Part shown: piece after piece, positions 1-64,000 of the stretch
How positions within the stretch are numbered: position 1 is the stretch's first letter
How the letters are laid out: every line of letters begins with the position of its first letter
DNA from: Halothermothrix orenii H 168
GTDB taxonomy: Bacteria; Bacillota; Halanaerobiia; Halanaerobiales; Halothermotrichaceae
Length of the DNA: 64,000 bases
Direction: 5' to 3'
NCBI RefSeq assembly: GCF_000020485.1
Contig: NC_011899.1
Coordinates: forward strand, 2,302,501-2,366,500
Program-made: the position numbers and the translations under genes
The notes under the pieces: generated by a model
What the model was told of the DNA's origin: nothing
Databases searched by the model: none
Seen by the model: the letters and a program-made list of their open reading frames with translations, nothing else

Positions 1-467
1 GTCTGACCACCGGCACTGGCATGAAACCAGGCTTTAATATAGTCATCTTTATAGAGGGCTACTTCTCCCCTGGTTTCCTCAACAGCTTTCCTTATTGTCT
101 CTGTAATATTTTCCGGCTTATACTCCTGGGCATACTCAAACTCTCCACTGATGGTGTCAGTATTGTTGGCCTCCATATACTGTAAAGCAAAGGTCCTGGC
201 AATAATCGCCTGGGCACCATAGGCATTTTGGGGCCAGTCCTTTTTCATCTCTCCCGCAACCACACCGGTCACATATTGTTCCAGTGGCATTGTTTTTGTT
301 AAACCAGGTAATTTAACTGTAATCCGGGGCTCGGATTCAAACTTTTGCCTGTCCCTGATCCCTTTTACCTGGTCCTGATTTTGTTCACACCCTGTCAGGG
401 TTAAAACCAGTAATGATAAAAAGAGAACCATAAGAACAATAACTCGCCGGTAAAACTGACTGGGCAT
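1..467 (-). CDS. SpoIID/LytB-domain lipoprotein, partial (3' end outside window)
   Basis: The frame is open from the window edge up to an ATG at 467, with a GGAGG ribosome site about 10 bases upstream. The product begins with a basic, hydrophobic signal peptide ending in a lipobox-like LTGC, so it is probably a lipoprotein. It then shows the SpoIID pattern: PLEQYVTGVVAGEM, followed by AQAIIARTFAL and a HASAGGQT segment. SpoIID-family proteins are lytic transglycosylases or their activators acting on peptidoglycan during engulfment or cell-wall turnover. Only about 155 residues are visible, so it could be the sporulation SpoIID or a LytB-like paralogue. It is divided from dacF by a terminator. 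Confidence 0.8.
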   Translation of the reverse strand, partial: MPSQFYRRVIVLMVLFLSLLVLTLTGCEQNQDQVKGIRDRQKFESEPRITVKLPGLTKTMPLEQYVTGVVAGEMKKDWPQNAYGAQAIIARTFALQYMEANNTDTISGEFEYAQEYKPENITETIRKAVEETRGEVALYKDDYIKAWFHASAGGQ

Positions 468-564
468 AGGTTAAAATACCTCCTTGAATTTCATTTCTAT
501 TCTATTATTTTTCCATAAAAATATTAATTTATACTTATTTTAATTAGACCAGCCTGTAATGAAA

Positions 565-590
565 AATGCCAGGGTTATAACCCTGGCATT
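565..590 (-). terminator. Rho-independent terminator after dacF
   Basis: A perfect 26-bp palindrome (AATGCCAGGG arms) lies downstream of the dacF stop. On the minus strand it is followed by a T-run (TTTTTC). Confidence 0.85.
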
Positions 591-662
591 CTGAAATACA
601 GTTCTTTATGAGTTTTACAGTCCGAACTATCTGTTATGGAAAACCCGGTTTAAAAAGTCTGG

Positions 663-1829
663 TTAAAAAATATTACTTATTAATTCTTGAAACCACCTTG
701 CAATTGAGCGCCACAACCTGGTAAGGAATCCTGCCTTCTCTATATCTTCAGTCGCCAGGAGTTTAACCTGGCTTAGAACCTGATCTTTATATAAAACCTG
801 AATTTTACCCAGAACATCTCCCTTTTTTACAGGGGCTTCGACGGGCTCATTAATAACTACCTTCTTGGTCAATAAATCTTTTTCACCTTTTTTAACTACA
901 ACCTTCAGGTCATTAGCCGTTTCAGCTACCGTAGAAGTCCTGGTTCCATTGGGTACTTCTATGTTATGAACTTTATGGCCTTTTTTAAGAACTATATATT
1001 TCTCAAATGAATTAAAACCATAATCCAGTAGCCTGGCTGTTGCTTCCTCCCGTTCCCGTTCTGTCTCACCCTTCATGATAACAGATATTAACCTCATCCC
1101 ATTCCTTCTGGCTGTTGCTGCCAGGCAATAGCCAGCGGCATCGGTATGCCCTGTTTTCAATCCATCCATGCCTGGATAATCATTGATTAAACGATTGGTA
1201 TTGGTCAGCATTGCCTTCCGGCCATTGGGGAGATCAATATAGTCAACCCAGATAGAAGCCCACTTTAACACCTGAGGGTGTTTAATAAGTTCCCGGGCCA
1301 TTATAGCAACATCCCTGGCTGTAGTATAATGTTCCCCATCAGTAGGAAGGCCTGTTGTATTTGAAAAATGGGTATTTTTCATTCCCAGTTCGCGGGCCCG
1401 TTTGTTCATCCATCTGACAAAGTTTTCTTCTGTACCGGCCACAGCCTCAGCAACGGCAACACAAGCATCGTTGGCTGATGCTATGGTGACTGCCTTTAAT
1501 AAATCCCTGAGCTTCAGTCTGGTATCAGCGGCAAGATAAATCTGGGATCCCCCCATTGATTCTGCCAGCTGACTTACAGTAACCATACTGTCAAGGCTTA
1601 TATTCCCTTTATCAACTTCCTCCATAGTCAACAAAAGGGTCATTATTTTTGTAATACTGGCAGGAGGTAATTTTTTATCAGCATTTTTTTCATAAAGAAC
1701 CTGTCCTGATTCCGCATCTATTAATATAGCAGCATCTACTCCTATATCAAACCCGCCGGCCCGGGCATTATTAACCATAAGAATTAGTGAAACTATAATA
1801 ATGGCTACTGTTGTCGCTATCTTTTTCAT
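663..1829 (-). CDS. dacF: D-alanyl-D-alanine carboxypeptidase (DacF/PBP5 type)
   Basis: This is a penicillin-binding protein that trims the terminal D-Ala from peptidoglycan stem peptides outside the membrane. All three active-site motifs are present: SxxK as SITK, SxN as SAN, and KTG as LKTGHT. An N-terminal signal peptide ends near NARAG, and a C-terminal beta-rich PBP5 domain and an amphipathic tail follow. I chose the ATG at 1829 because AAGGAGG lies just upstream and the protein then starts MKKIATT. A longer reading from 1895 would overlap mazG. It is probably co-transcribed with mazG. The B. subtilis dacF paralogue is forespore-expressed, but I see no clear sporulation promoter here. 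Confidence 0.92.
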   Translation of the reverse strand: MKKIATTVAIIIVSLILMVNNARAGGFDIGVDAAILIDAESGQVLYEKNADKKLPPASITKIMTLLLTMEEVDKGNISLDSMVTVSQLAESMGGSQIYLAADTRLKLRDLLKAVTIASANDACVAVAEAVAGTEENFVRWMNKRARELGMKNTHFSNTTGLPTDGEHYTTARDVAIMARELIKHPQVLKWASIWVDYIDLPNGRKAMLTNTNRLINDYPGMDGLKTGHTDAAGYCLAATARRNGMRLISVIMKGETEREREEATARLLDYGFNSFEKYIVLKKGHKVHNIEVPNGTRTSTVAETANDLKVVVKKGEKDLLTKKVVINEPVEAPVKKGDVLGKIQVLYKDQVLSQVKLLATEDIEKAGFLTRLWRSIARWFQELISNIF

Positions 1830-1848
1830 TGGGCAACATCCTCCTTTA

Positions 1849-2646
1849 TTATTCCATTGTTTTGGACTCTTCCCAGTAACTATCCAGTTCTTCAAGGGTT
1901 TTATCTGTTAAGAGGGTTCCTTCTTCACTAACCCTTTTTTCAATATATTTGAACCTGTCCCTGAATTTAAGTATGGTTCGCAACAGGGCAACCTCTGGAT
2001 TTATCCTGTAAAAACGGCATAGATTTACAACCGCAAAAATAAGGTCACCCAGTTCCTCCTCAATCTCCTTATGCTCATTGGTTTTGATTACTTCTTTAAC
2101 CTCAGCCAGCTCTTCTTCTATTTTCCTGACGACATCAGAAATATTATCCCAGTCAAACCCGACTTCTGCTGCTTTTTTCTGAATATCATAGGCCTGGTTT
2201 AATGCCGGTTGGCTCCTGGAGACATCATCCAGGATTGAAGTCTGTTCCCTACCCTTATTTTCTTTTTCCTGTTTTTTAATTTTTTCCCAGTTAACCTTTA
2301 CTCCTGACACTGTATTAACTTTTTCATCTCCAAAAACATGGGGATGACGCCTGATTAACTTTTCACTAATAATTTTGATTACATCTATCAGGTTAAAATC
2401 CCCTTTTTCCTTCCCTATCTGTGATTCAAAAACCACCTGAAGTAATAAATCACCTAGCTCTTCTTTAAGGAGTTCCAGGTCATCTTTCTGTAAGGCTTCT
2501 ACAACTTCATATGCCTCTTCAATAATATAGGGCTTAAGGGTATAATAATCCTGTTTTTTATCCCAGGGACAGCCATCAGGTCCCCGTAATCTCTCCATGA
2601 TCTTAACTAATCTAATAAATTCTTCTGCTAACCTCTCCTGTTCCAT
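1849..2646 (-). CDS. mazG: Nucleoside triphosphate pyrophosphohydrolase MazG
   Basis: MazG hydrolyses NTPs and dNTPs to the monophosphate and pyrophosphate, cleaning the nucleotide pool. The 265-residue protein has two tandem MazG domains. The first (about 20-120) carries LRGPDGCPWD and EEAYEVVEA followed by EELGDLLLQVVF. The second (about 150-250) carries EELAEVKE and EEELGDLIFAVVN. These EExxE and ExxD motifs bind magnesium. It lies 3 bp after the flippase gene and 20 bp before dacF, as in the Bacillus yabM-yabN arrangement. B. subtilis YabN has an additional N-terminal methylase-like domain that is absent here. Confidence 0.93.
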   Translation of the reverse strand: MEQERLAEEFIRLVKIMERLRGPDGCPWDKKQDYYTLKPYIIEEAYEVVEALQKDDLELLKEELGDLLLQVVFESQIGKEKGDFNLIDVIKIISEKLIRRHPHVFGDEKVNTVSGVKVNWEKIKKQEKENKGREQTSILDDVSRSQPALNQAYDIQKKAAEVGFDWDNISDVVRKIEEELAEVKEVIKTNEHKEIEEELGDLIFAVVNLCRFYRINPEVALLRTILKFRDRFKYIEKRVSEEGTLLTDKTLEELDSYWEESKTME

Positions 2647-2649
2647 AAT

Positions 2650-4269
2650 TTAATCCCCCAGCAATCCAATTTTTTTAAGTTTATCAGCAATTTTTTTCCC
2701 ATAACCGGGAATCATCGCCACATCTGAATACCTGATCTCATTAAATAATAACAGGAAAAATAAATATATGATAACAGCAAAAAATACAATAAAAAATGTA
2801 GCTATATGGTAATTATAATCAGTTATACCCTCTAAAAGATTTAATAAAATCACAAAGCCCCTGTTAACAGCAACGGCCATTAAAAATACAGCCAGTACTG
2901 GTTTGAAGATAAGCTCTTTTATCTTAATTTTAAAACCGGTAAATTTCTTCACAGATATTAAATTCAATAAGGCAGCAACAGCAAATCCAGTAACCGTCCC
3001 CAGGGCTGCCCCTTTTATTCCAAATCGGGGTGAAGCTGTAAGGCTGTAATTAATTAAAGCATTAACCACCGCTCCTGTTAATAAATTCCGGGCAGGAATA
3101 GCGGTCTGACCCAGACCCTGTAAGATAGCAGAAGTAGTCTGTTGTATGGCTATAAAGATTACTCCCCAACCAACAATGCGCAGAGGTATTGCTGCGTCCG
3201 CCTCACCAAAAATAACTCCGGTCAGGGGGCGGGCCAGAATAAAAAGTCCGACTGCTGCCGGTAACCCAATTAATACAGTTAACCTCAGGGCTGTTCTGGT
3301 TCTACGGTCAATTAAATCATGCCTTTTCAGGGCATAGGCTTCCGATATAGATGGTACCAGGCTGGCTGCCAGAGAGATAGTAATTATAGTTGGAAAATTA
3401 ACTAAAACCATGGCTACCCCGGAGAGCTGACCAAAGAGTTCTGTCGCCTTTTCCACGGCATACCCAGCTACCTGAAGCCTCTGGGGAACTATAACTGTAT
3501 CCACTAAAGTCATTAATGGTTGAACTAAAGCTGCAAAGGTAATAGGAATACCTAATCTGGCAATTTCCCCTGTGATCCTGACCGCATCTGCATAGGTAGT
3601 TTTAATCGATATGCCATTCCATATTTCTTTTTTCTTTTTATAGTATATATAAATTAATGTCAAAAGTCCAGCCATTGAACCTGTTACTGCTCCCGAGGTA
3701 GCCCCGGCAGCAGCAATCCCGAGTCCATATGGCACTAAAAAATATACCAGGGAGATCATGGTAACCATCCTGACCCACTGCTCGATAACCTGGGAATATG
3801 CAGTTGGCTTCATATTTTGAAGCCCCTGAAAAAAACCACGATAGGTTGCCATAATAGATACGAAAAAGATAGCCGGTGAAATGGCAAGAACGGCATAATA
3901 TGCCCTTGAATCCCACTCCAGAATATTGACAAGGGGTCTGGCCAGAACCATCATTAATATAGAAAAAAATAGGCCAATAAGAATACTTAAGCTTCGACCC
4001 ACTTTGAAGGTTTTCAGGGCATCGTTCTTCTGGCCCCGGGCAATCTTCCCCGAGATTAACTTGGCAAGGGAAACAGGTATCCCGGACCGGGAGACTACTA
4101 AAAGTGTAGTATAAATGGGATAGGCCATCTGGTATAACCCCATCCCTTCAGCCCCGATTATCCTTGTTAATATGACCCGGTAAACAAAACCCATTACTTT
4201 AGATATTAGACCAGCGGCACTGAGGATTACCGCACCCTTGATAAAATTTTTCCCCTTATCTTCAACCAT
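2650..4269 (-). CDS. SpoVB/MurJ-like polysaccharide flippase (MATE/MOP superfamily)
   Basis: This multi-pass membrane protein (about 12-14 hydrophobic segments, 539 residues) belongs to the oligosaccharidyl-lipid flippase superfamily. The N-terminal pattern KGAVILSAAGLISKVMGF, with RIIGAEGMGLYQMA after it, is typical of SpoVB, YabM and MurJ-type lipid II or cell-wall precursor flippases. I place the start at the ATG at 4269, nine bases after AGGAAGG; upstream ATGs have poorer ribosome sites. It sits between spoVT and mazG, exactly where Bacillus has yabM, so it is the YabM/SpoVB-like paralogue rather than necessarily the essential flippase. Confidence 0.88.
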   Translation of the reverse strand: MVEDKGKNFIKGAVILSAAGLISKVMGFVYRVILTRIIGAEGMGLYQMAYPIYTTLLVVSRSGIPVSLAKLISGKIARGQKNDALKTFKVGRSLSILIGLFFSILMMVLARPLVNILEWDSRAYYAVLAISPAIFFVSIMATYRGFFQGLQNMKPTAYSQVIEQWVRMVTMISLVYFLVPYGLGIAAAGATSGAVTGSMAGLLTLIYIYYKKKKEIWNGISIKTTYADAVRITGEIARLGIPITFAALVQPLMTLVDTVIVPQRLQVAGYAVEKATELFGQLSGVAMVLVNFPTIITISLAASLVPSISEAYALKRHDLIDRRTRTALRLTVLIGLPAAVGLFILARPLTGVIFGEADAAIPLRIVGWGVIFIAIQQTTSAILQGLGQTAIPARNLLTGAVVNALINYSLTASPRFGIKGAALGTVTGFAVAALLNLISVKKFTGFKIKIKELIFKPVLAVFLMAVAVNRGFVILLNLLEGITDYNYHIATFFIVFFAVIIYLFFLLLFNEIRYSDVAMIPGYGKKIADKLKKIGLLGD

Positions 4270-4390
4270 ATTCGACATCCTTCCTGCCTGACGGAAAATA
4301 CAGTTCCTGACCTTTATTCCAGTTTTTATCCCCTTTACGCCTAATATAAGTAAGCCAGGATCGATTATCATCAATTATGTTAAAATACTC

Positions 4391-4409
4391 CCCCTCATTA
4401 CGAGGGGGA
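4391..4409 (-). terminator. Probable terminator after spoVT
   Basis: A CCCCCTC/GAGGGGG hairpin lies just after the spoVT stop. On the minus strand it is followed by AGTATTTTAAC, a weak T-tract, so termination may be partial. Confidence 0.55.
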
Positions 4410-4415
4410 TAAGTA

Positions 4416-4973
4416 CTATTGCTCCATCTGTTTAGCCAGAAATGATGCTGCCGTGTTGGCCAGTTTCAGTTCCAGTTCTCCAACTTCTTTCCCGTCCCCC
4501 TTGGAGCTGATAACAACAACCCCGATGGGGTCCCCTTCTACAATAATAGGTGACAGTACTGAAGAGGATAAATTATAATCATTAGCTCCTTCAGGGACTT
4601 CACTGCAAAATGCCTCTATACCTTTATCATTAAATAATTTAGGCCGTCGTTCCTCCATCACTTTTTCGGCTTCTGGACTTATTTGTTTGTCCATAAAAAC
4701 CTTACGGGAAACCCCGGAAACAGCAATGATTACATCTCTATCTAAAATAAACACAGCCTGGTCGGTCTCTTCTGCCAGGGCATCAGCATATTCCTGGGCA
4801 AACTCGCTTAACTCCCCGATGGGGGAATATTTCTTTAAAATAACCTCACCTTCCCGGTCAACAAATATCTCTAATGGTTCCCCTTCCCTTATTCTCATCG
4901 TCCGTCTTATTTCTTTTGGTATTACTACTCTACCCAGATCATCAATTCTTCTAACTATACCTGTGGCTTTCAT
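4416..4973 (-). CDS. spoVT: Stage V sporulation transcription regulator SpoVT
   Basis: The N-terminal 50 residues form an AbrB-type swapped-hairpin DNA-binding domain (MKATGIVRRIDDLGRVVIPK). The rest (about 55-180) is the SpoVT GAF-like domain. Length (185) and both domains match B. subtilis SpoVT, a forespore regulator that modulates sigma-G genes. The ATG is preceded by GAGG a few bases upstream, which sits directly after a leader hairpin (4982-5004). The gene follows mfd as in Bacillus and precedes the SpoVB-like flippase. The organism may or may not form spores; the intact gene only shows the lineage retains the regulator. Confidence 0.95.
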   Translation of the reverse strand: MKATGIVRRIDDLGRVVIPKEIRRTMRIREGEPLEIFVDREGEVILKKYSPIGELSEFAQEYADALAEETDQAVFILDRDVIIAVSGVSRKVFMDKQISPEAEKVMEERRPKLFNDKGIEAFCSEVPEGANDYNLSSSVLSPIIVEGDPIGVVVISSKGDGKEVGELELKLANTAASFLAKQMEQ

Positions 4974-4981
4974 TAAACCTC

Positions 4982-5004
4982 AGCTGATTTATTAAAAATC
5001 AGCT
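4982..5004 (-). promoter_or_regulatory. Leader hairpin abutting the spoVT ribosome site
   Basis: Nine-base arms (AGCTGATTT and AAATCAGCT) around a 5-base loop lie between an upstream GGGAGGTG and the GAGG used by spoVT. In the minus-strand transcript the stem ends within two bases of the ribosome site. It could modulate initiation, or be a terminator remnant for read-through from mfd. Function is inferred only. Confidence 0.4.
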
Positions 5005-5149
5005 TTTTCACCTCCCTTGGGCTGAAATGGCTTCCCTTCCGGTAGAGTTCAGGTTTCTGGTAAATCAAGTTATAGTTAACAACTTCAGGAAGGGAATACA
5101 TTGAATAGCTTTCCCAATTGAGGTAAATTTATACTACCCCTTATTTCAA

Positions 5150-8100
5150 TTAAATGGTAATTGAAGCCTTTAACTCAGACAGGATCTTCTCAAGCCTTTT
5201 TATGGTTGTTCTCCCGGGGGACAAACGGTAAGCAATAACAGGCCTTTTACCGGATTTAATTTTTACCTTCCGGGAATGATTTTTTACAAATTTAACTACT
5301 TTATCTCCATCGAGGTAATCGGGCTTCATAAAACGAAACTCCACAAACTTTTTATTACGGGATATTTTATCTATTCCCAGCTTACTTGCCTTCACCTTCA
5401 GTTTACTTATTCCCAGCAAATTTAGCACAGGCTCAGGTGGGTCCCCGAACCTATCAATAAGTTCATCAATCATATCCTCTACCTCTTCAAAATCCTTTAA
5501 GGCCATAATCTTTTTATAGATATCTATCTTCTGGCGGGAATCTGTTATATATTCATCTGGAAGATAGGCATCAATATCCAGTTCAATCTCAACCCGGGTA
5601 ATTCCTTTATCTTTTTCTTTGCCCTTAAGTTCTTCAACAGCACCTTCAAGAAGCTTACAGTAAAGTGAAAACCCTACTGAAGCAATATGACCATGCTGCT
5701 CGGGCCCCAGTAAATTTCCAGCTCCCCTTATTTCCAGATCGCGCATGGCAATTTTAAACCCTGAACCCAGGTTTGTAAATTCTTTAATAGCCCGCAGCCT
5801 CTTTTCAGCTACTTCAGGCAAAACCCTGTCTTTTTCATATAGCAAATAGGCATATGCAATCCGGTTGGAACGGCCAACCCGCCCCCGAAGCTGATATAGC
5901 TGGGCCAATCCCATCTGATCGGCCCTGTTGACAATAATAGTATTAACATTGGGGATATCCAGTCCAGTTTCTATTATTGTTGTACATACCAGGACATCGT
6001 ACTGGTGGTTATAAAAATCAAGCATCAACCGCTCCAGTTTATGTTCATTCATCTGACCATGGGCAACTGCCACCCGGCACTCAGGGACCAGCTTTTTAAT
6101 CATGGTCGCCTGTTCCTGGATATCTTCGACCCTGTTATGCACAAAATATACCTGACCTTCCCGCCCCAATTCCTTTCTGACCGCATCCCGGATCAATTCT
6201 TTATTAAACTCTCTGATATAGGTTCTAATGGGATAGCGGTTCTCGGGTGGGGTCTCAATAACACTCATATCCCTGACTCCAACCAGAGCCATATGGAGGG
6301 TACGGGGGATCGGGGTTGCCGTCATGGTCAGGACATCGACATTCCTTTTTAAGTCCTTTATCTTTTCTTTATGAGATACCCCGAAACGCTGTTCCTCATC
6401 AATAATTAACAATCCCAGGTCATTAAAAACTACATCTCTGGAAAGGAGACGGTGAGTCCCGATAATAATATCTACTTCCCCGGCGGCCAGTTTTTTGAGG
6501 ACCTCCCTCTGCTCAGCCGGGGTTTTAAAGCGACTGATCATTTCAATATTAATGGGGTAGTTTTTCATTCTCTCACTGAAGGTATTATAATGCTGCTGGG
6601 CCAGAATAGTTGTCGGGACTAAAACAGCAGTCTGCTTTCCGTCCATTACCGCCTTAAAAGCAGCCCTGATCGCCACTTCGGTCTTCCCGTAACCAACATC
6701 CCCACATAATAACCGGTCCATGGGGGTCGCCGATTCCATATCATTTTTTACCTCTTCAATGGCTTTTAACTGATCAGGGGTTTCTTCATAGGGAAAGGCC
6801 TCTTCAAATTCCTTCTGCCAGACTGTATCATCAGAAAAAGAATAGCCTTTTATTGTTTCCCGCTCGGCATAAAGTTCTAATAAGCCAATGGCCATTTCTT
6901 TAACCGATTCCTTAACCTTCTGTTTAACCTTTTTCCAGTCATTTCCCCCGAGTTTATATAATTTAGGGGGTTTATTATCGGCCCCGATATACTTCTGAAC
7001 CAGATTAAACTGATCAGTCGGCACATATAATTTATCTTCCCCGGCATATTTTAAAACCAGATAGTCCTTGTGCTGACCCTGTACCGCCAGCGTCTTTACC
7101 CCGAGATATTTCCCTATTCCATGGTTTTCATGAACAACATAGTCTCCAACCTGTAATTCGTCTATAGAGGAAATCTTTACCCCGTTTTCAATATCATTAA
7201 GCTGCCGCCTTTTTTTCTGGGGATTACCCAGGACTTCCTTTTCCGTAAAAAGGGCCAGGTTTATATCATCAATAATAAAACCCTCAGACAGACTCCCCGG
7301 CATAACAATTATCCGTTCCCGGGAAAATTCCTCTCTCCTGAAAGCAACAGCCATTTCGTTCTCTTTAAGGTAATTAACCACCCGCCTGGCCTTATTACTT
7401 GAATTTAAAGTAACAAATACCCGGTATCCTGTGTCAACCAATTCCCGGACCCGCTCTGCAAATAAATCCAGCTTACCGTGATAGGGCTCAACACTCCGGG
7501 TCGTAAAAGAGACCTTTTCAAAATCCTTAACCCAGGACAATTCTTCATTAATTGAAGTGCTGCTATAAACAAAATTAAAGTCCTTAAGCTTATCAAGTAA
7601 AGCTTCCCGTGACAGAAAGTTTTTATGGTAAGTAGGAAGAACACTCCCCTGCTCCAGTAAGGTAGCCTGGGTTTCCTGAAGTTCATCTATAAATCCCTTT
7701 ATCCTCTGCCAGGTTTTTTCAGCCTGATCAAAAAAGATTACAGAATCATCAGGCAGGTAATCTATTAAAGTGTGAAGTTCGGGATAATAATAGGGTAAAA
7801 ACTGTTCAGAGCCTGGAAAATCATCTCTTTCAGCCAGCTTCTCCAGGCTTTCATCCCTTTTTTCCCTTAGATAATCTCCCTCTTCTTTATAGTTGTTTTC
7901 ATACAGGGTATTTATGGTATCATTAAAATCAGATTTAATAGCCGGAATGGCTTTTTTAATCTGCCGGGGGGAAACAATTATTTCCCGGGCTGGAGATATA
8001 AAGACCTTTTCTAGACTCCTCCGGGATCTCTGGGTAGCAGGTTCAAATTCCCTTATAGTATCTATCTCATCCCCGAATAATTCTATCCGGAAGGGTTTGT

Positions 8101-8662
8101 TAACCGATAAAGGAAAAATATCTATAATTCCACCCCTGATACTGAATTCTCCCGGGTTTTCAACCATCTCTACCCGGTTATACCCTGATATTCTAAGCTT
8201 TTCCGTAAATTTATTTAAATCTATTTCCTGACCTACCTGTAATGAAAAAATATATTTTTTGAAAGTACTGACAGGAATCATTTTTCTCAACAGGGCTGTA
8301 GCAGTTGTTAATAAAACCGCGGGTTTCTTATCTGTAATAACACTCTGTAATACTCTAATCCTCTGGGCCGTTTCAGCCAGATCAGGTACAATCTGCTCAT
8401 GGGGTAAAACCTCTGATTCAGGATAGAGTAAGACCTTTTCCTCCGGCATCATCCGGATCAGGTCTTCATAATAACGGTTGAGGTGTACCGTATCATATGT
8501 TACCATGAGTACCGTTTTGTCTATTTTCTGTAATATATTTCCAGTAATAAAAGCAAACCGGTTCCCCGGCATTCCTTCAATAAACAGGTTCTGCCCCTGA
8601 TTAATACCCTTCATTATTTTTTCCGTCTTCTCGCTTGATAATAGCAGATCTGATAATTTCAT
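5150..8662 (-). CDS. mfd: Transcription-repair coupling factor Mfd
   Basis: Mfd is the ATP-dependent translocase that removes RNA polymerase stalled at lesions and recruits UvrA. In the 1170-residue protein I see the N-terminal UvrB-like domains (about 1-350), the CarD-like RNA-polymerase interaction domain (about 470-560, VGDYVVHENHGIGKYLGV), and a RecG-like helicase pair with Walker A GDVGYGKTEVA, box II DEEQ, and QLRGRVGRS. The C-terminal TRCF domain (about 990-1140) is also present. The start is the ATG at 8662 with GGGAG upstream; the longer reading from 8719 is unsupported. It lies 61 bp after pth and upstream of spoVT, the classical Bacillus order. Confidence 0.97.
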   Translation of the reverse strand: MKLSDLLLSSEKTEKIMKGINQGQNLFIEGMPGNRFAFITGNILQKIDKTVLMVTYDTVHLNRYYEDLIRMMPEEKVLLYPESEVLPHEQIVPDLAETAQRIRVLQSVITDKKPAVLLTTATALLRKMIPVSTFKKYIFSLQVGQEIDLNKFTEKLRISGYNRVEMVENPGEFSIRGGIIDIFPLSVNKPFRIELFGDEIDTIREFEPATQRSRRSLEKVFISPAREIIVSPRQIKKAIPAIKSDFNDTINTLYENNYKEEGDYLREKRDESLEKLAERDDFPGSEQFLPYYYPELHTLIDYLPDDSVIFFDQAEKTWQRIKGFIDELQETQATLLEQGSVLPTYHKNFLSREALLDKLKDFNFVYSSTSINEELSWVKDFEKVSFTTRSVEPYHGKLDLFAERVRELVDTGYRVFVTLNSSNKARRVVNYLKENEMAVAFRREEFSRERIIVMPGSLSEGFIIDDINLALFTEKEVLGNPQKKRRQLNDIENGVKISSIDELQVGDYVVHENHGIGKYLGVKTLAVQGQHKDYLVLKYAGEDKLYVPTDQFNLVQKYIGADNKPPKLYKLGGNDWKKVKQKVKESVKEMAIGLLELYAERETIKGYSFSDDTVWQKEFEEAFPYEETPDQLKAIEEVKNDMESATPMDRLLCGDVGYGKTEVAIRAAFKAVMDGKQTAVLVPTTILAQQHYNTFSERMKNYPINIEMISRFKTPAEQREVLKKLAAGEVDIIIGTHRLLSRDVVFNDLGLLIIDEEQRFGVSHKEKIKDLKRNVDVLTMTATPIPRTLHMALVGVRDMSVIETPPENRYPIRTYIREFNKELIRDAVRKELGREGQVYFVHNRVEDIQEQATMIKKLVPECRVAVAHGQMNEHKLERLMLDFYNHQYDVLVCTTIIETGLDIPNVNTIIVNRADQMGLAQLYQLRGRVGRSNRIAYAYLLYEKDRVLPEVAEKRLRAIKEFTNLGSGFKIAMRDLEIRGAGNLLGPEQHGHIASVGFSLYCKLLEGAVEELKGKEKDKGITRVEIELDIDAYLPDEYITDSRQKIDIYKKIMALKDFEEVEDMIDELIDRFGDPPEPVLNLLGISKLKVKASKLGIDKISRNKKFVEFRFMKPDYLDGDKVVKFVKNHSRKVKIKSGKRPVIAYRLSPGRTTIKRLEKILSELKASITI

Positions 8663-8723
8663 AAAACATCTCCCTGAAAATATATAATAAATGCCAAAAG
8701 GGCCCCCGCCATAAAGCACGGAC

Positions 8724-9287
8724 CTATGAGTTAAAAATATTCATGGCCTGTTCCAGCCCTTTTTCTAAAATGGTTTCCACAGCCTCTACGGTAGTATCCA
8801 GCACATCTGACATTACTTCACTGTCTTCAGAACTAAAATACCCCAGCACATAATCAACGACATTTACCCCCGCAGGAGGGCGACCTATCCCTATCCTTAT
8901 CCGGGGGAATTCTCTGGTATCAAGACAATTAATTATAGATTTTACGCCATTATGGCCCCCACTACTTCCCTTTTTCCTTATCCTGATTTTACCGGGCGGC
9001 AAATCCAGGTCATCATAAATTATAATTATATTATCCAGAGAAAAGTCATAATAATCAATAATTTTTCTCACAGCCCGACCACTGTTATTCATATAGGTAA
9101 GGGGCTGTGCCAGCATAACTTTCTGGCCTCTTATCATCCCTCTCCCACACAGGGCCTCAAATTTGGGGTAATTTTTAGCCTTAATTTTATGTTTTCTGGC
9201 CAGCCTTTCTATAACCTGAAACCCGATATTATGACGGGTTTCAGCATACTTATCACCTGGATTTCCCAGACCAACCACCAGATACAT
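8724..9287 (-). CDS. pth: Peptidyl-tRNA hydrolase
   Basis: Pth releases tRNA from peptidyl-tRNA dropped by ribosomes. The 187-residue protein has the family signature GLGNPGDKYAETRHNIGF with catalytic His, and PLTYMNNSG, YDDLDLPPGKIRIRKKG and SGGHNGVKSI segments. A GGAGGGG ribosome site precedes the ATG. It lies downstream of ctc, as in Bacillus, but a hairpin (9311-9342) separates the two, so expression may depend on read-through or on an unseen promoter. Confidence 0.97.
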   Translation of the reverse strand: MYLVVGLGNPGDKYAETRHNIGFQVIERLARKHKIKAKNYPKFEALCGRGMIRGQKVMLAQPLTYMNNSGRAVRKIIDYYDFSLDNIIIIYDDLDLPPGKIRIRKKGSSGGHNGVKSIINCLDTREFPRIRIGIGRPPAGVNVVDYVLGYFSSEDSEVMSDVLDTTVEAVETILEKGLEQAMNIFNS

Positions 9288-9310
9288 TGTTACCCCTCCA
9301 GGTTATACTT

Positions 9311-9342
9311 AAAGCGCAATCCGGACACCCGGATTACGCTTT
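9311..9342 (-). terminator. Hairpin between ctc and pth
   Basis: A 14-bp stem (AAAGCG...CCGG arms with one G-T pair and a 4-base loop) is followed on the minus strand by only a short T stretch. It is likely an attenuating rather than an absolute terminator. Confidence 0.6.
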
Positions 9343-9361
9343 TAAGTACTTTTATGCTATT

Positions 9362-10018
9362 TTATTCTTCAGGCTCCTCTTCATCACCTTCATCTTCTTC
9401 ACCAATTACTTCAGGTTCAGGCATAATTTCTTCATCTTCTGCAGGCACTTCTTCCTCAACAGCCTCAGATGGAGCAACAATGGTAACTATTACTTCGTCT
9501 TCAGGAGTAATGAAATCGGTGTTTGCAGGGGGTTCTATATCACCTACAGACAGTGAATCCCCCAGTCCAAGGTCAGTAATATCAACCTCTATTTCATCAG
9601 GAATATCGGTTGGTAAACATTCAACTTCAATTTCCCTGGCTAACTGCTGTAAAACACCTCCAGCAACAACACCCCTGGCATTACCGACAATATGAACCGG
9701 AACAGAAACAGTAAGCTTATCAGTCATAGAAATATGCTGAAAATCAACATGGAGAATATTTCCCTGAACCGGATCTCTCTGTAAGTCCTTTACTACTGCA
9801 GTTTCTTTTTCCTCTTTGTCACCATCAACCAGAGTCATATCTAAAATAGCATTACCACCAACAACCTTATTAAGGTCTTTAGCATCTACTGCCAGAGGCT
9901 GGGGTTTGCGGGTTTTACCATATATTACCCCCGGAATTAAGCCATTTCTTCTTAACTTACGGGCAACACCTTTACCAGTATCCTTTCTCACCTCTGCTTT
10001 TAAATTATACCTTTCCAT
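9362..10018 (-). CDS. ctc: 50S ribosomal protein L25, general stress protein Ctc
   Basis: This is the long Ctc/TL5 form of L25, which binds 5S rRNA. Residues 1-90 form the L25 beta-barrel (KAEVRKDTGKGVARKLRRNG and GVIYG), and 95-185 the TL5 C-terminal domain. The last 30 residues are an acidic Glu/Asp/Pro tail often found in this family. It has a GGAGAGG ribosome site and its own sigma-A-like promoter (10080-10108). The position between prs and pth is conserved in Bacillus. Confidence 0.95.
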   Translation of the reverse strand: MERYNLKAEVRKDTGKGVARKLRRNGLIPGVIYGKTRKPQPLAVDAKDLNKVVGGNAILDMTLVDGDKEEKETAVVKDLQRDPVQGNILHVDFQHISMTDKLTVSVPVHIVGNARGVVAGGVLQQLAREIEVECLPTDIPDEIEVDITDLGLGDSLSVGDIEPPANTDFITPEDEVIVTIVAPSEAVEEEVPAEDEEIMPEPEVIGEEDEGDEEEPEE

Positions 10019-10079
10019 TTGACTATCCTCTCCTTTTCAATTTTATATTGAGTGTCAGTCAGATTTTTTACTGAAAAAT

Positions 10080-10108
10080 ATTATAACATCCTGTTTGAAG
10101 TTAAACAA
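10080..10108 (-). promoter_or_regulatory. Sigma-A-type promoter for ctc
   Basis: On the minus strand TTGTTT is followed after 17 bp by a consensus TATAAT, about 60 bp upstream of the ctc start and after the prs stop. Confidence 0.7.
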
Positions 10109-10116
10109 GTACCATA

Positions 10117-11061
10117 TTAATGAAATAAAACTGATACAGACAGGTCTTTATAGATTCGGTCAATGGCTTCAGCCAGGAGCGGAGCCACTGATAATATTTT
10201 TAAGTTATCGAGACTGTTATCCTTCTGGGGGATGGTATCAGTAACTATAATCTCCTTTAATGGAGCATTTTTCAGCCTCTCTTCAGCCGGCCCAGAAAAC
10301 AGGGCATGAGTACAGCAGGCAAAGACATTGGCAGCTCCTTTTTCTTTTAAAACCCGGGCAGCCTCAACGATTGTACCGGCGGTATCGATAATATCATCAA
10401 AGAGAATAACATTTCTTCCTTCTACATCCCCGATAACATGCTGGACTTCGGCCACATTGGGCTTTGGTCTTCTTTTATCAATAATGGCCATGGGAATATT
10501 AAGGGCCTGGGCAAAAGAACGAACCCTTTTAACAGCACCGACATCTGGAGCAACAGCAGTCATATTCTCTATATTTTTCTTTTTAAAATAGTCAACCATA
10601 ATCGGGGCAGCATAAAGGTGGTCAACAGGAATATCAAAAAAACCCTGAATCTGGGGGGCATGCATATCTATAGAAAGCAGCCTTCTGGCTCCAGCTGTAG
10701 TAATCAGATTTGCTACCAGTTTAGCCGTAATGGGATCACGGGGACGGGCTTTCCGGTCCTGTCTGGCATAACCATAATACGGAACAACAGCAGTAATTCT
10801 CCGGGCTGAAGCCCTTCTTAAAGCATCTACCATTACCAGTAATTCCATCAAATTCTCATTAACAGGAGGACAGGTAGGTTGAATAACAAAAACATCTGCC
10901 CCACGGACTGTTTCCTCAATTTTTACTGATATTTCACCATCTTTAAACCTATTGACCTCTGAACTAACAAGTTCGGTACCCAGACATTCACAGATATCTT
11001 CAGCCAATTTGCGGTGAGCATTGCCGGTAAAAATCTTCAACTTATCTCCATAAGTAGACAT
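10117..11061 (-). CDS. prs: Ribose-phosphate pyrophosphokinase (PRPP synthetase)
   Basis: The enzyme makes PRPP from ribose 5-phosphate and ATP for purine, pyrimidine, NAD and Trp/His synthesis. Conserved features are FKDGEISVKIEE, the flexible-loop YYGYARQDRK, DMHA, and the PRPP-binding loop ILFDDIIDTAGT. Length (314) is standard. Its ATG overlaps the glmU stop by one base (TAATG), implying translational coupling. The glmU-prs-ctc order is the Bacillus arrangement. Confidence 0.97.
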   Translation of the reverse strand: MSTYGDKLKIFTGNAHRKLAEDICECLGTELVSSEVNRFKDGEISVKIEETVRGADVFVIQPTCPPVNENLMELLVMVDALRRASARRITAVVPYYGYARQDRKARPRDPITAKLVANLITTAGARRLLSIDMHAPQIQGFFDIPVDHLYAAPIMVDYFKKKNIENMTAVAPDVGAVKRVRSFAQALNIPMAIIDKRRPKPNVAEVQHVIGDVEGRNVILFDDIIDTAGTIVEAARVLKEKGAANVFACCTHALFSGPAEERLKNAPLKEIIVTDTIPQKDNSLDNLKILSVAPLLAEAIDRIYKDLSVSVLFH

Positions 11062-12431
11062 TATTTATCCCCCTCAATGTTATCCTTTTTAAATTTACGA
11101 GCAGGTACACCGACCACTGTTACCCCTCCGGGGACATCTTTAGTCACAACAGCACCGGCCCCTGTTTTTCCCCTGTTTCCAACCGTTACTGGAGCAATCA
11201 AGGTTGTATTACTCCCGATGAAGGCATTATTACCCACTTTTGTTTTATGCTTTTTCTTCCCATCATAATTTGCAAATATTGTACCGGCTCCAATATTACT
11301 ATTTTCCCCTATTTCAGCATCCCCTACATAACTCAAATGAGGAACTTTGGTATTTTCCCCGATCTTTGCTTTTTTTAATTCAACAAAATCCCCAACCTTA
11401 ACCCCACTGGCAATCTGACAGCCAGGCCTTATATAGGCAAAGGGACCAATATTGGTATCTTCCCCTATTTTGCTATCTTTAATAACAGTAGAATCGAGGA
11501 GTTTACTTCTATCTCCAATTTCAGCATTTATTAAATGTGAATGGGGGCCGACAACCACTTCTGAGCCAATTCGTGTTCTTCCTTCTATATAAGTAAAAGG
11601 ATAAATAACACTATCCTGTCCAATTTCAACAGTACTATCAATATAAGTGGTGTCAGGGTCAATAATACTGACACCATTGGCCAGGTGATAATTTATAATC
11701 CTGTTTCTTAAAACCCTCTCAGCCCTAGCCAGGTTTCTCCGGTCATTTACGCCAATAATCTCCCGGGAATCATCAACTTTAACGGGGACTACTACCTCCC
11801 CTTTATTTCTCAAATAAGCAATAGTATCAGTAAGATAATACTCACCCTGGGCATTATCATTTGTTAAGTTTTCCAGAGCCTCACTGAGCTGGTTGCTGTC
11901 AAAACAATAAACTCCACTGTTAATTTCATTGACCAGTCTTTCTTCATCACTGGCATCAGAGTCCTCAACTATCTTTATTATCTGGTTTCCGGCCTCATTC
12001 CTGATAATTCTCCCATAACCCCGGGGGTTATCTATATCGGCTGTTAATACAGCCACTCCAGCCCCGGTTTCTCTCTGGGCATCTACCAGTTCACTTAAAG
12101 TTTTTTCTCTTAATAACGGGGTATCCCCACAGAGAATCAGGACCTGCCCCTGATGTTTTTTGATTAACTTTTTAGCCTGTAAAACCGCATGGCCGGTCCC
12201 CAGCTGTTCTTCCTGGCGAACGTATGTATAGCCTGTACCCAGGGTCTCTTTTACTTTATCACCCTGGTACCCCACTATCACCACAACAGAAGAGCTGATT
12301 GGAGAAGCACTATTAATCACGTGGCTGATCATGGGTTTTCCAGCAACAGGATGCAAAACTTTAGCCAGCCCGGATTTCATTCTTGTTCCTTTGCCGGCGG
12401 CGAGAATTATAGTTAATACCTGAGATTCCAT
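11061..12431 (-). CDS. glmU: Bifunctional GlmU: N-acetylglucosamine-1-phosphate uridyltransferase / glucosamine-1-phosphate acetyltransferase
   Basis: GlmU makes UDP-GlcNAc for peptidoglycan and teichoic acid. The N-terminal pyrophosphorylase domain has LAAGKGTRMKS and the GTGHAV and CGDTPLL motifs. From about residue 250 a left-handed beta-helix of hexapeptide repeats carries the acetyltransferase site (IRPG, YVGDAEIG, FANYDGKKKH). Length (456) is normal. The ATG at 12431 has GGGGG eight bases upstream; an in-frame TTG lies one codon earlier. It is coupled to prs and starts 5 bp after the exonuclease-like gene ends. Confidence 0.97.
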   Translation of the reverse strand: MESQVLTIILAAGKGTRMKSGLAKVLHPVAGKPMISHVINSASPISSSVVVIVGYQGDKVKETLGTGYTYVRQEEQLGTGHAVLQAKKLIKKHQGQVLILCGDTPLLREKTLSELVDAQRETGAGVAVLTADIDNPRGYGRIIRNEAGNQIIKIVEDSDASDEERLVNEINSGVYCFDSNQLSEALENLTNDNAQGEYYLTDTIAYLRNKGEVVVPVKVDDSREIIGVNDRRNLARAERVLRNRIINYHLANGVSIIDPDTTYIDSTVEIGQDSVIYPFTYIEGRTRIGSEVVVGPHSHLINAEIGDRSKLLDSTVIKDSKIGEDTNIGPFAYIRPGCQIASGVKVGDFVELKKAKIGENTKVPHLSYVGDAEIGENSNIGAGTIFANYDGKKKHKTKVGNNAFIGSNTTLIAPVTVGNRGKTGAGAVVTKDVPGGVTVVGVPARKFKKDNIEGDK

Positions 12432-12435
12432 CAAT

Positions 12436-13287
12436 TCAGCCCCCTACCTTTTCCAGATTAATTGTAAAAGAATCATTATTAATAATTTCCCTGTTCTTTT
12501 CCTTAATAAGGTGTTGTATTTTAAGGCCAATTGACATAGCGGGCAAACTACCATTAATTGTATAATACCGGATCAAAAGTGGAAAGAGAGCATCTTTGAT
12601 TCCATATTCAACAAGTAAATTAATATCTTTATAAGCACTAAAAAGGCCGATAACATCCTGTTTAAAAACCCGCTTAATGGCCTTATTTAAGCTTGAACCA
12701 CCGATAATATTGGCAAGATTGCTCCTTTTCATCAATTCCATAGTATCATCAAAGTTATATAGCTCCGGTATAGGGCTACCGTAAGCCCTTTCCATTACTT
12801 TTATATCAGAATTAAAATTATGCCCGACAATTATTTCGGGCTCAAAATCATAAATAACCTCTCTTAAATAATCAATCCCCTCTTCAGGGTTGACTGAATG
12901 GGCCAGGTCATTATTTGTAAAAATCATACCACATGAAGTCACTTCAAAACCTTCCATGGTCACATACTGGATACAGTCAAGGTTGCTCTTTAAATATTCT
13001 GTATCTATACCCATAACCTTTTTCGCTTCGGGAGTTTTACTCCAGTTCTTATTAGATGAAAAGGTAATCAGGCGGTCATAGGTTTTGTCTAGTTTCTTCA
13101 GTTTTTTAATGATACCACATTCTAGATTTTTAATACCCAGAACAGAAGCAATCTCTTTGATTGAAGCCTGTTTAAATTTCTTTTCAGTTGGATAATGTTG
13201 TAATATTTTTTTTAACCTCTTACCACGGCCTAAAATAACGGCAAGCTTATGCTGGTAAAGGTCTTCTGGAACTAAATATGGTTTCAT
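12436..13287 (-). CDS. Putative DEDDy 3'-5' exonuclease-like protein with N-terminal helix-hairpin-helix region
   Basis: I do not recognise a named family. Residues about 12-68 resemble helix-hairpin-helix DNA-binding repeats (ASVLGIKN region) as in UvrC-type proteins. Residues about 92-240 look like a DnaQ/ribonuclease-H fold exonuclease: motif I GIDTEY (D95, E97), motif II GHNFNSDI (N157, D161), and motif III Y228-x3-D232 (YGIKDALF), the DEDDy pattern. All four acidic residues are present, so activity is plausible. The start at 13287 has GAGGG upstream. It is inserted between spoVG and glmU, where Bacillus has no extra gene. Substrate is unknown. Confidence 0.65.
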   Translation of the reverse strand: MKPYLVPEDLYQHKLAVILGRGKRLKKILQHYPTEKKFKQASIKEIASVLGIKNLECGIIKKLKKLDKTYDRLITFSSNKNWSKTPEAKKVMGIDTEYLKSNLDCIQYVTMEGFEVTSCGMIFTNNDLAHSVNPEEGIDYLREVIYDFEPEIIVGHNFNSDIKVMERAYGSPIPELYNFDDTMELMKRSNLANIIGGSSLNKAIKRVFKQDVIGLFSAYKDINLLVEYGIKDALFPLLIRYYTINGSLPAMSIGLKIQHLIKEKNREIINNDSFTINLEKVGG

Positions 13288-13382
13288 ATAACTTCCCTCT
13301 ATTTTAAATATAACCTTAACCGTAAGAAGTATAACAGAGAAAACCTGTTTTGTCAAGGTTTAACCCTTTATATTTACCATAT

Positions 13383-13413
13383 AAAAACGGCGGAAGCAAA
13401 TTCCGCCGTTTTT
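13383..13413 (-). terminator. Strong terminator after spoVG
   Basis: Thirteen-base perfect arms (AAAAACGGCGGAA / TTCCGCCGTTTTT) surround a 5-base loop. It lies between the spoVG stop and the exonuclease-like gene; the T-run works on the minus strand. Confidence 0.92.
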
Positions 13414-13424
13414 CAGTCATCAAC

Positions 13425-13682
13425 TCAGGCTATCTCCTGTTCATACTTGTCCAGAATTGTCTTCTGGATTGTTTCCCGTAACTCATTTGTAATCGGGTGA
13501 CAGATATCTTTAAATTCACCCTTCGGGGTCTTTTTGGCCGGCATGGAGACAAATAAACCCTTTTTGCCATCCACCACCCTTATGTCCCTGACAACAAAAG
13601 AGTTATCAAAGGTAATACTGGCAAAAGCCCTGGTTGCCCCCTCACTGTCAAAGGGATAAATCCTTACTTCAGTAATTTCCAA
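13425..13682 (-). CDS. spoVG: SpoVG regulatory nucleic-acid-binding protein
   Basis: The 85-residue protein matches SpoVG: MEITEVRIYPF, LRAF-like TRAFASITFD, VRDIRVV, and FVSMPAKKT. SpoVG binds DNA and RNA and affects septation, capsule and virulence genes in various Firmicutes. The start codon is TTG, with AAGGTGG upstream. It is followed by a strong terminator, so its level is probably set independently of glmU downstream. Gene order purR...spoVG-glmU-prs is conserved apart from insertions. Confidence 0.96.
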   Translation of the reverse strand: MEITEVRIYPFDSEGATRAFASITFDNSFVVRDIRVVDGKKGLFVSMPAKKTPKGEFKDICHPITNELRETIQKTILDKYEQEIA

Positions 13683-13712
13683 AGAAAGCCACCACCTTAT
13701 TTTGGTAAATTT

Positions 13713-14759
13713 TTAAATTCTAATGGTTATATTATATTGGAATTTGAGGCAACCGTCAAGCAAAATATTAATTTTTTCCATAAAACTCCATAATTCATCT
13801 TTTATTTCACCCGATAACTCCTCGAATTCTCCGTTTTCATCCTCGATTAAACAGCCTTCTTCGGTAATCTCACCAATAATTGAAGCTTTAATTCCGGCCC
13901 GGGCAAGTTTATCCACCAGCTTACCCCCATCGGGAGCAGCAATTAACATACTTCCAGAAGAAATTAAACCAGCCGGGTCTAAGTCCAGGGCTTTGCAAAT
14001 TATATCAGTTTCAGGGTTAACAGGAAATTGGCTCCTTTTAATTCTAAATCCAGCTTTTGAAGCGGTAACCATTTCATCAAGGGCCCCGTACAAACCACCT
14101 TCGGTTATATCATGCATGGCGTGAACTCCAAGCCCGGCACCAATTAGACCTTCCTCAAGGACACTCAATTTGCTTATATATTCCTGGCCACGTTCTATGA
14201 TTTCAGGGGGTACCCCCCTGTCCTTCAACAATTCAGCATAGTCACTGGCTAAAATAAAAGTACCTTCAATTCCTAGTCCCTTGGTTATTATCAGCTCATC
14301 CCCGGGCCGGGCCCCTCCAGTAGTAATATATTTATCCCTGGGAGCCTTTCCAATAGCGGTAACTGTTATAATAGGTTCTGTAACCTTTGATAATATTTCA
14401 GTATGCCCTCCGATAACTTCAACCTCAATAGAAGCAGCTGCTCTGGTTATTTCTTCCATTATATTACCTACCATAATTTCTTCTGTAGCAGGAGGCAAGA
14501 GCAACACAACCTGGATACCTACCGGTCGGGCCCCACAGGAAGCCAGGTCATTACAGGCTACATGAACAGCCAGATAACCGGCCTTATTTACAGCTCCGGT
14601 TATAGGGTCTGAAGAAATAACTAACACCTCATCCCCGAAATCCACTACCGCACTATCTTCCCCTATTCCAGAATGAACAAGCACATCTTTATGATGGTAT
14701 TTAATTTTATTTATAATTAAACTTTCCAGTTTATTTTTTGGAATCTTTCCGATTTTCAT
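13713..14759 (-). CDS. AIR synthase-related protein (PurM/HypE/ThiL superfamily)
   Basis: The protein shows the ATP-binding fold of the PurM/HypE/SelD/ThiL superfamily: GIGEDSAVVDFGDE at the N-terminus, GAVNKAGYLAVHVACNDLA, GHTEI, and a C-terminal MHDITEGGLYGALDEM like HypE. Members use ATP to phosphorylate or activate a substrate acid. No other hyp genes are nearby, and ThiL-specific context is absent, so substrate is open. Start ATG at 14759, eight bases after AGGAAG, lies inside the end of the upstream ECF S-subunit gene (29-bp overlap), implying coupling. Confidence 0.75.
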   Translation of the reverse strand: MKIGKIPKNKLESLIINKIKYHHKDVLVHSGIGEDSAVVDFGDEVLVISSDPITGAVNKAGYLAVHVACNDLASCGARPVGIQVVLLLPPATEEIMVGNIMEEITRAAASIEVEVIGGHTEILSKVTEPIITVTAIGKAPRDKYITTGGARPGDELIITKGLGIEGTFILASDYAELLKDRGVPPEIIERGQEYISKLSVLEEGLIGAGLGVHAMHDITEGGLYGALDEMVTASKAGFRIKRSQFPVNPETDIICKALDLDPAGLISSGSMLIAAPDGGKLVDKLARAGIKASIIGEITEEGCLIEDENGEFEELSGEIKDELWSFMEKINILLDGCLKFQYNITIRI

Positions 14760-15288
14760 CACTGTCACTTCCTATAAACTTATTTATATTGTGAGCAAAG
14801 GGGATAGCAATAACAGCCCCGATTAACATCTGGGCATAATCAATTCCCAGTTCAGGTATTATAGCAGCCCAGCTTATTAAAAAACCTTTGGTTATAGCAT
14901 AACCAGCAATCATAATATGACCACCTATTAATACCGCCACTATGCTCTTAACCCAGCTATCAGTACTACCGAACCGACCCACTACATACCCTTCTACTCC
15001 CTTAATAATGAAGGTAAAGGGAGCCCATATATAGTAACCTAAAATCATATCCATCAGGGCAGAACCGGCTGCACCTGCAATGCCAGCAGCCCTGGGGCCA
15101 AAGACAAGGGCTATAAAATATATAGCGACTTCACCAAGGTTAAAATATGACTGGGATGGTCCGGGAACATGTAAATAAGTGGCTACAGCAGTAAAGGCAA
15201 CAAACAAAGCCAGATATGATAAAGTACGGGTTGACAGATTCCCCGGTTCTAAATTCCTCAACTCTTTAACTATTCTTCTGTCAGGCAT
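14731..15288 (-). CDS. ECF transporter S component (vitamin or precursor uptake)
   Basis: A 185-residue membrane protein with five to six hydrophobic segments and the ECF S-component pattern YFNLGEVAIYFIALVFGPRA, then GSALMDMILGY and a KGVEGYVVG segment. Such subunits bind a vitamin or its precursor and dock to a shared ECF ATPase/T module, which is not encoded here. The ligand is not evident from sequence; thiamine precursors, riboflavin or similar are possible. GGAGGG precedes the ATG. Its 3' end overlaps the AIR-synthase-like gene, suggesting the imported compound is that enzyme's substrate. Confidence 0.75.
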   Translation of the reverse strand: MPDRRIVKELRNLEPGNLSTRTLSYLALFVAFTAVATYLHVPGPSQSYFNLGEVAIYFIALVFGPRAAGIAGAAGSALMDMILGYYIWAPFTFIIKGVEGYVVGRFGSTDSWVKSIVAVLIGGHIMIAGYAITKGFLISWAAIIPELGIDYAQMLIGAVIAIPFAHNINKFIGSDSDENRKDSKK

Positions 15289-15313
15289 AACTTACCCTCC
15301 CTGGTCGTATATT

Positions 15314-16639
15314 TTAGAAAGATAGGTATTGCTCCAGTTCCCACTGATGAACCTGGGTTCGATAAACAGCCCATTCTATTTCTTTAGCTTCCACAAAATG
15401 ATTAAATATATGTTCTCCCAGAGTTTCTTTTATTAACTTATCTTCTTTCAGGTTATTGACAGCCTCCATTATATTACCTGGCAGGCTTTCAATTCCCCTT
15501 GCCTTTCGCTCTTCATCTGACATGGAGAAAATATCATCAAGGGTCTGCTCTCCCGGATCTATCTCGTTTTTTATACCATCCAGACCGGCTTTTAACATTA
15601 CAGCCATGGCCAGGTAGGGGTTGGCCGAGGGATCGGGATTTCTGAGCTCAATTCTGGTACCATTACCCCGGGCTGATGGCACCCTGATCAGGGCACTCCG
15701 GTTCTGGGCAGACCAGGAGATATAAACCGGGGCTTCGTAGCCAGGAACAAGTCTTTTATAGGAATTAATAGTTGGATTAGTTATAGCAGTTATGGCGGGA
15801 GCGTGTTTTAAAACACCTCCAATATAATGGTAGGCTATCTTTGATAATCCCAGTTCATCATCAGGTTCATAAAAAGCATTTTCCCCATCCTTGAACAGGG
15901 ACTGGTGGACATGCATTCCGGATCCATTTTCACCAAAAATGGGTTTCGGCATAAAAGTGGCATGTAAATTATGGTTGAGGGCAATAGCTTTGGTAACAAA
16001 TTTAAAAGTGGTTATGTTATCAGCTGTCCTTAGAACTGGAGTATATTTAAAGTCAATTTCATGCTGGCCGGGAGCAACTTCATGATGAGAAGCCTCAACA
16101 TCGAATCCCATCTGTTCGAGGGCCAGTACAATATCCCGCCTGGCATTCTCCCCCATATCCAGGGGTGACAAATCAAAATAACCACCTTTATCATTGGTAA
16201 TAGTTGTTGGATGGCCCTTTTCATCCCTCTCAAACAGAAAAAACTCAGGCTCCGGTCCGGCAAACATTTCATATCCCATCTCCCGGGCCTCATCAATAAC
16301 TTTTTTAAGGGTGCTCCGGGGACATCCGGCAAAGGGCTCTCCGTCCGGGGTATAGATATCACACATCAATCTGGCTACAGCACCTTCACGGGGACGCCAG
16401 GGGAAAATAGTAAAGGTATCATAATCCGGTTTTAAGTACATATCTGATTCCTGAATCCTGGTAAAACCCTCTATTGAAGATCCATCAAACATTATTTTCC
16501 CGTCCAGGGCATCCGGTAGCTGTTCTACAGTAATAGCCACATTTTTAATCGTCCCTAAAATATCAACAAACTGGAGTCGAATAAATTTTACATTCAGCTC
16601 TTCTGCCTTCTTTAATACTTCCTGCCTGGTTAATGACAT
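15314..16639 (-). CDS. glnA: Glutamine synthetase type I
   Basis: GlnA condenses ammonia and glutamate with ATP. The 441-residue length and Firmicute-type sequence indicate a GSI-alpha enzyme, normally not adenylylated. Motifs include the DGSSIEGF segment, [33 protein letters not shown], and [17 protein letters not shown]. The start overlaps the glnR stop by one base (TAATG). In Bacillus the glnRA operon is repressed by GlnR when glutamine is plentiful, through feedback-inhibited GlnA. Confidence 0.97.
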
Positions 16640-17019
16640 TATTTTTCCTCCTTTAATTCTTTCTTTTTTCCAAGAATCTTATTTAGCTTATACCTGTTAG
16701 AAACAGGATAGAGTGATGACAGGGGATTTTTGTTAAGCTTATCAAAGACCGGATCTAAAGTAACATCCTCAGGATTACCTTTAACCGGCGGAGGCGGGGT
16801 CAGTTTTTCTTTTATTGCAGCTATAGTATAACCTTCTTCAAGGAGTTTTTTAATTTTTTTTAACCTGTCAATATCTTCTTCTGAAAAAAGCCGCTGGTTC
16901 CCCCTGGTTCTTTCCGGGAAAACCAACCCCATCTCATCATAATACCGTATCTGCCTTGAAGTTAAACCGGTCCTTTCTTTAACAATCCTCATAGGTATAT
17001 CCTTTTTGCCTTTCATCAT
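16639..17019 (-). CDS. glnR: GlnR, MerR-family nitrogen repressor
   Basis: A 126-residue MerR-type regulator: a winged helix at about 10-75 ([15 protein letters not shown] and [16 protein letters not shown]). A short C-terminal tail resembles the GlnR region that senses feedback-inhibited glutamine synthetase. GGGGG lies eight bases before the ATG (a second ATG follows at once). It is the first gene of glnRA and has a consensus promoter upstream. Confidence 0.9.
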
Positions 17020-17040
17020 CTATTCATCCCCCTTATATTA

Positions 17041-17075
17041 TGTAAAATTATATTATAAATCAGATTGTATGTCAA
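17041..17075 (-). promoter_or_regulatory. Consensus sigma-A promoter of glnRA with possible GlnR operator
   Basis: On the minus strand TTGACA (17070-17075) is followed after exactly 17 bp by TATAAT (17047-17052), a perfect consensus. Overlapping the -10 is TATAA-N7-TTACA (17041-17057), one mismatch from the GlnR box TGTNA-N7-TNACA. The promoter is directly visible; the operator is inference. Confidence 0.85.
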
Positions 17076-17184
17076 CTTCATGTAAGGTTTTTATTATAAA
17101 ACTGGACTGGCACATTTCCGGTGCCCAATACATAACATATTATTAGGGCAAAAAGAGCTGCCTTTTATAAAGGAGTGGTTTGAA

Positions 17185-18267
17185 ATGGAAAAAGGTAAAA
17201 TTACAAATTTTTTCCCTGGCGGGAATACCTATAAGGGTTTTTACTCCTTTTATAAGTATCTCCCCTATAAAGCAGATAGTGTTTTCATTATTAAAGGGGG
17301 ACCCGGGACCGGTAAATCTACCTTTATGAAAAGAATTGGTTATGAAATGATTGATAAAGGATTTAATGTAGAATTTCACTGGTGCTCATCTGACAAAAAG
17401 TCCCTGGATGGGGTTGTTATTCCTGCTTTAAAAGCAGCTATTCTGGATGGTACAGCCCCCCATATAGTAGACCCTGTCTATCCCGGGGCAAGGGAAGAAA
17501 TCATTTACCTTGGTGAATACTGGGACAGTAATTACTTAAAAAACCATAAAAAAGAAATAACCAGACTGACCAATACTATTACCAATCTATTTAATAAAAC
17601 TTATTTATACCTGGAAAGGGCAAAAAGTATTTATGATGAATTAAAAAACATTTACATCGATGCCCTGGATACAGGAAAAGCCAACAGGTTACTGGATAAA
17701 GTTTTAAAGGGTATAATTAAAGGACCAGCCGGTAAACCGGGCCCGGAAAGACATTTATTTGGAAATGCTATTACTCCCCAGGGCTCAGTAAGTTATCTGG
17801 AAAATATAACTGAAGGTCTAAAGACCAGGTATATTATTAAAGGGAAACCCGGCAATGGAAAGTCTACTTTGATTAAGAGGGCCGGCCAGACAATTCAGCA
17901 AAGAGGTTATTTTGTACTCTACCTCCATAATGGTTTTAACCCTGACAGTATTGATGGGGTAGTCATCCCTGACCTGAACCTTGCTATAATAAACGGCAAT
18001 GAACCCCATAACATTGAACCAGCCTCAACAGATGATGAGTTAATTGACATGGCAGGTTGTCTTATACCGGAGACCCTGGCCCAGTACTCAACTGAAATAG
18101 ATGAAATCAAAAAGGAATTTTCCAGTACCATGAATAAGGCCTTCAAGAATTTAAAAAAAGCTAAACAGAACCACGACTCGCTGGAGCAATATTACATAGA
18201 AGCAATGGATTTCAATAAAGTTGAAGAAAAACGCCAGCAAATAATGAAAAAAATCCTTAAAGGATAA
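17185..18267 (+). CDS. Double P-loop ATPase of the PRK06851 type
   Basis: The 360-residue protein is an internal duplication. Each half opens with a Walker A loop (GGPGTGKST near residue 37; GKPGNGKST near residue 218), followed by a segment around SLDGVVIP or SIDGVVIP and APHIVDP or EPHNIEP. Each half ends in a charged helical region. I recall similar uncharacterised ATPases in spore-forming Firmicutes, but no function is established to my knowledge. A good AAAGGAGTGG site precedes the ATG. It stands alone on the plus strand, divergent from glnRA. Confidence 0.75.
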   Translation: MEKGKITNFFPGGNTYKGFYSFYKYLPYKADSVFIIKGGPGTGKSTFMKRIGYEMIDKGFNVEFHWCSSDKKSLDGVVIPALKAAILDGTAPHIVDPVYPGAREEIIYLGEYWDSNYLKNHKKEITRLTNTITNLFNKTYLYLERAKSIYDELKNIYIDALDTGKANRLLDKVLKGIIKGPAGKPGPERHLFGNAITPQGSVSYLENITEGLKTRYIIKGKPGNGKSTLIKRAGQTIQQRGYFVLYLHNGFNPDSIDGVVIPDLNLAIINGNEPHNIEPASTDDELIDMAGCLIPETLAQYSTEIDEIKKEFSSTMNKAFKNLKKAKQNHDSLEQYYIEAMDFNKVEEKRQQIMKKILKG

Positions 18268-18590
18268 TTAATAATTAACACAAAAACAATTAACAGAAAA
18301 GCTTTGATAATCTAATAATCTTTTTATGGTTTTTATACTCTTTCGGACCGTAACATCTAACCTAATTAGCTAATACCAGATCAATTTGGCTAAAATCTTT
18401 GCATCAAATTTGCTTAATTAGGTAAAAAGAAGGAATTTTTATAGCTATTAAAGAATTATAAAATAAAAAATTAAAATTTAATATTTTAATGAATCCTTTT
18501 GATAGCAACATATCTATTCGTTTATATATCAGTATATTACCTATGTAACATTTACTTATACAACTATATGAATACAGAGGGGGCTTCAAG
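18268..18590. other. AT-rich intergenic region with an inverted repeat
   Basis: No gene is seen in this 323-bp gap. It contains ACCTAATTAGC (18360-18370) and GCTTAATTAGGT (18412-18423), complementary except for one inserted base, with a 41-base loop. It may structure the leader of the diguanylate cyclase transcript. No known riboswitch consensus is recognisable. Confidence 0.4.
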
Positions 18591-20123
18591 ATGTCCTATT
18601 GCCTTATTTTTCTCACAGTTCTCATCGCCATTACCACAGGTTATTACCGGTTCTTTTGCAAATTAAAAACCAACAAAATTATTTTACTGGCAGGATGTCT
18701 AATGGTAATTGAAATCAACTATATCATCCTCAAAAGCCCCCTGACCAACTGGCTTTTTTTTGTTTTTATTTATCTGGCCTCAATTTCCTTTTTTGTTAAA
18801 GGGGGGCTTATAGCAGCTCTGATAAGTATAATATTTACATATCTTCAATCCCCACCTGAGACCGGTCTTAATATCTATCTTTTCGCTGGCTATATTATCA
18901 TGGGTGCTGTGACCGGCAAATACTCAGATTATATCCATACCAGCATATTAAAAAAGGCGTCCTGGCAAAAGCAGCTATATCAGCAGGCCAAGGAATTAAA
19001 TATACTTCGGGAAATAAGCACAGCCCTCCAGAGTACATTAAAGCTGGACAAACTCCTTCATATTATTCTTACCGCTATTACAGCCGGTTATGGACTCGGT
19101 TTTAACAGGGCCATTCTTCTTCTGGTATCCCGGGACGAAAAATATCTTGAAGGGAAATTTGGGATAGGACCTATGAATAAGGTCGAGGGTTATGAGATAT
19201 GGGAAAATGTAGTAGCTGCCAAAATGAACATGAAAGACTTTATCGGCTTAAAGGAAAAGGCACGATTGAAGGATAAAACATTAAATGATCTGGTCCAGTC
19301 ATTAAAAATTCCCCTGAATCCTTCCAGCCAGGGGGGTGTTCTGGCCGAAGCAATTAAATATCAAAAACCAATCATCATTAAAAGTATTGATGGTAATGAT
19401 CCCGTCCAGGTCAGGCTGGCCAGTTATTTTGGCATGAGTGAATTTGCTGTCATCCCCCTGATAAACCAGGGGAAACCCGTTGGTGCCATTATTATAGATA
19501 ATATTGTCAACCATAAACCGATAACGGTAAAAGACCTGGATAGTATTACCCCTCTTGCCATCCAGGCCGCCATGGCTATAGACAATGCCAATCTCTATAA
19601 CAAGACCCAGAAGATGGCCATCACCGATGGTTTAACAGGCCTTTATAACCAGCGTTATTTCCTCGAGGTAATTGACAAATACTTTAAAACAGCCCGGGAG
19701 AAAAACCGTCACCTATCTATATTAATAATGGATATAGATAATTTTAAAAATTATAATGATGTTAATGGCCATCTTGCCGGTAATACAGCCCTTAGTCGAT
19801 TAACTGATATTATAAAGAAAAGTATCAGGAAAAAAGATGTCCCCTGCCGGTTTGGCGGTGAAGAGTTTGCTGTGTTATTCCCCGATACAACCAGGGACGA
19901 GGCCTACAACCTGGCCGAAACTATTAGAAAAAATATAGAAAAAACCCCCTTTTATAATGAAGATGTCCAGCCAGGGGGGCGGTTGACTGTAAGCCTGGGA
20001 CTGGCTATCTTTCCTGATGATAGCCAGGAGGTTAAAGACCTGCTGGATAAAGCTGACCAGGCCCTTTATAAGGCAAAAAACAATGGGAAAAACAGGATAG
20101 AATTCTTTAGTCAGGGGGTATAG
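18591..20123 (+). CDS. Membrane-bound GAF-GGDEF diguanylate cyclase
   Basis: The enzyme should make cyclic di-GMP from two GTP. Residues 1-115 contain about four to five membrane helices, 130-330 a GAF-like sensor, and 345-505 a GGDEF domain. The active-site loop is RFGGEEF (about residue 421). An RKKD sits five residues upstream, the RxxD inhibitory site, so product inhibition is likely. Also present are TDGLTGLYNQRYF and LIMDIDNFKNYND. A GAGGGGG ribosome site precedes the ATG. It is followed 2 bp later by an unknown membrane protein. Confidence 0.92.
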   Translation: MSYCLIFLTVLIAITTGYYRFFCKLKTNKIILLAGCLMVIEINYIILKSPLTNWLFFVFIYLASISFFVKGGLIAALISIIFTYLQSPPETGLNIYLFAGYIIMGAVTGKYSDYIHTSILKKASWQKQLYQQAKELNILREISTALQSTLKLDKLLHIILTAITAGYGLGFNRAILLLVSRDEKYLEGKFGIGPMNKVEGYEIWENVVAAKMNMKDFIGLKEKARLKDKTLNDLVQSLKIPLNPSSQGGVLAEAIKYQKPIIIKSIDGNDPVQVRLASYFGMSEFAVIPLINQGKPVGAIIIDNIVNHKPITVKDLDSITPLAIQAAMAIDNANLYNKTQKMAITDGLTGLYNQRYFLEVIDKYFKTAREKNRHLSILIMDIDNFKNYNDVNGHLAGNTALSRLTDIIKKSIRKKDVPCRFGGEEFAVLFPDTTRDEAYNLAETIRKNIEKTPFYNEDVQPGGRLTVSLGLAIFPDDSQEVKDLLDKADQALYKAKNNGKNRIEFFSQGV

Positions 20124-20125
20124 CT

Positions 20126-20617
20126 ATGAAGGTATTACTGGCTTTGTTAAACATAAGTATATTTTTAGCTATAGTCATCGGGGCCAGCAAATATTTTTAT
20201 TTTACATATCTAAAGCGTTTTACCACAAAAATTCTGCATAAATATAATTATACCCTTGATGACCTTAAATATTCTTTTGAAGAAATAATATATTTTGTTA
20301 CCCTGCCAACCAATAACCCGTTAATAATTAATTCATCCCTTGATGATTTGTATATTGAAAAAGAATTTATTTCACATGTTTATCCCACTATAAATGGTCT
20401 TAAAATAATATTAAAAACCCCTGACTCCAGAGACATGCTTGTCGCCTACCTGGCCAGGGATAAATTCCGTATTCCTTTACTTGAAAAAATGGTCTATGTA
20501 GGGAAAATAGATAGTCAGACTTATACCAGAATGACCGCTTACAAACTTGTCCATCCCCATACCATTAATGAAATTAAAGAAGAAGTACACCGTCAATTAA
20601 AAAGCAAAAGATATTAA
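20126..20617 (+). CDS. Unrecognised membrane-anchored protein
   Basis: I do not recognise this 163-residue protein. It has one N-terminal membrane helix (about 3-25) and a predicted soluble remainder without cysteines or a catalytic-looking motif. It starts 2 bp after the diguanylate cyclase stop and is probably in its operon, so a role as partner or output of that cyclase is possible. Its stop overlaps the purR stop by four bases in convergent orientation, and no terminator is visible there. Confidence 0.7.
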   Translation: MKVLLALLNISIFLAIVIGASKYFYFTYLKRFTTKILHKYNYTLDDLKYSFEEIIYFVTLPTNNPLIINSSLDDLYIEKEFISHVYPTINGLKIILKTPDSRDMLVAYLARDKFRIPLLEKMVYVGKIDSQTYTRMTAYKLVHPHTINEIKEEVHRQLKSKRY

Positions 20618-21429
20618 GCTTGATGACTGGGTCTGATTACTACCTTTTTATTTCTTTCATCAACCTTTTCCAGTAATAGTAAAGAGAGATAATCATCTAT
20701 TAACTTATCACCGGGATGAGCGGTTTCTACCAGAACACCGACCCCGGCCACTTCAACCTTAAATTCCTTCATTAACTCCAATACACCTTTGGCGGTACCA
20801 CCGGCCTTCATAAAATCATCAATGAAGACAACTTTAGATCCTTCCGGAAGGGCCCGCCGTGATAAGGACATGGTCTGTATTTTCCCCGAAGACCCGCTGA
20901 CATAATTTATGGTAACAACCGACCCCTCGGTAACCCTGGTATTGCGGCGGATAGTTACAAGGGGAACATTAAAGGCACGGGCTGTCATCATGGCGATAGG
21001 GATACCCTTGGTCTCTATCGTAATTATATAATCGGGTCTTTTATCTATAAATTTACTGGCAAATATTTTCCCAACTCTCCAGGCAATATCTGCCGAGAAT
21101 ATTAAGTCAGTCATATAAATAAACCCACCGGGGAGTATCCTCTCTCCCCGGGATAATTCACTGGCAATCTGGGTTAACATCTCTTTTTCCTCATCTTCTT
21201 TAATATAAGGAATATACCTTATTCCACCTGCTACCCCGGTAACGGTTTCTACTCTACCGAGGTTTAACCTCTTAAACACTGATTTAATAATAGAAACATC
21301 TTCGCTGAGGGTTGATTTGGCAACCTGAAATCGTTCTGTAAAACCCCGCAAAGGAAACAGAGTATATGGGTTGTCTACTAATATCTGGGTCAGGGCTGTA
21401 AGCCGTTCGGTTCTTTTGAAATCCTCCAT
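20614..21429 (-). CDS. purR: Purine operon repressor PurR (PRPP-responsive)
   Basis: PurR of Gram-positives represses purine genes and is released by PRPP. Residues 1-75 form a winged helix (LTQILVDNPYTLFPL). The rest is a phosphoribosyltransferase-like domain with the PRPP loop VVFIDDFMKAGGTA. The ATG at 21429 has a strong GGGGGG upstream; the reading from 21450 is unsupported. The ispE-(NTP-transferase)-purR order resembles Bacillus. The yabJ gene that follows purR in Bacillus is missing here; glnRA and other genes intervene before spoVG. Confidence 0.95.
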   Translation of the reverse strand: MEDFKRTERLTALTQILVDNPYTLFPLRGFTERFQVAKSTLSEDVSIIKSVFKRLNLGRVETVTGVAGGIRYIPYIKEDEEKEMLTQIASELSRGERILPGGFIYMTDLIFSADIAWRVGKIFASKFIDKRPDYIITIETKGIPIAMMTARAFNVPLVTIRRNTRVTEGSVVTINYVSGSSGKIQTMSLSRRALPEGSKVVFIDDFMKAGGTAKGVLELMKEFKVEVAGVGVLVETAHPGDKLIDDYLSLLLLEKVDERNKKVVIRPSHQA

Positions 21430-21453
21430 GTTTTCCCCCCAAGTCTGCAATTT

Positions 21454-22209
21454 TTATAATATATATTTATCCCTCATTAATTTTAGATCACTTGGTTTAT
21501 CGACATCAAATCCTATCTCAGGGTGTTCAGTAATCATACCGACTCCTTTATATCCTGTAATCTCTTTAACCCGTTCCTGTATTTCTTCTATAGAAAGGTT
21601 ACCCATTAAAAACTTAAAGATAAACTTCATACCAAGAATCTGGCTTAATTTCCAGGGTTTTTTCCGCCATAAAACAGCTTTTCTTAATAAATCAATTGAA
21701 TTTTGTAAGACCGTCGGTTTAATTAACACCATATTTCCTCCGGTAAAAGTCCCTTCAACCAGATGAACATAGGTTCTTTTTACATTGGGATACTTAGCTT
21801 TATTTTTTTCTTTAGGTATAATGGGATAATAGATATCTGCCTCTTCATTGTTACAGGATAATATAAACTCATCGATGACATCTTCAGTAATTAAAGGGAT
21901 ATCTGAAGTCATTAATAAAACAAGATTACTGGTATCTAATACCTCAAACCCTTTTTGAATATTTTCCACCAGGGAGTCGCCTGAATCTACAATTAAATCA
22001 ATTTTTTCATTAACATATTCTTCAAGTTGCTCCCGCGGACCCACTACAACCACTTTACCGGTGTGGGTTGCCCTGTTTACAGCTTTAATGACATACTCGA
22101 CCATTGGCATATCTTTTATTTTTATTAAAGCTTCATGTTCCTCAGGAGTTATTTTTTTAAGTGCTCCTTTATTAGGTGCCCCAGCCAGTATTAAAACGTC
22201 AACAGTCAT
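21454..22209 (-). CDS. MobA-like NTP-transferase domain protein
   Basis: A GT-A fold nucleotidyltransferase of MobA/GlmU-N type: VDVLILAGAPNKG at the N-terminus, PMVEYVIKAV, and LLMTSDIPLIT with the metal-binding Asp. A GTFTGGNMVLI segment follows. The usual G-x-G-T-x-M-x-x-x-K loop is degenerate (APNKGALKKI), so the nucleotide or product is uncertain; it may act on a sugar phosphate or cofactor. GGGGGGAAGG precedes the ATG at 22209. It lies between ispE and purR, where I recall such genes in other anaerobic Firmicutes. Confidence 0.75.
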   Translation of the reverse strand: MTVDVLILAGAPNKGALKKITPEEHEALIKIKDMPMVEYVIKAVNRATHTGKVVVVGPREQLEEYVNEKIDLIVDSGDSLVENIQKGFEVLDTSNLVLLMTSDIPLITEDVIDEFILSCNNEEADIYYPIIPKEKNKAKYPNVKRTYVHLVEGTFTGGNMVLIKPTVLQNSIDLLRKAVLWRKKPWKLSQILGMKFIFKFLMGNLSIEEIQERVKEITGYKGVGMITEHPEIGFDVDKPSDLKLMRDKYIL

Positions 22210-22418
22210 TTTCCTTCCCCCCTGCCACAACCCTTAAAAATTTAATTATGTCTCAAATAAAATCATTAAATAAAATAAACAAGATACATCATTAAAAACC
22301 TAACCCGGTTTGCGACCAGAAAACCAGTAATAAAAGAAAATAATTAATAAGATATATCAATGACAAACAAATAAAAATAGACAAATAAAACCAATATATA
22401 TATTGTTCCTTAAAGAAA

Positions 22419-23282
22419 TTAAAATTCCTTCTTTAGGGTCCAGGTGGGATGAACAAAATCCCCCCGACGTGGCCAGGATTCTTTGATTTCACATCCCTTA
22501 TCCCAACTATCTACTATGGCAAAAACACTGGGACCACTCCCGGACATTAATGACAGACGGACCCCTCTGTCCTCTAAAAGGGACTTTATTTCCTTTATAT
22601 CAAAGGTCTCCTTTATCGAAACAGGTTCTAAAACATTATACCATCCCTCTTCCCAGGTTATTTTTTTATTATTTGATATTAAATTTACAAAACGGGTTAC
22701 CGGAATACTGCCTGAAAATGGATTTTTATCATACTGACTATAAATATAAGCTGTACTCAAGGCCACCGGTGGGGTTACCACCACAAGGTAAGTTTTCTGT
22801 AAATCGTCAAGCTGAGTTAAATAATCTCCCCTGCCGGTTGCCCGGGCGGTACCCCCCTGTAAACAAAAGGGGACATCCGAGCCCAGTTTTCTGGCCATTG
22901 ACACCAGTCTATTATAACTGAAATTTAACCCATACAATTGGTTAATACCTTTAAGGACAGCTGCTGCATCTGTACTGCCTCCTGCCAGGCCAGCCGCGAC
23001 AGGTATATTTTTTTCAATATGTATATTGACCCCGTTATGTAGCCCGGCCTCATCGAGTATGAGTTCGGCAGCCTTATAGGCCAGATTCTCCCTGCCGGTT
23101 GGAACCCTGTCAGAGTTAGTTGATATTTTAATTCCATCCCCGCTCTTTTGAAGATGAAGTCTATCATAAAGGGCAATAGATTGCATAATCATGTCTACTT
23201 CATGGTAACCATCTTCCCTGAGGCCTTTTATATCAAGACATAAATTGATTTTAGCCGGAGCCTTAATGACAACCTCTTCCAT
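22419..23282 (-). CDS. ispE: 4-diphosphocytidyl-2-C-methyl-D-erythritol kinase
   Basis: IspE is the GHMP kinase of the MEP isoprenoid pathway. The 287-residue protein has KAPAKINLCLDI, the ATP loop PVAAGLAGGSTDAAAVL, and the C-terminal SLMSGSGPSVFAI. GGGGAAG precedes the ATG. It is the first gene upstream of purR as in Bacillus, but yabG and veg, usually beside it, lie about 36 kb away in this window. Confidence 0.96.
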   Translation of the reverse strand: MEEVVIKAPAKINLCLDIKGLREDGYHEVDMIMQSIALYDRLHLQKSGDGIKISTNSDRVPTGRENLAYKAAELILDEAGLHNGVNIHIEKNIPVAAGLAGGSTDAAAVLKGINQLYGLNFSYNRLVSMARKLGSDVPFCLQGGTARATGRGDYLTQLDDLQKTYLVVVTPPVALSTAYIYSQYDKNPFSGSIPVTRFVNLISNNKKITWEEGWYNVLEPVSIKETFDIKEIKSLLEDRGVRLSLMSGSGPSVFAIVDSWDKGCEIKESWPRRGDFVHPTWTLKKEF

Positions 23283-23395
23283 AAATCTTCCCCTTACCGA
23301 TATTTTCGATCTAATTCCTTAATTTTAATTATACCATTAATAAAAGAAAAATAAAATCCCCAGACTAAGGCCCCGGATATTTTAAAGTGTTATAT

Positions 23396-24241
23396 TTATC
23401 CTGTCCCCGTTAGTGGAATGTTATGCAACGGGAAAGCAGGCAATTTAACAATTACCGGTAAATGGTCTGAAGCCATCGTGTCTATGGTATACTCCTCAAC
23501 CCTGAAATTATAATTTGAAAATACTAAATCTATTAATTCCTCTGGAGCGGTAGATGGATAGGTCTTAACATTAGTTGCCAGGGGGTATAATCCCTCCAGG
23601 TTGATGGCAGGAATCCTCTGGTTAAAATCACCCATTAAAATAAAGGGAGTCTCTATATTATTGGTATATTCATTAATCCACTTTAACTGTTGCTCCCTTT
23701 CTTTAAAGTCTGTCGAAAGGTGGGTAACCATTATCTTTAACTCTGGACCTCCCGGCAGGGAAACTATTGCCTGGAGCAACCCTCTTTTTTCTGTACTGTC
23801 TATCACCGGAAGGGGTTTATTGATAACTTCACTTATAGGATATTTTGATAATACTGCATTACCATAACTCCCCTCACCAGTTTGTAAGTTCGGTCCATAG
23901 GCATAATTCATTTTTAATTTTCGGGCCAGAATCTGGACCTGATGTTGAAAACCTGACCTCTTTAGCCCCCGGTCAACTTCATTAAGGCCTATTATATCTG
24001 AGTCTGTTTTTTTCAGAACTCTGGCTATCCTGTCCAAATCTAACCGCCCATCTATCCCTACCCCATGATGAATATTGTAAAGGGTTATAACTAAATTTTC
24101 TCTCCGAAGGGGTGTATTTATTTGTGAAAATACTTCTACAGTCCTGTTCTGGTAATTATACTTATATATGAAATAGATGCTAACCCCTGACAGTATTAAA
24201 ATTATGATTATCAGTCCAATGATCAACTCTGGCTGTCTCAT
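23396..24241 (-). CDS. Membrane-anchored endonuclease/exonuclease/phosphatase-family protein
   Basis: The N-terminal 25 residues are one membrane helix or uncleaved signal, so the catalytic domain probably lies outside the cell. The EEP fold motifs are complete: YNIHHG, LNEVDRG (metal Glu), VTHLST, GDFNQR, and SDHLPVIV (catalytic Asp-His). Such proteins cleave phosphodiesters in DNA, phospholipids or sugar phosphates. The substrate cannot be told from sequence. AGGAGGG precedes the ATG. It is divergent from the L,D-transpeptidase gene. Confidence 0.88.
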   Translation of the reverse strand: MRQPELIIGLIIIILILSGVSIYFIYKYNYQNRTVEVFSQINTPLRRENLVITLYNIHHGVGIDGRLDLDRIARVLKKTDSDIIGLNEVDRGLKRSGFQHQVQILARKLKMNYAYGPNLQTGEGSYGNAVLSKYPISEVINKPLPVIDSTEKRGLLQAIVSLPGGPELKIMVTHLSTDFKEREQQLKWINEYTNNIETPFILMGDFNQRIPAINLEGLYPLATNVKTYPSTAPEELIDLVFSNYNFRVEEYTIDTMASDHLPVIVKLPAFPLHNIPLTGTG

Positions 24242-24373
24242 AACACAGACCCTCCTGTTACTATTATAACATGAGTTAGTGTTTTGTTACAAATGTAAGC
24301 AACAGGTATCTAGCACTTTTTCCTCCTAACTGAATAACTTAAATATATAAGGTCTTTTTATGATCTACTTTTA

Positions 24374-24463
24374 TTGCATAATTAATTTTAAAGAAACACG
24401 AACAGGTTGGAATTGTAGCAAAAACTGTAGTGGGACCGTTGACGGCCCCGATTAATTATGCAA
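24374..24463 (+). other. Candidate structured leader element with perfect 13-bp closing stem
   Basis: TTGCATAATTAAT (24374-24386) is perfectly complementary to ATTAATTATGCAA (24451-24463). The enclosed 64 bases contain a second hairpin, GGG-A-CCG-TTGA-CGG-CCC (24432-24449, with a bulged A). It ends about 20 bases before the ribosome site of the L,D-transpeptidase gene. It could be a cis-regulatory RNA or a small mobile-element remnant. I match it to no known riboswitch consensus. Confidence 0.45.
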
Positions 24464-24503
24464 GAAGCTTATAGTAAGAAATTAGAGGAGGGTGGTATCT
24501 TTT

Positions 24504-25049
24504 ATGGCCTATCAAATTTATATTGAACTGAACACCAGGCGGTTAATATTAAAAAATAATGGAAGTATTATCGCTACATACCCTGTAGCAATTGGAAAAC
24601 CATCTACCCCGACACCGGTCGGTGATTTCAAGGTTCTAAACAAAATAAAAAACCCGGGTGGGGTCCTGGGAACAAGATGGCTCCAGTTTACCTGGCAGCA
24701 ACATGGTATCCACGGGACCAATAAACCCTGGTTAATCGGCCAGGCTGTATCCAATGGCTGTGTCCGTATGTATAATCGTGATGTGGAAGAGCTTTATGAT
24801 TATGTTTCCGTTGGGACCCCGGTAATTATCAGAAAAAATTTTTCTTTCATATCTCCACCAGGAACGGGCAATTCTAGAGAACATAGCAACACTAACAGGT
24901 CCTATTTTATCTATACTGTAAAGAGAGGCGACTCCCTCTGGAAGATTGCCCACCGGTATAATGTTACTGTTGATAGACTTAAAAAGTATAACAACCTGAA
25001 CAATAACCTTATTTACCCGGGTCAAAAACTAAAAATACCGGTCAGGTAA
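24504..25049 (+). CDS. L,D-transpeptidase (YkuD) with C-terminal LysM
   Basis: The YkuD domain (about 3-115) has the substrate-side IHGTN and the catalytic SNGCVRM with Cys. It forms 3-3 cross-links in peptidoglycan or attaches proteins. A linker is followed by a LysM domain (about 135-181, VKRGDSLWKIAHRYNV), which binds the wall. No signal peptide is visible, as in B. subtilis YkuD, a spore-wall enzyme. The ATG at 24504 is 12 bases after GAGGAGG; an in-frame GTG at 24492 is too close. It converges on the CAX gene with a 6-bp gap. Confidence 0.92.
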   Translation: MAYQIYIELNTRRLILKNNGSIIATYPVAIGKPSTPTPVGDFKVLNKIKNPGGVLGTRWLQFTWQQHGIHGTNKPWLIGQAVSNGCVRMYNRDVEELYDYVSVGTPVIIRKNFSFISPPGTGNSREHSNTNRSYFIYTVKRGDSLWKIAHRYNVTVDRLKKYNNLNNNLIYPGQKLKIPVR

Positions 25050-25055
25050 CCACAT

Positions 25056-26105
25056 TTAGGCGAAATAAAAAGCAATGGCAATTATAAGGTAAGCTGCACA
25101 TAACTGTAATCCTTCAAACCAGTTCGACTCACCCTGGAGATAAACAATATTTATAGCCAGAACTGATAAACCAATAGAACTAACCTCCAGAAGATTGAAT
25201 AATACATTCATGGGATGGTTTATCAGGTGACTTATAAAAATTAATAAGGGGACCAAGAATAAGGCTACCTGAATACTTGAACCAATAGCAATATTTATAC
25301 TAAGGTCTATTTTGTTCTCCCGGGCCATGGTAATGGCAGTGAGGTTTTCAGCCACATTGGAAATAATGGGAAGTATTATAACCCCGATAAAGACAGGAGA
25401 AATATTAAACTTTTTCTGGATAATAGTAATAGAACCTACCAGGATGTTAGCTTCTACAGCCACTAAACTGGTCACCAGAAAAAGAATAAAGGCCTCACGC
25501 ATAACACTACCCCGTCCCGGGCTTTTTTTTATTTGTCGGTGGGATTCCTTTTTTTCATTTTCATGAATTACCAGGGTATAGTAAAGACTGGCCATATAGG
25601 TAACAAAAAGTACTGCCCCCACCCCTAAACTTAACTTTCCAAGAACAAGGGTCTTTATATTCGGAGAAGCAAAATAAAAAATAGCAGGGATTAGCATTCC
25701 AATAACGGCCAGCATAAGCATTGTGCCATTGGCTATGGCCAGGACTTTGTCAAAGGTCTGTTTTCTATGTTTCAGACCGCCGGTAAAAAAGCTTAGTCCT
25801 AAAACAAGCAGGAGATTCATGACAATAGATCCCGTTATATTGGCCTTGACTACATTTAACAACCTGTCAATTATGGCATAAAGGGATATTATTAATTCGG
25901 TGGCATTACCAAAGGTTACATTTATTAACCCTCCCCAGCTACTCCCCAGATATGACCTTAGCCTGTCCGTCTTCCTGGATATAATAAATGCCAGGGGAAC
26001 AATGGCCAGCGCTGAAGTTATAAATGTACCCAGGGAATTACCCCTTAAAAAATAAGTACCCCAGCTGACGGGTACAAAAATAAGCAAATATTTAAATATC
26101 TTCAT
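25056..26105 (-). CDS. Calcium/cation-proton antiporter of the CAX (CaCA) family
   Basis: A 349-residue membrane protein with about eleven helices and the two conserved alpha repeats: FGNATELIISLYA in the first half and SNVAENLTAITMA in the second. The two acidic residues there are the ion-binding site. CAX proteins export Ca2+ or other cations against protons. The ATG at 26105 follows GAGGTGG by nine bases; the upstream ATG overlaps that ribosome site and is rejected. No operon partner. Confidence 0.9.
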   Translation of the reverse strand: MKIFKYLLIFVPVSWGTYFLRGNSLGTFITSALAIVPLAFIISRKTDRLRSYLGSSWGGLINVTFGNATELIISLYAIIDRLLNVVKANITGSIVMNLLLVLGLSFFTGGLKHRKQTFDKVLAIANGTMLMLAVIGMLIPAIFYFASPNIKTLVLGKLSLGVGAVLFVTYMASLYYTLVIHENEKKESHRQIKKSPGRGSVMREAFILFLVTSLVAVEANILVGSITIIQKKFNISPVFIGVIILPIISNVAENLTAITMARENKIDLSINIAIGSSIQVALFLVPLLIFISHLINHPMNVLFNLLEVSSIGLSVLAINIVYLQGESNWFEGLQLCAAYLIIAIAFYFA

Positions 26106-26171
26106 GTATATAAACCACCTCAATTATCTATTATTCCTAAAAAACATTTAATTAATATGAAATAAATAAAA

Positions 26172-26223
26172 AAACACAACCCTTTATTCCAGGTATAAAT
26201 CACCTGAAAAAAGGTTGTGTTTA
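26172..26223 (-). terminator. Long-stem terminator after the first SPOCS gene
   Basis: Arms AAACACAACC / GGTTGTGTTT enclose an inner CAGGT/ACCTG hairpin. The minus-strand side ends in a T-run. It lies between the CAX start and the SPOCS gene stop. Confidence 0.82.
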
Positions 26224-26230
26224 AAAATAA

Positions 26231-27733
26231 TCAACCTGCCGGAATTAATAATTGCTGGCCTACCCTGAGATTATCGGGATCGGCAATATTATTAATTTCA
26301 ACCAGTCTCGCAATAGATACACCATACCTCCTGGAAATTAAAAACAGGGTATCTCCAGGTTGAACCGTATAGGTAATAAAACCTTCTTCGTCAGCCGGCT
26401 CTTCTCCAACCCTGATAACAAGGGGTATTCTGACTCTTTCTGTCACAACCAGGTTAAGTTCAACCACTACCCGTACATTAATCTGTCTGGCACTGACCCT
26501 GCTGGCAGAAACCCGGACAACTTCTGCATCTACCACTGCATCCATATCAGCAGTTACTCCCTCTATATTTATAAAGGTATTGAGGTCTATAACTGTCGAG
26601 GTAAAGTAAACAGGTTGCTGCGGTAGGTCAGCCACATAAAGAATATTAACAGCAATTTCACCATCCACAAAAACCCCTCCACTGGCGGTTTCAGCACTGA
26701 CAGTACCACCAATGAATTGACCGGTTGCTCTAATAACCCGGTCAATGTCAGGGTTCCCTTCTGGAACAGTGACCTGGTCCCGGGCTAAAACCCTGGTTCT
26801 TTCTTCAGCAACAACCCTGTCAACGATAACAGTTCTCCTTTCCGGAAAAACCCCTGGGGTAATAACCCCGACCGGGACTGTAACCTCTTCTTCCCTGACT
26901 ACCAAGATATTAAACAGGGCTGTAATATTAAATCTTATCCTCCTGTTGTCGACAAGACTTGCTTCCTCACTCCTGATAACAGTGTCTACAAAAGCCTCAT
27001 CCCCGGGATCAACCCCTCTTAATGTAAAGGTTTCAGTAACCGGGAATGAAATAGAGAAAAACTCCAGCTGTCCCTGCCTGTTCACATATAAAATACGGTT
27101 ATTAACCACTCCCCTGATGGTTACCCGGTTATTTCCGGTTATAATATCTATTAATTGAATAGTAGACTCGACATCAATAATTCTCCTTATATCTTCAGCA
27201 TCGGACGGTAACCTTTCAACAGAAGTCAACTCTCTAACAAAGTTCCTTTCAACAATGGTTCTTCTTATCCTGATTCGACGACGCCTGAATTCGACCTCTT
27301 CCGGTTCTTCTACAACCGGTACTGTCTCGGGAACGGTTATTTCCAGGTCAGCAACAACTACAAATTCTATTCCCAGCAATCTATTGTTAATTACATAGAA
27401 ATCAATGTCTCCAATACTGGCATCAACATTTACTTCAGCCCCGGGCCTGGCCCCGGGAATGTTTACCCGTTCGGTAAAATTAAAATTACGCCTGATACTG
27501 ACAACATTTGAAGGGTCTTCTGCAGAGGCATAAAAAATAGTAGACCTGATAATTCCATTTATAACAACATTCCCCTGTCCGGCTGTTGCTTCAGTTATTT
27601 CAAGCCGGGCATTGGCACTGACAACCCTTTCTGCCGGGGGTAACTCTGAAGGAATACCTACATTTCTAACTACCTCAAAATCAACAACCCGGCGGGCCAG
27701 TTCTTCACTAACTGTTAGCTGTTGTTGGGGCAT
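26231..27733 (-). CDS. SPOCS (DUF3794) triple-domain protein with C-terminal LysM
   Basis: This 500-residue protein has three divergent SPOCS domains (about 10-145, 165-290, 305-435). Each has the pattern of a strand rich in Val/Ile, then ILY(V/A), then a segment such as PGARPGAEV or VDPGDEAF. A LysM domain closes the protein (YTVQPGDTLFLISRRYGV). SPOCS domains occur in SipL, which tethers the SpoIVA spore-coat base in C. difficile. There is no signal peptide. AAGGAGG precedes the ATG. Together with two neighbours it forms a SPOCS cluster; role in coat or wall assembly is inferred. Confidence 0.85.
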   Translation of the reverse strand: MPQQQLTVSEELARRVVDFEVVRNVGIPSELPPAERVVSANARLEITEATAGQGNVVINGIIRSTIFYASAEDPSNVVSIRRNFNFTERVNIPGARPGAEVNVDASIGDIDFYVINNRLLGIEFVVVADLEITVPETVPVVEEPEEVEFRRRRIRIRRTIVERNFVRELTSVERLPSDAEDIRRIIDVESTIQLIDIITGNNRVTIRGVVNNRILYVNRQGQLEFFSISFPVTETFTLRGVDPGDEAFVDTVIRSEEASLVDNRRIRFNITALFNILVVREEEVTVPVGVITPGVFPERRTVIVDRVVAEERTRVLARDQVTVPEGNPDIDRVIRATGQFIGGTVSAETASGGVFVDGEIAVNILYVADLPQQPVYFTSTVIDLNTFINIEGVTADMDAVVDAEVVRVSASRVSARQINVRVVVELNLVVTERVRIPLVIRVGEEPADEEGFITYTVQPGDTLFLISRRYGVSIARLVEINNIADPDNLRVGQQLLIPAG

Positions 27734-27752
27734 ATCCTGACCTCCTTTCTCC

Positions 27753-27845
27753 TCATTTTTTCTTTATCCTTATTATTCTTTTAACCTTCTGGGGTTTTAT
27801 ATTAATTCTGGTTTTATCTTTGTTTTTGCTATTTTGTTCAGACAA
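27753..27845 (-). CDS. Possible 30-residue basic peptide
   Basis: A TTG at 27845, preceded by AAGGGGGTGGAG with good spacing, opens a 30-codon frame ending in TGA at 27753. The peptide is rich in Lys, Arg and Asn, with about half its residues charged or polar. It ends just before the ribosome site of the SPOCS gene and could be a leader peptide or a small coat peptide. Its shortness makes chance possible; the ribosome site is the main support. Confidence 0.4.
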   Translation of the reverse strand: MSEQNSKNKDKTRINIKPQKVKRIIRIKKK

Positions 27846-27986
27846 ATTCTCCACCCCCTTAAACTTATATTAATATATGCAGTTGGAATAGCGTGTTGTG
27901 AATCTGGGATGTCTTAAATTTAGAGACAGTGTGAAAGAACTTGCCAGTCCTTTGTCTTCCAATTGATATCACCAGAAAATTTAAGC

Positions 27987-28021
27987 AAAAAAAAAGAACT
28001 GCAGGTATATCCTACAGTTCT
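27987..28021 (-). terminator. Terminator after the second SPOCS gene
   Basis: An 11-bp stem (AGAACTGTAGG / CCTGCAGTTCT, one G-U pair) is followed on the minus strand by eight or nine T residues. Confidence 0.93.
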
Positions 28022-28030
28022 CGGCTTCTT

Positions 28031-29623
28031 CTAACCTCTGGCATCGATTATTCCTCTGGGGATACAGATCTTCTGCCCGATCTGTAAATTGTGTGGGTCA
28101 ATACCTGGATTAGCCTCCAGTAATGCTTCAACAGTAGTCCGGTAACGTCTAGCTATTTTATACAGGGTATCACCGGGTTGAACAACATATACAACATAGG
28201 ATGGTGGGCATTCATCTTCAACCGCTGGAGAGACCACAACCAGGTCTGTAATAATCTCCAGTTGAACAAATTCGGTAACCTTAACAAACTTGCGTAATAC
28301 AGCTGTAATTTCTGCAGTCCTGGCATTTAAGACATCAAAACTTACCCGCTGAACCGTTACTTCACTGTAAACATTATTGGCAGGTTCTGTTCCGGCAACA
28401 TCCACAAAGTTATCAAAATTAAAGGTACCTTCTACAAAGTGAACCGGCTGCTGGAATTCATCTTCAGGTACATCGGCCACATAAAGGAGTTCTCCCTGAA
28501 TTGTTCCTTCAATCATAACCCCACCGGTTTCAGCCATGGCATTGGCTTCTATCACCCTGGCATTGGCTTCAAGAATCCTTTCAATATCTGGTTTAGCGGC
28601 CGGAATATTTATCCTACCGGTAATAGTTTCATGGACAGTCTGCTCCCCGATAACATCTTCAACCCTTAATAGTTCCCTTTCAACCTCTACCCGGTCACTG
28701 ACGATATCAGTTATAACAGTTACCTGTTTGGGCTCTGTTACTTTTACAAAGAACTGGATAACAACATCAACTTCAACGGTATCTTCATCAATAAAATCAT
28801 AGGAAACCCTGAGAATATTTAAGCTGGGGAACACCGTCATACCCTGTTCGGCACCGGGAACATCAATGGCCTGCGTGAAGTTAAATTCCCCTTCAAGGAA
28901 ATGAACAGGCTGCTGGAATTCGCCTTCAGGAACATCGGCTACATAGAGAACACCGGCTTCAATATTACCGTCTACTACTACCCCTTCTTCAGTCACTTCC
29001 GCAGTCACTTCACCAAGGTCCGCCGTGGCATTCAATATCCTCTGAATAGGTGGTTTGCCCGGTGGTAATTCTACCTGACCGGTAATAACAGCAGTTACAG
29101 TATTTTCACCAATAACATCTTCTATTCTAAGTAATTCTTCAGTAATATTTTCTTCCGGTATTCCGGTAATATCTGTTATAACTCGGATCTGGCGGTATTC
29201 GGTAACCTTAACAAACTTGGTTAAAACTACGGTTATTTCAATAGTTCTTTCATCTATAAGATCATAGGATACCCGTCTAATATTAAGGTCAGTAAATACA
29301 TTCATCCCTGGCTCTGCTTCAGGAAAGTCGACGAAATTAGTAAAACCAAACTGGCCTTCGGTGAAATATACAGGCTGTGGTAAATATGGTTCTTCAACAT
29401 CAGCTACGTAGATGACACCGGCTTCAATATTTCCTGTTATATTAACCCCACCGTCTTCAATATCAGCTTCAACATCCATTAAATTAGCTTTTACATCGAT
29501 GATTCTTAAAATATCCGGTTTTTCAGCTGGAACCTCAATTCTTCCTGTAATGGTCTCGGTTATTGTATCTTCACCAATTACATATTCTACTCTTACTAAT
29601 TCCTCATCAAAATTAATTGCCAA
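28031..29623 (-). CDS. SPOCS (DUF3794) triple-repeat protein with C-terminal LysM
   Basis: The 530-residue protein consists of three highly similar tandem repeats of about 145 residues. Each starts near VIGE(D/N/Q)T with an (I/V)TG(R/Q) segment, contains YVADV, and ends KFVKVTE or FFVKVTE. A LysM domain (YVVQPGDTLYKIARRYRT) follows. The start is TTG at 29623, seven bases after GGAAAGGAGG; an ATG at 29656 overlaps that ribosome site. The repeats are acidic, as expected of a salt-adapted surface protein. It resembles SipL in architecture but with three near-equal SPOCS units. A coat or wall scaffold role is inferred. Confidence 0.87.
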   Translation of the reverse strand: MAINFDEELVRVEYVIGEDTITETITGRIEVPAEKPDILRIIDVKANLMDVEADIEDGGVNITGNIEAGVIYVADVEEPYLPQPVYFTEGQFGFTNFVDFPEAEPGMNVFTDLNIRRVSYDLIDERTIEITVVLTKFVKVTEYRQIRVITDITGIPEENITEELLRIEDVIGENTVTAVITGQVELPPGKPPIQRILNATADLGEVTAEVTEEGVVVDGNIEAGVLYVADVPEGEFQQPVHFLEGEFNFTQAIDVPGAEQGMTVFPSLNILRVSYDFIDEDTVEVDVVIQFFVKVTEPKQVTVITDIVSDRVEVERELLRVEDVIGEQTVHETITGRINIPAAKPDIERILEANARVIEANAMAETGGVMIEGTIQGELLYVADVPEDEFQQPVHFVEGTFNFDNFVDVAGTEPANNVYSEVTVQRVSFDVLNARTAEITAVLRKFVKVTEFVQLEIITDLVVVSPAVEDECPPSYVVYVVQPGDTLYKIARRYRTTVEALLEANPGIDPHNLQIGQKICIPRGIIDARG

Positions 29624-29764
29624 AATAACTCCTCCTTTCCATATATTTATAATCAATTATAATATATGCATTTACACCCAAAATGTGAATAATGCAAGGA
29701 CCCTAATTAATATATATATATTTAGAGTCGAATTTATGATAAATTATTAAGGGAGGTTAATTAT

Positions 29765-30181
29765 ATGCCCTTTGGATATCCTAAAGAAATATTCAAATAC
29801 CCTCCAATACAATATATCCCCCTAAATCTAAACCGCCTTGAGCAGGGAAACTCTCCTTTTAACAGTGAATCTATCAACTTTGAACTTTATACCTACCGGG
29901 AAAAACAACAATTATTAAATAAACTAAGACTTTTAAACATAGATAAAGATTATGATTTTAATCAGGAAGAAATAGCGATACTTGTTTTCAATACAAGGGT
30001 TGATTTAATTAAATACCGCGGTTATGAAGTTATCATGGTGGGAGAAATAATCAAAAACTACTTCCAGTTATTTACCATAACCACCAGGTATTTTTATAAA
30101 GATAGAATTCTTTTCAACCTGTATAACGGTGATACTGCTGAAGTCCTGGACCGGGAAAGCTTTGAATACAACAACCTCTAG
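29765..30181 (+). CDS. Unrecognised 138-residue protein
   Basis: No family is recognised. The protein is rich in Tyr, Asn and Ile, lacks a signal peptide, cysteines and membrane helices, and has a mixed alpha/beta look. A GGGAGG site precedes the ATG, supporting it as a real gene. It is the only plus-strand gene in the SPOCS cluster, divergent from the second SPOCS gene and convergent with the third (stops overlap by four bases). A role in the same structure is possible but unsupported. Confidence 0.65.
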   Translation: MPFGYPKEIFKYPPIQYIPLNLNRLEQGNSPFNSESINFELYTYREKQQLLNKLRLLNIDKDYDFNQEEIAILVFNTRVDLIKYRGYEVIMVGEIIKNYFQLFTITTRYFYKDRILFNLYNGDTAEVLDRESFEYNNL

Positions 30182-31461
30182 GCCTCCTTTTCTTCGACAA
30201 TGTTAAACTGTATCTTTTCAAATACCTTGGCAAATACTTCTATTATTATTTTACAATTTATTATCCCCTTTGATGGATTAAAATGATAATCTATGTAAGC
30301 TGTATTTGCTTCCAGTTCGCTTTCCATCCCTGTTCTCGTCCCGGCCAGATTGATCAGGGTATTAAAGGGAGAGGTTACTGTTTTGATATATTCGATTCCA
30401 TCATTACCGATATAATATATAAATAATTTAATTTCACCATGAGCTACAATTCTGTCTTCAATTAATACCCCTTTAAGAGCTATTATAGTAGGATCCACCC
30501 TGCTTATTTTTCTTATTTTATTCTGGATTGGAATTTCAAGTTGCTTTAATAATTCACCGGTATTTTCACCAATAACCTCTGAGACCATAACCAGAGGTCC
30601 ATCACCAGTAGGTATTTTTAACTGCACCTGTTCCAGTACCATTATATTAAATTCCAGAATGATAACCTCAGTTATCTCCTGGTTTTCTTCGCCTTTGATG
30701 GTATCAGCATGTAGTATATTGTATTCAATATCTGCAGTCATTCCCTGTTCGGCTCCAGCAAAATTTATATTTTCATTAAAGGGGATACTCACCTCCTGAT
30801 GGTGTTTAATACCATCTTCCCCCATATAATAGAGATCACTTTTTACAGTTCCCTGGATAAGGATTCTATTATCCTTTATTTTGTACTCTAATCCCTGTAA
30901 CCGGGTATCTAAATCAAGTAATTTATTAAGCTTAACAGCCAGTTTAGATTTATTTTTTAAGTCCAGTTGATGCTGGGTCTCCCCTACAATTCTTTCGGTC
31001 CTGACAAGGGGCCCCTGGCCGGTTTTTAAGTAAAATTCCTCTCTTTTTAAAACCTTTATAAAAAATTGAACGACTAACTTCTGTTCTATCACCTTTCTAT
31101 CTTCTGTTAGTTCTGACTCTATTTGTTCTATTTCAGGCTCAACAAATAAATTCATACCTGGCCTGGCCCCTGGAACAGGGGTAAATAAATTAAAACCAGT
31201 TGAGTTACTACTCCGATGAATAGCCTTATCTTCTCCAACAAACAGGACTACAGTATCTACATACCCGTTGACCATGACCCTGTCTTTTATAACCTTCGTC
31301 TCCAGGTTAACTATCTCCGTTTTAACATCATTTATGTATTGGGCTTTTACCGGTAGCTGTATCTGAAACATTAAAACCTTCTGGCCTATATTTTCCCCGA
31401 CTACAACCGGCAGTTTAACCGGTTCCCTGGTCATTTCTATCTCTTCCTTTAACTGTGCCAA
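30178..31461 (-). CDS. Third SPOCS (DUF3794) triple-domain protein, no LysM
   Basis: The 427-residue protein has three divergent SPOCS domains (about 1-150, 155-290, 300-420), seen from repeats such as VVVGENIGQ, ERIVGETQ and SEVIGENTGE. Each is followed by an (L/V)(F/Y)Y(M/I/V)G strand and an (A/T)GMxxxxE turn. Unlike its two neighbours it has no LysM domain. I chose the TTG at 31461 because GGAGGTG lies six bases upstream; the ATG at 31476 has no ribosome site. Its start overlaps the end of a small membrane ORF. Confidence 0.82.
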   Translation of the reverse strand: MAQLKEEIEMTREPVKLPVVVGENIGQKVLMFQIQLPVKAQYINDVKTEIVNLETKVIKDRVMVNGYVDTVVLFVGEDKAIHRSSNSTGFNLFTPVPGARPGMNLFVEPEIEQIESELTEDRKVIEQKLVVQFFIKVLKREEFYLKTGQGPLVRTERIVGETQHQLDLKNKSKLAVKLNKLLDLDTRLQGLEYKIKDNRILIQGTVKSDLYYMGEDGIKHHQEVSIPFNENINFAGAEQGMTADIEYNILHADTIKGEENQEITEVIILEFNIMVLEQVQLKIPTGDGPLVMVSEVIGENTGELLKQLEIPIQNKIRKISRVDPTIIALKGVLIEDRIVAHGEIKLFIYYIGNDGIEYIKTVTSPFNTLINLAGTRTGMESELEANTAYIDYHFNPSKGIINCKIIIEVFAKVFEKIQFNIVEEKEA

Positions 31462-31621
31462 ACTCCTCACCTCCATCAGATTTATAGCCAATCCCCCGGG
31501 TCTTCTTCTTTGCACTTCTATACAAAGTAGGGCTCCGGGTCTTGCTCTTATTTTTAATAAGAAAAATAAACCCCATAGTATACCCGGTAATTATAACCAC
31601 GAGTATTATTAATGTATACAA
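31415..31621 (-). CDS. Possible small single-pass membrane protein
   Basis: A TTG at 31621 with GAGGGGGG upstream opens a 68-codon frame. It starts with one hydrophobic helix (LIILVVIITGYTMGFIFLI), then a strongly basic stretch rich in Lys and Arg. The 3' end overlaps the third SPOCS gene by 47 bp. The helix-plus-basic-tail design and the ribosome site support expression. It could deliver a SPOCS protein to a membrane, but that is speculation. Confidence 0.45.
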   Translation of the reverse strand: MYTLIILVVIITGYTMGFIFLIKNKSKTRSPTLYRSAKKKTRGIGYKSDGGEEFGTVKGRDRNDQGTG

Positions 31622-31749
31622 CCGGGGACCCCCCTCTTTACTACCTTCTTGTATATATATTATGGTCTTACACCAGGAGGTGTGATAATTTAACAAAAAA
31701 AATAGTAAACTTATCTCTAATCCACCTTTACCTAAATTCTCCTGAACAT

Positions 31750-31780
31750 AAAAAAATAAGGAGGTTAAACCCTCCTTATT
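31750..31780 (-). terminator. Terminator overlapping the CAP-protein stop codon
   Basis: Perfect 10-bp arms (AATAAGGAGG / CCTCCTTATT) with a 6-base loop are followed on the minus strand by seven T residues. The TAA stop of the CAP gene is inside the stem. Confidence 0.93.
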
Positions 31781-32543
31781 CTGCCGGATTAGTAGTATCA
31801 ATAAATAATTGTACAATAATTAATTTTCCGGAAGGACTCTCTATGACACCAATTCCCGTATTATCAAATCTCTCCTTTAAAATATTATCTTTATGCTCAG
31901 GACTATTAATAAGGTTAATAAAGGCTTCTTCTACGTTATCGGATTTAGCCAGGTTCTCACCAGCCAGGCTATAATCGACCCCGGCCTCTTTCATCATATT
32001 GAAGGGACTCCCGTAAACCGGAGAATTATGCTCAAAATAATCATTCTCCATCATATCACGGGCTTTCAAGCGGGCCAGTTTCACCAGCTTTTTGTCTACC
32101 CTTAATAAACCAAGGCCTTTTTCCTTCCTGTAGTTATTTACCAGCCTCAATAATTTAGTTTCCCTGACATTAAGAACCTTTTCTGAACCGTTAATAACTA
32201 CTTTACTATCTCCTGTCCCAGGTTCAGTTGCCTTCTGATTGACTTCTTCCTTGCTGGTATCACTGTTACCATCTTCAGTTTCATCTGAAGATGGATTGAG
32301 TCCGTTTTTAATAAAAGATGTGATAATATTTTCATTACCACTGTCCCCATCAGAATACCCTGTCATTATATTTATTAGCCAGACCATAACAATCCCTTTT
32401 AAAATGGTTATAAGGCTCCCTTTATGTTCGTCCAGAAAGCCTGCCTCCACTCTTGGTGAGACAATAAAATTAACCAGAAGAAAATTTAAAGTCAAAATTA
32501 ATATTAATAATATATTTAAAGACCGTGACTTTAATAACCTCAC
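31776..32543 (-). CDS. Secreted CAP-domain (SCP/PR1, YkwD-like) protein
   Basis: An N-terminal signal or anchor segment (about 8-35) is followed by an acidic low-complexity linker rich in Asp, Ser and Glu. The CAP domain covers about 130-250 and has LVNNYRKEKGL, ARDMMENDYFEHNSP, AGENLA, and SPEHKDNIL. The His and Glu of the CAP cavity are present. Bacterial CAP proteins are extracellular or spore-associated with unclear activity. I chose the GTG at 32543, five bases after AGGGGGTG; the ATG at 32573 lies right at a TATAAT and lacks a ribosome site. Confidence 0.85.
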   Translation of the reverse strand: MRLLKSRSLNILLILILTLNFLLVNFIVSPRVEAGFLDEHKGSLITILKGIVMVWLINIMTGYSDGDSGNENIITSFIKNGLNPSSDETEDGNSDTSKEEVNQKATEPGTGDSKVVINGSEKVLNVRETKLLRLVNNYRKEKGLGLLRVDKKLVKLARLKARDMMENDYFEHNSPVYGSPFNMMKEAGVDYSLAGENLAKSDNVEEAFINLINSPEHKDNILKERFDNTGIGVIESPSGKLIIVQLFIDTTNPAE

Positions 32544-32665
32544 TAGAACACCCCCTAAAGTCACTTTTGCCATTATTATAACATAAGTAAGTCATGAATA
32601 TCTAATGTAATTAATGGGAAAATAAAAAAACAACTTAGAGGGTGTTATCAATAAAAATATATACT

Positions 32666-33577
32666 TTAATAATACTTTACATTAAATTTTCCGATAGTAG
32701 AGCTGAGCACAACATTAATTTTAACGGGGGCCTTCTCAAAATTAGGAGACTGGAAAATACCCTCCCCTACATTTATTAATCCAGCTCTCAAGAAATTATG
32801 TTTATTTAATAACCCTTCAGTTTTTATCTTAATGGCTGTATTTTCAGGAATATATAGAATTACAGTTCCCACTCCTGACCTTATATTAAGATTACAGTTA
32901 TTATTTCCAGGGTAGATAAAATGAACCCCTGACCATGTATCCAGCTGTAATTCATTTAGATTTAATCCCCTGAAATCCAGGACCAGTTTCCCCATAATTG
33001 CATTTATCTCTACATCAAGGGGTAGACCGGGATTAATTTTAAGCCCCCAGTCACCAACTATACCGGATAAACGCTTTAAACCCCTGGTTCCTCCTAATTT
33101 TACATGACCTGTTGACCCTTTATTGATGTATACTACCCCCGGTCTACCGGTTAAACTCCTAGAGTGTAAACTGTATAACATATCATCCTTATGCAAAGAA
33201 TCAAGATAAAACCTGCCCAGGCCTAAATTAACATCTAATTTGATCTTCCTCAGTAAACGGGTATCTTTATGAAACTCCTGATTTGAGGACTTATAATAAG
33301 AAAATTCAAAGTCATCCGGTATATCTAGATAACCCTCCTGAGCAGCAATAACTATTGATAGCACTATAATTACTGCCAGGACCGGTACCAGCCACCAGAT
33401 AGAGGTATCATTCAGGATAAGGTTAAGGCCTATAAGAATCAGGAAAAGGGGCCACATTTTAAATAAAAGCTGCCATAAACCCCGGTCTATATAACCTATA
33501 GTATTAAAAAAGAGTAAAACCCCGACAATTATTAATAAAACCCCAATCAAGACCTGAGAGCGGGTAGTATTATTCAC
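32666..33577 (-). CDS. LiaF-like membrane protein
   Basis: Residues 1-80 contain about four membrane helices of the LiaI/LiaF type (VLIGVLLIIVGVLLFFN and WPLFLILIGL). The C-terminal half is a beta-rich toastrack-like domain with repeated LDVNLGLGRF, INAIMGKLVLDF and NIRSGVGTVILYIP strands. LiaF-family proteins modulate envelope-stress two-component systems, but no kinase is adjacent. The GTG start follows AAGGGGG and overlaps the pspC-like gene by eight bases, so the two are coupled. Confidence 0.8.
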   Translation of the reverse strand: MNNTTRSQVLIGVLLIIVGVLLFFNTIGYIDRGLWQLLFKMWPLFLILIGLNLILNDTSIWWLVPVLAVIIVLSIVIAAQEGYLDIPDDFEFSYYKSSNQEFHKDTRLLRKIKLDVNLGLGRFYLDSLHKDDMLYSLHSRSLTGRPGVVYINKGSTGHVKLGGTRGLKRLSGIVGDWGLKINPGLPLDVEINAIMGKLVLDFRGLNLNELQLDTWSGVHFIYPGNNNCNLNIRSGVGTVILYIPENTAIKIKTEGLLNKHNFLRAGLINVGEGIFQSPNFEKAPVKINVVLSSTIGKFNVKYY

Positions 33578-33992
33578 TCTCTCTTACCCCCTTAACCACC
33601 AGAGCTAACCCGGTTAAAATTATCAAAACAGGCCAGAAATAATCCCAGTATATCCTGGGGAGCCAGATATCGATTAAAAAAATACAACCAGTTATAATCA
33701 AGAAATACCCAATCAATTTCCGCCTGGCAGGTTGATTATTATTATTTAAATTACCTTTTTTACTGGTATTACCTTTATTCACCCCATCATCCAGAGCACC
33801 TGACGGTTTTAACGGAATTATTACCCAGCCTATTATATAAAATAAGACAACAAGCCTCCAGTTACCAATAATAATGAGTAATAAAAACAAAATCCGGACC
33901 AGGGTGGAATCTATACCAAAATAATCAGATATACCCCCACAAATTCCGGCAATGATATTATCCCGGCGGGACCGATACAGTTTCTGATTCAT
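33570..33992 (-). CDS. PspC-domain membrane protein
   Basis: Residues 1-62 form a PspC domain (KLYRSRRDNIIAGICGGISD, DYFGIDSTLVRILF). A hydrophilic Asn-rich linker precedes two further membrane helices of the LiaI-like type (about 92-135). PspC proteins take part in envelope-stress responses, and the coupled LiaF-like gene supports such a role here. No regulator gene is nearby. Confidence 0.87.
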   Translation of the reverse strand: MNQKLYRSRRDNIIAGICGGISDYFGIDSTLVRILFLLLIIIGNWRLVVLFYIIGWVIIPLKPSGALDDGVNKGNTSKKGNLNNNNQPARRKLIGYFLIITGCIFLIDIWLPRIYWDYFWPVLIILTGLALVVKGVRESE

Positions 33993-34223
33993 AATATATC
34001 ACCCTTTTTTAGTTTAAGCTATTATTCAACCTTTAAAGCCAGATGATGAATAAAAAAATTTCACATTTTAGTTTTTATCTACCCAGTATCCATAATATTA
34101 TCTTTTAAAAATATATATTCGTAAAATTAACTAAGTAGCTCAAGATAGGTAATATAAATTATTAAATTTAAAGCAGGAACCGTAAACCACAGACACTCCA
34201 CCTAAAAAATTTAAAATTAAGTT

Positions 34224-34256
34224 AAAAAAAAGCCATCAGGTGATACTGATGGCTTT
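34224..34256 (-). terminator. Terminator after alpha-glucan phosphorylase gene
   Basis: AAAGCCATCAG / CTGATGGCTTT arms are followed on the minus strand by a run of eight T residues, just after the phosphorylase stop. Confidence 0.93.
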
Positions 34257-34271
34257 GGGAGGGAACTTTTG

Positions 34272-35879
34272 TTAGTTTTGGTACATTTCATCATAATACC
34301 TGCTTACCATCCTTTGAGCAGAGAATTTATCATAGGTTGATTCTATACTGGCCCTCATCATCTGGGCCCATTTTTCCTTATTATCATAATAAGTGGGGAC
34401 TACTTCTTTTAATAGAACATTGTATAGGGCATCAAGATCATGCTGATCCTGGTCTTCTCCTTCATAACCATCACCGAGCTGCCAGCCATTTACCCCATGT
34501 TCACAGGCTTCAGGCCACCAGCCGTCAAGAGTACTTAGATTTAAAGCTCCATTCATGGCTGCCTTCATTCCGGATGTACCACTGGCTTCCAGAGGACGTC
34601 TCGGGTTATTTAACCAGACATCCACACCCCTGGTAAGCATTCTTCCTATTTCAATATTATAATCTTCAAGGAAAACAACACTGTTGGGGTATTTCTCACT
34701 CATCTTCACCAGATCAGCTATAATACCTTTACCGACATCATCGAGGGGATGAGCCTTACCGGAGAATATTATCTGAATTTTACCTTCTTCCAGGTATGGA
34801 CGGATAACCTCAGGTTTCCTGAATATTAAGTTCCCCCTCTTATATGGTGCTGCCCGTCGGGCAAACCCAATGAGAAGAGCTTCAGGATTTAAACGGGTTC
34901 CTGTTTTCTCTTCTACGAAGTCAATTAGTTCTGACTTAATTTCCTGATGAGGTTTTAATAAATCCTCACCATTTTCATAGGCTTTTACAATCCTGTCATC
35001 GACCCACGATTTACGGTGAACCCCGTTAGTTATGGAAACAATCGGGGCTTTATTATCCACATAGGACCACATTTTCCGTGCTGTTTTCCCGTGCAGTTCA
35101 GAAACACCGTTTGCTATCCTTGATAAACGCAGCCCGGCAACAGTCATGTTAAAGGGGCTATCTCCAATTTTAATCATCTGATCCAGAGTTAGACCATTAA
35201 AGGCACCCATGTATTTCATTACTTCAAGCCCGTGGGACTCATTCCCCTCTTTAACAGGGGTATGGGTGGTAAAAATAACTTCCTTCCGGGTTTCTTCCAG
35301 GGCCTCATCAAAGCTCATACCTTTAGCCATTTTTTCATTAATCAACTCGGTACCGGCCAGAACCGGATGACCATCATTGAAGTGGTAGAGATCTACATCT
35401 ATCCCCAGTTTACGTAAAGCCCGGACTCCACCGATCCCCAGGACAATTTCCTGGGCAATCCTTTCTTCTTCAAACCAGCCATAGAGCTGCCCTGTAATCC
35501 ATTTATTTTTGTTTTCAGGCAAATTTGTATCCAGGAGATAAAGAGGCACATTATCATAACGGTCAACTTTCCAGACCTTACAATAAATATCATCATCCCT
35601 GACTTTTACCTTTACCTTGACACCAGTATCCTCTACCAGATCGTATATGTAGTCATTAGTCGGATAAGAATCATATGGCCTGCCATCTTCTCCTATTAAC
35701 TGTCGTGTATAACCCTGTCTCCATAGTATCCCAACTCCAACCATTGGTACATCGAGTTCCCTGGCTGCTTTCAGAATATCTCCGGCCAGTATTCCCAACC
35801 CACCAGCATAAATCCTTAAATCTTCATGTAGACCAAATTCCATACAAAAATAAGCAACTTTAGGTTTCTTTCCTTCCAT
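34272..35879 (-). CDS. Alpha-glucan (glycogen/maltodextrin) phosphorylase, short GT35 form
   Basis: The enzyme releases glucose 1-phosphate from alpha-1,4-glucans with pyridoxal phosphate. Seen are YFCMEFGLHEDLRIYAGGLG at the N-terminus, TTHTPV, NGVHRKSW, FARRAAPYKR, and the PLP-lysine segment SGTSGMKAAMNG. At 535 residues it belongs to the short bacterial alpha-glucan phosphorylases, not the 800-residue glycogen phosphorylases. GGGAGG precedes the ATG. It stands alone between two terminators, so it is probably monocistronic; no glycogen genes are nearby. Confidence 0.92.
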   Translation of the reverse strand: MEGKKPKVAYFCMEFGLHEDLRIYAGGLGILAGDILKAARELDVPMVGVGILWRQGYTRQLIGEDGRPYDSYPTNDYIYDLVEDTGVKVKVKVRDDDIYCKVWKVDRYDNVPLYLLDTNLPENKNKWITGQLYGWFEEERIAQEIVLGIGGVRALRKLGIDVDLYHFNDGHPVLAGTELINEKMAKGMSFDEALEETRKEVIFTTHTPVKEGNESHGLEVMKYMGAFNGLTLDQMIKIGDSPFNMTVAGLRLSRIANGVSELHGKTARKMWSYVDNKAPIVSITNGVHRKSWVDDRIVKAYENGEDLLKPHQEIKSELIDFVEEKTGTRLNPEALLIGFARRAAPYKRGNLIFRKPEVIRPYLEEGKIQIIFSGKAHPLDDVGKGIIADLVKMSEKYPNSVVFLEDYNIEIGRMLTRGVDVWLNNPRRPLEASGTSGMKAAMNGALNLSTLDGWWPEACEHGVNGWQLGDGYEGEDQDQHDLDALYNVLLKEVVPTYYDNKEKWAQMMRASIESTYDKFSAQRMVSRYYDEMYQN

Positions 35880-35992
35880 TAATAAACCTCCCCGAAGTTA
35901 GTATAACGTTTGCATTATTCTTTTACTTTTTTATATTCTCTTTTAATTAAAAAATTCCTTCTTTTCATTAAAAAAATTTAAAAATTAATGGT

Positions 35993-36030
35993 AAAAAATC
36001 GGGGGATTGCTGTAAAACCAGCAATCCCCC
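35993..36030 (-). terminator. Terminator after the opuA operon
   Basis: Perfect 12-bp arms (GGGGGATTGCTG / CAGCAATCCCCC) with a 6-base loop are followed on the minus strand by CGATTTTTT. It lies about 100 bp after the opuAC stop. Confidence 0.9.
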
Positions 36031-36129
36031 TGATATATTTACACTTTTTAGTAAAGTTTTAAATAATTTCATCTGACCTTGCCTGTTAATAATATTTTAT
36101 TTAAAAGAAAACTTATTATAAAGGTATTA

Positions 36130-36987
36130 CTACTTATTTAACCAGCCATCAACTACTTCTCTATTATTTTTTATCCATTCCCGGGCTGCTGTGACCGGTT
36201 TTTTACCATCAGCTATTATTCCCATTAAACTTCCTAACTGTTTACTGCTCATGGAGAAGTTCTCAAGGAAATTAGCAACCCCGGGGGCATCTTCCTCAAA
36301 GCCAGTCCGGGTATAGGTATATAAATTTTCGGCCTGGCCATAAACACCTCTGGGGTCTTTCAAAAACTTCAGGTCAAAGCGGGCAAACTTCCAGTGGGGT
36401 TGCCACCCGGTAACAACTATCCATTCCCCATTATCAATGGCCTTTTTCAGAGCAGCTGCCATGGCCGGACCACTACCTTCAATTAATTCCAGCTCAAGTC
36501 CATATTCCTCTATAGCTTTTCTGGTTTTTTGCATAATACCGGCCCCGGCATCAATTCCAATTATCTTCCCGTCAAATTTGTCCTTATACTGGTTCAGATC
36601 TTCAATTGAATCTATTTCAACATAGGTCGGGACAACCAGTCCGATTCTGGCACCGGTAAAATTCTTTCCAAGTCGGATAATATCATCTTCGAGTTTATTT
36701 ACATATTCACCATGGGTTACCGGAAGCCAGACATCCATAAAGGCATCAATATTACCACTGGCCATCCCCTGAAAAATAGGTCCAACATCGGCCATCACAG
36801 TTTGGACTTCATACCCCAATTCATCTTCTATAATTACTTTGGCCAGATGGGTCATCGCTATTCCTTCTGCCCAGTTTACATAACCTAACTTAATTTTTGT
36901 CTTCCCGGGTTTACTGGTACACCCACTAATTAATAGAAGTAAGCTAAGACTTATAGCAATAAAAATCAATAATCTTTTTTTAAACAT
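36130..36987 (-). CDS. opuAC: Glycine betaine/proline-betaine ABC substrate-binding lipoprotein
   Basis: A signal peptide ends in the lipobox LLISGC, so the protein is anchored outside the membrane. The body is an OpuAC-type periplasmic-binding fold (KIKLGYVNWAEGIAMTHL, DAFMDVWLPVTHGEY, VTGWQPHWKF). Trp residues in these segments are candidates for the aromatic cage that holds the quaternary amine. It is the last gene of opuAA-AB-AC and supports growth at high salt by importing compatible solute. Confidence 0.93.
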   Translation of the reverse strand: MFKKRLLIFIAISLSLLLLISGCTSKPGKTKIKLGYVNWAEGIAMTHLAKVIIEDELGYEVQTVMADVGPIFQGMASGNIDAFMDVWLPVTHGEYVNKLEDDIIRLGKNFTGARIGLVVPTYVEIDSIEDLNQYKDKFDGKIIGIDAGAGIMQKTRKAIEEYGLELELIEGSGPAMAAALKKAIDNGEWIVVTGWQPHWKFARFDLKFLKDPRGVYGQAENLYTYTRTGFEEDAPGVANFLENFSMSSKQLGSLMGIIADGKKPVTAAREWIKNNREVVDGWLNK

Positions 36988-37029
36988 TTCTTATACCTCC
37001 TTATGTTCTTATCGTTTTTTTTAACTCCC

Positions 37030-37848
37030 TTATAGTTCTTTTAAACTCTGGGTTAATCTATCAAGAAATATAGCCAGAATAACAACGGCAAGACCACCTT
37101 CAAATCCCAGACCTATTTTCAGCTGGGTAATACCCCTTAATACAATTCCACCTAAACCACCGGCTCCAATCATTGAGGCAATTACAACCATAGATAGTGA
37201 TAGCATAATCGTCTGGTTAATTCCAGCCATTATTGTTGGTACCGCCAGTGGTAACTGGACTTTGAAGAGTATCTGCTTCGGGGTCGATCCAAAGGCCCTC
37301 GCAGCTTCAATAACCTCTTTATCAACCTGCCTGATACCAAGATTTGTTAACCTGATAGCAGGTGGCATAGAGAAAATAACTGTAGCAATCACTCCGGGAA
37401 CCATCTCCATGCCAAAAAAGATTACCGCAGGTATGAGGTAGACAAAACTCGGCATGGTCTGCATAAAATCCAGAACTGGTCTTATGATTCTATCCACATA
37501 ATCATTTCTGGCAGCCAGGATACCCATTAAAACCCCGACACTTAAAGCTACTATCCCCGATGTTAAAATCATGGACAGGGTTTCTATTGTCTGGGTCCAG
37601 AGGTCCATGCCCATTATCATCAAAAAGCCAGCTATAGTAAATATGGCTACTCCCCGACCGGCTAAATACCAGGCCAGAGCTGCCAGGATAATAATTATTG
37701 CCACAGGATGTACCACAAACAACAGGTTCTGAATATTTACTACGAAAAAATCTATAATGGCTGAGATAACATCAAATATTATGGTAGCATTTTCACTTAA
37801 CCACTCTACCACCTGTTCAAAGAGATTTCCAACTGGTATTCTAAACAT
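37030..37848 (-). CDS. opuAB: Glycine betaine ABC transporter permease
   Basis: A 272-residue permease of the OpuAB/ProW type with six to seven helices. The EAA-loop segment EAARAFGSTPKQILFKVQLP docks with the ATPase. The N-terminal amphipathic stretch and first helices resemble OpuAB. The ATG follows GGAGGGG and overlaps the opuAA stop by eight bases. It forms the membrane pore with the CBS-containing ATPase. Confidence 0.94.
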   Translation of the reverse strand: MFRIPVGNLFEQVVEWLSENATIIFDVISAIIDFFVVNIQNLLFVVHPVAIIIILAALAWYLAGRGVAIFTIAGFLMIMGMDLWTQTIETLSMILTSGIVALSVGVLMGILAARNDYVDRIIRPVLDFMQTMPSFVYLIPAVIFFGMEMVPGVIATVIFSMPPAIRLTNLGIRQVDKEVIEAARAFGSTPKQILFKVQLPLAVPTIMAGINQTIMLSLSMVVIASMIGAGGLGGIVLRGITQLKIGLGFEGGLAVVILAIFLDRLTQSLKEL

Positions 37849-39034
37849 CTTCTTCCCCTCCTTCTGCCAGGGCAGATAAGACTGAAATCCTGACTATTAT
37901 TCCAGTTAAACGATTATCATCATTTACGACAGCAACAGGATATTTAGTTTCTGAAGCTATTGGCAGAAGCTCAGTAAGTGGTGTATCCGGAGTGGCTTTA
38001 GGAAAATCAGTTATCAGATAATCTTTTAAATTAGTCTCTCCCTTTTTCCGGGCTTCAAGGGCTTTATCATCTTCAATTATGCCCACTACACGTTTGTCAT
38101 GGTCAACAACATAAACACTGTTAAAACCCTCTTCATCCATAATCCTCAGGGCCATTCTGGGCCCATCCTGAGCATGAATCAGGGCATCAGGTCTGATCAT
38201 CACATCCTCAGCTTTTAATACCTTTAACTTATTTACATCCCTGACAAAATTGGCCACATAATCATTGGCAGGCTCAGAGAGAATCTCTTCTGGACTTCCA
38301 GTCTGGACTATCTGGCCATCTTTCATAATGGCAATTCTATCACCCATTCTCAGAGCTTCATCGAGGTCATGGGTAATAAATACTATTGTTTTATGGAGTT
38401 TGGCCTGTAAGTCCAGGAGTTCATTTTGCATATCCCGTCTTATCAGGGGGTCAAGGGCACTAAAAGCTTCATCCATCAAAAGAATATCCGGATCGGTAGC
38501 CAGGGCCCGGGCCAGTCCAACCCTCTGCTGCATACCCCCACTCAAATCACCAGGATTATAGGAAGCCCATTCTTCCAGTCCCACCTGAACAAGGGCTTTT
38601 AATGACTGTTCTCTCCTTTCCTCTTCAGGAACACCCTGAACTTCTAGACCATATTCCACATTTTCTAAAACAGTCCGATGAGGAAAGAGAGCAAAATGCT
38701 GAAAGACCATTCCTATTTTATGTCTTCTTATTTCACGTAATTTTTCCATATCAGCACCGGTTACCTCATCTTCATCAACTATAATCTGACCTCTCGTTGG
38801 CTCAATTAAACGGTTAATACACCTGACCAGGGTTGATTTGCCACTCCCCGATAATCCCATGACTACAAATATTTCACCTTTTTCCACAGAAAAACTGGCA
38901 TTATTTACAGCAATAGTGTGGCCCGTTTTTTCAAGGATTTCCTCTTTTGATAGTCCTTTTTCCAGGAGAGGAAAGACTCTATGGGGCTTTGGGCCGAATA
39001 TTTTATACAGGTTTTTAACTTGAATTTTTGCCAT
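37841..39034 (-). CDS. opuAA: Glycine betaine ABC transporter ATPase with tandem CBS domains
   Basis: The ATPase domain (about 1-265) has Walker A GLSGSGKST, signature DLSGGMQQRVGLARAL and Walker B ILLMDEAFSALDP. A pair of CBS domains (about 275-390) follows; in OpuA these sense ionic strength or nucleotides and gate transport. AAGGAGG precedes the ATG. It is the first gene of the operon, and a terminator of the upstream exporter pseudogene separates it from that gene. Confidence 0.95.
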   Translation of the reverse strand: MAKIQVKNLYKIFGPKPHRVFPLLEKGLSKEEILEKTGHTIAVNNASFSVEKGEIFVVMGLSGSGKSTLVRCINRLIEPTRGQIIVDEDEVTGADMEKLREIRRHKIGMVFQHFALFPHRTVLENVEYGLEVQGVPEEERREQSLKALVQVGLEEWASYNPGDLSGGMQQRVGLARALATDPDILLMDEAFSALDPLIRRDMQNELLDLQAKLHKTIVFITHDLDEALRMGDRIAIMKDGQIVQTGSPEEILSEPANDYVANFVRDVNKLKVLKAEDVMIRPDALIHAQDGPRMALRIMDEEGFNSVYVVDHDKRVVGIIEDDKALEARKKGETNLKDYLITDFPKATPDTPLTELLPIASETKYPVAVVNDDNRLTGIIVRISVLSALAEGGEEDV

Positions 39035-39090
39035 CTTTAAACCTCCTTATACAACTTGTTAACCTTATATTTATTCCCATTTCCGGGCAT

Positions 39091-39129
39091 AAAAAAAAGG
39101 TTTAGAGAAGTAATTCTCCAAACCTTTTA
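39091..39129 (-). terminator. Terminator after the ABC exporter pseudogene
   Basis: AAAGGTTTGGAGAA / TTCTCTAAACCTTT arms are followed on the minus strand by a run of eight T residues. Confidence 0.93.
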
Positions 39130-39190
39130 TATCATTGGTAGTAACATGCATTAGTTATTGTAACAAACTTTTAACCCGATGTCAAAAAAC

Positions 39191-40936
39191 CTAACCAAGA
39201 GCTTCCTGCATATTATTCAAATCTGAAAACTGACTCAAGAATAACTTCCGGTATATACCATTTTTCTTTTTAATCAATTCAGAATGCCTACCTTCTTCTA
39301 CAATTCCCTGGTCGGTTAATACAAATATTTTATCAGCATTAATTATTGTAGATAAGCGATGGGCTATAACCAGGGTCGTTCTATCACGGGAAAGGCGCTC
39401 CAGAGAAGCCTGGACAATCTTTTCACTCTCATTATCAAGAGAAGATGTCGCTTCATCCAGGATTAGAATAGGCGGGTTTTTAAGGAAACTACGGGCAATA
39501 GAAATCCTCTGCTTTTGGCCACCTGATAATTTAACTCCCCTTTCACCGACTTCGGTATCATAACCATTTTCAAGATTGATTATAAACTCATGGGCGTTTG
39601 CCTTTTTAGCAGCCTCTATTATTTCTTTATCTGAAGCATCTATTTTCCCATATCTAATATTATCCCTTATTGTCCCATTAAAAAGGAAGACATCCTGCTG
39701 GACAATTCCTATATTCTTCCTCAAAGAAGATAACGTCACATCCTTTATATTGATATTATCAATAAATATCTGTCCTCCATCAATTTCATAAAAACGGGGC
39801 AGTAGATTGCAGAGGGTTGTTTTTCCGGCCCCTGATGGACCTACAAAGGCAACTGTTTGCCCCGGTTTAACTTCTAGATTTATATTATTCAAGACCTTTT
39901 TATGATTATCATAGCTAAAACTGACATTTCTATATTCAATATGGCCATTTCTAACTTTCAAAGTCCTGGCTCCTTCCCTATCTTTAATCTCGGGTTCAAC
40001 TGCCAGGAGCTCTAAAAACCTTTTAAAACCGGCCATCCCCCGCTGAAATTGTTCATTAAAATGAACAAGACGGCGAACAGGCTGCATAAACATGTTAACA
40101 TAAAATAAAAAAGCTACCAGCTCTCCTGCCGACAACTGGCCCCGGTATATATAGTATCCACCTGCCGCCAGGGTAGTCAGGGTTATCATGTTACTGAAAA
40201 AATTTATCCCCGAAAAAAACTGGGCCATGGTCTTCATGGCCATTTCACGGGAGCGCCGAAACCTCTCATTACCGTAATCAAATTTTTCCATTTCCAGCTC
40301 TTCATTGGTAAAAGACTTGACAACCCTGATCCCGCTCAAACTGTCTTCTATCTGGGAGTTAACCTCTGCTATCTTCTCTCTGATATCACGGAAAGCCTGA
40401 TGCATCCTGTTACCGAGTTTCAGGGAAAAGATAAACATCAACGGTATCATAGCAAATGTAAATAAAGCTAATTTAAAATTCATTCCTAACATTATTATAA
40501 AGGAACCTATTAATAGAATGCCCGAAATAAACAAATCTTCAGGTCCATGGTGAGCTAATTCTGATATATTATTTAAATCATTGACAACACGAGACATTAA
40601 ATAACCAACCCTGTTATTATCATAGAACCGGAAAGAAAGGGTCTGCAGATGTTCAAAAAGCTCTTAACGCATATCAGTTTCCATTCTAATTCCGACAACA
40701 TGGCCCCAGAAATGGACTATATACTGAAGTAAGTACCTCAGAAGATAAAGAACAAGTAAAAGAACAGATGATTTCACCATTAGCTGAATATTTTTCTGGG
40801 GTATATAGTGATCTATCATGTTTCTCATAACTGCAGGAAACACAAGGTCCAGACCTGACATTAAAAAGGCACAGGTAATGTCAACTAAAAAAAGTTTTAT
40901 ATGGTTTCTATAATATGAAACAAATTTTTTTATAAT
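39191..40936 (-). pseudogene. ABC exporter half-transporter (MsbA/LmrA type), interrupted by an in-frame TAA
   Basis: Read through, this is a complete exporter of about 580 residues: six membrane helices, then an ATPase with Walker A GPSGAGKTT, signature KLSGGQKQRISIARS and Walker B ILILDEATSSLD. A TAA at 40664-40666 breaks it after METDMR; the frame continues unchanged with ELFEHLQTLSF, the expected family sequence. The 5' frame opens after a stop at 40940 and holds no ATG before 40861. The only position well spaced from AGGGGGTG is an ATT at 40936, so the start codon may also be damaged. An inactive or truncated product is likely unless this is a sequence error. Confidence 0.85.
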
Positions 40937-41135
40937 TTTTTACACCCCCTCAACCCCTATTAATTTTAACATATCGGTTACCTGGCATCAAAGTTTTTTT
41001 GGGTTATAAAAGATTAACAAAGCATATAATCTGAATTTAATTAGAGGGTTTATAGTCCTTTTTATAGAAATAACATTTTGGTCAGACAAGATTTATTCAG
41101 ATAAAATAATAATAAATACAGTGAGGTGAATAAAA

Positions 41136-42197
41136 ATGGAACTGTACCCCCTAAAATTCAAACCAGTTTACAAAAGCAAAATCTGGGGAGGCCGGAAATT
41201 AAAAGATGTTTTTAACCGGGACCTCCCCGATCAAAACATCGGTGAAAGCTGGGAAGTTGCTGCTCATCCCAACGGAACAAGTATTGTGGCCAATGGGTCT
41301 TTAAAAGGCCAGTCTCTCCCTGACATTATTAATACCTATGGAGACAAGATAACGGGAGAAAAACTGGTAGATATATGTCAGGAAAGATTTCCCCTTTTGA
41401 TTAAATTACTGGATGCTGAAAAAAAACTTTCAGTCCAGGTCCATCCAGACAATGATTATGCCCACCGTGTTGAAAATGATTCCGGGAAAACAGAAATGTG
41501 GTATATAATTGATGCCAGACCAGGGGCCAGACTCGTTTATGGACTAAAGCCTGGAACTACAAAAGAACAACTGGCTAAAGCTATAAAAAGAGGTGAAATA
41601 GAGAAATATCTTAACCGGGTACCAGTAAAAAAGGGAGATGTATTTTTTATGCCTTCAGGAACCATTCATGCCATTGAAGAGGGTATCCTTCTGGCTGAAA
41701 TACAACAAAATTCAGATACAACTTACCGTGTCTATGACTGGGACCGGGTTGGACAGGATGGAAACCCACGACCATTGCATATTGAAAAAGCCCTTGATGT
41801 AATTAATTTTAAAACCGACTCGAGTCTGGTAAATTATAAACCTCTTTCTGTCAACACCGACCAGTACCGCAGGGACTTTTTAGCTGCCTGTCCTTATTTT
41901 GTAACAGAATACATTGAGGTCAAGGATGAAATAGATTTTATTATAAACAAATTTATAGTATTGATGTGTTTAAAGGGTACTGGTGAAATCCACTATAATA
42001 ACCGGAAAACCAGAATAGCTGCCGGTGAAACCCTTTTAATTCCGGCTGCTTTAGAAAAAATAAAGATCAGAGGGAATGTAAACTTTATCAAAACATTCAT
42101 ACCTTCCAGTAAATCTAATGTTATTAATGAACTGGCCGAACTGGGGTTTGACGAAGATAAAATAAAAACAATCCCGGGATTAACCAGCTGGAAATAA
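41136..42197 (+). CDS. manA: Mannose-6-phosphate isomerase, type I
   Basis: The zinc cupin enzyme interconverts fructose 6-phosphate and mannose 6-phosphate. The 353-residue protein has LYPLKFKPVYKSKIWGGRKL, the zinc-site QVHPDNDYA, EMWYII, and PSGTIHAIEEGILLAEIQQ, ending in a small C-terminal beta domain. GAGGTG precedes the ATG. It is monocistronic; the structured array begins about 60 bp after its stop with its own promoter-like sequence. Confidence 0.93.
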   Translation: MELYPLKFKPVYKSKIWGGRKLKDVFNRDLPDQNIGESWEVAAHPNGTSIVANGSLKGQSLPDIINTYGDKITGEKLVDICQERFPLLIKLLDAEKKLSVQVHPDNDYAHRVENDSGKTEMWYIIDARPGARLVYGLKPGTTKEQLAKAIKRGEIEKYLNRVPVKKGDVFFMPSGTIHAIEEGILLAEIQQNSDTTYRVYDWDRVGQDGNPRPLHIEKALDVINFKTDSSLVNYKPLSVNTDQYRRDFLAACPYFVTEYIEVKDEIDFIINKFIVLMCLKGTGEIHYNNRKTRIAAGETLLIPAALEKIKIRGNVNFIKTFIPSSKSNVINELAELGFDEDKIKTIPGLTSWK

Positions 42198-42222
42198 CTG
42201 GAATCAAATTAATAAAATTTTT

Positions 42223-42252
42223 TTGTATATAATCTGAATTCCTGGTTATAAT
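42223..42252 (+). promoter_or_regulatory. Sigma-A-like promoter in front of the hairpin array
   Basis: TTGTAT (42223-42228) is followed after 18 bp by consensus TATAAT (42247-42252). Transcription would start near 42259, a few bases before the first unit of the array. Seen directly; activity is inferred. Confidence 0.6.
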
Positions 42253-42258
42253 ACTAAA

Positions 42259-42735
42259 TGCAAGGTCAACAGTGGTTGAGCGCAGATCGGTCCGGGCTCA
42301 CCTGATAGTGGGTCCGGGCTGGTCGGGCAAAGGTCATTACAGGTCCCTGGTCGGATCTGTAATGGCCGGAGCGCAGATCATCCTGGGTCGTCAAGGGTCT
42401 GCCATAGTTGGAAGACTATGGTGGGCTCGTCACCGATTCAGGATGGTCGGGCCAAGATCATGGCAGGTTCAGTAGGCATCTATAATGGTCGAGAGATCAT
42501 TATAGGTGTTGAGACTGAAATATAATTATCATTGAGTTTCACTCTCTTAGACTGAAGGTCAGTGGTCGTTTCTTCAGGTTGGATCTGTCATGGTCGGGCG
42601 AAGGTTATTGTAGGTTCGGAACGTATCCATAGTAGTCGAAAGATTGCTGTGGGTACCTGAGGATCTGCAGTAGCCGGAGCGAAGATCACTGTTGGCCTTC
42701 TTTCTTATTTTTATTAACTTTTTAAACTAGATTCA
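42259..42735 (+). ncRNA. Candidate structured non-coding RNA: tandem array of divergent hairpin units
   Basis: No convincing gene is present. The stretch is clearly more G-rich than its AT-rich surroundings and repeats a degenerate unit, roughly GGATCTGNNATGGTC, a short purine-rich loop such as GGGCGAA, then GATCATNNNAGGTTC. Best hairpins: 42332-42367 (15 bp), 42395-42428 (14 bp), 42477-42508 (14 bp, GAGA loop), 42581-42617 (15 positions, one mismatch), and 42623-42656 (15 bp, GAAA loop). Weaker units lie at 42266-42298, 42436-42470, 42510-42545, 42550-42578 and 42661-42696. In the best stems non-standard pairs are nearly all G-U on the plus strand. A promoter-like sequence precedes it and a T-rich tract (42697-42723) follows. 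Confidence 0.65.
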
Positions 42736-42788
42736 AAAAATCCGGGGAACGGGTTGTCAGGTTAATAATTGTGTAAATCCAGCCAGAC

Positions 42789-42826
42789 AAATAAAAGGGG
42801 CACGTTTTAACATGCCCCTCTTATTT
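42789..42826 (-). terminator. Bidirectional-looking terminator between the array and phoU
   Basis: AGGGGCA / TGCCCCT stems extended by A/T-rich arms (AAATAA / TTATTT) around a 10-base loop. It can end the pst-phoU transcript on the minus strand and also any plus-strand array transcript. Confidence 0.85.
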
Positions 42827-42949
42827 ATAATCATAATTACATCAATAAATGAAAATTATAATTTATAGCAATTACAATCGCACTTATTTTGTTGTATGTT
42901 GTATTACCCGATAATCCTTTTTTTCCTTATTAAATTAACAATTCCTTAA

Positions 42950-43606
42950 CTAATAAGCTTTCCTTTCTCCACTCACCATATAAATAACACGTTCACAAAT
43001 ATTTGTGGAGTGGTCTCCGATTCTTTCTAAAAATCTGCTTACAAACATAAGGGAAGTAGCCTGCCTTATTTTGGAGGGATCCTCAATCATAAAGGTTAAA
43101 AGCTCCCTTAAAATCTGTTCATCAAGAATATCTACCTCTTCATCCTCCCGGGCAACCTTTTTGGCCAGCTCTATATCCAGATTAACAAAGGCATCAAGGC
43201 TTTCCCGGAGTCGCCTGGTTACAATTTCTGTCATCCGGGGAATATCAATTAAGGGTTTAATGAGAGGTTCTTTTCCAATTTGATGGACCATTCTGGCAAT
43301 ATTACTGGCATGATCACCAATTCTTTCTAAATCAGTAGCCAGTTTAGAGATCACTATAATAGTACGTAAATCTTTGGCAACTGGCTGTTGCAGGGCAATT
43401 AACCTGGTACATCTCTCTTCCAGTTCTACCTCAAAATCATCTATTTTGTCATCCCCATCCATCACCTGGGTGGCCAGGTCTAAATCCTGTTCTTTAAGGG
43501 CTTTAACACTATCATGGATAGCTTCTTCGACCATACTCCCCATTTTTAACATTTCATTCTTTAATTCCTTAATAGACTCATGAAAGCTTTTACGCACAAA
43601 AATCAC
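42950..43606 (-). CDS. phoU: Phosphate signalling protein PhoU
   Basis: The 218-residue all-helical protein has two PhoU three-helix repeats with metal-binding segments DLERIGDHASNIA and FLERIGDHSTNICE. PhoU links the Pst transporter to the PhoR kinase and signals phosphate sufficiency. It is the last gene of pstS-C-A-B-phoU and starts 14 bp after pstB. A terminator follows about 125 bp later. Confidence 0.95.
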   Translation of the reverse strand: MIFVRKSFHESIKELKNEMLKMGSMVEEAIHDSVKALKEQDLDLATQVMDGDDKIDDFEVELEERCTRLIALQQPVAKDLRTIIVISKLATDLERIGDHASNIARMVHQIGKEPLIKPLIDIPRMTEIVTRRLRESLDAFVNLDIELAKKVAREDEEVDILDEQILRELLTFMIEDPSKIRQATSLMFVSRFLERIGDHSTNICERVIYMVSGERKAY

Positions 43607-43620
43607 CCTCTTTTATAATA

Positions 43621-44382
43621 TTATCCAAAACGACCGGTAATATAGTCCTCTGTCCTCTGGTCAGATGGGTTTTCAAAAATAATGTCTGTCTCATCAAATT
43701 CTACTAATTCACCCATCAGGAAAAAGGCCGTTTTATCAGAGACTCTGGCCGCCTGTTGCATACTATGGGTAACAATAACAATGGTATAATTATCTTTCAG
43801 TTCATCTATTAATTCTTCTATCCTGGCAGTAGCAATAGGGTCAAGAGCTGAAGCAGGTTCATCCATTAACAGCACCTCAGGTTTAACTGCCAGGGCTCTG
43901 GCTATACATAGGCGTTGCTGTTGCCCACCTGAAAGACCCAGGGCTGATTCGTTAAGTCTATCCTTTACTTCATCCCAGAGAGCCGCCCCCCGTAAACTTT
44001 CCTCAACAATCTGATCCAGGGTTCCCCGGTCTTTAATTCCATGAATCCGCGGTCCATAGGCAATATTATCGTAAATTGATTTTGGGAAAGGATTGGGTTG
44101 CTGAAATACCATACCAACCCTTTTCCTGAGTTCAACAACATCAGTTTCTTTACTATATATATTTTCCCCATCCAGAAGAACCTTTCCTTCTACCCGGGCC
44201 CCTTCAATTAAATCATTCATTCTATTTAAAGTCCTCAAAAAAGTTGATTTACCACACCCGGATGGTCCAATCAGGGCCGTAACTTTATTCTCTTCAATAG
44301 GCAGATTAATATCCTTAAGGGCCTTAAAATCCCCATAATAAAAGTCAAGGTTCTGTACATCTATTTTCAATTTTCCGGACAT
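43621..44382 (-). CDS. pstB: Phosphate ABC transporter ATP-binding protein PstB
   Basis: The ATPase of high-affinity phosphate import. Walker A is GPSGCGKST, the signature is [15 protein letters not shown], and Walker B is [13 protein letters not shown]. The 253-residue length and [11 protein letters not shown] segment are typical of PstB. It is the only pstB in the window, so the second pst set (pstS2-C2-A2) would have to share it. Confidence 0.96.
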
Positions 44383-44408
44383 GACTGATTACCCCTTTCT
44401 TCCCTGTT

Positions 44409-45263
44409 TCATTTTTTCTTAAATTTTTTTCTGAACCTGGCCCTTATAATTATAGCTGCTAAATTGATGACAAGCACCAGTGTTATCAAAACCATGGCTG
44501 TACCATATGCCAGGGGCCGAACTTTTGCAATAGCATGGTGCTGGGTAGCCAGGATATATAAATGATAGGGTAAAGCCATAAACTGACTAAACAATGAGTC
44601 AGGCAAAAAGGGCAGGAAAAAAGCAGCTCCGGTAAACAATATAGGAGCTGTTTCACCTGCAGCCCTGGCCAGACCAAGGATGGAACCTGTTAACATTCCC
44701 GGAATAGCAGCCGGTAAAACATTGGTTTTAATACTCTGCCACTTGGTAGCCCCCAGGGCCAGAGCCCCTTCACGATAGGAACGGGGGACTGTTTTTAAAG
44801 CCTCTTCACTGGCTGTAATAGTTATCGGTAAAGTCATCAAACCCAGGGTCAATCCTGCTGATAAAATAGATGTCCCAAATCCCATACCCTGTACAAAGAG
44901 AGCAACACCAAACAGACCAAAAACAATGGAAGGAACACCGGATAGATTCCTTATAGCCATTCTTATAACCCTGGTTAATATACCTTTTCTGGCATACTCA
45001 TTTAAATATATAGCAGCAAACATACCTAAAGGAACTGAAACCAGAGCGGTAATAACAGTAACATAAAAGGTCCCTACAATGGCTGGAAATATTCCTCCTT
45101 CAGTCATACCGTTTTCAGGCATCCGGGTTAAAAACTCCCAGCTAATGGCCCCGATCCCTTTTGAAACTATATCAAATATTATTATTCCCAGGATTAATAA
45201 TACAAGTATCCCTGAAAGCCGTAAAATACCGAAACCCATCTTTTGTTTCATCTCTTCTGACAT
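44409..45263 (-). CDS. pstA: Phosphate ABC transporter permease PstA
   Basis: A 284-residue permease with six helices, the segment NLSGVPSIVFGLFGVALF, and an EAA-type loop (REGALALGATKWQSIKTNVLP). It forms the channel with PstC. It starts immediately after the pstC stop. A second, frameshifted copy lies at 49318-50197 and aligns with it throughout. Confidence 0.95.
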   Translation of the reverse strand: MSEEMKQKMGFGILRLSGILVLLILGIIIFDIVSKGIGAISWEFLTRMPENGMTEGGIFPAIVGTFYVTVITALVSVPLGMFAAIYLNEYARKGILTRVIRMAIRNLSGVPSIVFGLFGVALFVQGMGFGTSILSAGLTLGLMTLPITITASEEALKTVPRSYREGALALGATKWQSIKTNVLPAAIPGMLTGSILGLARAAGETAPILFTGAAFFLPFLPDSLFSQFMALPYHLYILATQHHAIAKVRPLAYGTAMVLITLVLVINLAAIIIRARFRKKFKKK

Positions 45264-46139
45264 TTACTCTACCTCCTGGTATTTGTTAAGAATTATGTCA
45301 GAAACTAAATTTACTATAAAGGTCATAATGAAGAGGACCAGTCCCACCATAAACAGGGCATAATAATGGGTAGAATTATAGGGGACCTCACCCAGCTCTA
45401 TAGCAATTGTAGCTGTCATTGTTCTCACTGAATCAAAAAAGCCTCCCGGCAGGGCAGGGGCATTACCGGTAGCCATTAACACTGTCATGGTTTCACCAAT
45501 AGCCCTTCCCATCCCGAGCATTATAGCAGCAATAACCCCTGATAGTGAAGATGGTATTGTAACCCTGGTCAGGGTTTGCCAGTCATTAGCCCCCAGGCCC
45601 AGAGAGGCCCTTTTAAATTTATCGGGCACAGAAGAAATGGCATCTTCCGATAGACTTATTATAGTTGGAAGCGACATTATGGCCAGGAGAATAGCTCCGT
45701 TCAGGGCATTTAATCCATTGCTTAATCCAAAAGTACTGGCAATTACCGGTCCCAGTAATACAATTCCTAAAAACCCAATTACAACTGAAGGAATCCCTGC
45801 CAGTATTTCTATTACCGGTTTAAGAATACTTCTGGCCCGGGGACTGGCTACCTCTGATATATAAGCAGCAGTAGCCACTCCCAGGGGGACAGAAATAACC
45901 ATGGAACCCAGGGTCACCATCAGGGTACTCAGAATTTGCCCCAGAATGCCATAACCAGGCTCATTATAAGAAGTCGGATTCCATCTGGCTGAAGAGAAAA
46001 AGGATTTAAGTCCCAGCTCCTGAATAGCCGGCCAGCTATTCTTTATCAGTAAATAAAAAATACTGACCAGGGCAATAATTACTACTAATCCGTTTAACAT
46101 AAAAAACAGTTCTATCAATTTCTCCTTCCAGCGGCGCAA
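45264..46139 (-). CDS. pstC: Phosphate ABC transporter permease PstC
   Basis: A 291-residue, six-helix permease with PVIEILAGIPSVVIGFLG and the loop FKRASLGLGANDWQTLTRVT, typical of PstC. It is the partner of PstA. The start lies 28 bp after pstS; the stop abuts pstA. Transcription should come from the PhoP-boxed promoter ahead of pstS. Confidence 0.95.
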   Translation of the reverse strand: MRRWKEKLIELFFMLNGLVVIIALVSIFYLLIKNSWPAIQELGLKSFFSSARWNPTSYNEPGYGILGQILSTLMVTLGSMVISVPLGVATAAYISEVASPRARSILKPVIEILAGIPSVVIGFLGIVLLGPVIASTFGLSNGLNALNGAILLAIMSLPTIISLSEDAISSVPDKFKRASLGLGANDWQTLTRVTIPSSLSGVIAAIMLGMGRAIGETMTVLMATGNAPALPGGFFDSVRTMTATIAIELGEVPYNSTHYYALFMVGLVLFIMTFIVNLVSDIILNKYQEVE

Positions 46140-46167
46140 TTAAATCCTCCCCTTCATTCAGTTTAAT

Positions 46168-47076
46168 TTAAAAATCAAGATTCTTTTTGTTTAGCTTCTG
46201 GTATTCAGGGCTTACAGGATAAAAACCTTCTTCCACAGCAATTTTCTGACCTTCTTCACTTAACTCAAATTTAATAAAATCAAGAACTGCTCCTTCAGGT
46301 TTACCATTTACATACTGGTTTAAAGGCCTGGCCAGAGGATAGCTGCCATTTTTTACATTTTCAGCCTTGAGAGGACTAACCGCCGGATCGTTTTCTGTCC
46401 TGGAAACATTTACAATGTTAACACCTTCAATCTCATGACCGTTGTCATCAACTACATAACCAACACCAACATACCCAATTCCTGCATTATCAGCCTTGAT
46501 GGCTTCAACAATCTGGGCATTACCATTCATCCTTTTCATATTCTGGGAATAATCACCTTTAAGGACATGATCCCTGAAAAATACAAACGTTCCTGAATTA
46601 CTCTGCCTACCGTAAAGAGATATTTCCTGATCGGGACCACCAACATCTTTCCAGTTGGTTATTTCACCTTTAAAGATTTTTCCAATCTGTTCAACAGTCA
46701 GTTCAGTTACAGGATTTTTTTCATGAGTAATAACAGAAAGACCATCCATAGCGATTACAATTCTTACAGGATCAACACCATTTTCCTCAGCCTGGTTAAT
46801 TTCTGATTCTTTCATCGTTCTTGAAGCATTGGCAATATCAACTTTTTTGTTTATAAGGGCAGCAATACCTGTCCCGGATCCCCCTCCGGTAACCGAAATT
46901 TTTGTATCTGAACCCTCCATGTATACCTCTGCCAGGTGCTGAACCAGGTTTACCTCAGTATCAGATCCTTTTATTTGAATATAAGCCTGCTGTTTGGTTC
47001 CTCCTCCACCACAACCAGCCAGTCCAACTATTAAAACTAAGCTCAATAATAATACTGTTAGCTTTTTTAAATTCAT
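46168..47076 (-). CDS. pstS: Phosphate-binding lipoprotein PstS
   Basis: The signal peptide ends in the lipobox VGLAGCGGGG, so the mature protein is membrane-anchored. The binding-fold motifs IKGSDTEVNLVQHLAEVY, VTGGGSGTGIAAL and GRQSNSGTFVFF contact phosphate. AAGGAGGG precedes the ATG. It is the first gene of the pst-phoU operon; a promoter with five PhoP-like boxes lies upstream. The second PstS (51268-52089) is divergent in sequence and has no lipobox. Confidence 0.95.
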   Translation of the reverse strand: MNLKKLTVLLLSLVLIVGLAGCGGGGTKQQAYIQIKGSDTEVNLVQHLAEVYMEGSDTKISVTGGGSGTGIAALINKKVDIANASRTMKESEINQAEENGVDPVRIVIAMDGLSVITHEKNPVTELTVEQIGKIFKGEITNWKDVGGPDQEISLYGRQSNSGTFVFFRDHVLKGDYSQNMKRMNGNAQIVEAIKADNAGIGYVGVGYVVDDNGHEIEGVNIVNVSRTENDPAVSPLKAENVKNGSYPLARPLNQYVNGKPEGAVLDFIKFELSEEGQKIAVEEGFYPVSPEYQKLNKKNLDF

Positions 47077-47126
47077 TTATTGCCCTCCTTAATATATAAT
47101 TACTATAATTCTTTTAATCCGTTATT

Positions 47127-47191
47127 AGTATAACAATTATTAGTTAATTTATTGTTACATCTTTGTTAAAATAATGTTAACAAAAAGTAAA
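47127..47191 (-). promoter_or_regulatory. PhoP-box promoter of pstS-C-A-B-phoU
   Basis: On the minus strand five hexamers occur at exact 11-bp steps: TTTACT (47186-47191), TTAACA (47175-47180), TTAACA (47164-47169), GTAACA (47153-47158), TTAACT (47142-47147). A -10 TATACT (47127-47132) begins nine bases after the last box. B. subtilis PhoP binds TTAACA-like repeats with 11-bp spacing, so this is a strong PhoP-activated promoter candidate. Confidence 0.9.
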
Positions 47192-47240
47192 CCAGAGCAA
47201 ATATATTAAGAGGACAATTTTTTATTACTATTATCTATTT

Positions 47241-49274
47241 TTAAATTTGAAAATTCCTGATAAGTTTATTTAATTCCTCGGTCATTTGAAACAATTTCCT
47301 TGATCTGTTGTTTATTTCCTCAATTGAGCCTGTTTGCTCTTCACTGGCAGCAGCAACTTCTTCTGCACTGGCAGAAAATTCTTCCGAAATATCCGCTATC
47401 CTTTTAATATGTCTACTAATCTCTTCACTCTGGACCTTTGCTGTCTGGACATTTGTACTGGAATGTTTGATACCTCCTGTAACTTCCTCAATTGATTCTC
47501 TAATTCTAATAAAGGCCTGGTTGGCTGACTGGACAACTTCTTCTCCATATTTTATCTGCCGGGTCCCTTCTTTCATCTTCCGGGAGACTTCATCGGTTTC
47601 CCGGTGGATATCGGTAATTAATTTCCTTATTTTACTCGAAGAACGGGCTGACTCTTCGGATAATTCCCTGATCTCTTCAGCAACAACACTGAATCCCCTC
47701 CCGGTCTCACCAGCCCGGGCTGCTTCTATGGCTGCATTTAATGCCAGCAGGTTGGTCTGTTCAGCAATTCCATTAATAATTTCAAGAATAGAATCTATTT
47801 CACTGGATATCTGCTCCAGGTTTTTTATTTTTATAGCTACTTCACTGATTGAATCATTAATATTAACCATTTGTTCTTTTACTTTAGTCATTTCTTCCTG
47901 TCCCTGAATGCTGGCAATATCCATTTCAGATGATAAATCTTCCACCAGTTTATTTGTAGTAGCTAGTTCTTCCATTTGCTCTGAGAGATTTTTTATTTTT
48001 TCTTCAACTTCTTCAACATTATTGGCCTGCTCATAGGCTCCACTTGATACTTCCTGAATAGAAGAAGCCACCTGTTCAGAAACCTGACTGATCATATTAG
48101 ATGATTCTTTCATATCTTGGGAAGCACTCTCAACCTGCCTGGCAGTATCATCAATACTTTGTATGATATGTCTCATCTGGCCAACCATCTTTTTAAAGGC
48201 CCCGGCCAGAATCCCCAGCTCATCTTTATGATTAATTGTTAATTCAACATTCAGGTTGCCCCGGGATACCTTTTGCATTTCATCTTTTATTTTTAAAACC
48301 GGCCTGATTAAATAAAAACTAACCAGTATAAATATGGTGACCATAACCACAACTAGTATAGAAATTCCTACTTTAATTATTTTATTTTTAATCAAATCCT
48401 GAACTATATAGGCTTCTTTTTCAGGAATCTGGGCCAGCAATGCTCCAACCTTATCAAGGGTTACATAGGAAACCAGTAATTTTTCATTATCAACTGAATA
48501 ATTGAAATCTCCCTTCTTTGATTCATAAATATGGTTAATATTAAAATATTTACCCATATTTATCTTTTTATTGTTGTCATCATGTTCGGGATGTGCTATA
48601 ATGTTGCCATTCTTATCAATCATATAAACATAACCGGTTTCTCCCAGTTTCCATTTAATAATATCTTTTAAATATTCAATGGATATATCAGCACAGATTA
48701 CCCCAGTATACTGATCACTATAATCAAAAACAGGAACAGCCACCGTAATTGCATATCCTTTTCCAGTTATTTTTTTATGTAAAGAAAGCCAGGTTGCTTT
48801 CCTGGAATTTTTTATTTCTTTATATCACTCCAGGTTTTTAAATTCATTTGATGTTTTTTTACGGGGAATAATTGTTACTTTATCCTTGTTACTGATAAAA
48901 TATATTGATTCAAAATAATCCGATTGTTGTAACTCATCTTCAAAAATTCTACGGGCTACCAGATGGACCTGATCATTGGAACGAAAACTATAGTTCTCAG
49001 ACATCAGCTTCACCCGCTTTTCCGCCTGTTTAATACTAATATCTACTTCTCTTTTTAGAAGCTTTGCAATCTCTAAATTCCTTTCTTTTGTATCTTCAAT
49101 AATTCGCTCCGAAACTGAATCATTTATTATATAACCCAGGGCAAATAAAGATATACTAATAATAATCCACATGATAAAAACCGCTTTGGCAGTAATACTA
49201 TGCCTAAAGTCTAATATCCATCTGATAATATTGTCTGGATATATCTTTCTTAGATATTTTAACATTATATTCAC
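47241..49274 (-). pseudogene. Methyl-accepting chemotaxis protein, interrupted by an in-frame TGA
   Basis: Read through, this is a 677-residue chemoreceptor. It has an N-terminal membrane helix, an extracellular Cache-type sensor (about 50-370), a second helix and HAMP (about 375-445), and a signalling domain with the hairpin tip [23 protein letters not shown] at 48825-48827 interrupts the sensor: NLE[18 protein letters not shown]. The frame is kept, and TGA differs from a Trp codon by one base, so a point mutation is the simplest explanation. It lies between the two pst operons. No CheW or CheA genes are nearby. Confidence 0.87.
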
Positions 49275-49282
49275 CCCATTTT

Positions 49283-49311
49283 AAAAAATATAGGCCCGTG
49301 ATAGGGCCTAT
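49283..49311 (-). terminator. Terminator after the second pst set
   Basis: TAGGCCC / GGGCCTA arms with a 6-base loop are followed on the minus strand by TATATTTTTT. It lies between the broken pstA2 and the MCP pseudogene. Confidence 0.85.
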
Positions 49312-49317
49312 TAAACA

Positions 49318-50197
49318 CTAGCAGCTTTTTTTCATTTTTGTCCTGTATCTAATTCTTAATATTATAGCTACTAAATTAATTACCAGGACCAGGGCCAGTA
49401 ATACCACTGCAGTGCCATAAGCCAGAGGTATCTGTTTGGATGGGAATGTCCCTGCTGTAACCAGAGCATAAATATGATATGGCAAGGCCATAACTTCATC
49501 AAATACAGATCCCGGTAATCTCATTGAAAAGAAGGTTGCTGCTGTAAATAAAATGGGTGCTGTCTCCCCCGCAACTCTACCAATTCCAAGGATACAACCT
49601 GTCAGTATTCCGGGCATGGCAGCCGGTAAAACTACATTTTTAATTGTTTGCCAGTTAGTAGCTCCCATAGCCAGGGAAGCTTTTCTATACTCATCAGGTA
49701 CTGCCATCAGGGCTTCTTCAGAGGCCCTGATAATGGTCGGCAATATAACTATACCCAGAGTCAATGCCCCAGATAAAATGGAAACACCGAAGTTGAATAA
49801 CTTTACAAAAATAGCCAGACCAAATAGTCCAAAAACAACAGAAGGGACCCCGGCCAGGTTATTCACACCAACCCTGATAATTCGAACAACCCTGTTACCT
49901 TTTTTAGCATATTCGGTCATATTATATTGCTGCAAAAACCCCAAGGGGAGCTGCAAATATAATTGCACCTGATACTAAATAAAAGGAACCCAGGATAGCC
50001 GGTAATATCCCACCCTCAGTCATTCCATTCCTGGGCATCTGGGTAATAAACTCCCAGTTAACAACAGCTAAACCCCTTTTAAATATAAATAAGATAATTA
50101 ATGCCAAAATACCAAGGGCTATAAACAGAGTTAACCCAAAAAAAGAAAAGGCAATTTTCTGTTTTAAATGACGATACTGTAATTTATTAATTTTCAT
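49318..50197 (-). pseudogene. pstA2: Second PstA permease, frameshifted
   Basis: Two overlapping frames together cover a whole PstA. The first (50197 to a TAA at 49922) ends APLGVFAAI. The other frame continues YNMTEYAKKGNR, matching FAAIYLNEYARKG of the intact pstA. Loss of one base near 49921-49926 (TATAAT read as TAAT) would explain it. The rest, with NLAGVPSVVFGLFGLAIF and the EAA-type loop, is intact. As written, the second Pst transporter cannot assemble unless it borrows PstA from the first operon. Confidence 0.87.
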
Positions 50198-51075
50198 AAT
50201 CCACTCACCTTCTCTTTAAAACGTTGGGAAGCAATATCGGCGATAATGTTAAAAAGTAAAGTAATAAAAAACAAAATTATACCTATCCCAAATAGAGCAT
50301 GGTAGTGTTCACTTCCAACAGGTGCCTCTCCCATCTCTGCTGCTATGTTAGCTGTCATCGGCCTCAGGGGCCTGAGAATACTATCAGGCATAGCTGAAGC
50401 CCCACCGGCAACCATCAAGACAGTCATGGTTTCCCCGATGGCTCGACCCATTCCCAGAATAACAGCTGTTACAATACCGGAAGAAGCAGTTGGTAAAATA
50501 ACTTTGCTTATTGTCTCCCATTTAGTTCCACCAAGGGCCAGTGAAGCATTTCTAAAGCTTTTAGGAACAGAAGATATGGCATCTTCAGCCAGACTGGATA
50601 TGGTTGGTAAAGCCATAATCCCCAGCATAATTGAAGCAGTTAAGCCATTAAGACCTGTCGGTAAATTAAATAAGTCTCTAATAAAAGGAGCCAGTATTTT
50701 CATACCAAAAAGACCATAAACCACTGATGGCACCCCAGCCAGCAACTCAACAATTGGTTTAACATAATTTTTTAATTTATCAGGTAAAATATAAGATATA
50801 AATATTGCAGAAGATATACCCAGAGGTACCGAAACCACCATAGCTCCAACAGTAACCAATAGTGAAGCACAAATCAAAGGTAAAATTCCATAATCATCAT
50901 AATAAGGATACCATTCCCGCCCGAAGATAAATTCCAGTATGCCTGTTTCGTTGAATATAGGCAAACCTTCATTAAAAAGGGTTATTACAATTGCTGTTAA
51001 AAACACAATTGAAGATAAAGCAAAAATAAACAGGGTTCCCTTAATTAACTTCTCTTTAGTTTTCCAGTTCAACAT
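50194..51075 (-). CDS. pstC2: Second PstC permease
   Basis: A 293-residue permease of the PstC family with PIVELLAGVPSVVYGLFG and the loop FRNASLALGGTKWETISKVI. The ATG at 51075 follows GGGGAGG closely; an upstream in-frame ATG at 51150 has no support. The stop overlaps the start of pstA2 by four bases. It is intact although its partner pstA2 is broken. Confidence 0.92.
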   Translation of the reverse strand: MLNWKTKEKLIKGTLFIFALSSIVFLTAIVITLFNEGLPIFNETGILEFIFGREWYPYYDDYGILPLICASLLVTVGAMVVSVPLGISSAIFISYILPDKLKNYVKPIVELLAGVPSVVYGLFGMKILAPFIRDLFNLPTGLNGLTASIMLGIMALPTISSLAEDAISSVPKSFRNASLALGGTKWETISKVILPTASSGIVTAVILGMGRAIGETMTVLMVAGGASAMPDSILRPLRPMTANIAAEMGEAPVGSEHYHALFGIGIILFFITLLFNIIADIASQRFKEKVSGL

Positions 51076-51267
51076 AACATCCTCCCCTGTAATACTTTTT
51101 ATAGGTAACTGTAGAGGGGGGATACTATCCCCCCTTTGTTTTAATGACATATACTGTTGCTTATATTATTATAAACTTATCTGGTGGTATTCTAATTGGT
51201 AATGTTAACTCTTACTTAATGTTTTTTATATGACTTCTTGTTGTGTGTTTTTAATTCTGGCTTACTT

Positions 51268-52089
51268 TTAGTATAAAGGAACATAACCTACTTCTTTAAC
51301 AATCTTCTGACCTTCAGGGCTTAAGATAAAATCAATAAATTTCTTGGTTAATCCTCTGGGCCACCCATTTGTAAACATATACAAGGGACGAACAATCATG
51401 TACTGAGAGTCACTTGGCAGATGACCATTTAATTTTACAGCTTTTACATCATCATTTAAGTAACCCAGACCGATATAACCGATAGCACCAGGAGTATCAG
51501 CAACTGTAGCCCTTGCTTCACCGTTAGAAGCCTGTAACAGAGCCCTGCTGGTAACCCTTAAAGCCTCATTATTTAATTCTCCATCATTGGCAATGTCATT
51601 AAATACAGCAAAGGTACCAGAACTGGAGTCACGGGAGACAACAACTATTTCCTGATCTTTACCACCCAGCTCTTTCCAGTTAGTAATTTTACCGGTGTAG
51701 ATCCCCTTTAACTCTTCTACAGTTAAGTCAGATACAGGGTTACCGGGGTGAACAACTACAGCAATAGAGTCTTTGGCTACTCTATGGGGTACAGGATAAA
51801 TACCATTGGCAATAGCTGCACTTACCTCTTTGTTTTTAATAAAACGGGAAGCGTCTGCTATATCAACAGCTCCATCAATTAAAGCAGCAATACCATTACC
51901 GGAACCGCCACCCCTCACAGAAATATGAACATCATGTTTAGACATATAAACTTCCGCAGCTTTCTGAGCAATGGGTAATACGGTAGAAGAGCCCTGAATA
52001 AACAAAGTATCAGAGGCTAATACTCCGGCTGACAATAAAGTTACCAATGCAATAACCAGCAAAGCAATCAAATTCTTTGAATTAAACAT
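51268..52089 (-). CDS. pstS2: Second phosphate-binding protein PstS (no lipobox)
   Basis: A 273-residue phosphate-binding protein: QGSSTVLPIAQKAAEVYMS, VRGGGSGNGIAALIDG and SRDSSSGTFAVFND. The signal peptide (ends near GVLASD) has no lipobox cysteine, so unlike the first PstS it may be released or held otherwise. It leads the second pst set and has its own PhoP-boxed promoter. Confidence 0.93.
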   Translation of the reverse strand: MFNSKNLIALLVIALVTLLSAGVLASDTLFIQGSSTVLPIAQKAAEVYMSKHDVHISVRGGGSGNGIAALIDGAVDIADASRFIKNKEVSAAIANGIYPVPHRVAKDSIAVVVHPGNPVSDLTVEELKGIYTGKITNWKELGGKDQEIVVVSRDSSSGTFAVFNDIANDGELNNEALRVTSRALLQASNGEARATVADTPGAIGYIGLGYLNDDVKAVKLNGHLPSDSQYMIVRPLYMFTNGWPRGLTKKFIDFILSPEGQKIVKEVGYVPLY

Positions 52090-52134
52090 TTAAGTAATTT
52101 CCCCCTTACAGTTTTATTTTATCGTTCGCTTATA

Positions 52135-52199
52135 ATCATAGCACGACAATGTTAAAGGCATATTACGATCTGGTTAACACGGAGTAAATGTTATGTTAA
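52135..52199 (-). promoter_or_regulatory. PhoP-box promoter of pstS2
   Basis: On the minus strand five hexamers occur at exact 11-bp steps: TTAACA (52194-52199), TTTACT (52183-52188), TTAACC (52172-52177), GTAATA (52161-52166), TTAACA (52150-52155). A -10 TATGAT (52135-52140) begins nine bases later, the same geometry as the first pst promoter. This lies in the 311-bp gap 52090-52400, whose other end holds the phoPR terminator. Confidence 0.88.
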
Positions 52200-52275
52200 G
52201 AGATTATTAAGAATCAAATTATTAAAACCACAAACATGGCAACGAAATCCTTTATACAAAAATTAAGTCAAATAA

Positions 52276-52306
52276 AAAACCCGTCCATTAGAATGAACGG
52301 GTTTAA
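52276..52306 (-). terminator. Terminator after phoPR
   Basis: AAACCCGTTCAT / ATGGACGGGTTT arms (one G-T-type mismatch) are followed on the minus strand by a T-run, about 95 bp after the phoR stop. Confidence 0.9.
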
Positions 52307-52400
52307 ACACAGATACAAAATATATTAAGATTTTATAAATAAAGCTGTTAAGACCACCATATATAAAAGACGGCAAACCACGGAGTGGACTTAAGAGAAA

Positions 52401-54185
52401 TCAGTTAACTTTATTTAAATAAAACCTGAATAGACTCCCTTTACCTGGCTCACTTTCAACCTTTATCTCACTATCATGATTTTTTATTATGTGTTTAACG
52501 ATGGATAACCCTATCCCGGTTCCTCCCATGGAACGGGACCTGGCTTTATCCACTCTGTAAAACCGCTCAAATATACGCCCCTGATCTTCCTCAGGTATTC
52601 CTATTCCATTATCCTCAACTTCAACAACAACTCTATTATTTTCTTCATATGCCCTTAAAATAACCCGACCACCGGGTTCAGTATACTTTATACCATTATC
52701 AACAAGATTAATTAAAACCTGCTCAATCTGTTCAGGAATCAGATAAACGAAAGGTAGTTTTTCCTTAATATCCAGTTTCAGATCAATATCTTTGGATTCA
52801 GCCTGTTCCTGTAACATAAGGTAAATCTTTTTAACAATCTTATTAAGGTCACCAGGCTGCAATATGACCTCTCCCCTTTTTGCCTCCAGTTTGGAGAGGT
52901 CAAGTAAATCTTTAATTAATAAATACAGTCTATCAGCTTCATCCTTAATTATACTTAAGAATCTTTTAATTGTAGTATCATCCTTTATATCATTGTCAAT
53001 AATGGTATCAATATATCCTATAATAGACGTTAAAGGAGTCTTCAGTTCATGGGACACATTGGCAACAAATTCCTTTCTAAGCTGTTCCAGCCGCCTGAGT
53101 TCGGTAACATCTGTTAAAACTATCAAACCCCCGGCCACCTGGCCCTCCTTATTTTCTATGGGAGCAAAATTGAGGCGAATTATTTTTGACCCTGGTGTCT
53201 GGAAATTAAGTTCCTCCTTTAATATTTTCTTTTTTTCTAAAGAAGTTTCTAAAAGCTGATCAACTTTATGATGTCTTATAACCTCAATAATATCTCTCCC
53301 GAGAACACCTTTATTCAGTCCGAGTATCTTTCGGGCCGCTGGATTTACCATGGTTATTTTTTTCTCATTATCTGTAACAATTAATCCATCTACAATACTG
53401 GTAAAGACCGCTTCAGTCCTGCTTTTTTCCCGGAATATTTCTTCAATTTTCCTTTCAAGCTCATTGGCCATATAGTTGAATGAATGAGCCAGTGTACCCA
53501 GTTCATTATTATAACTATTGAGGACTATTCTTTCTTTAAAATTACCATGGGCTAGCTTCTCGGCCATTGACCCCAGCTTATTTAAAGGTCTAACAAGACC
53601 GTTACTGAAACCCCAGGCCAGAATAAAAGAAAGAATAACAGTTAAGAAGAAAAACAACAAATAATTCTGGGTATTTTTTTCAATGGTCTCATTAATTGCA
53701 TTCAGGGATTTACTTAACCTTAAAAATCCTGTTAAGTTTCCGTTGACTTTAATCGGCAGTGAATAATAAAACATCTGCTGTTGTAAGGTCTTGCTTCTCC
53801 TGATTCGGTATGAGGAATTCTTACCATTTATTAATTCAATAATTTCAGGGCGGTTTAAATGGTTATCCATTTTTACAGGGTTATAATGGGAATCAGCCAG
53901 TACTTTTCCTGACATGTCGATTACAGTAAGCCTGGAATCTATATCACTTCCTATACTTTTAATCCATTTATCAAGTATCCGGGGATTATCATATTCTTCC
54001 ATGAAAACCTCATTTAATAATAAAAGCTGTCCCTGATGATCAAGGTTAATTTTTAGCTGGTCTAAGTAAAACTCCCTCTCATTATGGTTAAAATAAATAA
54101 ATAACAACCCCATAATAATAAGCTGGGTTACAATAAATAGTACCAGAAATTGATTTTTAATACTCAGGTCATTCCAGTTTAACAA
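52401..54185 (-). CDS. phoR: Phosphate-regulon sensor kinase PhoR
   Basis: The 594-residue kinase has two membrane helices flanking an extracellular sensor (about 30-165), a HAMP linker (about 190-245), and a PAS domain (about 250-355). The dimerisation helix has EFVANVSHELKTPLTSIIGY (phospho-His). The ATPase has NLVDNGIKYT, DNGIGIP and GTGIGLSIVKHI. The start is TTG at 54185 with AGGGGTGGGG upstream, overlapping phoP by 17 bases. With PhoP it should activate both pst operons when phosphate is low. Confidence 0.93.
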   Translation of the reverse strand: MLNWNDLSIKNQFLVLFIVTQLIIMGLLFIYFNHNEREFYLDQLKINLDHQGQLLLLNEVFMEEYDNPRILDKWIKSIGSDIDSRLTVIDMSGKVLADSHYNPVKMDNHLNRPEIIELINGKNSSYRIRRSKTLQQQMFYYSLPIKVNGNLTGFLRLSKSLNAINETIEKNTQNYLLFFFLTVILSFILAWGFSNGLVRPLNKLGSMAEKLAHGNFKERIVLNSYNNELGTLAHSFNYMANELERKIEEIFREKSRTEAVFTSIVDGLIVTDNEKKITMVNPAARKILGLNKGVLGRDIIEVIRHHKVDQLLETSLEKKKILKEELNFQTPGSKIIRLNFAPIENKEGQVAGGLIVLTDVTELRRLEQLRKEFVANVSHELKTPLTSIIGYIDTIIDNDIKDDTTIKRFLSIIKDEADRLYLLIKDLLDLSKLEAKRGEVILQPGDLNKIVKKIYLMLQEQAESKDIDLKLDIKEKLPFVYLIPEQIEQVLINLVDNGIKYTEPGGRVILRAYEENNRVVVEVEDNGIGIPEEDQGRIFERFYRVDKARSRSMGGTGIGLSIVKHIIKNHDSEIKVESEPGKGSLFRFYLNKVN

Positions 54186-54849
54186 ATTTATACCCCACCC
54201 CTCTCACGGTAACAATATAATTATCCCCGATCTTTCTTCTTAACCTCCTTATATGAACATCAACAGTTCTGGTATCCCCTGCATATTCATAGCCCCAGAC
54301 TTTTTCAAGTAGAATATCACGGGTTAATACCTTACCCGAATTTACCAGTAGATGACGCAATAAATCAAATTCTTTAGGGGTTAAGTTTAAAACCTCCCCT
54401 CCCTTACGGGCTTCATGACTGGATACATCTAATTCAAAATCAGCTTTTTTTATTAACTCATTATCACTCTTTTCTTCATTCTTTTGCACTCTGCGGAGCA
54501 CGGCCTTAATCCTGGCAACCAGTTCCCGGGGGCTAAAGGGTTTGGTTATATAATCATCTGCTCCCATTTCTAACCCAATAATTTTGTCCACTTCTTCCCC
54601 TTTAGCAGTTAACATGATTATGGGAATATCTTTAAATCGGTTATTGGACCTGACCTGCCGGCAGAAGCTCAGTCCATCAATCCGGGGCAACATTAAGTCA
54701 AGGATAATCAAATCTATGGAATCATTCAACCTGTCCCAACCTTCTTCTCCATCAGCGGCCAGTTCTACCCTGTAACCTGCCGTCTCTAAATTAAATTTAA
54801 TAAGCTCCCTGATATTCTCTTCATCATCTATAACCAGTATTTTCTCCAT
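54169..54849 (-). CDS. phoP: Phosphate-regulon response regulator PhoP (OmpR family)
   Basis: The receiver domain (1-120) has the acidic pair DDEE, phospho-Asp in LIILDLMLPRIDG, and LTAKGEE. The winged helix (about 130-226) has ARKGGEVLNLTPKEFDLL and VDVHIRRLRRKIG. GAGGAG precedes the ATG. A TATACT lies just upstream, within the gap after the Na/Pi gene terminator, but no PhoP boxes are seen there. It pairs with the 3' phoR gene. Confidence 0.95.
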   Translation of the reverse strand: MEKILVIDDEENIRELIKFNLETAGYRVELAADGEEGWDRLNDSIDLIILDLMLPRIDGLSFCRQVRSNNRFKDIPIIMLTAKGEEVDKIIGLEMGADDYITKPFSPRELVARIKAVLRRVQKNEEKSDNELIKKADFELDVSSHEARKGGEVLNLTPKEFDLLRHLLVNSGKVLTRDILLEKVWGYEYAGDTRTVDVHIRRLRRKIGDNYIVTVRGVGYKFVKLE

Positions 54850-54879
54850 AACACTCCTCCTCTTTATCTTAAGTATAAC

Positions 54880-54909
54880 AAAAAAAAGCCCCCTGTCAAA
54901 GGAGGCTTA
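54880..54909 (-). terminator. Terminator after the Na/Pi cotransporter gene
   Basis: AAGCCTCC / GGGGGCTT arms (one G-T pair) are followed on the minus strand by eight T residues, immediately upstream of phoP. Confidence 0.87.
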
Positions 54910-54913
54910 ACAT

Positions 54914-56560
54914 TTATAAAGCTTCTGTCATACTGTGGGCAATATCGGCTGCCTGGTCACTGATATGCTCTAATCTATCAAGAATTTCAAGGTATACTAT
55001 ACCAGCCCCGGGCTCACAGATACCACTACCAAGTCTTTTTAAGTGACAATTCCTGTTTTCCAGCTGGTATTGATCCATTTTATCTTCAGCATCCAGAATC
55101 TGGGTTGATAACTCAAGATTTTCAGTCTCAACCATCTCATATGAAGACTCAATCAGGTCAAAAATTAAATCAAAATTTTCATTAAGGCTCTTCCAGGCTT
55201 CATCTGAATACTTGAGATTATTCTCCCAGCTGTAACTACCCAGTTCTACCATTTCTACAGCATCATCAGCTATACTTTCTATATCATCAATTATGGCATA
55301 ATACATATTTAAAACCCTCAAATCCCCTCCAGATAGAGAATTACGGGGAACACTACTTATAAACTTGATCAGGTCTTCTTCTATTTCATTTATAATATCT
55401 TCTTTATGGTGAACCGCTTTTACTATCTTACTATCATGGCCCTCCTTAAATATTTTTATAGATTCCCTGACCATTTCCTGGGTAATACCATACATCCTTA
55501 TAACTTCTTTCTTCAACTGATTTAAGGCGAGACTGGGTGTCTTTAGCATCCTTTCATCAAGATAATTTAAGCCCCGTTTTACTGCAACCTCATCACCTGG
55601 TAAAACAGATTTTACTATTTTAACCATAAAACCAACAAACGGTAACCATAACAGGGTATTAAGGACATTAAACAGGGTATGTGTATTGGCAAGTAACCTT
55701 TCTGAAGTAGGGGTATGTCCAAACAGGTTAGATAATTTAATCAAAAATTGATGTATACTATCAGTAAAATCAGGGATCACATATATTAATACAATTACAA
55801 TACCAGCTCCCAGTACATTAAAAATAAAATGGGCAGCTGCTGCCCTCTTGGCAGAACGGTTAGCCCCGATACTTGATAAAATTGCAGTAATGGTAGTCCC
55901 AATATTACTACCAAGCAAAATCGGGATACCGGCCTGATAAGTAATAGCACCCACTGAAACAAGACCCAGGAGAATACCAAAGGTAGCACTACTGCTCTGA
56001 ATTACCATGGTAACCAACATTCCTGCCAGAACCCCGAGCAGGGGATAACTACTGAAGTTTTCCATTAAATTTAAGAAATACACTGAATCTCGCAGGGGTT
56101 TCATGGTGTCACTCATAGTATTTAACCCCAGGAACAAAATCCCGAACCCGAGTAAAACCTGTCCCAAATATTGTATCTTTTGATTACGGGAAAATAGATA
56201 AGCAAAAGCACCAATAGTTATAGTGTGGAAAGCATAATCGCCAAGTTTAAAGGCTACTATCTGGGCAGTCACTGTCGTACCAATGTTAGCCCCCATAATA
56301 ACCCCGATTGATTGAGAAAGGGTCATCAATCCAGCATTAACAAACCCTACTACCATAACCGTAGTGGCACTACTACTCTGGATAATAGCTGTAACCAGGG
56401 TACCCACCAGAACCCCGACCAGGGGTCTTGTTGTTAATATAGCCAGAAAATGACGGAGCTTTTTACCCGCCACCTTTTGAAGCCCCTCACTCATTTGTTT
56501 CATACCGTAAATAAATAAGCCTAGCCCACCCAACAAAGGAAAAACCAGTTGTAACGACAA
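54914..56560 (-). CDS. Na/phosphate cotransporter with C-terminal PhoU-like domain (NptA/YjbB type)
   Basis: Residues 1-310 are a NptA-type transporter with two inverted repeats, each carrying the QSSSAT motif (IIQSSSATTVMVVGF and VIQSSSATFGILLGL) and a GxNIGTT segment. Residues about 340-545 are PhoU-like helices. The start is TTG at 56560 after GGGGAGGGG. Family members move phosphate with sodium, import in animals and probably export in bacteria such as E. coli YjbB. Direction here is open. It sits upstream of phoPR, extending the phosphate island. Confidence 0.9.
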   Translation of the reverse strand: MSLQLVFPLLGGLGLFIYGMKQMSEGLQKVAGKKLRHFLAILTTRPLVGVLVGTLVTAIIQSSSATTVMVVGFVNAGLMTLSQSIGVIMGANIGTTVTAQIVAFKLGDYAFHTITIGAFAYLFSRNQKIQYLGQVLLGFGILFLGLNTMSDTMKPLRDSVYFLNLMENFSSYPLLGVLAGMLVTMVIQSSSATFGILLGLVSVGAITYQAGIPILLGSNIGTTITAILSSIGANRSAKRAAAAHFIFNVLGAGIVIVLIYVIPDFTDSIHQFLIKLSNLFGHTPTSERLLANTHTLFNVLNTLLWLPFVGFMVKIVKSVLPGDEVAVKRGLNYLDERMLKTPSLALNQLKKEVIRMYGITQEMVRESIKIFKEGHDSKIVKAVHHKEDIINEIEEDLIKFISSVPRNSLSGGDLRVLNMYYAIIDDIESIADDAVEMVELGSYSWENNLKYSDEAWKSLNENFDLIFDLIESSYEMVETENLELSTQILDAEDKMDQYQLENRNCHLKRLGSGICEPGAGIVYLEILDRLEHISDQAADIAHSMTEAL

Positions 56561-56731
56561 GGTCCAATTCCCCTCCCCAATAATTTAATATTATATTATA
56601 GATAAAGCTAGTTTTATAATAGTACTTTTTTCTTAAAACACCACTACTATTATTCGACATAATCTTTATTTTTCCTTTGTATTTAGCTGCTTTTTTAATT
56701 ATTAAAATTATCCAAAAAACTTCTTCTTAAT

Positions 56732-57706
56732 CTAAATCAGTTTTTTATAAACTTCCATGGTTTTATAGGCAACACTATTGTGATTATATTTAGTCTTAAC
56801 ATATTGAGATAATTCAGGGTCAGGTTCAGTATAATATGCAGTAACTACCTTGTCAGCAATATCTTTAATATCAAGGGGGGAACAATAACTTACCTTATTT
56901 TTGAAATACTCTCTCGTTGTACCCCGGTCTGTAGTAACTATATTACAACCCGCCAGGGCAGCCTCCAGATTTACAAGACCGGGGGTTTCATACCAGCTCG
57001 GCAGGACATGGATCTTACTCTTTAAATAAAACTGAAACAACTCCTCCCTCGACTTTGCCCCATATATTGTTACATTATACCCTTCAGACTCACGTAAACA
57101 CTCTCTAAAATAGGCAGGATCATTTATATCACCTATTAACACCAGGGGAAGATTAAATTCCTTTAAAGCCTTTATGAGCTGTAACTGGTTTTTCCGTGGG
57201 TGGATTCGCCCCACACATAATATATATTCCCTCTGGGAATTTTCTATATTTTCTTTCCAGGGAACTACACCATTATATATTATCTCACAGGGTTTTTCTA
57301 TCCTGAAATCATACTTTATCCTGTCCCATTCTGTGTGGGCATTCGGGGCTACCATATCCACTTTTGTCAAAACTTCCATTCTCCGTTTCTGGGTTAATTT
57401 CCACCAGTACAATAAATCGGGCTTACTGTGTTTTAAATATTCTTCCATATTCCAGTATATTGGAGTCAGTAAAACAGGTTTATTCACATTAATATTGCTC
57501 AAAAATCTTTCACACACCTCAACCCGTAACAGATTAAAAAGATGAATGAGATCATAATTATGCAAATCATCCAGTGATACTTTATTAATATTCAAATCAA
57601 CCCTTAATCCTAACTTTTCAAGGGCTTTCTTTAAAATCAAAACCTGTACAGTATCCCCTGCTTTAACGGTAAACAGATCAGGTCTAACTACAAAAAGCAC
57701 CCTCAC
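56732..57706 (-). CDS. GT4-family glycosyltransferase
   Basis: A 324-residue GT-B glycosyltransferase. The N-terminal half starts RVLFVVRPDLFTVKAGDTVQ. The C-terminal half has ILCVGRIHPRKNQLQLIKAL, SWYETPGLVNLEAALAGC and GTTREYF, which bind the sugar nucleotide. The GTG start overlaps the GH18 stop by four bases (GTGA), so they are coupled. Acceptor and sugar are unknown; wall or extracellular polymer decoration is likely from context. No terminator is obvious after it. Confidence 0.85.
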   Translation of the reverse strand: MRVLFVVRPDLFTVKAGDTVQVLILKKALEKLGLRVDLNINKVSLDDLHNYDLIHLFNLLRVEVCERFLSNINVNKPVLLTPIYWNMEEYLKHSKPDLLYWWKLTQKRRMEVLTKVDMVAPNAHTEWDRIKYDFRIEKPCEIIYNGVVPWKENIENSQREYILCVGRIHPRKNQLQLIKALKEFNLPLVLIGDINDPAYFRECLRESEGYNVTIYGAKSREELFQFYLKSKIHVLPSWYETPGLVNLEAALAGCNIVTTDRGTTREYFKNKVSYCSPLDIKDIADKVVTAYYTEPDPELSQYVKTKYNHNSVAYKTMEVYKKLI

Positions 57707-58653
57707 CCTCTAACTTTACCTCCTGAAAGTAATTTCCAGAAATTTTTATCTTCAAGTCCCAGTCTCCAGAAGGCAACACCGTTTATTTGAAAATCTTCAG
57801 CCAGTTTTATTTTTTTAGCCAGGCTGGTTTTATTTTCAAACCAGACCTCATGCCATTTTCCATCCTGTTTATATCTAAAATATGGACTATTAAATTCCTG
57901 ATCCCATTCAACTTGACTATCATATTCCTTAATAAGGTAAAAAATCTGGTGATGTGATAAACCCCGGGCCGGTTTATCTTGATTTAGCTCCCAGTCATAA
58001 CCATAAAAGGGGAGACCCAGAAATATCTTCGTAGCCGGAATTTCAATAATAGCATAGTCAAGGACATCCCGGACCCAGGGTAGTGGTGAAACAGGGCCTG
58101 GAGGACCCCCACTCCAGTGATAATCATAGGCCATAATTATTACTCCATCGACAAACAGACCCAGTTTACCATAATCATAGGCCCCGGACCAGCTATAATC
58201 TTTAGTATTTTCAGTACGGGCCGGTATAGATATAGTTAAGTGATACCCTTTTTCCTTCAATACAGAACTTAATTCTTTTATGAAGAGGGTCAGGTTTTTC
58301 TTATAGGAAACTTTAACCCCCTCGAGGTCAACATTAATTTTCCTTAAACCATGTTTCCCCATAAAAATCAAAAGATTATCAATAGCCTTTTTTCTATAGT
58401 CATTATTATTTATAAGTTGGTTACTGACTTTTGAATCTAAATTAAAATTTTGGACCATGGGAACGATAGACTCCCTCGTTTTATATTTAGATAATATTTC
58501 GAGGTCATCTTTAAAATCTTTTACATGAAGGCTTCCATCACCTTTTAATTCTAGCCATGTTGGGATAACCTGGTACAATTGTCTATAGCTTAGATAAAAA
58601 GACTCCCGGGAAGATCTGTTACCGGAGAGATAGTAACCCAGTATTTTCAGCAT
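57703..58653 (-). CDS. Glycoside hydrolase family 18 protein (SleL/YaaH-like catalytic domain)
   Basis: A single GH18 barrel of 316 residues. The catalytic strand reads LRKINVDLEGV, in which the second Asp and the Glu of the DxxDxDxE motif are kept while the first Asp is Asn. Other segments are IIMAYDYHWSGG, FLGLPFYGYDWE and NGVAFWRLGLED, as in spore-cortex enzyme SleL/YaaH. The N-terminal LysM repeats of that enzyme are absent, as is a signal peptide. It may act on cortex or wall glycans. It is operonic with a PA-clan protease and a GT4. Confidence 0.83.
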   Translation of the reverse strand: MLKILGYYLSGNRSSRESFYLSYRQLYQVIPTWLELKGDGSLHVKDFKDDLEILSKYKTRESIVPMVQNFNLDSKVSNQLINNNDYRKKAIDNLLIFMGKHGLRKINVDLEGVKVSYKKNLTLFIKELSSVLKEKGYHLTISIPARTENTKDYSWSGAYDYGKLGLFVDGVIIMAYDYHWSGGPPGPVSPLPWVRDVLDYAIIEIPATKIFLGLPFYGYDWELNQDKPARGLSHHQIFYLIKEYDSQVEWDQEFNSPYFRYKQDGKWHEVWFENKTSLAKKIKLAEDFQINGVAFWRLGLEDKNFWKLLSGGKVRG

Positions 58654-58665
58654 AAAACTACCTCC

Positions 58666-59673
58666 CTAAAACTCTATATTTAATGAGTCTAGAACATTTG
58701 TTATCCTGTTACAGACCGTAGCTTTTTCTGAACCAGCAAATAATAGACCGACTGCATTATTATTTCTATCAACTACCAGGGACCCACTATCACCCGGTTT
58801 TGACATAGGTTCTGTAATAAACTGATCTTCAAAGGTAGCCTGTTCTGTTTCAGTCATCTTGACCTGAACAGTAGCCGAGACTACCTTCACTTCCCCCTGT
58901 GTTAGACCACTGGTCCGGCCACTTTTCAGTACTCTCATACCAACGGATGGTTCTTTTACCCCTTTAACTTCTCCTATTTCCAGGATTTTTCCACTAACAG
59001 CCTTTTCATTAGCAGGCCTGGCTACGGCACAATCAACAATGTTAGCCCCGGAACTTTTCGTGAACCTGATATTATAACTGGGTTTAAATAAATGTAAAAT
59101 AAAATTTAATATTTTTTCCCCGGCTGCAGCCACAGGGCATACATTACCACTACCTGAACTCCATTTTAAAGGAATAAACCTCTCCAGATAACCAATTACA
59201 TCGTCAGGTTTGTTTCCATTATCATAACTCCCTGGTTGCAATATCGGGTCACCTTTTCTGGCCCGGTCATCTACTCCATTAGTTATGTTAGCTAAAACAT
59301 GGTTATTTGAAAGTATCAATAAATCCCCGGTTTCTTTATCTTTAACAAGAGCCCCGAAGGTCCCGGCCGATATTTTATAATGTCCAATGCTGACTCCAGG
59401 CTGGGCAGGCCTTAATCGAGAAGTCCTCATATCCTGTAATTTTAATTCCCCAATCTCAATTACGTCTGTCCGGTAATTATCCACAGAAAAAGGGACAATA
59501 TCTTTACTCTTAAGCCTGTGCTGGGGAACTTTTTTGTCAACCAGAACTACAATAGCTTTTTCACCCGTTTTTCTGCCGTTTTTTTCTTTTAAACCATAAC
59601 CAACCCCAACTACATGGTTTAAGTTAAAAAGGTCATTTTTATATTTAGAAATTATTTTAGAAATATTAGACAT
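58666..59673 (-). CDS. Trypsin-like (PA clan) serine protease
   Basis: The 335-residue protein has a catalytic-triad pattern: His in ILSNNHVLA, Asp in ANIVDCAVARP, and Ser in KPGDSGSLVVD. A preceding region (about 15-75) starts NHVVGVGYGLKEKNG. No signal peptide is seen, so it acts inside the cell or forespore, or is exported otherwise. The arrangement resembles chymotrypsin-like proteins of the Nal1 type. GGGAGGG precedes the ATG. It heads a three-gene unit with GH18 and GT4. Confidence 0.82.
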   Translation of the reverse strand: MSNISKIISKYKNDLFNLNHVVGVGYGLKEKNGRKTGEKAIVVLVDKKVPQHRLKSKDIVPFSVDNYRTDVIEIGELKLQDMRTSRLRPAQPGVSIGHYKISAGTFGALVKDKETGDLLILSNNHVLANITNGVDDRARKGDPILQPGSYDNGNKPDDVIGYLERFIPLKWSSGSGNVCPVAAAGEKILNFILHLFKPSYNIRFTKSSGANIVDCAVARPANEKAVSGKILEIGEVKGVKEPSVGMRVLKSGRTSGLTQGEVKVVSATVQVKMTETEQATFEDQFITEPMSKPGDSGSLVVDRNNNAVGLLFAGSEKATVCNRITNVLDSLNIEF

Positions 59674-59735
59674 GATTCTCCCTCCCTGTCATGATGTTTT
59701 ATAATATTCAGGAGGGGTTCTATTAGTGAACAAAA

Positions 59736-59767
59736 TAAAAAAAACCAGTAACCAACCGGTTACTGGC
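59736..59767 (-). terminator. Terminator after veg
   Basis: CCAGTAACC / GGTTACTGG arms with a 4-base loop are followed on the minus strand by eight T residues. Confidence 0.93.
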
Positions 59768-59798
59768 CTCTAAATCTCTATTCTATTTTAAATTTTAA

Positions 59799-60059
59799 TT
59801 ATACAATCCCGATTTTGGTATTATCACCTTTTACTTTAACTACCACATTATCTGTTAAAAGGTCGGCATAGGTGTAAGAAAGGCGGCGTACCTGGTGATT
59901 ATCATCTATCTTAACTACAAAAATATTGGGATGGGTCTTTTCGAGAACACCTTCTTTTTCCAAAACTTTCCTCCGGCCACGATTCGCCTTAACCTTAACT
60001 TCTTTTCCCACAAAGGAATTAACATTCTGTCTGATCTGATCAAGAATATTTTTATCCAT
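59799..60059 (-). CDS. veg: Veg protein
   Basis: An 86-residue basic SH3-like protein matching Veg: IRQNVNSFVGKEVKVKANRGRRK, then HPNIFVVKI and SYTYADLLT. In B. subtilis Veg is very abundant in vegetative cells and has been linked to biofilm matrix genes and spore outgrowth. AAGGTGG precedes the ATG. It is next to yabG as in Bacillus, and followed by its own terminator. Confidence 0.94.
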   Translation of the reverse strand: MDKNILDQIRQNVNSFVGKEVKVKANRGRRKVLEKEGVLEKTHPNIFVVKIDDNHQVRRLSYTYADLLTDNVVVKVKGDNTKIGIV

Positions 60060-60190
60060 TTATTACCACCTTTCGGAAAAAGATAATCATTTCACTATCC
60101 ATATTATAACACATAGAGAAAATTTTAGTCAAATGAAAGTATAGTATACCAAACCTTTAGCAAACTGTCAAGATTTTATTTTAAAAAAAA

Positions 60191-61000
60191 TTACGGGTAT
60201 TTTTTCCTGAGCTTGCCGCGGGTTTCTACACCACCAATAGCTCCTTCACCACTGATGCTATTGGCAGTAACTTCTGATACTGGAACAACTGTGTTAAATG
60301 GGGTTGAAGCTATTTTTTCCACCAGTAAAACCGGTTCCATGAAATGGATCATCTTATTTTGGGGTGAACTGGCAAAATTAGCCCCGCTTTCAATTAATTT
60401 ATCGTAATCAGACTGACAGGCACCGGCATAAATTATTAATTGGTCGAGATCCGGTTCGATTTTACGGGCTATTTTTACAGCTTTAATAAAGTACCGGGAA
60501 GTATGATAAATTTTATCACCAAATTCGCCATCATGTCCGGTTAATACAAGAATATCAGGCCGATATTTAGTTACATAACGGGAAATTTTTTCCGGTTGGC
60601 CTTCTTCCGGGATAAAAAATCCCCGGGCCTTTAAACCCAAATTTTTATAATTCTGGAGGGATATATTCAGGTACTCTTTATCCCCATCAAGATGCAGGAC
60701 CCTGACAGGGTATTCTGTATAAACGGCATCACTATTACTGTTTCTAAAAACTCTGGTATTAAGAATCAAATGCTTTCTACATTTCTGGAGAATTTCCAGG
60801 GCTTCTTCGTGAAGGTTTTTTTTGATCCTGGTTATCTTACCTGTATCAACTTTTATTAAATCATCTAGAGGGGCATCGGCCATCAATCTAAATTTGAAAC
60901 TCCTCAAAATCACCTTATCCCTCTTAATATCTTCAATACGAAAAACAAGATCCCTGTTATGGGAACGACGGGTAACAAAATCTCCTTTATTTAAGGACAT
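60191..61000 (-). CDS. yabG: Sporulation-specific protease YabG
   Basis: YabG is a cysteine-type protease that processes spore-coat proteins. The 269-residue protein has KGDFVTRRSHNRDLVFRI, the VRVLHLDGD segment, and the likely catalytic His in LTGHDGEFGD and Cys in IYAGACQSDYD. ANFASSPQNKMIH and VSEVTANSISGEGAIGG follow. Its presence with the SPOCS cluster supports a spore-coat pathway in this lineage. Upstream is the YkuK-like gene and rsmA. Confidence 0.93.
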   Translation of the reverse strand: MSLNKGDFVTRRSHNRDLVFRIEDIKRDKVILRSFKFRLMADAPLDDLIKVDTGKITRIKKNLHEEALEILQKCRKHLILNTRVFRNSNSDAVYTEYPVRVLHLDGDKEYLNISLQNYKNLGLKARGFFIPEEGQPEKISRYVTKYRPDILVLTGHDGEFGDKIYHTSRYFIKAVKIARKIEPDLDQLIIYAGACQSDYDKLIESGANFASSPQNKMIHFMEPVLLVEKIASTPFNTVVPVSEVTANSISGEGAIGGVETRGKLRKKYP

Positions 61001-61080
61001 TATTTTAAACCCTGCCTCTCAATAAGTATATACTATATAATTAGAATATGAGGCAGGATATGCTGTTGTGCCATTTTCGT

Positions 61081-61560
61081 TTATTTGGTGTATTTATCTG
61101 CTATTGTAGAAGCAGCATAGGAATCAGGTTTGATCATGGCCTCATAACCACTCCCGACTACCATACCAACAACCTCTTTTATAATTGTATTTGTAGGGCC
61201 CTTTTCACCAACATCAACATGAATTTCTATTTTTAATTCTTCATCAAACCCCTTTTCTTTAGCCAGAAGGGCAGTTAGCTTACTGGCCACATCCAGACTT
61301 TTGGAAACCTCATAAAAAATTCTTTGCTTCATGCTCAGGTGAAATTTTTCCCGTTCTTTATGATAAAAAAAACGGCCTCCTCTACCTACCCTGTAAATCA
61401 CGATGGCTGTGACAAATACAATCTCTTCAAGCCTTGGCTGGGAATCAGTTCCTATAATAAGTCTATACTGGTTGTCTGGCTCAGATTCTATAAAATCCAG
61501 AATAGTTTGATAGGTCTGATTAATATCAAGGGTCCCGTCGGTAGGGCTAGTAAATTTCAT
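61081..61560 (-). CDS. YkuK-family ribonuclease H-like protein
   Basis: The protein matches the YkuK/DUF458 family: FTSPTDGTLDINQTYQTILD at the start, LIIGTDSQPR with a probable active-site Asp, EIHVDVGEKGPT, and SYAASTIADKYTK at the end. The fold is ribonuclease H-like; no enzymatic activity is established that I know. The ATG at 61560 follows GGTGAG closely and overlaps the rsmA stop by 14 bases, so the two are coupled. An ATG four codons earlier is an alternative. Confidence 0.88.
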   Translation of the reverse strand: MKFTSPTDGTLDINQTYQTILDFIESEPDNQYRLIIGTDSQPRLEEIVFVTAIVIYRVGRGGRFFYHKEREKFHLSMKQRIFYEVSKSLDVASKLTALLAKEKGFDEELKIEIHVDVGEKGPTNTIIKEVVGMVVGSGYEAMIKPDSYAASTIADKYTK

Positions 61561-62452
61561 GATTCTCACCATCTTCTTCAGAAATTTTGTACCATAAGGT
61601 ATTGCTTAAAATAGCCATCTGTTTGATAGTTAGTTTTTCTCCCCTGATCCGGGGATCTAACCCAAGCTCTCTTATTGCCTCCGTGACTATACCCTTATCC
61701 AACTTAATTTCAGAGGATTTGGTTAAGGAATTTTTTAAGGTTTTCCTCCTCTGCTGAAATATTGCCCTCACCATTTTGAAGAAAAAACCCTCATTTTTAA
61801 CCCTGTATACAGGTTCTGAATGAGGTTTAATTTTTATTATGCTGGAATAAACCCGGGGCCTCGGTATAAATACAGTCGGTGGAACCTTATGAAAGATTTC
61901 CACCTCGCCATAATACTGAACCGCTACACTTAAAGCCCCATAATCTTTACTCCCGGGAGCTGCCGCCATCCGGTCTGCAACTTCTTTTTGCACCATCAAT
62001 ACCATTAAGGAAAATGTTATGTTAGATTCTAGCAACCCCATAATAACCGGGGTCGTGATGTAATATGGTAAATTGGCCAGTACTTTAACGCTCCTGTCAG
62101 AAATACCTCTACTGTCAAAGAAATGTTTCCAGTCAACCTCAAGAACATCCTGACCAATTACTTCCAGGTGGTTGTAACCATTAAAAAGCTCTCTTAAAAC
62201 CTTAACCAGCCTCTTGTCTTTTTCAAAGGCAAAAACCCGACCAGACCGGGGGACTATTTTCTGGGTTAAGGACCCTATCCCCGGTCCAATTTCAATTACT
62301 ATATCCTCATTATTGAGGTCAGCTGTATTTATTATTTTATCAACAATGTTCTGGTCTATTAAAAAATTTTGTCCCAGCCCTTTATGTAGTTTTAAGTTGT
62401 ATTTCCTTATTATTTCATTTGTACCACCGGGTGTTGCTATAACTTTATCCAT
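61547..62452 (-). CDS. rsmA: 16S rRNA dimethyladenosine transferase RsmA (KsgA)
   Basis: RsmA dimethylates two adjacent adenines near the 3' end of 16S rRNA. The 301-residue protein has KGLGQNFLIDQNIVDKI, the SAM loop VIEIGPGIGSLTQ, and the catalytic NLPYYITTPVIM. The C-terminal helical domain has FIPRPRVYSSII. AGGAG precedes the ATG. It is followed by the ykuK-like gene and yabG; in Bacillus ksgA is directly beside yabG. Confidence 0.96.
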   Translation of the reverse strand: MDKVIATPGGTNEIIRKYNLKLHKGLGQNFLIDQNIVDKIINTADLNNEDIVIEIGPGIGSLTQKIVPRSGRVFAFEKDKRLVKVLRELFNGYNHLEVIGQDVLEVDWKHFFDSRGISDRSVKVLANLPYYITTPVIMGLLESNITFSLMVLMVQKEVADRMAAAPGSKDYGALSVAVQYYGEVEIFHKVPPTVFIPRPRVYSSIIKIKPHSEPVYRVKNEGFFFKMVRAIFQQRRKTLKNSLTKSSEIKLDKGIVTEAIRELGLDPRIRGEKLTIKQMAILSNTLWYKISEEDGENHEIY

Positions 62453-62724
62453 TATTATTTCTCCTATTATTTGTATTTATTTTATTTTAACACAATTTAG
62501 AAGAACTCGCAAAATTATAAAAAAGGGATTATTACATAAACATAGAGCCTCCATTGCTAGTTTTTCTGGTAGCAAAAGTGTCACATTAATTTTTACCATG
62601 AAATTCACTTTAAGCTCAGTTAGTAAAACCTATCTATTTCAAGTATATTAAATTACCCCGGGTAATATAATATTATTAGGCATAATGTTAAAAATATATT
62701 AAATTTACAACGGGGGATACTATA

Positions 62725-63009
62725 ATGAGCAAAAACAAAGAAAAAAATAATAATACAGAAAAATTGAAAAAAATAAACAAGGAAATAAACGAAACTGAAA
62801 TTAATTTTAATCAGGTGGTAAGTGATGAAGTCGAATCAGAAAAAATTAAGCGGGATACAGCCAGGCAGATGGGAATGGTTAGTGATCAGGTTATGCTCAA
62901 CTCACCGGCTGGAGAATATGGGGCTACAGGAAAATCACAGTTAAAAAATATAATTAAAGCCTCCAACAAAGTTACAGAAAAAAACAAAGACAAGGATAAT
63001 AAAGAGTAG
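62725..63009 (+). CDS. Unrecognised small hydrophilic Lys/Asn-rich protein
   Basis: The 94-residue protein is highly charged, rich in Lys, Asn and Glu, with no hydrophobic segment and no cysteine. The middle has a more ordered stretch (MGMVSDQVMLNSP and GEYGATGKSQLKNII). It looks like a DNA- or coat-associated small protein, but I find no SASP signature or GPR cleavage site. GGGGG lies upstream of the ATG and a terminator follows the stop, so it is a real monocistronic gene. Upstream (62470-62724) I see no other gene. Confidence 0.7.
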   Translation: MSKNKEKNNNTEKLKKINKEINETEINFNQVVSDEVESEKIKRDTARQMGMVSDQVMLNSPAGEYGATGKSQLKNIIKASNKVTEKNKDKDNKE

Positions 63010-63034
63010 AGAATAATTTCTCTACTCTTTTCTT
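63001..63034 (+). terminator. Terminator after the small hydrophilic protein gene
   Basis: Thirteen- to fourteen-base arms (AAAGAGTAGAGAA / TTCTCTACTCTTT) with a 3-base loop are followed by TTTTCTT. It overlaps the stop codon and may also stop the opposing gene. Confidence 0.92.
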
Positions 63035-63084
63035 GCTCTATCAAATTTTAATTTTATCTAAATTATATTAAAAAAACTTTAATC

Positions 63085-63318
63085 TTATATATCCAGTTCC
63101 TTCATTACTTTTTGAGGAGCTTCAACGGCTCCCTGTAATCCCTGAGCTGTTGCAGATAGGGCTTTAAAAATTCCATTTACTTTATTGACTTGCTGATTAA
63201 ATAATTCAAAATAGGAATTGAAGGAATTTCCATTCTGTAATAAGAGAAGTATCAGGATTACAAAAAATATAAATCCAGCTTTGTCATCTCTGTTCTGAGA
63301 AAGCTGTTCTTCCGCCAC
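63085..63318 (-). CDS. Small single-pass membrane protein, unrecognised
   Basis: A GTG start at 63318 follows AAGGGGGTG. The 77-residue product has a short acidic head, one hydrophobic helix (GFIFFVILILLLLQNG), and a tail with predicted helix (NQQVNKVNGIFKALSATAQG). Its head and helix resemble those of the small plus-strand protein at 63489-63710 (DD...FILFLILILLILTQN), suggesting a paralogous family. Function unknown; spore or membrane location is a guess. Confidence 0.65.
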   Translation of the reverse strand: MAEEQLSQNRDDKAGFIFFVILILLLLQNGNSFNSYFELFNQQVNKVNGIFKALSATAQGLQGAVEAPQKVMKELDI

Positions 63319-63488
63319 TTAATACACCCCCTTATTTTCAGGTTTTCTTTTAATATCATACGTTTTTCATTCCCCTTCGTTACTATAATTTTAATATCAA
63401 TAAATATTATATTGTATTGAACAAAAATCCGTTTCTACTCATATATTATGATAGCATTAACATTTTTGACACGGGGGTGAAACTAAAA

Positions 63489-63710
63489 ATGCCTATGGTG
63501 GTTTTCAATGGAGAAAAAGACGACGATTTTAATGAATATAATCCCTTTATTCTATTCTTAATCTTAATATTACTTATCTTAACTCAAAATGTTTTATCAG
63601 ATAAAGATGATGACCATAAAAAAGACTACAAAGATAAACGAAAAATGTTTAAAACATTACCTGCTGAGCCTGTTAAAGCGGAAGCCAAAGCGGTTTCAGG
63701 TGGCAATTAA
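63489..63710 (+). CDS. Small single-pass membrane protein, unrecognised
   Basis: A GGGGGTGA ribosome site lies about nine bases before the ATG at 63489, giving 73 residues; an in-frame reading from 63417 lacks support. The product has an acidic head (GEKDDDFNEYNPF), one helix (FILFLILILLILTQN), then a charged, Lys/Asp-rich tail ending KAVSGGN. It is 17 bp before the next small gene and probably in its operon. Similar in layout to 63085-63318. Confidence 0.65.
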   Translation: MPMVVFNGEKDDDFNEYNPFILFLILILLILTQNVLSDKDDDHKKDYKDKRKMFKTLPAEPVKAEAKAVSGGN

Positions 63711-63727
63711 ACCAGGGGAGGGTTATA

Positions 63728-64000
63728 ATGAGTGAAAATCAGCTTTTAACAGTTTTGGCCACTATCCTCCAGAAAAAAGGAAATGAAATGAATAACAATG
63801 AATTATTCGGTATTTTAAGCCTTATGCTATTACATGAAGTAATTGATATTTATAAAGTCCATCAACAGTCATCACTGCCAGCAATACCAGATAAAGAAAT
63901 TACCGGTAACAATTCTTCAATAAGTAATATAACCAGCTTATTAAGTAAAGCAAACACCGGCACAGGAAATTCTTCAGGGATCCAGGAACTACTTCCTTTA
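63728..64000 (+). CDS. Unrecognised protein, partial (runs off window end)
   Basis: An ATG at 63728 with GGAGGG upstream opens a frame that stays open for 91 codons to the window edge. The start is SENQLLTVLATILQKKGNEM, followed by a hydrophobic ELFGILSLMLLHEV helix and a Ser/Asn/Gly-rich region. No family is recognised. It follows the small membrane protein by 17 bp, suggesting a shared transcript. Confidence 0.6.
   Translation, partial: MSENQLLTVLATILQKKGNEMNNNELFGILSLMLLHEVIDIYKVHQQSSLPAIPDKEITGNNSSISNITSLLSKANTGTGNSSGIQELLPL

Follow-up and report, generated by a model that had tools for sequence, protein, structure and literature searches.

The window analysed here is a stretch of 64,000 nucleotides of the Halothermothrix orenii H 168 genome (NC_011899.1, positions 2,302,501 to 2,366,500; the genome is one contig of 2,578,146 bases), and coordinates refer to the window unless marked as genome positions. 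H. orenii belongs to the order Halanaerobiales and is anaerobic and thermohalophilic (PMC2626281). The minus strand of the window carries a phosphate island, to which all features located below in window coordinates belong. It begins with a Na/Pi cotransporter with a PhoU domain (54914..56560), a PhoP/PhoB-like response regulator of the OmpR family (54169..54849), presumed to bind the boxes described below, and a phoR-like histidine kinase of the PnpS/PhoR type (52401..54185), presumed to be its partner. The next genes are pstS2 (phosphate-binding protein, 51268..52089), the permease gene pstC2 (50194..51150), the permease gene pstA2 (49318..50197), which a single frameshift near 49925 divides into two ORFs, and a methyl-accepting chemotaxis protein (47241..49274) with one in-frame TGA near 48825. 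A complete operon closes the island, with pstS for its phosphate-binding protein (46168..47076), pstC, pstA and pstB (43621..46139) and phoU (42950..43606).

The phosphate-uptake genes at these promoters score above the cut-offs of TIGR02136, TIGR02138, TIGR00974 and TIGR00972; PstS2 passes the first of these and PstC2 the second. The kinase exceeds the cut-off of the NCBIfam PnpS model (NF046044). For the regulator the best model is the PhoB equivalog TIGR02154, with 252.9 bits against a cut-off of 296.2, and we therefore name it PhoP/PhoB-like only. The phoP-phoR pair (52401-54849) lies just upstream of pstS2, a position that suggests it as the cognate pair of the boxes. A PhoR gene is also found upstream of pstS2 in all five relatives examined, in one of them with phoU in between.

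Upstream of pstS2, five TTAACA-like hexamers and an extended -10 occupy 52135..52199. In the direction of transcription the boxes read TTAACA (52199-52194), TTTACT (52188-52183), TTAACC (52177-52172), GTAATA (52166-52161) and, proximal to the promoter, TTAACA (52150..52155), and they are followed by TGC TATGAT (52135..52143; -10 hexamer at 52140-52135). The comparison promoter of pstS has the same arrangement at 47127..47191, with TTTACT (47191-47186), TTAACA (47180-47175), TTAACA (47169-47164), GTAACA (47158-47153), TTAACT (47147-47142) and TGT TATACT (47127..47135; -10 hexamer at 47132-47127). In both, the boxes keep an exact 11-bp period, the start of the last box lies 15 bp from the start of the -10, and boxes and -10 together measure 65 bp. 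A TGn motif precedes both -10 hexamers, which makes them extended -10 elements, and neither promoter has a recognisable -35, the last box filling that region.

These coordinates confirm the 65-bp span that an earlier note on this DNA had reported as common to the two promoters. The same note had the spacers differing under conserved spacing, and alignment bears this out: the boxes agree at 23 of 30 positions (binomial P of roughly 1e-8, with window composition setting chance identity to 0.265) and the -10 hexamers at 4/6, whereas the spacers agree at 5/29, slightly under the 7.7 expected by chance. The note had further called the geometry identical, which holds for the five boxes and the -10 but not for the arrays as wholes: pstS2 has a sixth in-phase box, TTAATA (52205..52210). 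Both this box and the TGn of the two -10 elements had escaped the note. The corresponding slot of pstS reads ATTTGC and contains no in-phase box, so that the arrays number six boxes at pstS2 and five at pstS.

The window was scanned with a hand-made five-box position weight matrix, whose weights were chosen and not trained. It gave 34.3 bits for pstS and 31.9 bits for pstS2, while none of 30 simulated Markov-1 windows exceeded 18.1 bits and the best score outside the two promoter regions, among the best 12 of the window scan, was 15.5 bits. None of these best 12 lies upstream of phoP or of the Na/Pi cotransporter, and autoregulation through such an array is accordingly not supported.

The whole genome has five places with four boxes in phase (8 overlapping matches, against 2 in the reversed control), namely the two pst promoters and three others. 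A stricter pattern, requiring three boxes and a TGn -10 in phase, matches exactly twice, at the promoters of pstS and pstS2 (control, 0), and dropping the TGn adds two perfect matches, at genome positions 814419 and 1209604. With one mismatch allowed there are 38 matches versus 18 in the reversed control, a background too high for naming any regulon members other than the four perfect matches. Across the 38 genomes of the order, the strict pattern has 38 matches versus 1 in the reversed control.

Both additional perfect matches have a -10 at +15 and no TGn. One (L004, genome 1209593-1209646, TATAAT) precedes genes for a PAP2 phosphatase and a GT4 glycosyltransferase, the latter with weak, below-cut-off similarity to glycolipid synthases, which makes this a candidate phosphate-sparing lipid operon. 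Homologues in three relatives have a clear array in the same phase in one case (L235) and degenerate ones in the others (L234, L236). The other match (L003, genome 814408-814461, TAATAT) overlaps the 3' end of one gene and is followed by an ordinary-looking TTGACA promoter; we take the overlapped gene to be trmFO-like and the downstream genes to be hslVU-like.

We then compared the layout with that of relatives. A PstS2 search had matches in 28 of the 38 genomes of the order, and the first test set comprised 28 loci, 26 from as many relatives and our own two; these span 15 genera, and many genomes are congeneric, so the loci are not independent. At every locus the pattern TGnTAnnnT was present no further than 54 bp from the third box in the best array of three, and the extended -10 always held the same phase on the 11-bp grid, never another, while shuffling the downstream part gave a mean of 0.33/28. 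Among four further PstS-like matches of that search three agree in phase, and the fourth, a distant homologue in a relative (34% identity), has no array. This brings the total to 31 of the 32 PstS-like loci tested, two loci cut by contig ends having been left out. When the -10 was chosen by score alone, the distance of 15 bp was recovered at just 12/28 loci, the remainder giving 10, 18, 20, 23, 24, 26 or 29 bp, and the phase result thus depends on requiring the extended -10. The scatter has two sources, the frequency of weak AT-rich look-alikes and the truncation of some arrays.

Column information was calculated from one promoter per genus (15 genera) together with our own pstS, 16 sequences in all. 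Average information is 0.97-1.43 bits for box columns and 0.14-0.29 bits for spacer columns over the three slots that precede the last box; the last box itself has 1.09-1.73 bits per column, and the five columns after it 0.10-0.53. The arrays were located with the box matrix, hence this contrast between boxes and spacers is partly by construction. The number of recognisable boxes differs among promoters, and the penultimate box is degenerate in most promoters of one genus (g9). The fixed layout is not peculiar to the pstS/pstS2 pair. Selection on protein contacts, which the earlier note had proposed for these two promoters, would explain this pattern and is strongly supported, because grid and phase are kept in 31/32 loci while the spacers carry little information.

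Beyond the order, the spacing was followed with a pattern that allows 17 different gaps between the last box and the TG. In the class, 21/59 genomes matched, our own order included, and a gap of 6 accounted for 22 of 28 matches (control, 0). In the phylum 32/398 genomes matched, with this gap in 26/41 matches (control, 1). Thirty of the phylum matches lie outside the class list; 17 of them have a gap of 6 and 4 a gap of 7, the latter all from one family. A gap of 6 is thus the commonest spacing in class and phylum, though only a minority of lineages have TTAACA-type boxes and some matches show another distance.

The same grid also occurs at other kinds of genes. Nine similar protease genes in nine genomes of genus g9 (L079-L082, L085-L087, L097, L099) have upstream arrays built mostly of TTAAT-type boxes, which share the 11-bp grid of the pst promoters and the phase of their TGn -10; one of these genes was checked by Pfam and contains trypsin and PDZ domains. 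The arrays suggest another OmpR-type regulon with identical geometry. In three genomes (L078, L083, L084) a phased array stands before similar genes, of which the one checked encodes a CBS-GGDEF protein, so that a link of this promoter type to cyclic-di-GMP signalling is possible.

Several observations bear on whether the two operons work as one. The pstS2 operon has no pstB, and of 61 matches to the PstB model in the genome only one exceeds the cut-off, the pstB of the pstS operon. The earlier note had spoken of both transporters, a wording made uncertain by the frameshifted pstA2 and by the sole above-cut-off pstB, which belongs to the pstS operon. Since the genome has one such pstB and pstA2 is interrupted, the two operons may form one co-expressed system. 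The pstA2 homologue is open in 5/5 relatives examined and the chemoreceptor gene in both relatives where it was found; the interruptions in H. orenii may reflect either decay or sequencing error.

The arrangement of the two promoters varies among these relatives. In L229 and L231 one phased promoter precedes pstSCA and a chemoreceptor gene, and a second lies before pstB-phoU several kilobases further downstream; the stretches examined showed no second pstSCA, although elsewhere in its genome L231 has two more PstS-like matches, both distant. The second promoter of L228 and of L230 stands before pstS1, and the pstS2 operon of L230 also carries pstB. L232 has a single operon, pstSCAB-phoU, and no second promoter was found there. 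These arrangements suggest that parts of a single system are often driven from the two promoters, and this would give a reason for co-regulation. We note that L229 and L231 have an open chemoreceptor gene after pstSCA and in the orientation of pstSCA, an order also present in the window and a hint that chemotaxis towards phosphate may be phosphate-controlled.

Taken together, both sites are very probably Pho-box promoters of the H. orenii phosphate-starvation regulon, activated by a PhoP-type array that fixes the distance to the -10. They show the traits of such promoters, with direct repeats of 11 bp, boxes in the -35 region at a fixed short distance from the -10, a site at phosphate-uptake genes and a two-component system encoded in the same genome. 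Direct observation covers the boxes, their grid and phase, their conservation and the gene context. From this context we infer the identity of the regulator, its binding, the response to phosphate and the transcription start. At low phosphate, the neighbouring kinase would phosphorylate the PhoP-type regulator, whose subunits would then line up head to tail over the direct repeats of 11 bp, along one face of the helix. Bound there, the regulator would stand in for a -35 element and bring in the main sigma factor; the extended -10 with its TGn, a single grid step past the last box, would complete the promoter. Such a complex would fix the distance from the last box to the -10, leaving the spacers free to drift and the number of upstream boxes free to vary.

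A more ambitious reading takes the phosphate promoter of this lineage to be a rigid cassette and joins four propositions: that the TGn -10 stands exactly one step after the last box (31/32), that promoter strength is tuned only by the number and quality of upstream boxes, that one or more other OmpR-type regulons use the same grid (TTAAT boxes at protease genes), and that the single pstB behind the second promoter serves a pstSCA lacking its own. We put this combination forward tentatively, as somewhat short of an even chance.

Co-regulation of the pstS and pstS2 operons, also proposed in the earlier note, appears likely from the sequence, because the genome has only two strict matches and phoP-phoR lies just upstream. 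The two operons could still share a promoter kind and differ in practice, through another phosphate threshold set by the extra or weaker boxes of pstS2, or through one of them being silent. The arrays do differ in number (six versus five) and in quality (GTAATA and TTAACC at pstS2), the interrupted pstA2 with the chemoreceptor that follows it would fit a decaying operon, and Streptococcus pneumoniae controls its two pst operons differently, according to PMC4913102. In that species, however, the Pho box reported is that of pst1, pst2 being constitutive (PMC4913102), whereas here both operons have strong arrays that score nearly equally, and we regard separate regulation as unlikely.

A different regulator of the OmpR family might read the boxes in place of the neighbouring PhoP, if the grid and phased -10 were common to several members. 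Indeed, the genome encodes three full OmpR-type DNA-binding domains, that of the PhoP-like protein and those of two other regulators, and the same grid with TTAAT-type boxes at protease genes of relatives (by eye; one gene checked with Pfam) means that the regulator cannot be told from the grid alone. Strict matches in the genome are nevertheless confined to the two pst operons, beside phoPR, and 11 of 29 loci inspected in relatives precede pst genes (N-termini read by eye), which leaves this alternative quite improbable. That the identical geometry is merely the remnant of a recent duplication of a pst operon with its promoter, an idea invited by the adjacency and homology of the two operons, is scarcely credible and was rejected on spacer identity no better than chance and on PstS proteins only 45% identical over residues 10-214, relatives moreover carrying both promoter types. 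An ancient duplication with subsequent selection would agree with our preferred explanation, that of Pho-box promoters with a -10 distance fixed by a PhoP-type array.

The resemblance of two promoters has thereby become a measured rule, kept in 31/32 loci and usable to predict phosphate regulons in this anaerobic order. A partial literature search found no published account of this promoter pair, and in the part of the H. orenii genome paper that was accessible, the main text has no word beginning with 'pst' or 'PhoP'.

The pst promoters described here have the standard PhoB/PhoP architecture and the ordinary mechanism that goes with it. PhoP-activated promoters of Bacillus subtilis carry TTAACA-type direct repeats, similar in box sequence to those of H. 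orenii. The likeness extends to the 11-nt direct repeats described in PMC4415409, where Pho boxes are presented as 11-nt direct repeats on which PhoB is bound head to tail. Structural models support strict spacing (PMC10294691). In Escherichia coli the Pho boxes are placed 10 bp upstream of the -10 (PMC1906773, in part), and E. coli pstS (NC_000913, by eye) has four boxes that repeat every 11 bp as here, with a -10-like TATTTT after them. It differs in that the boxes are CTGTCA-like, there is no TGn, and the distance to the -10 start is 17 bp counted from the C of the last box (16 from its T), compared with 15 bp in H. orenii. Cyanobacterial SphR Pho boxes (CTTAACCT repeats) combine 8-bp boxes and 3-bp linkers into the same 11-bp period, and a cyanobacterium also has two pst operons in one genome, both regulated by SphR; they differ in having at least three boxes and in belonging to another lineage (PMC1906773, in part). 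S. pneumoniae likewise has two pst operons, one of which is preceded by its only PnpRS system, but these operons lie apart and Pho-box control is reported for pst1, with pst2 constitutive (PMC4913102).
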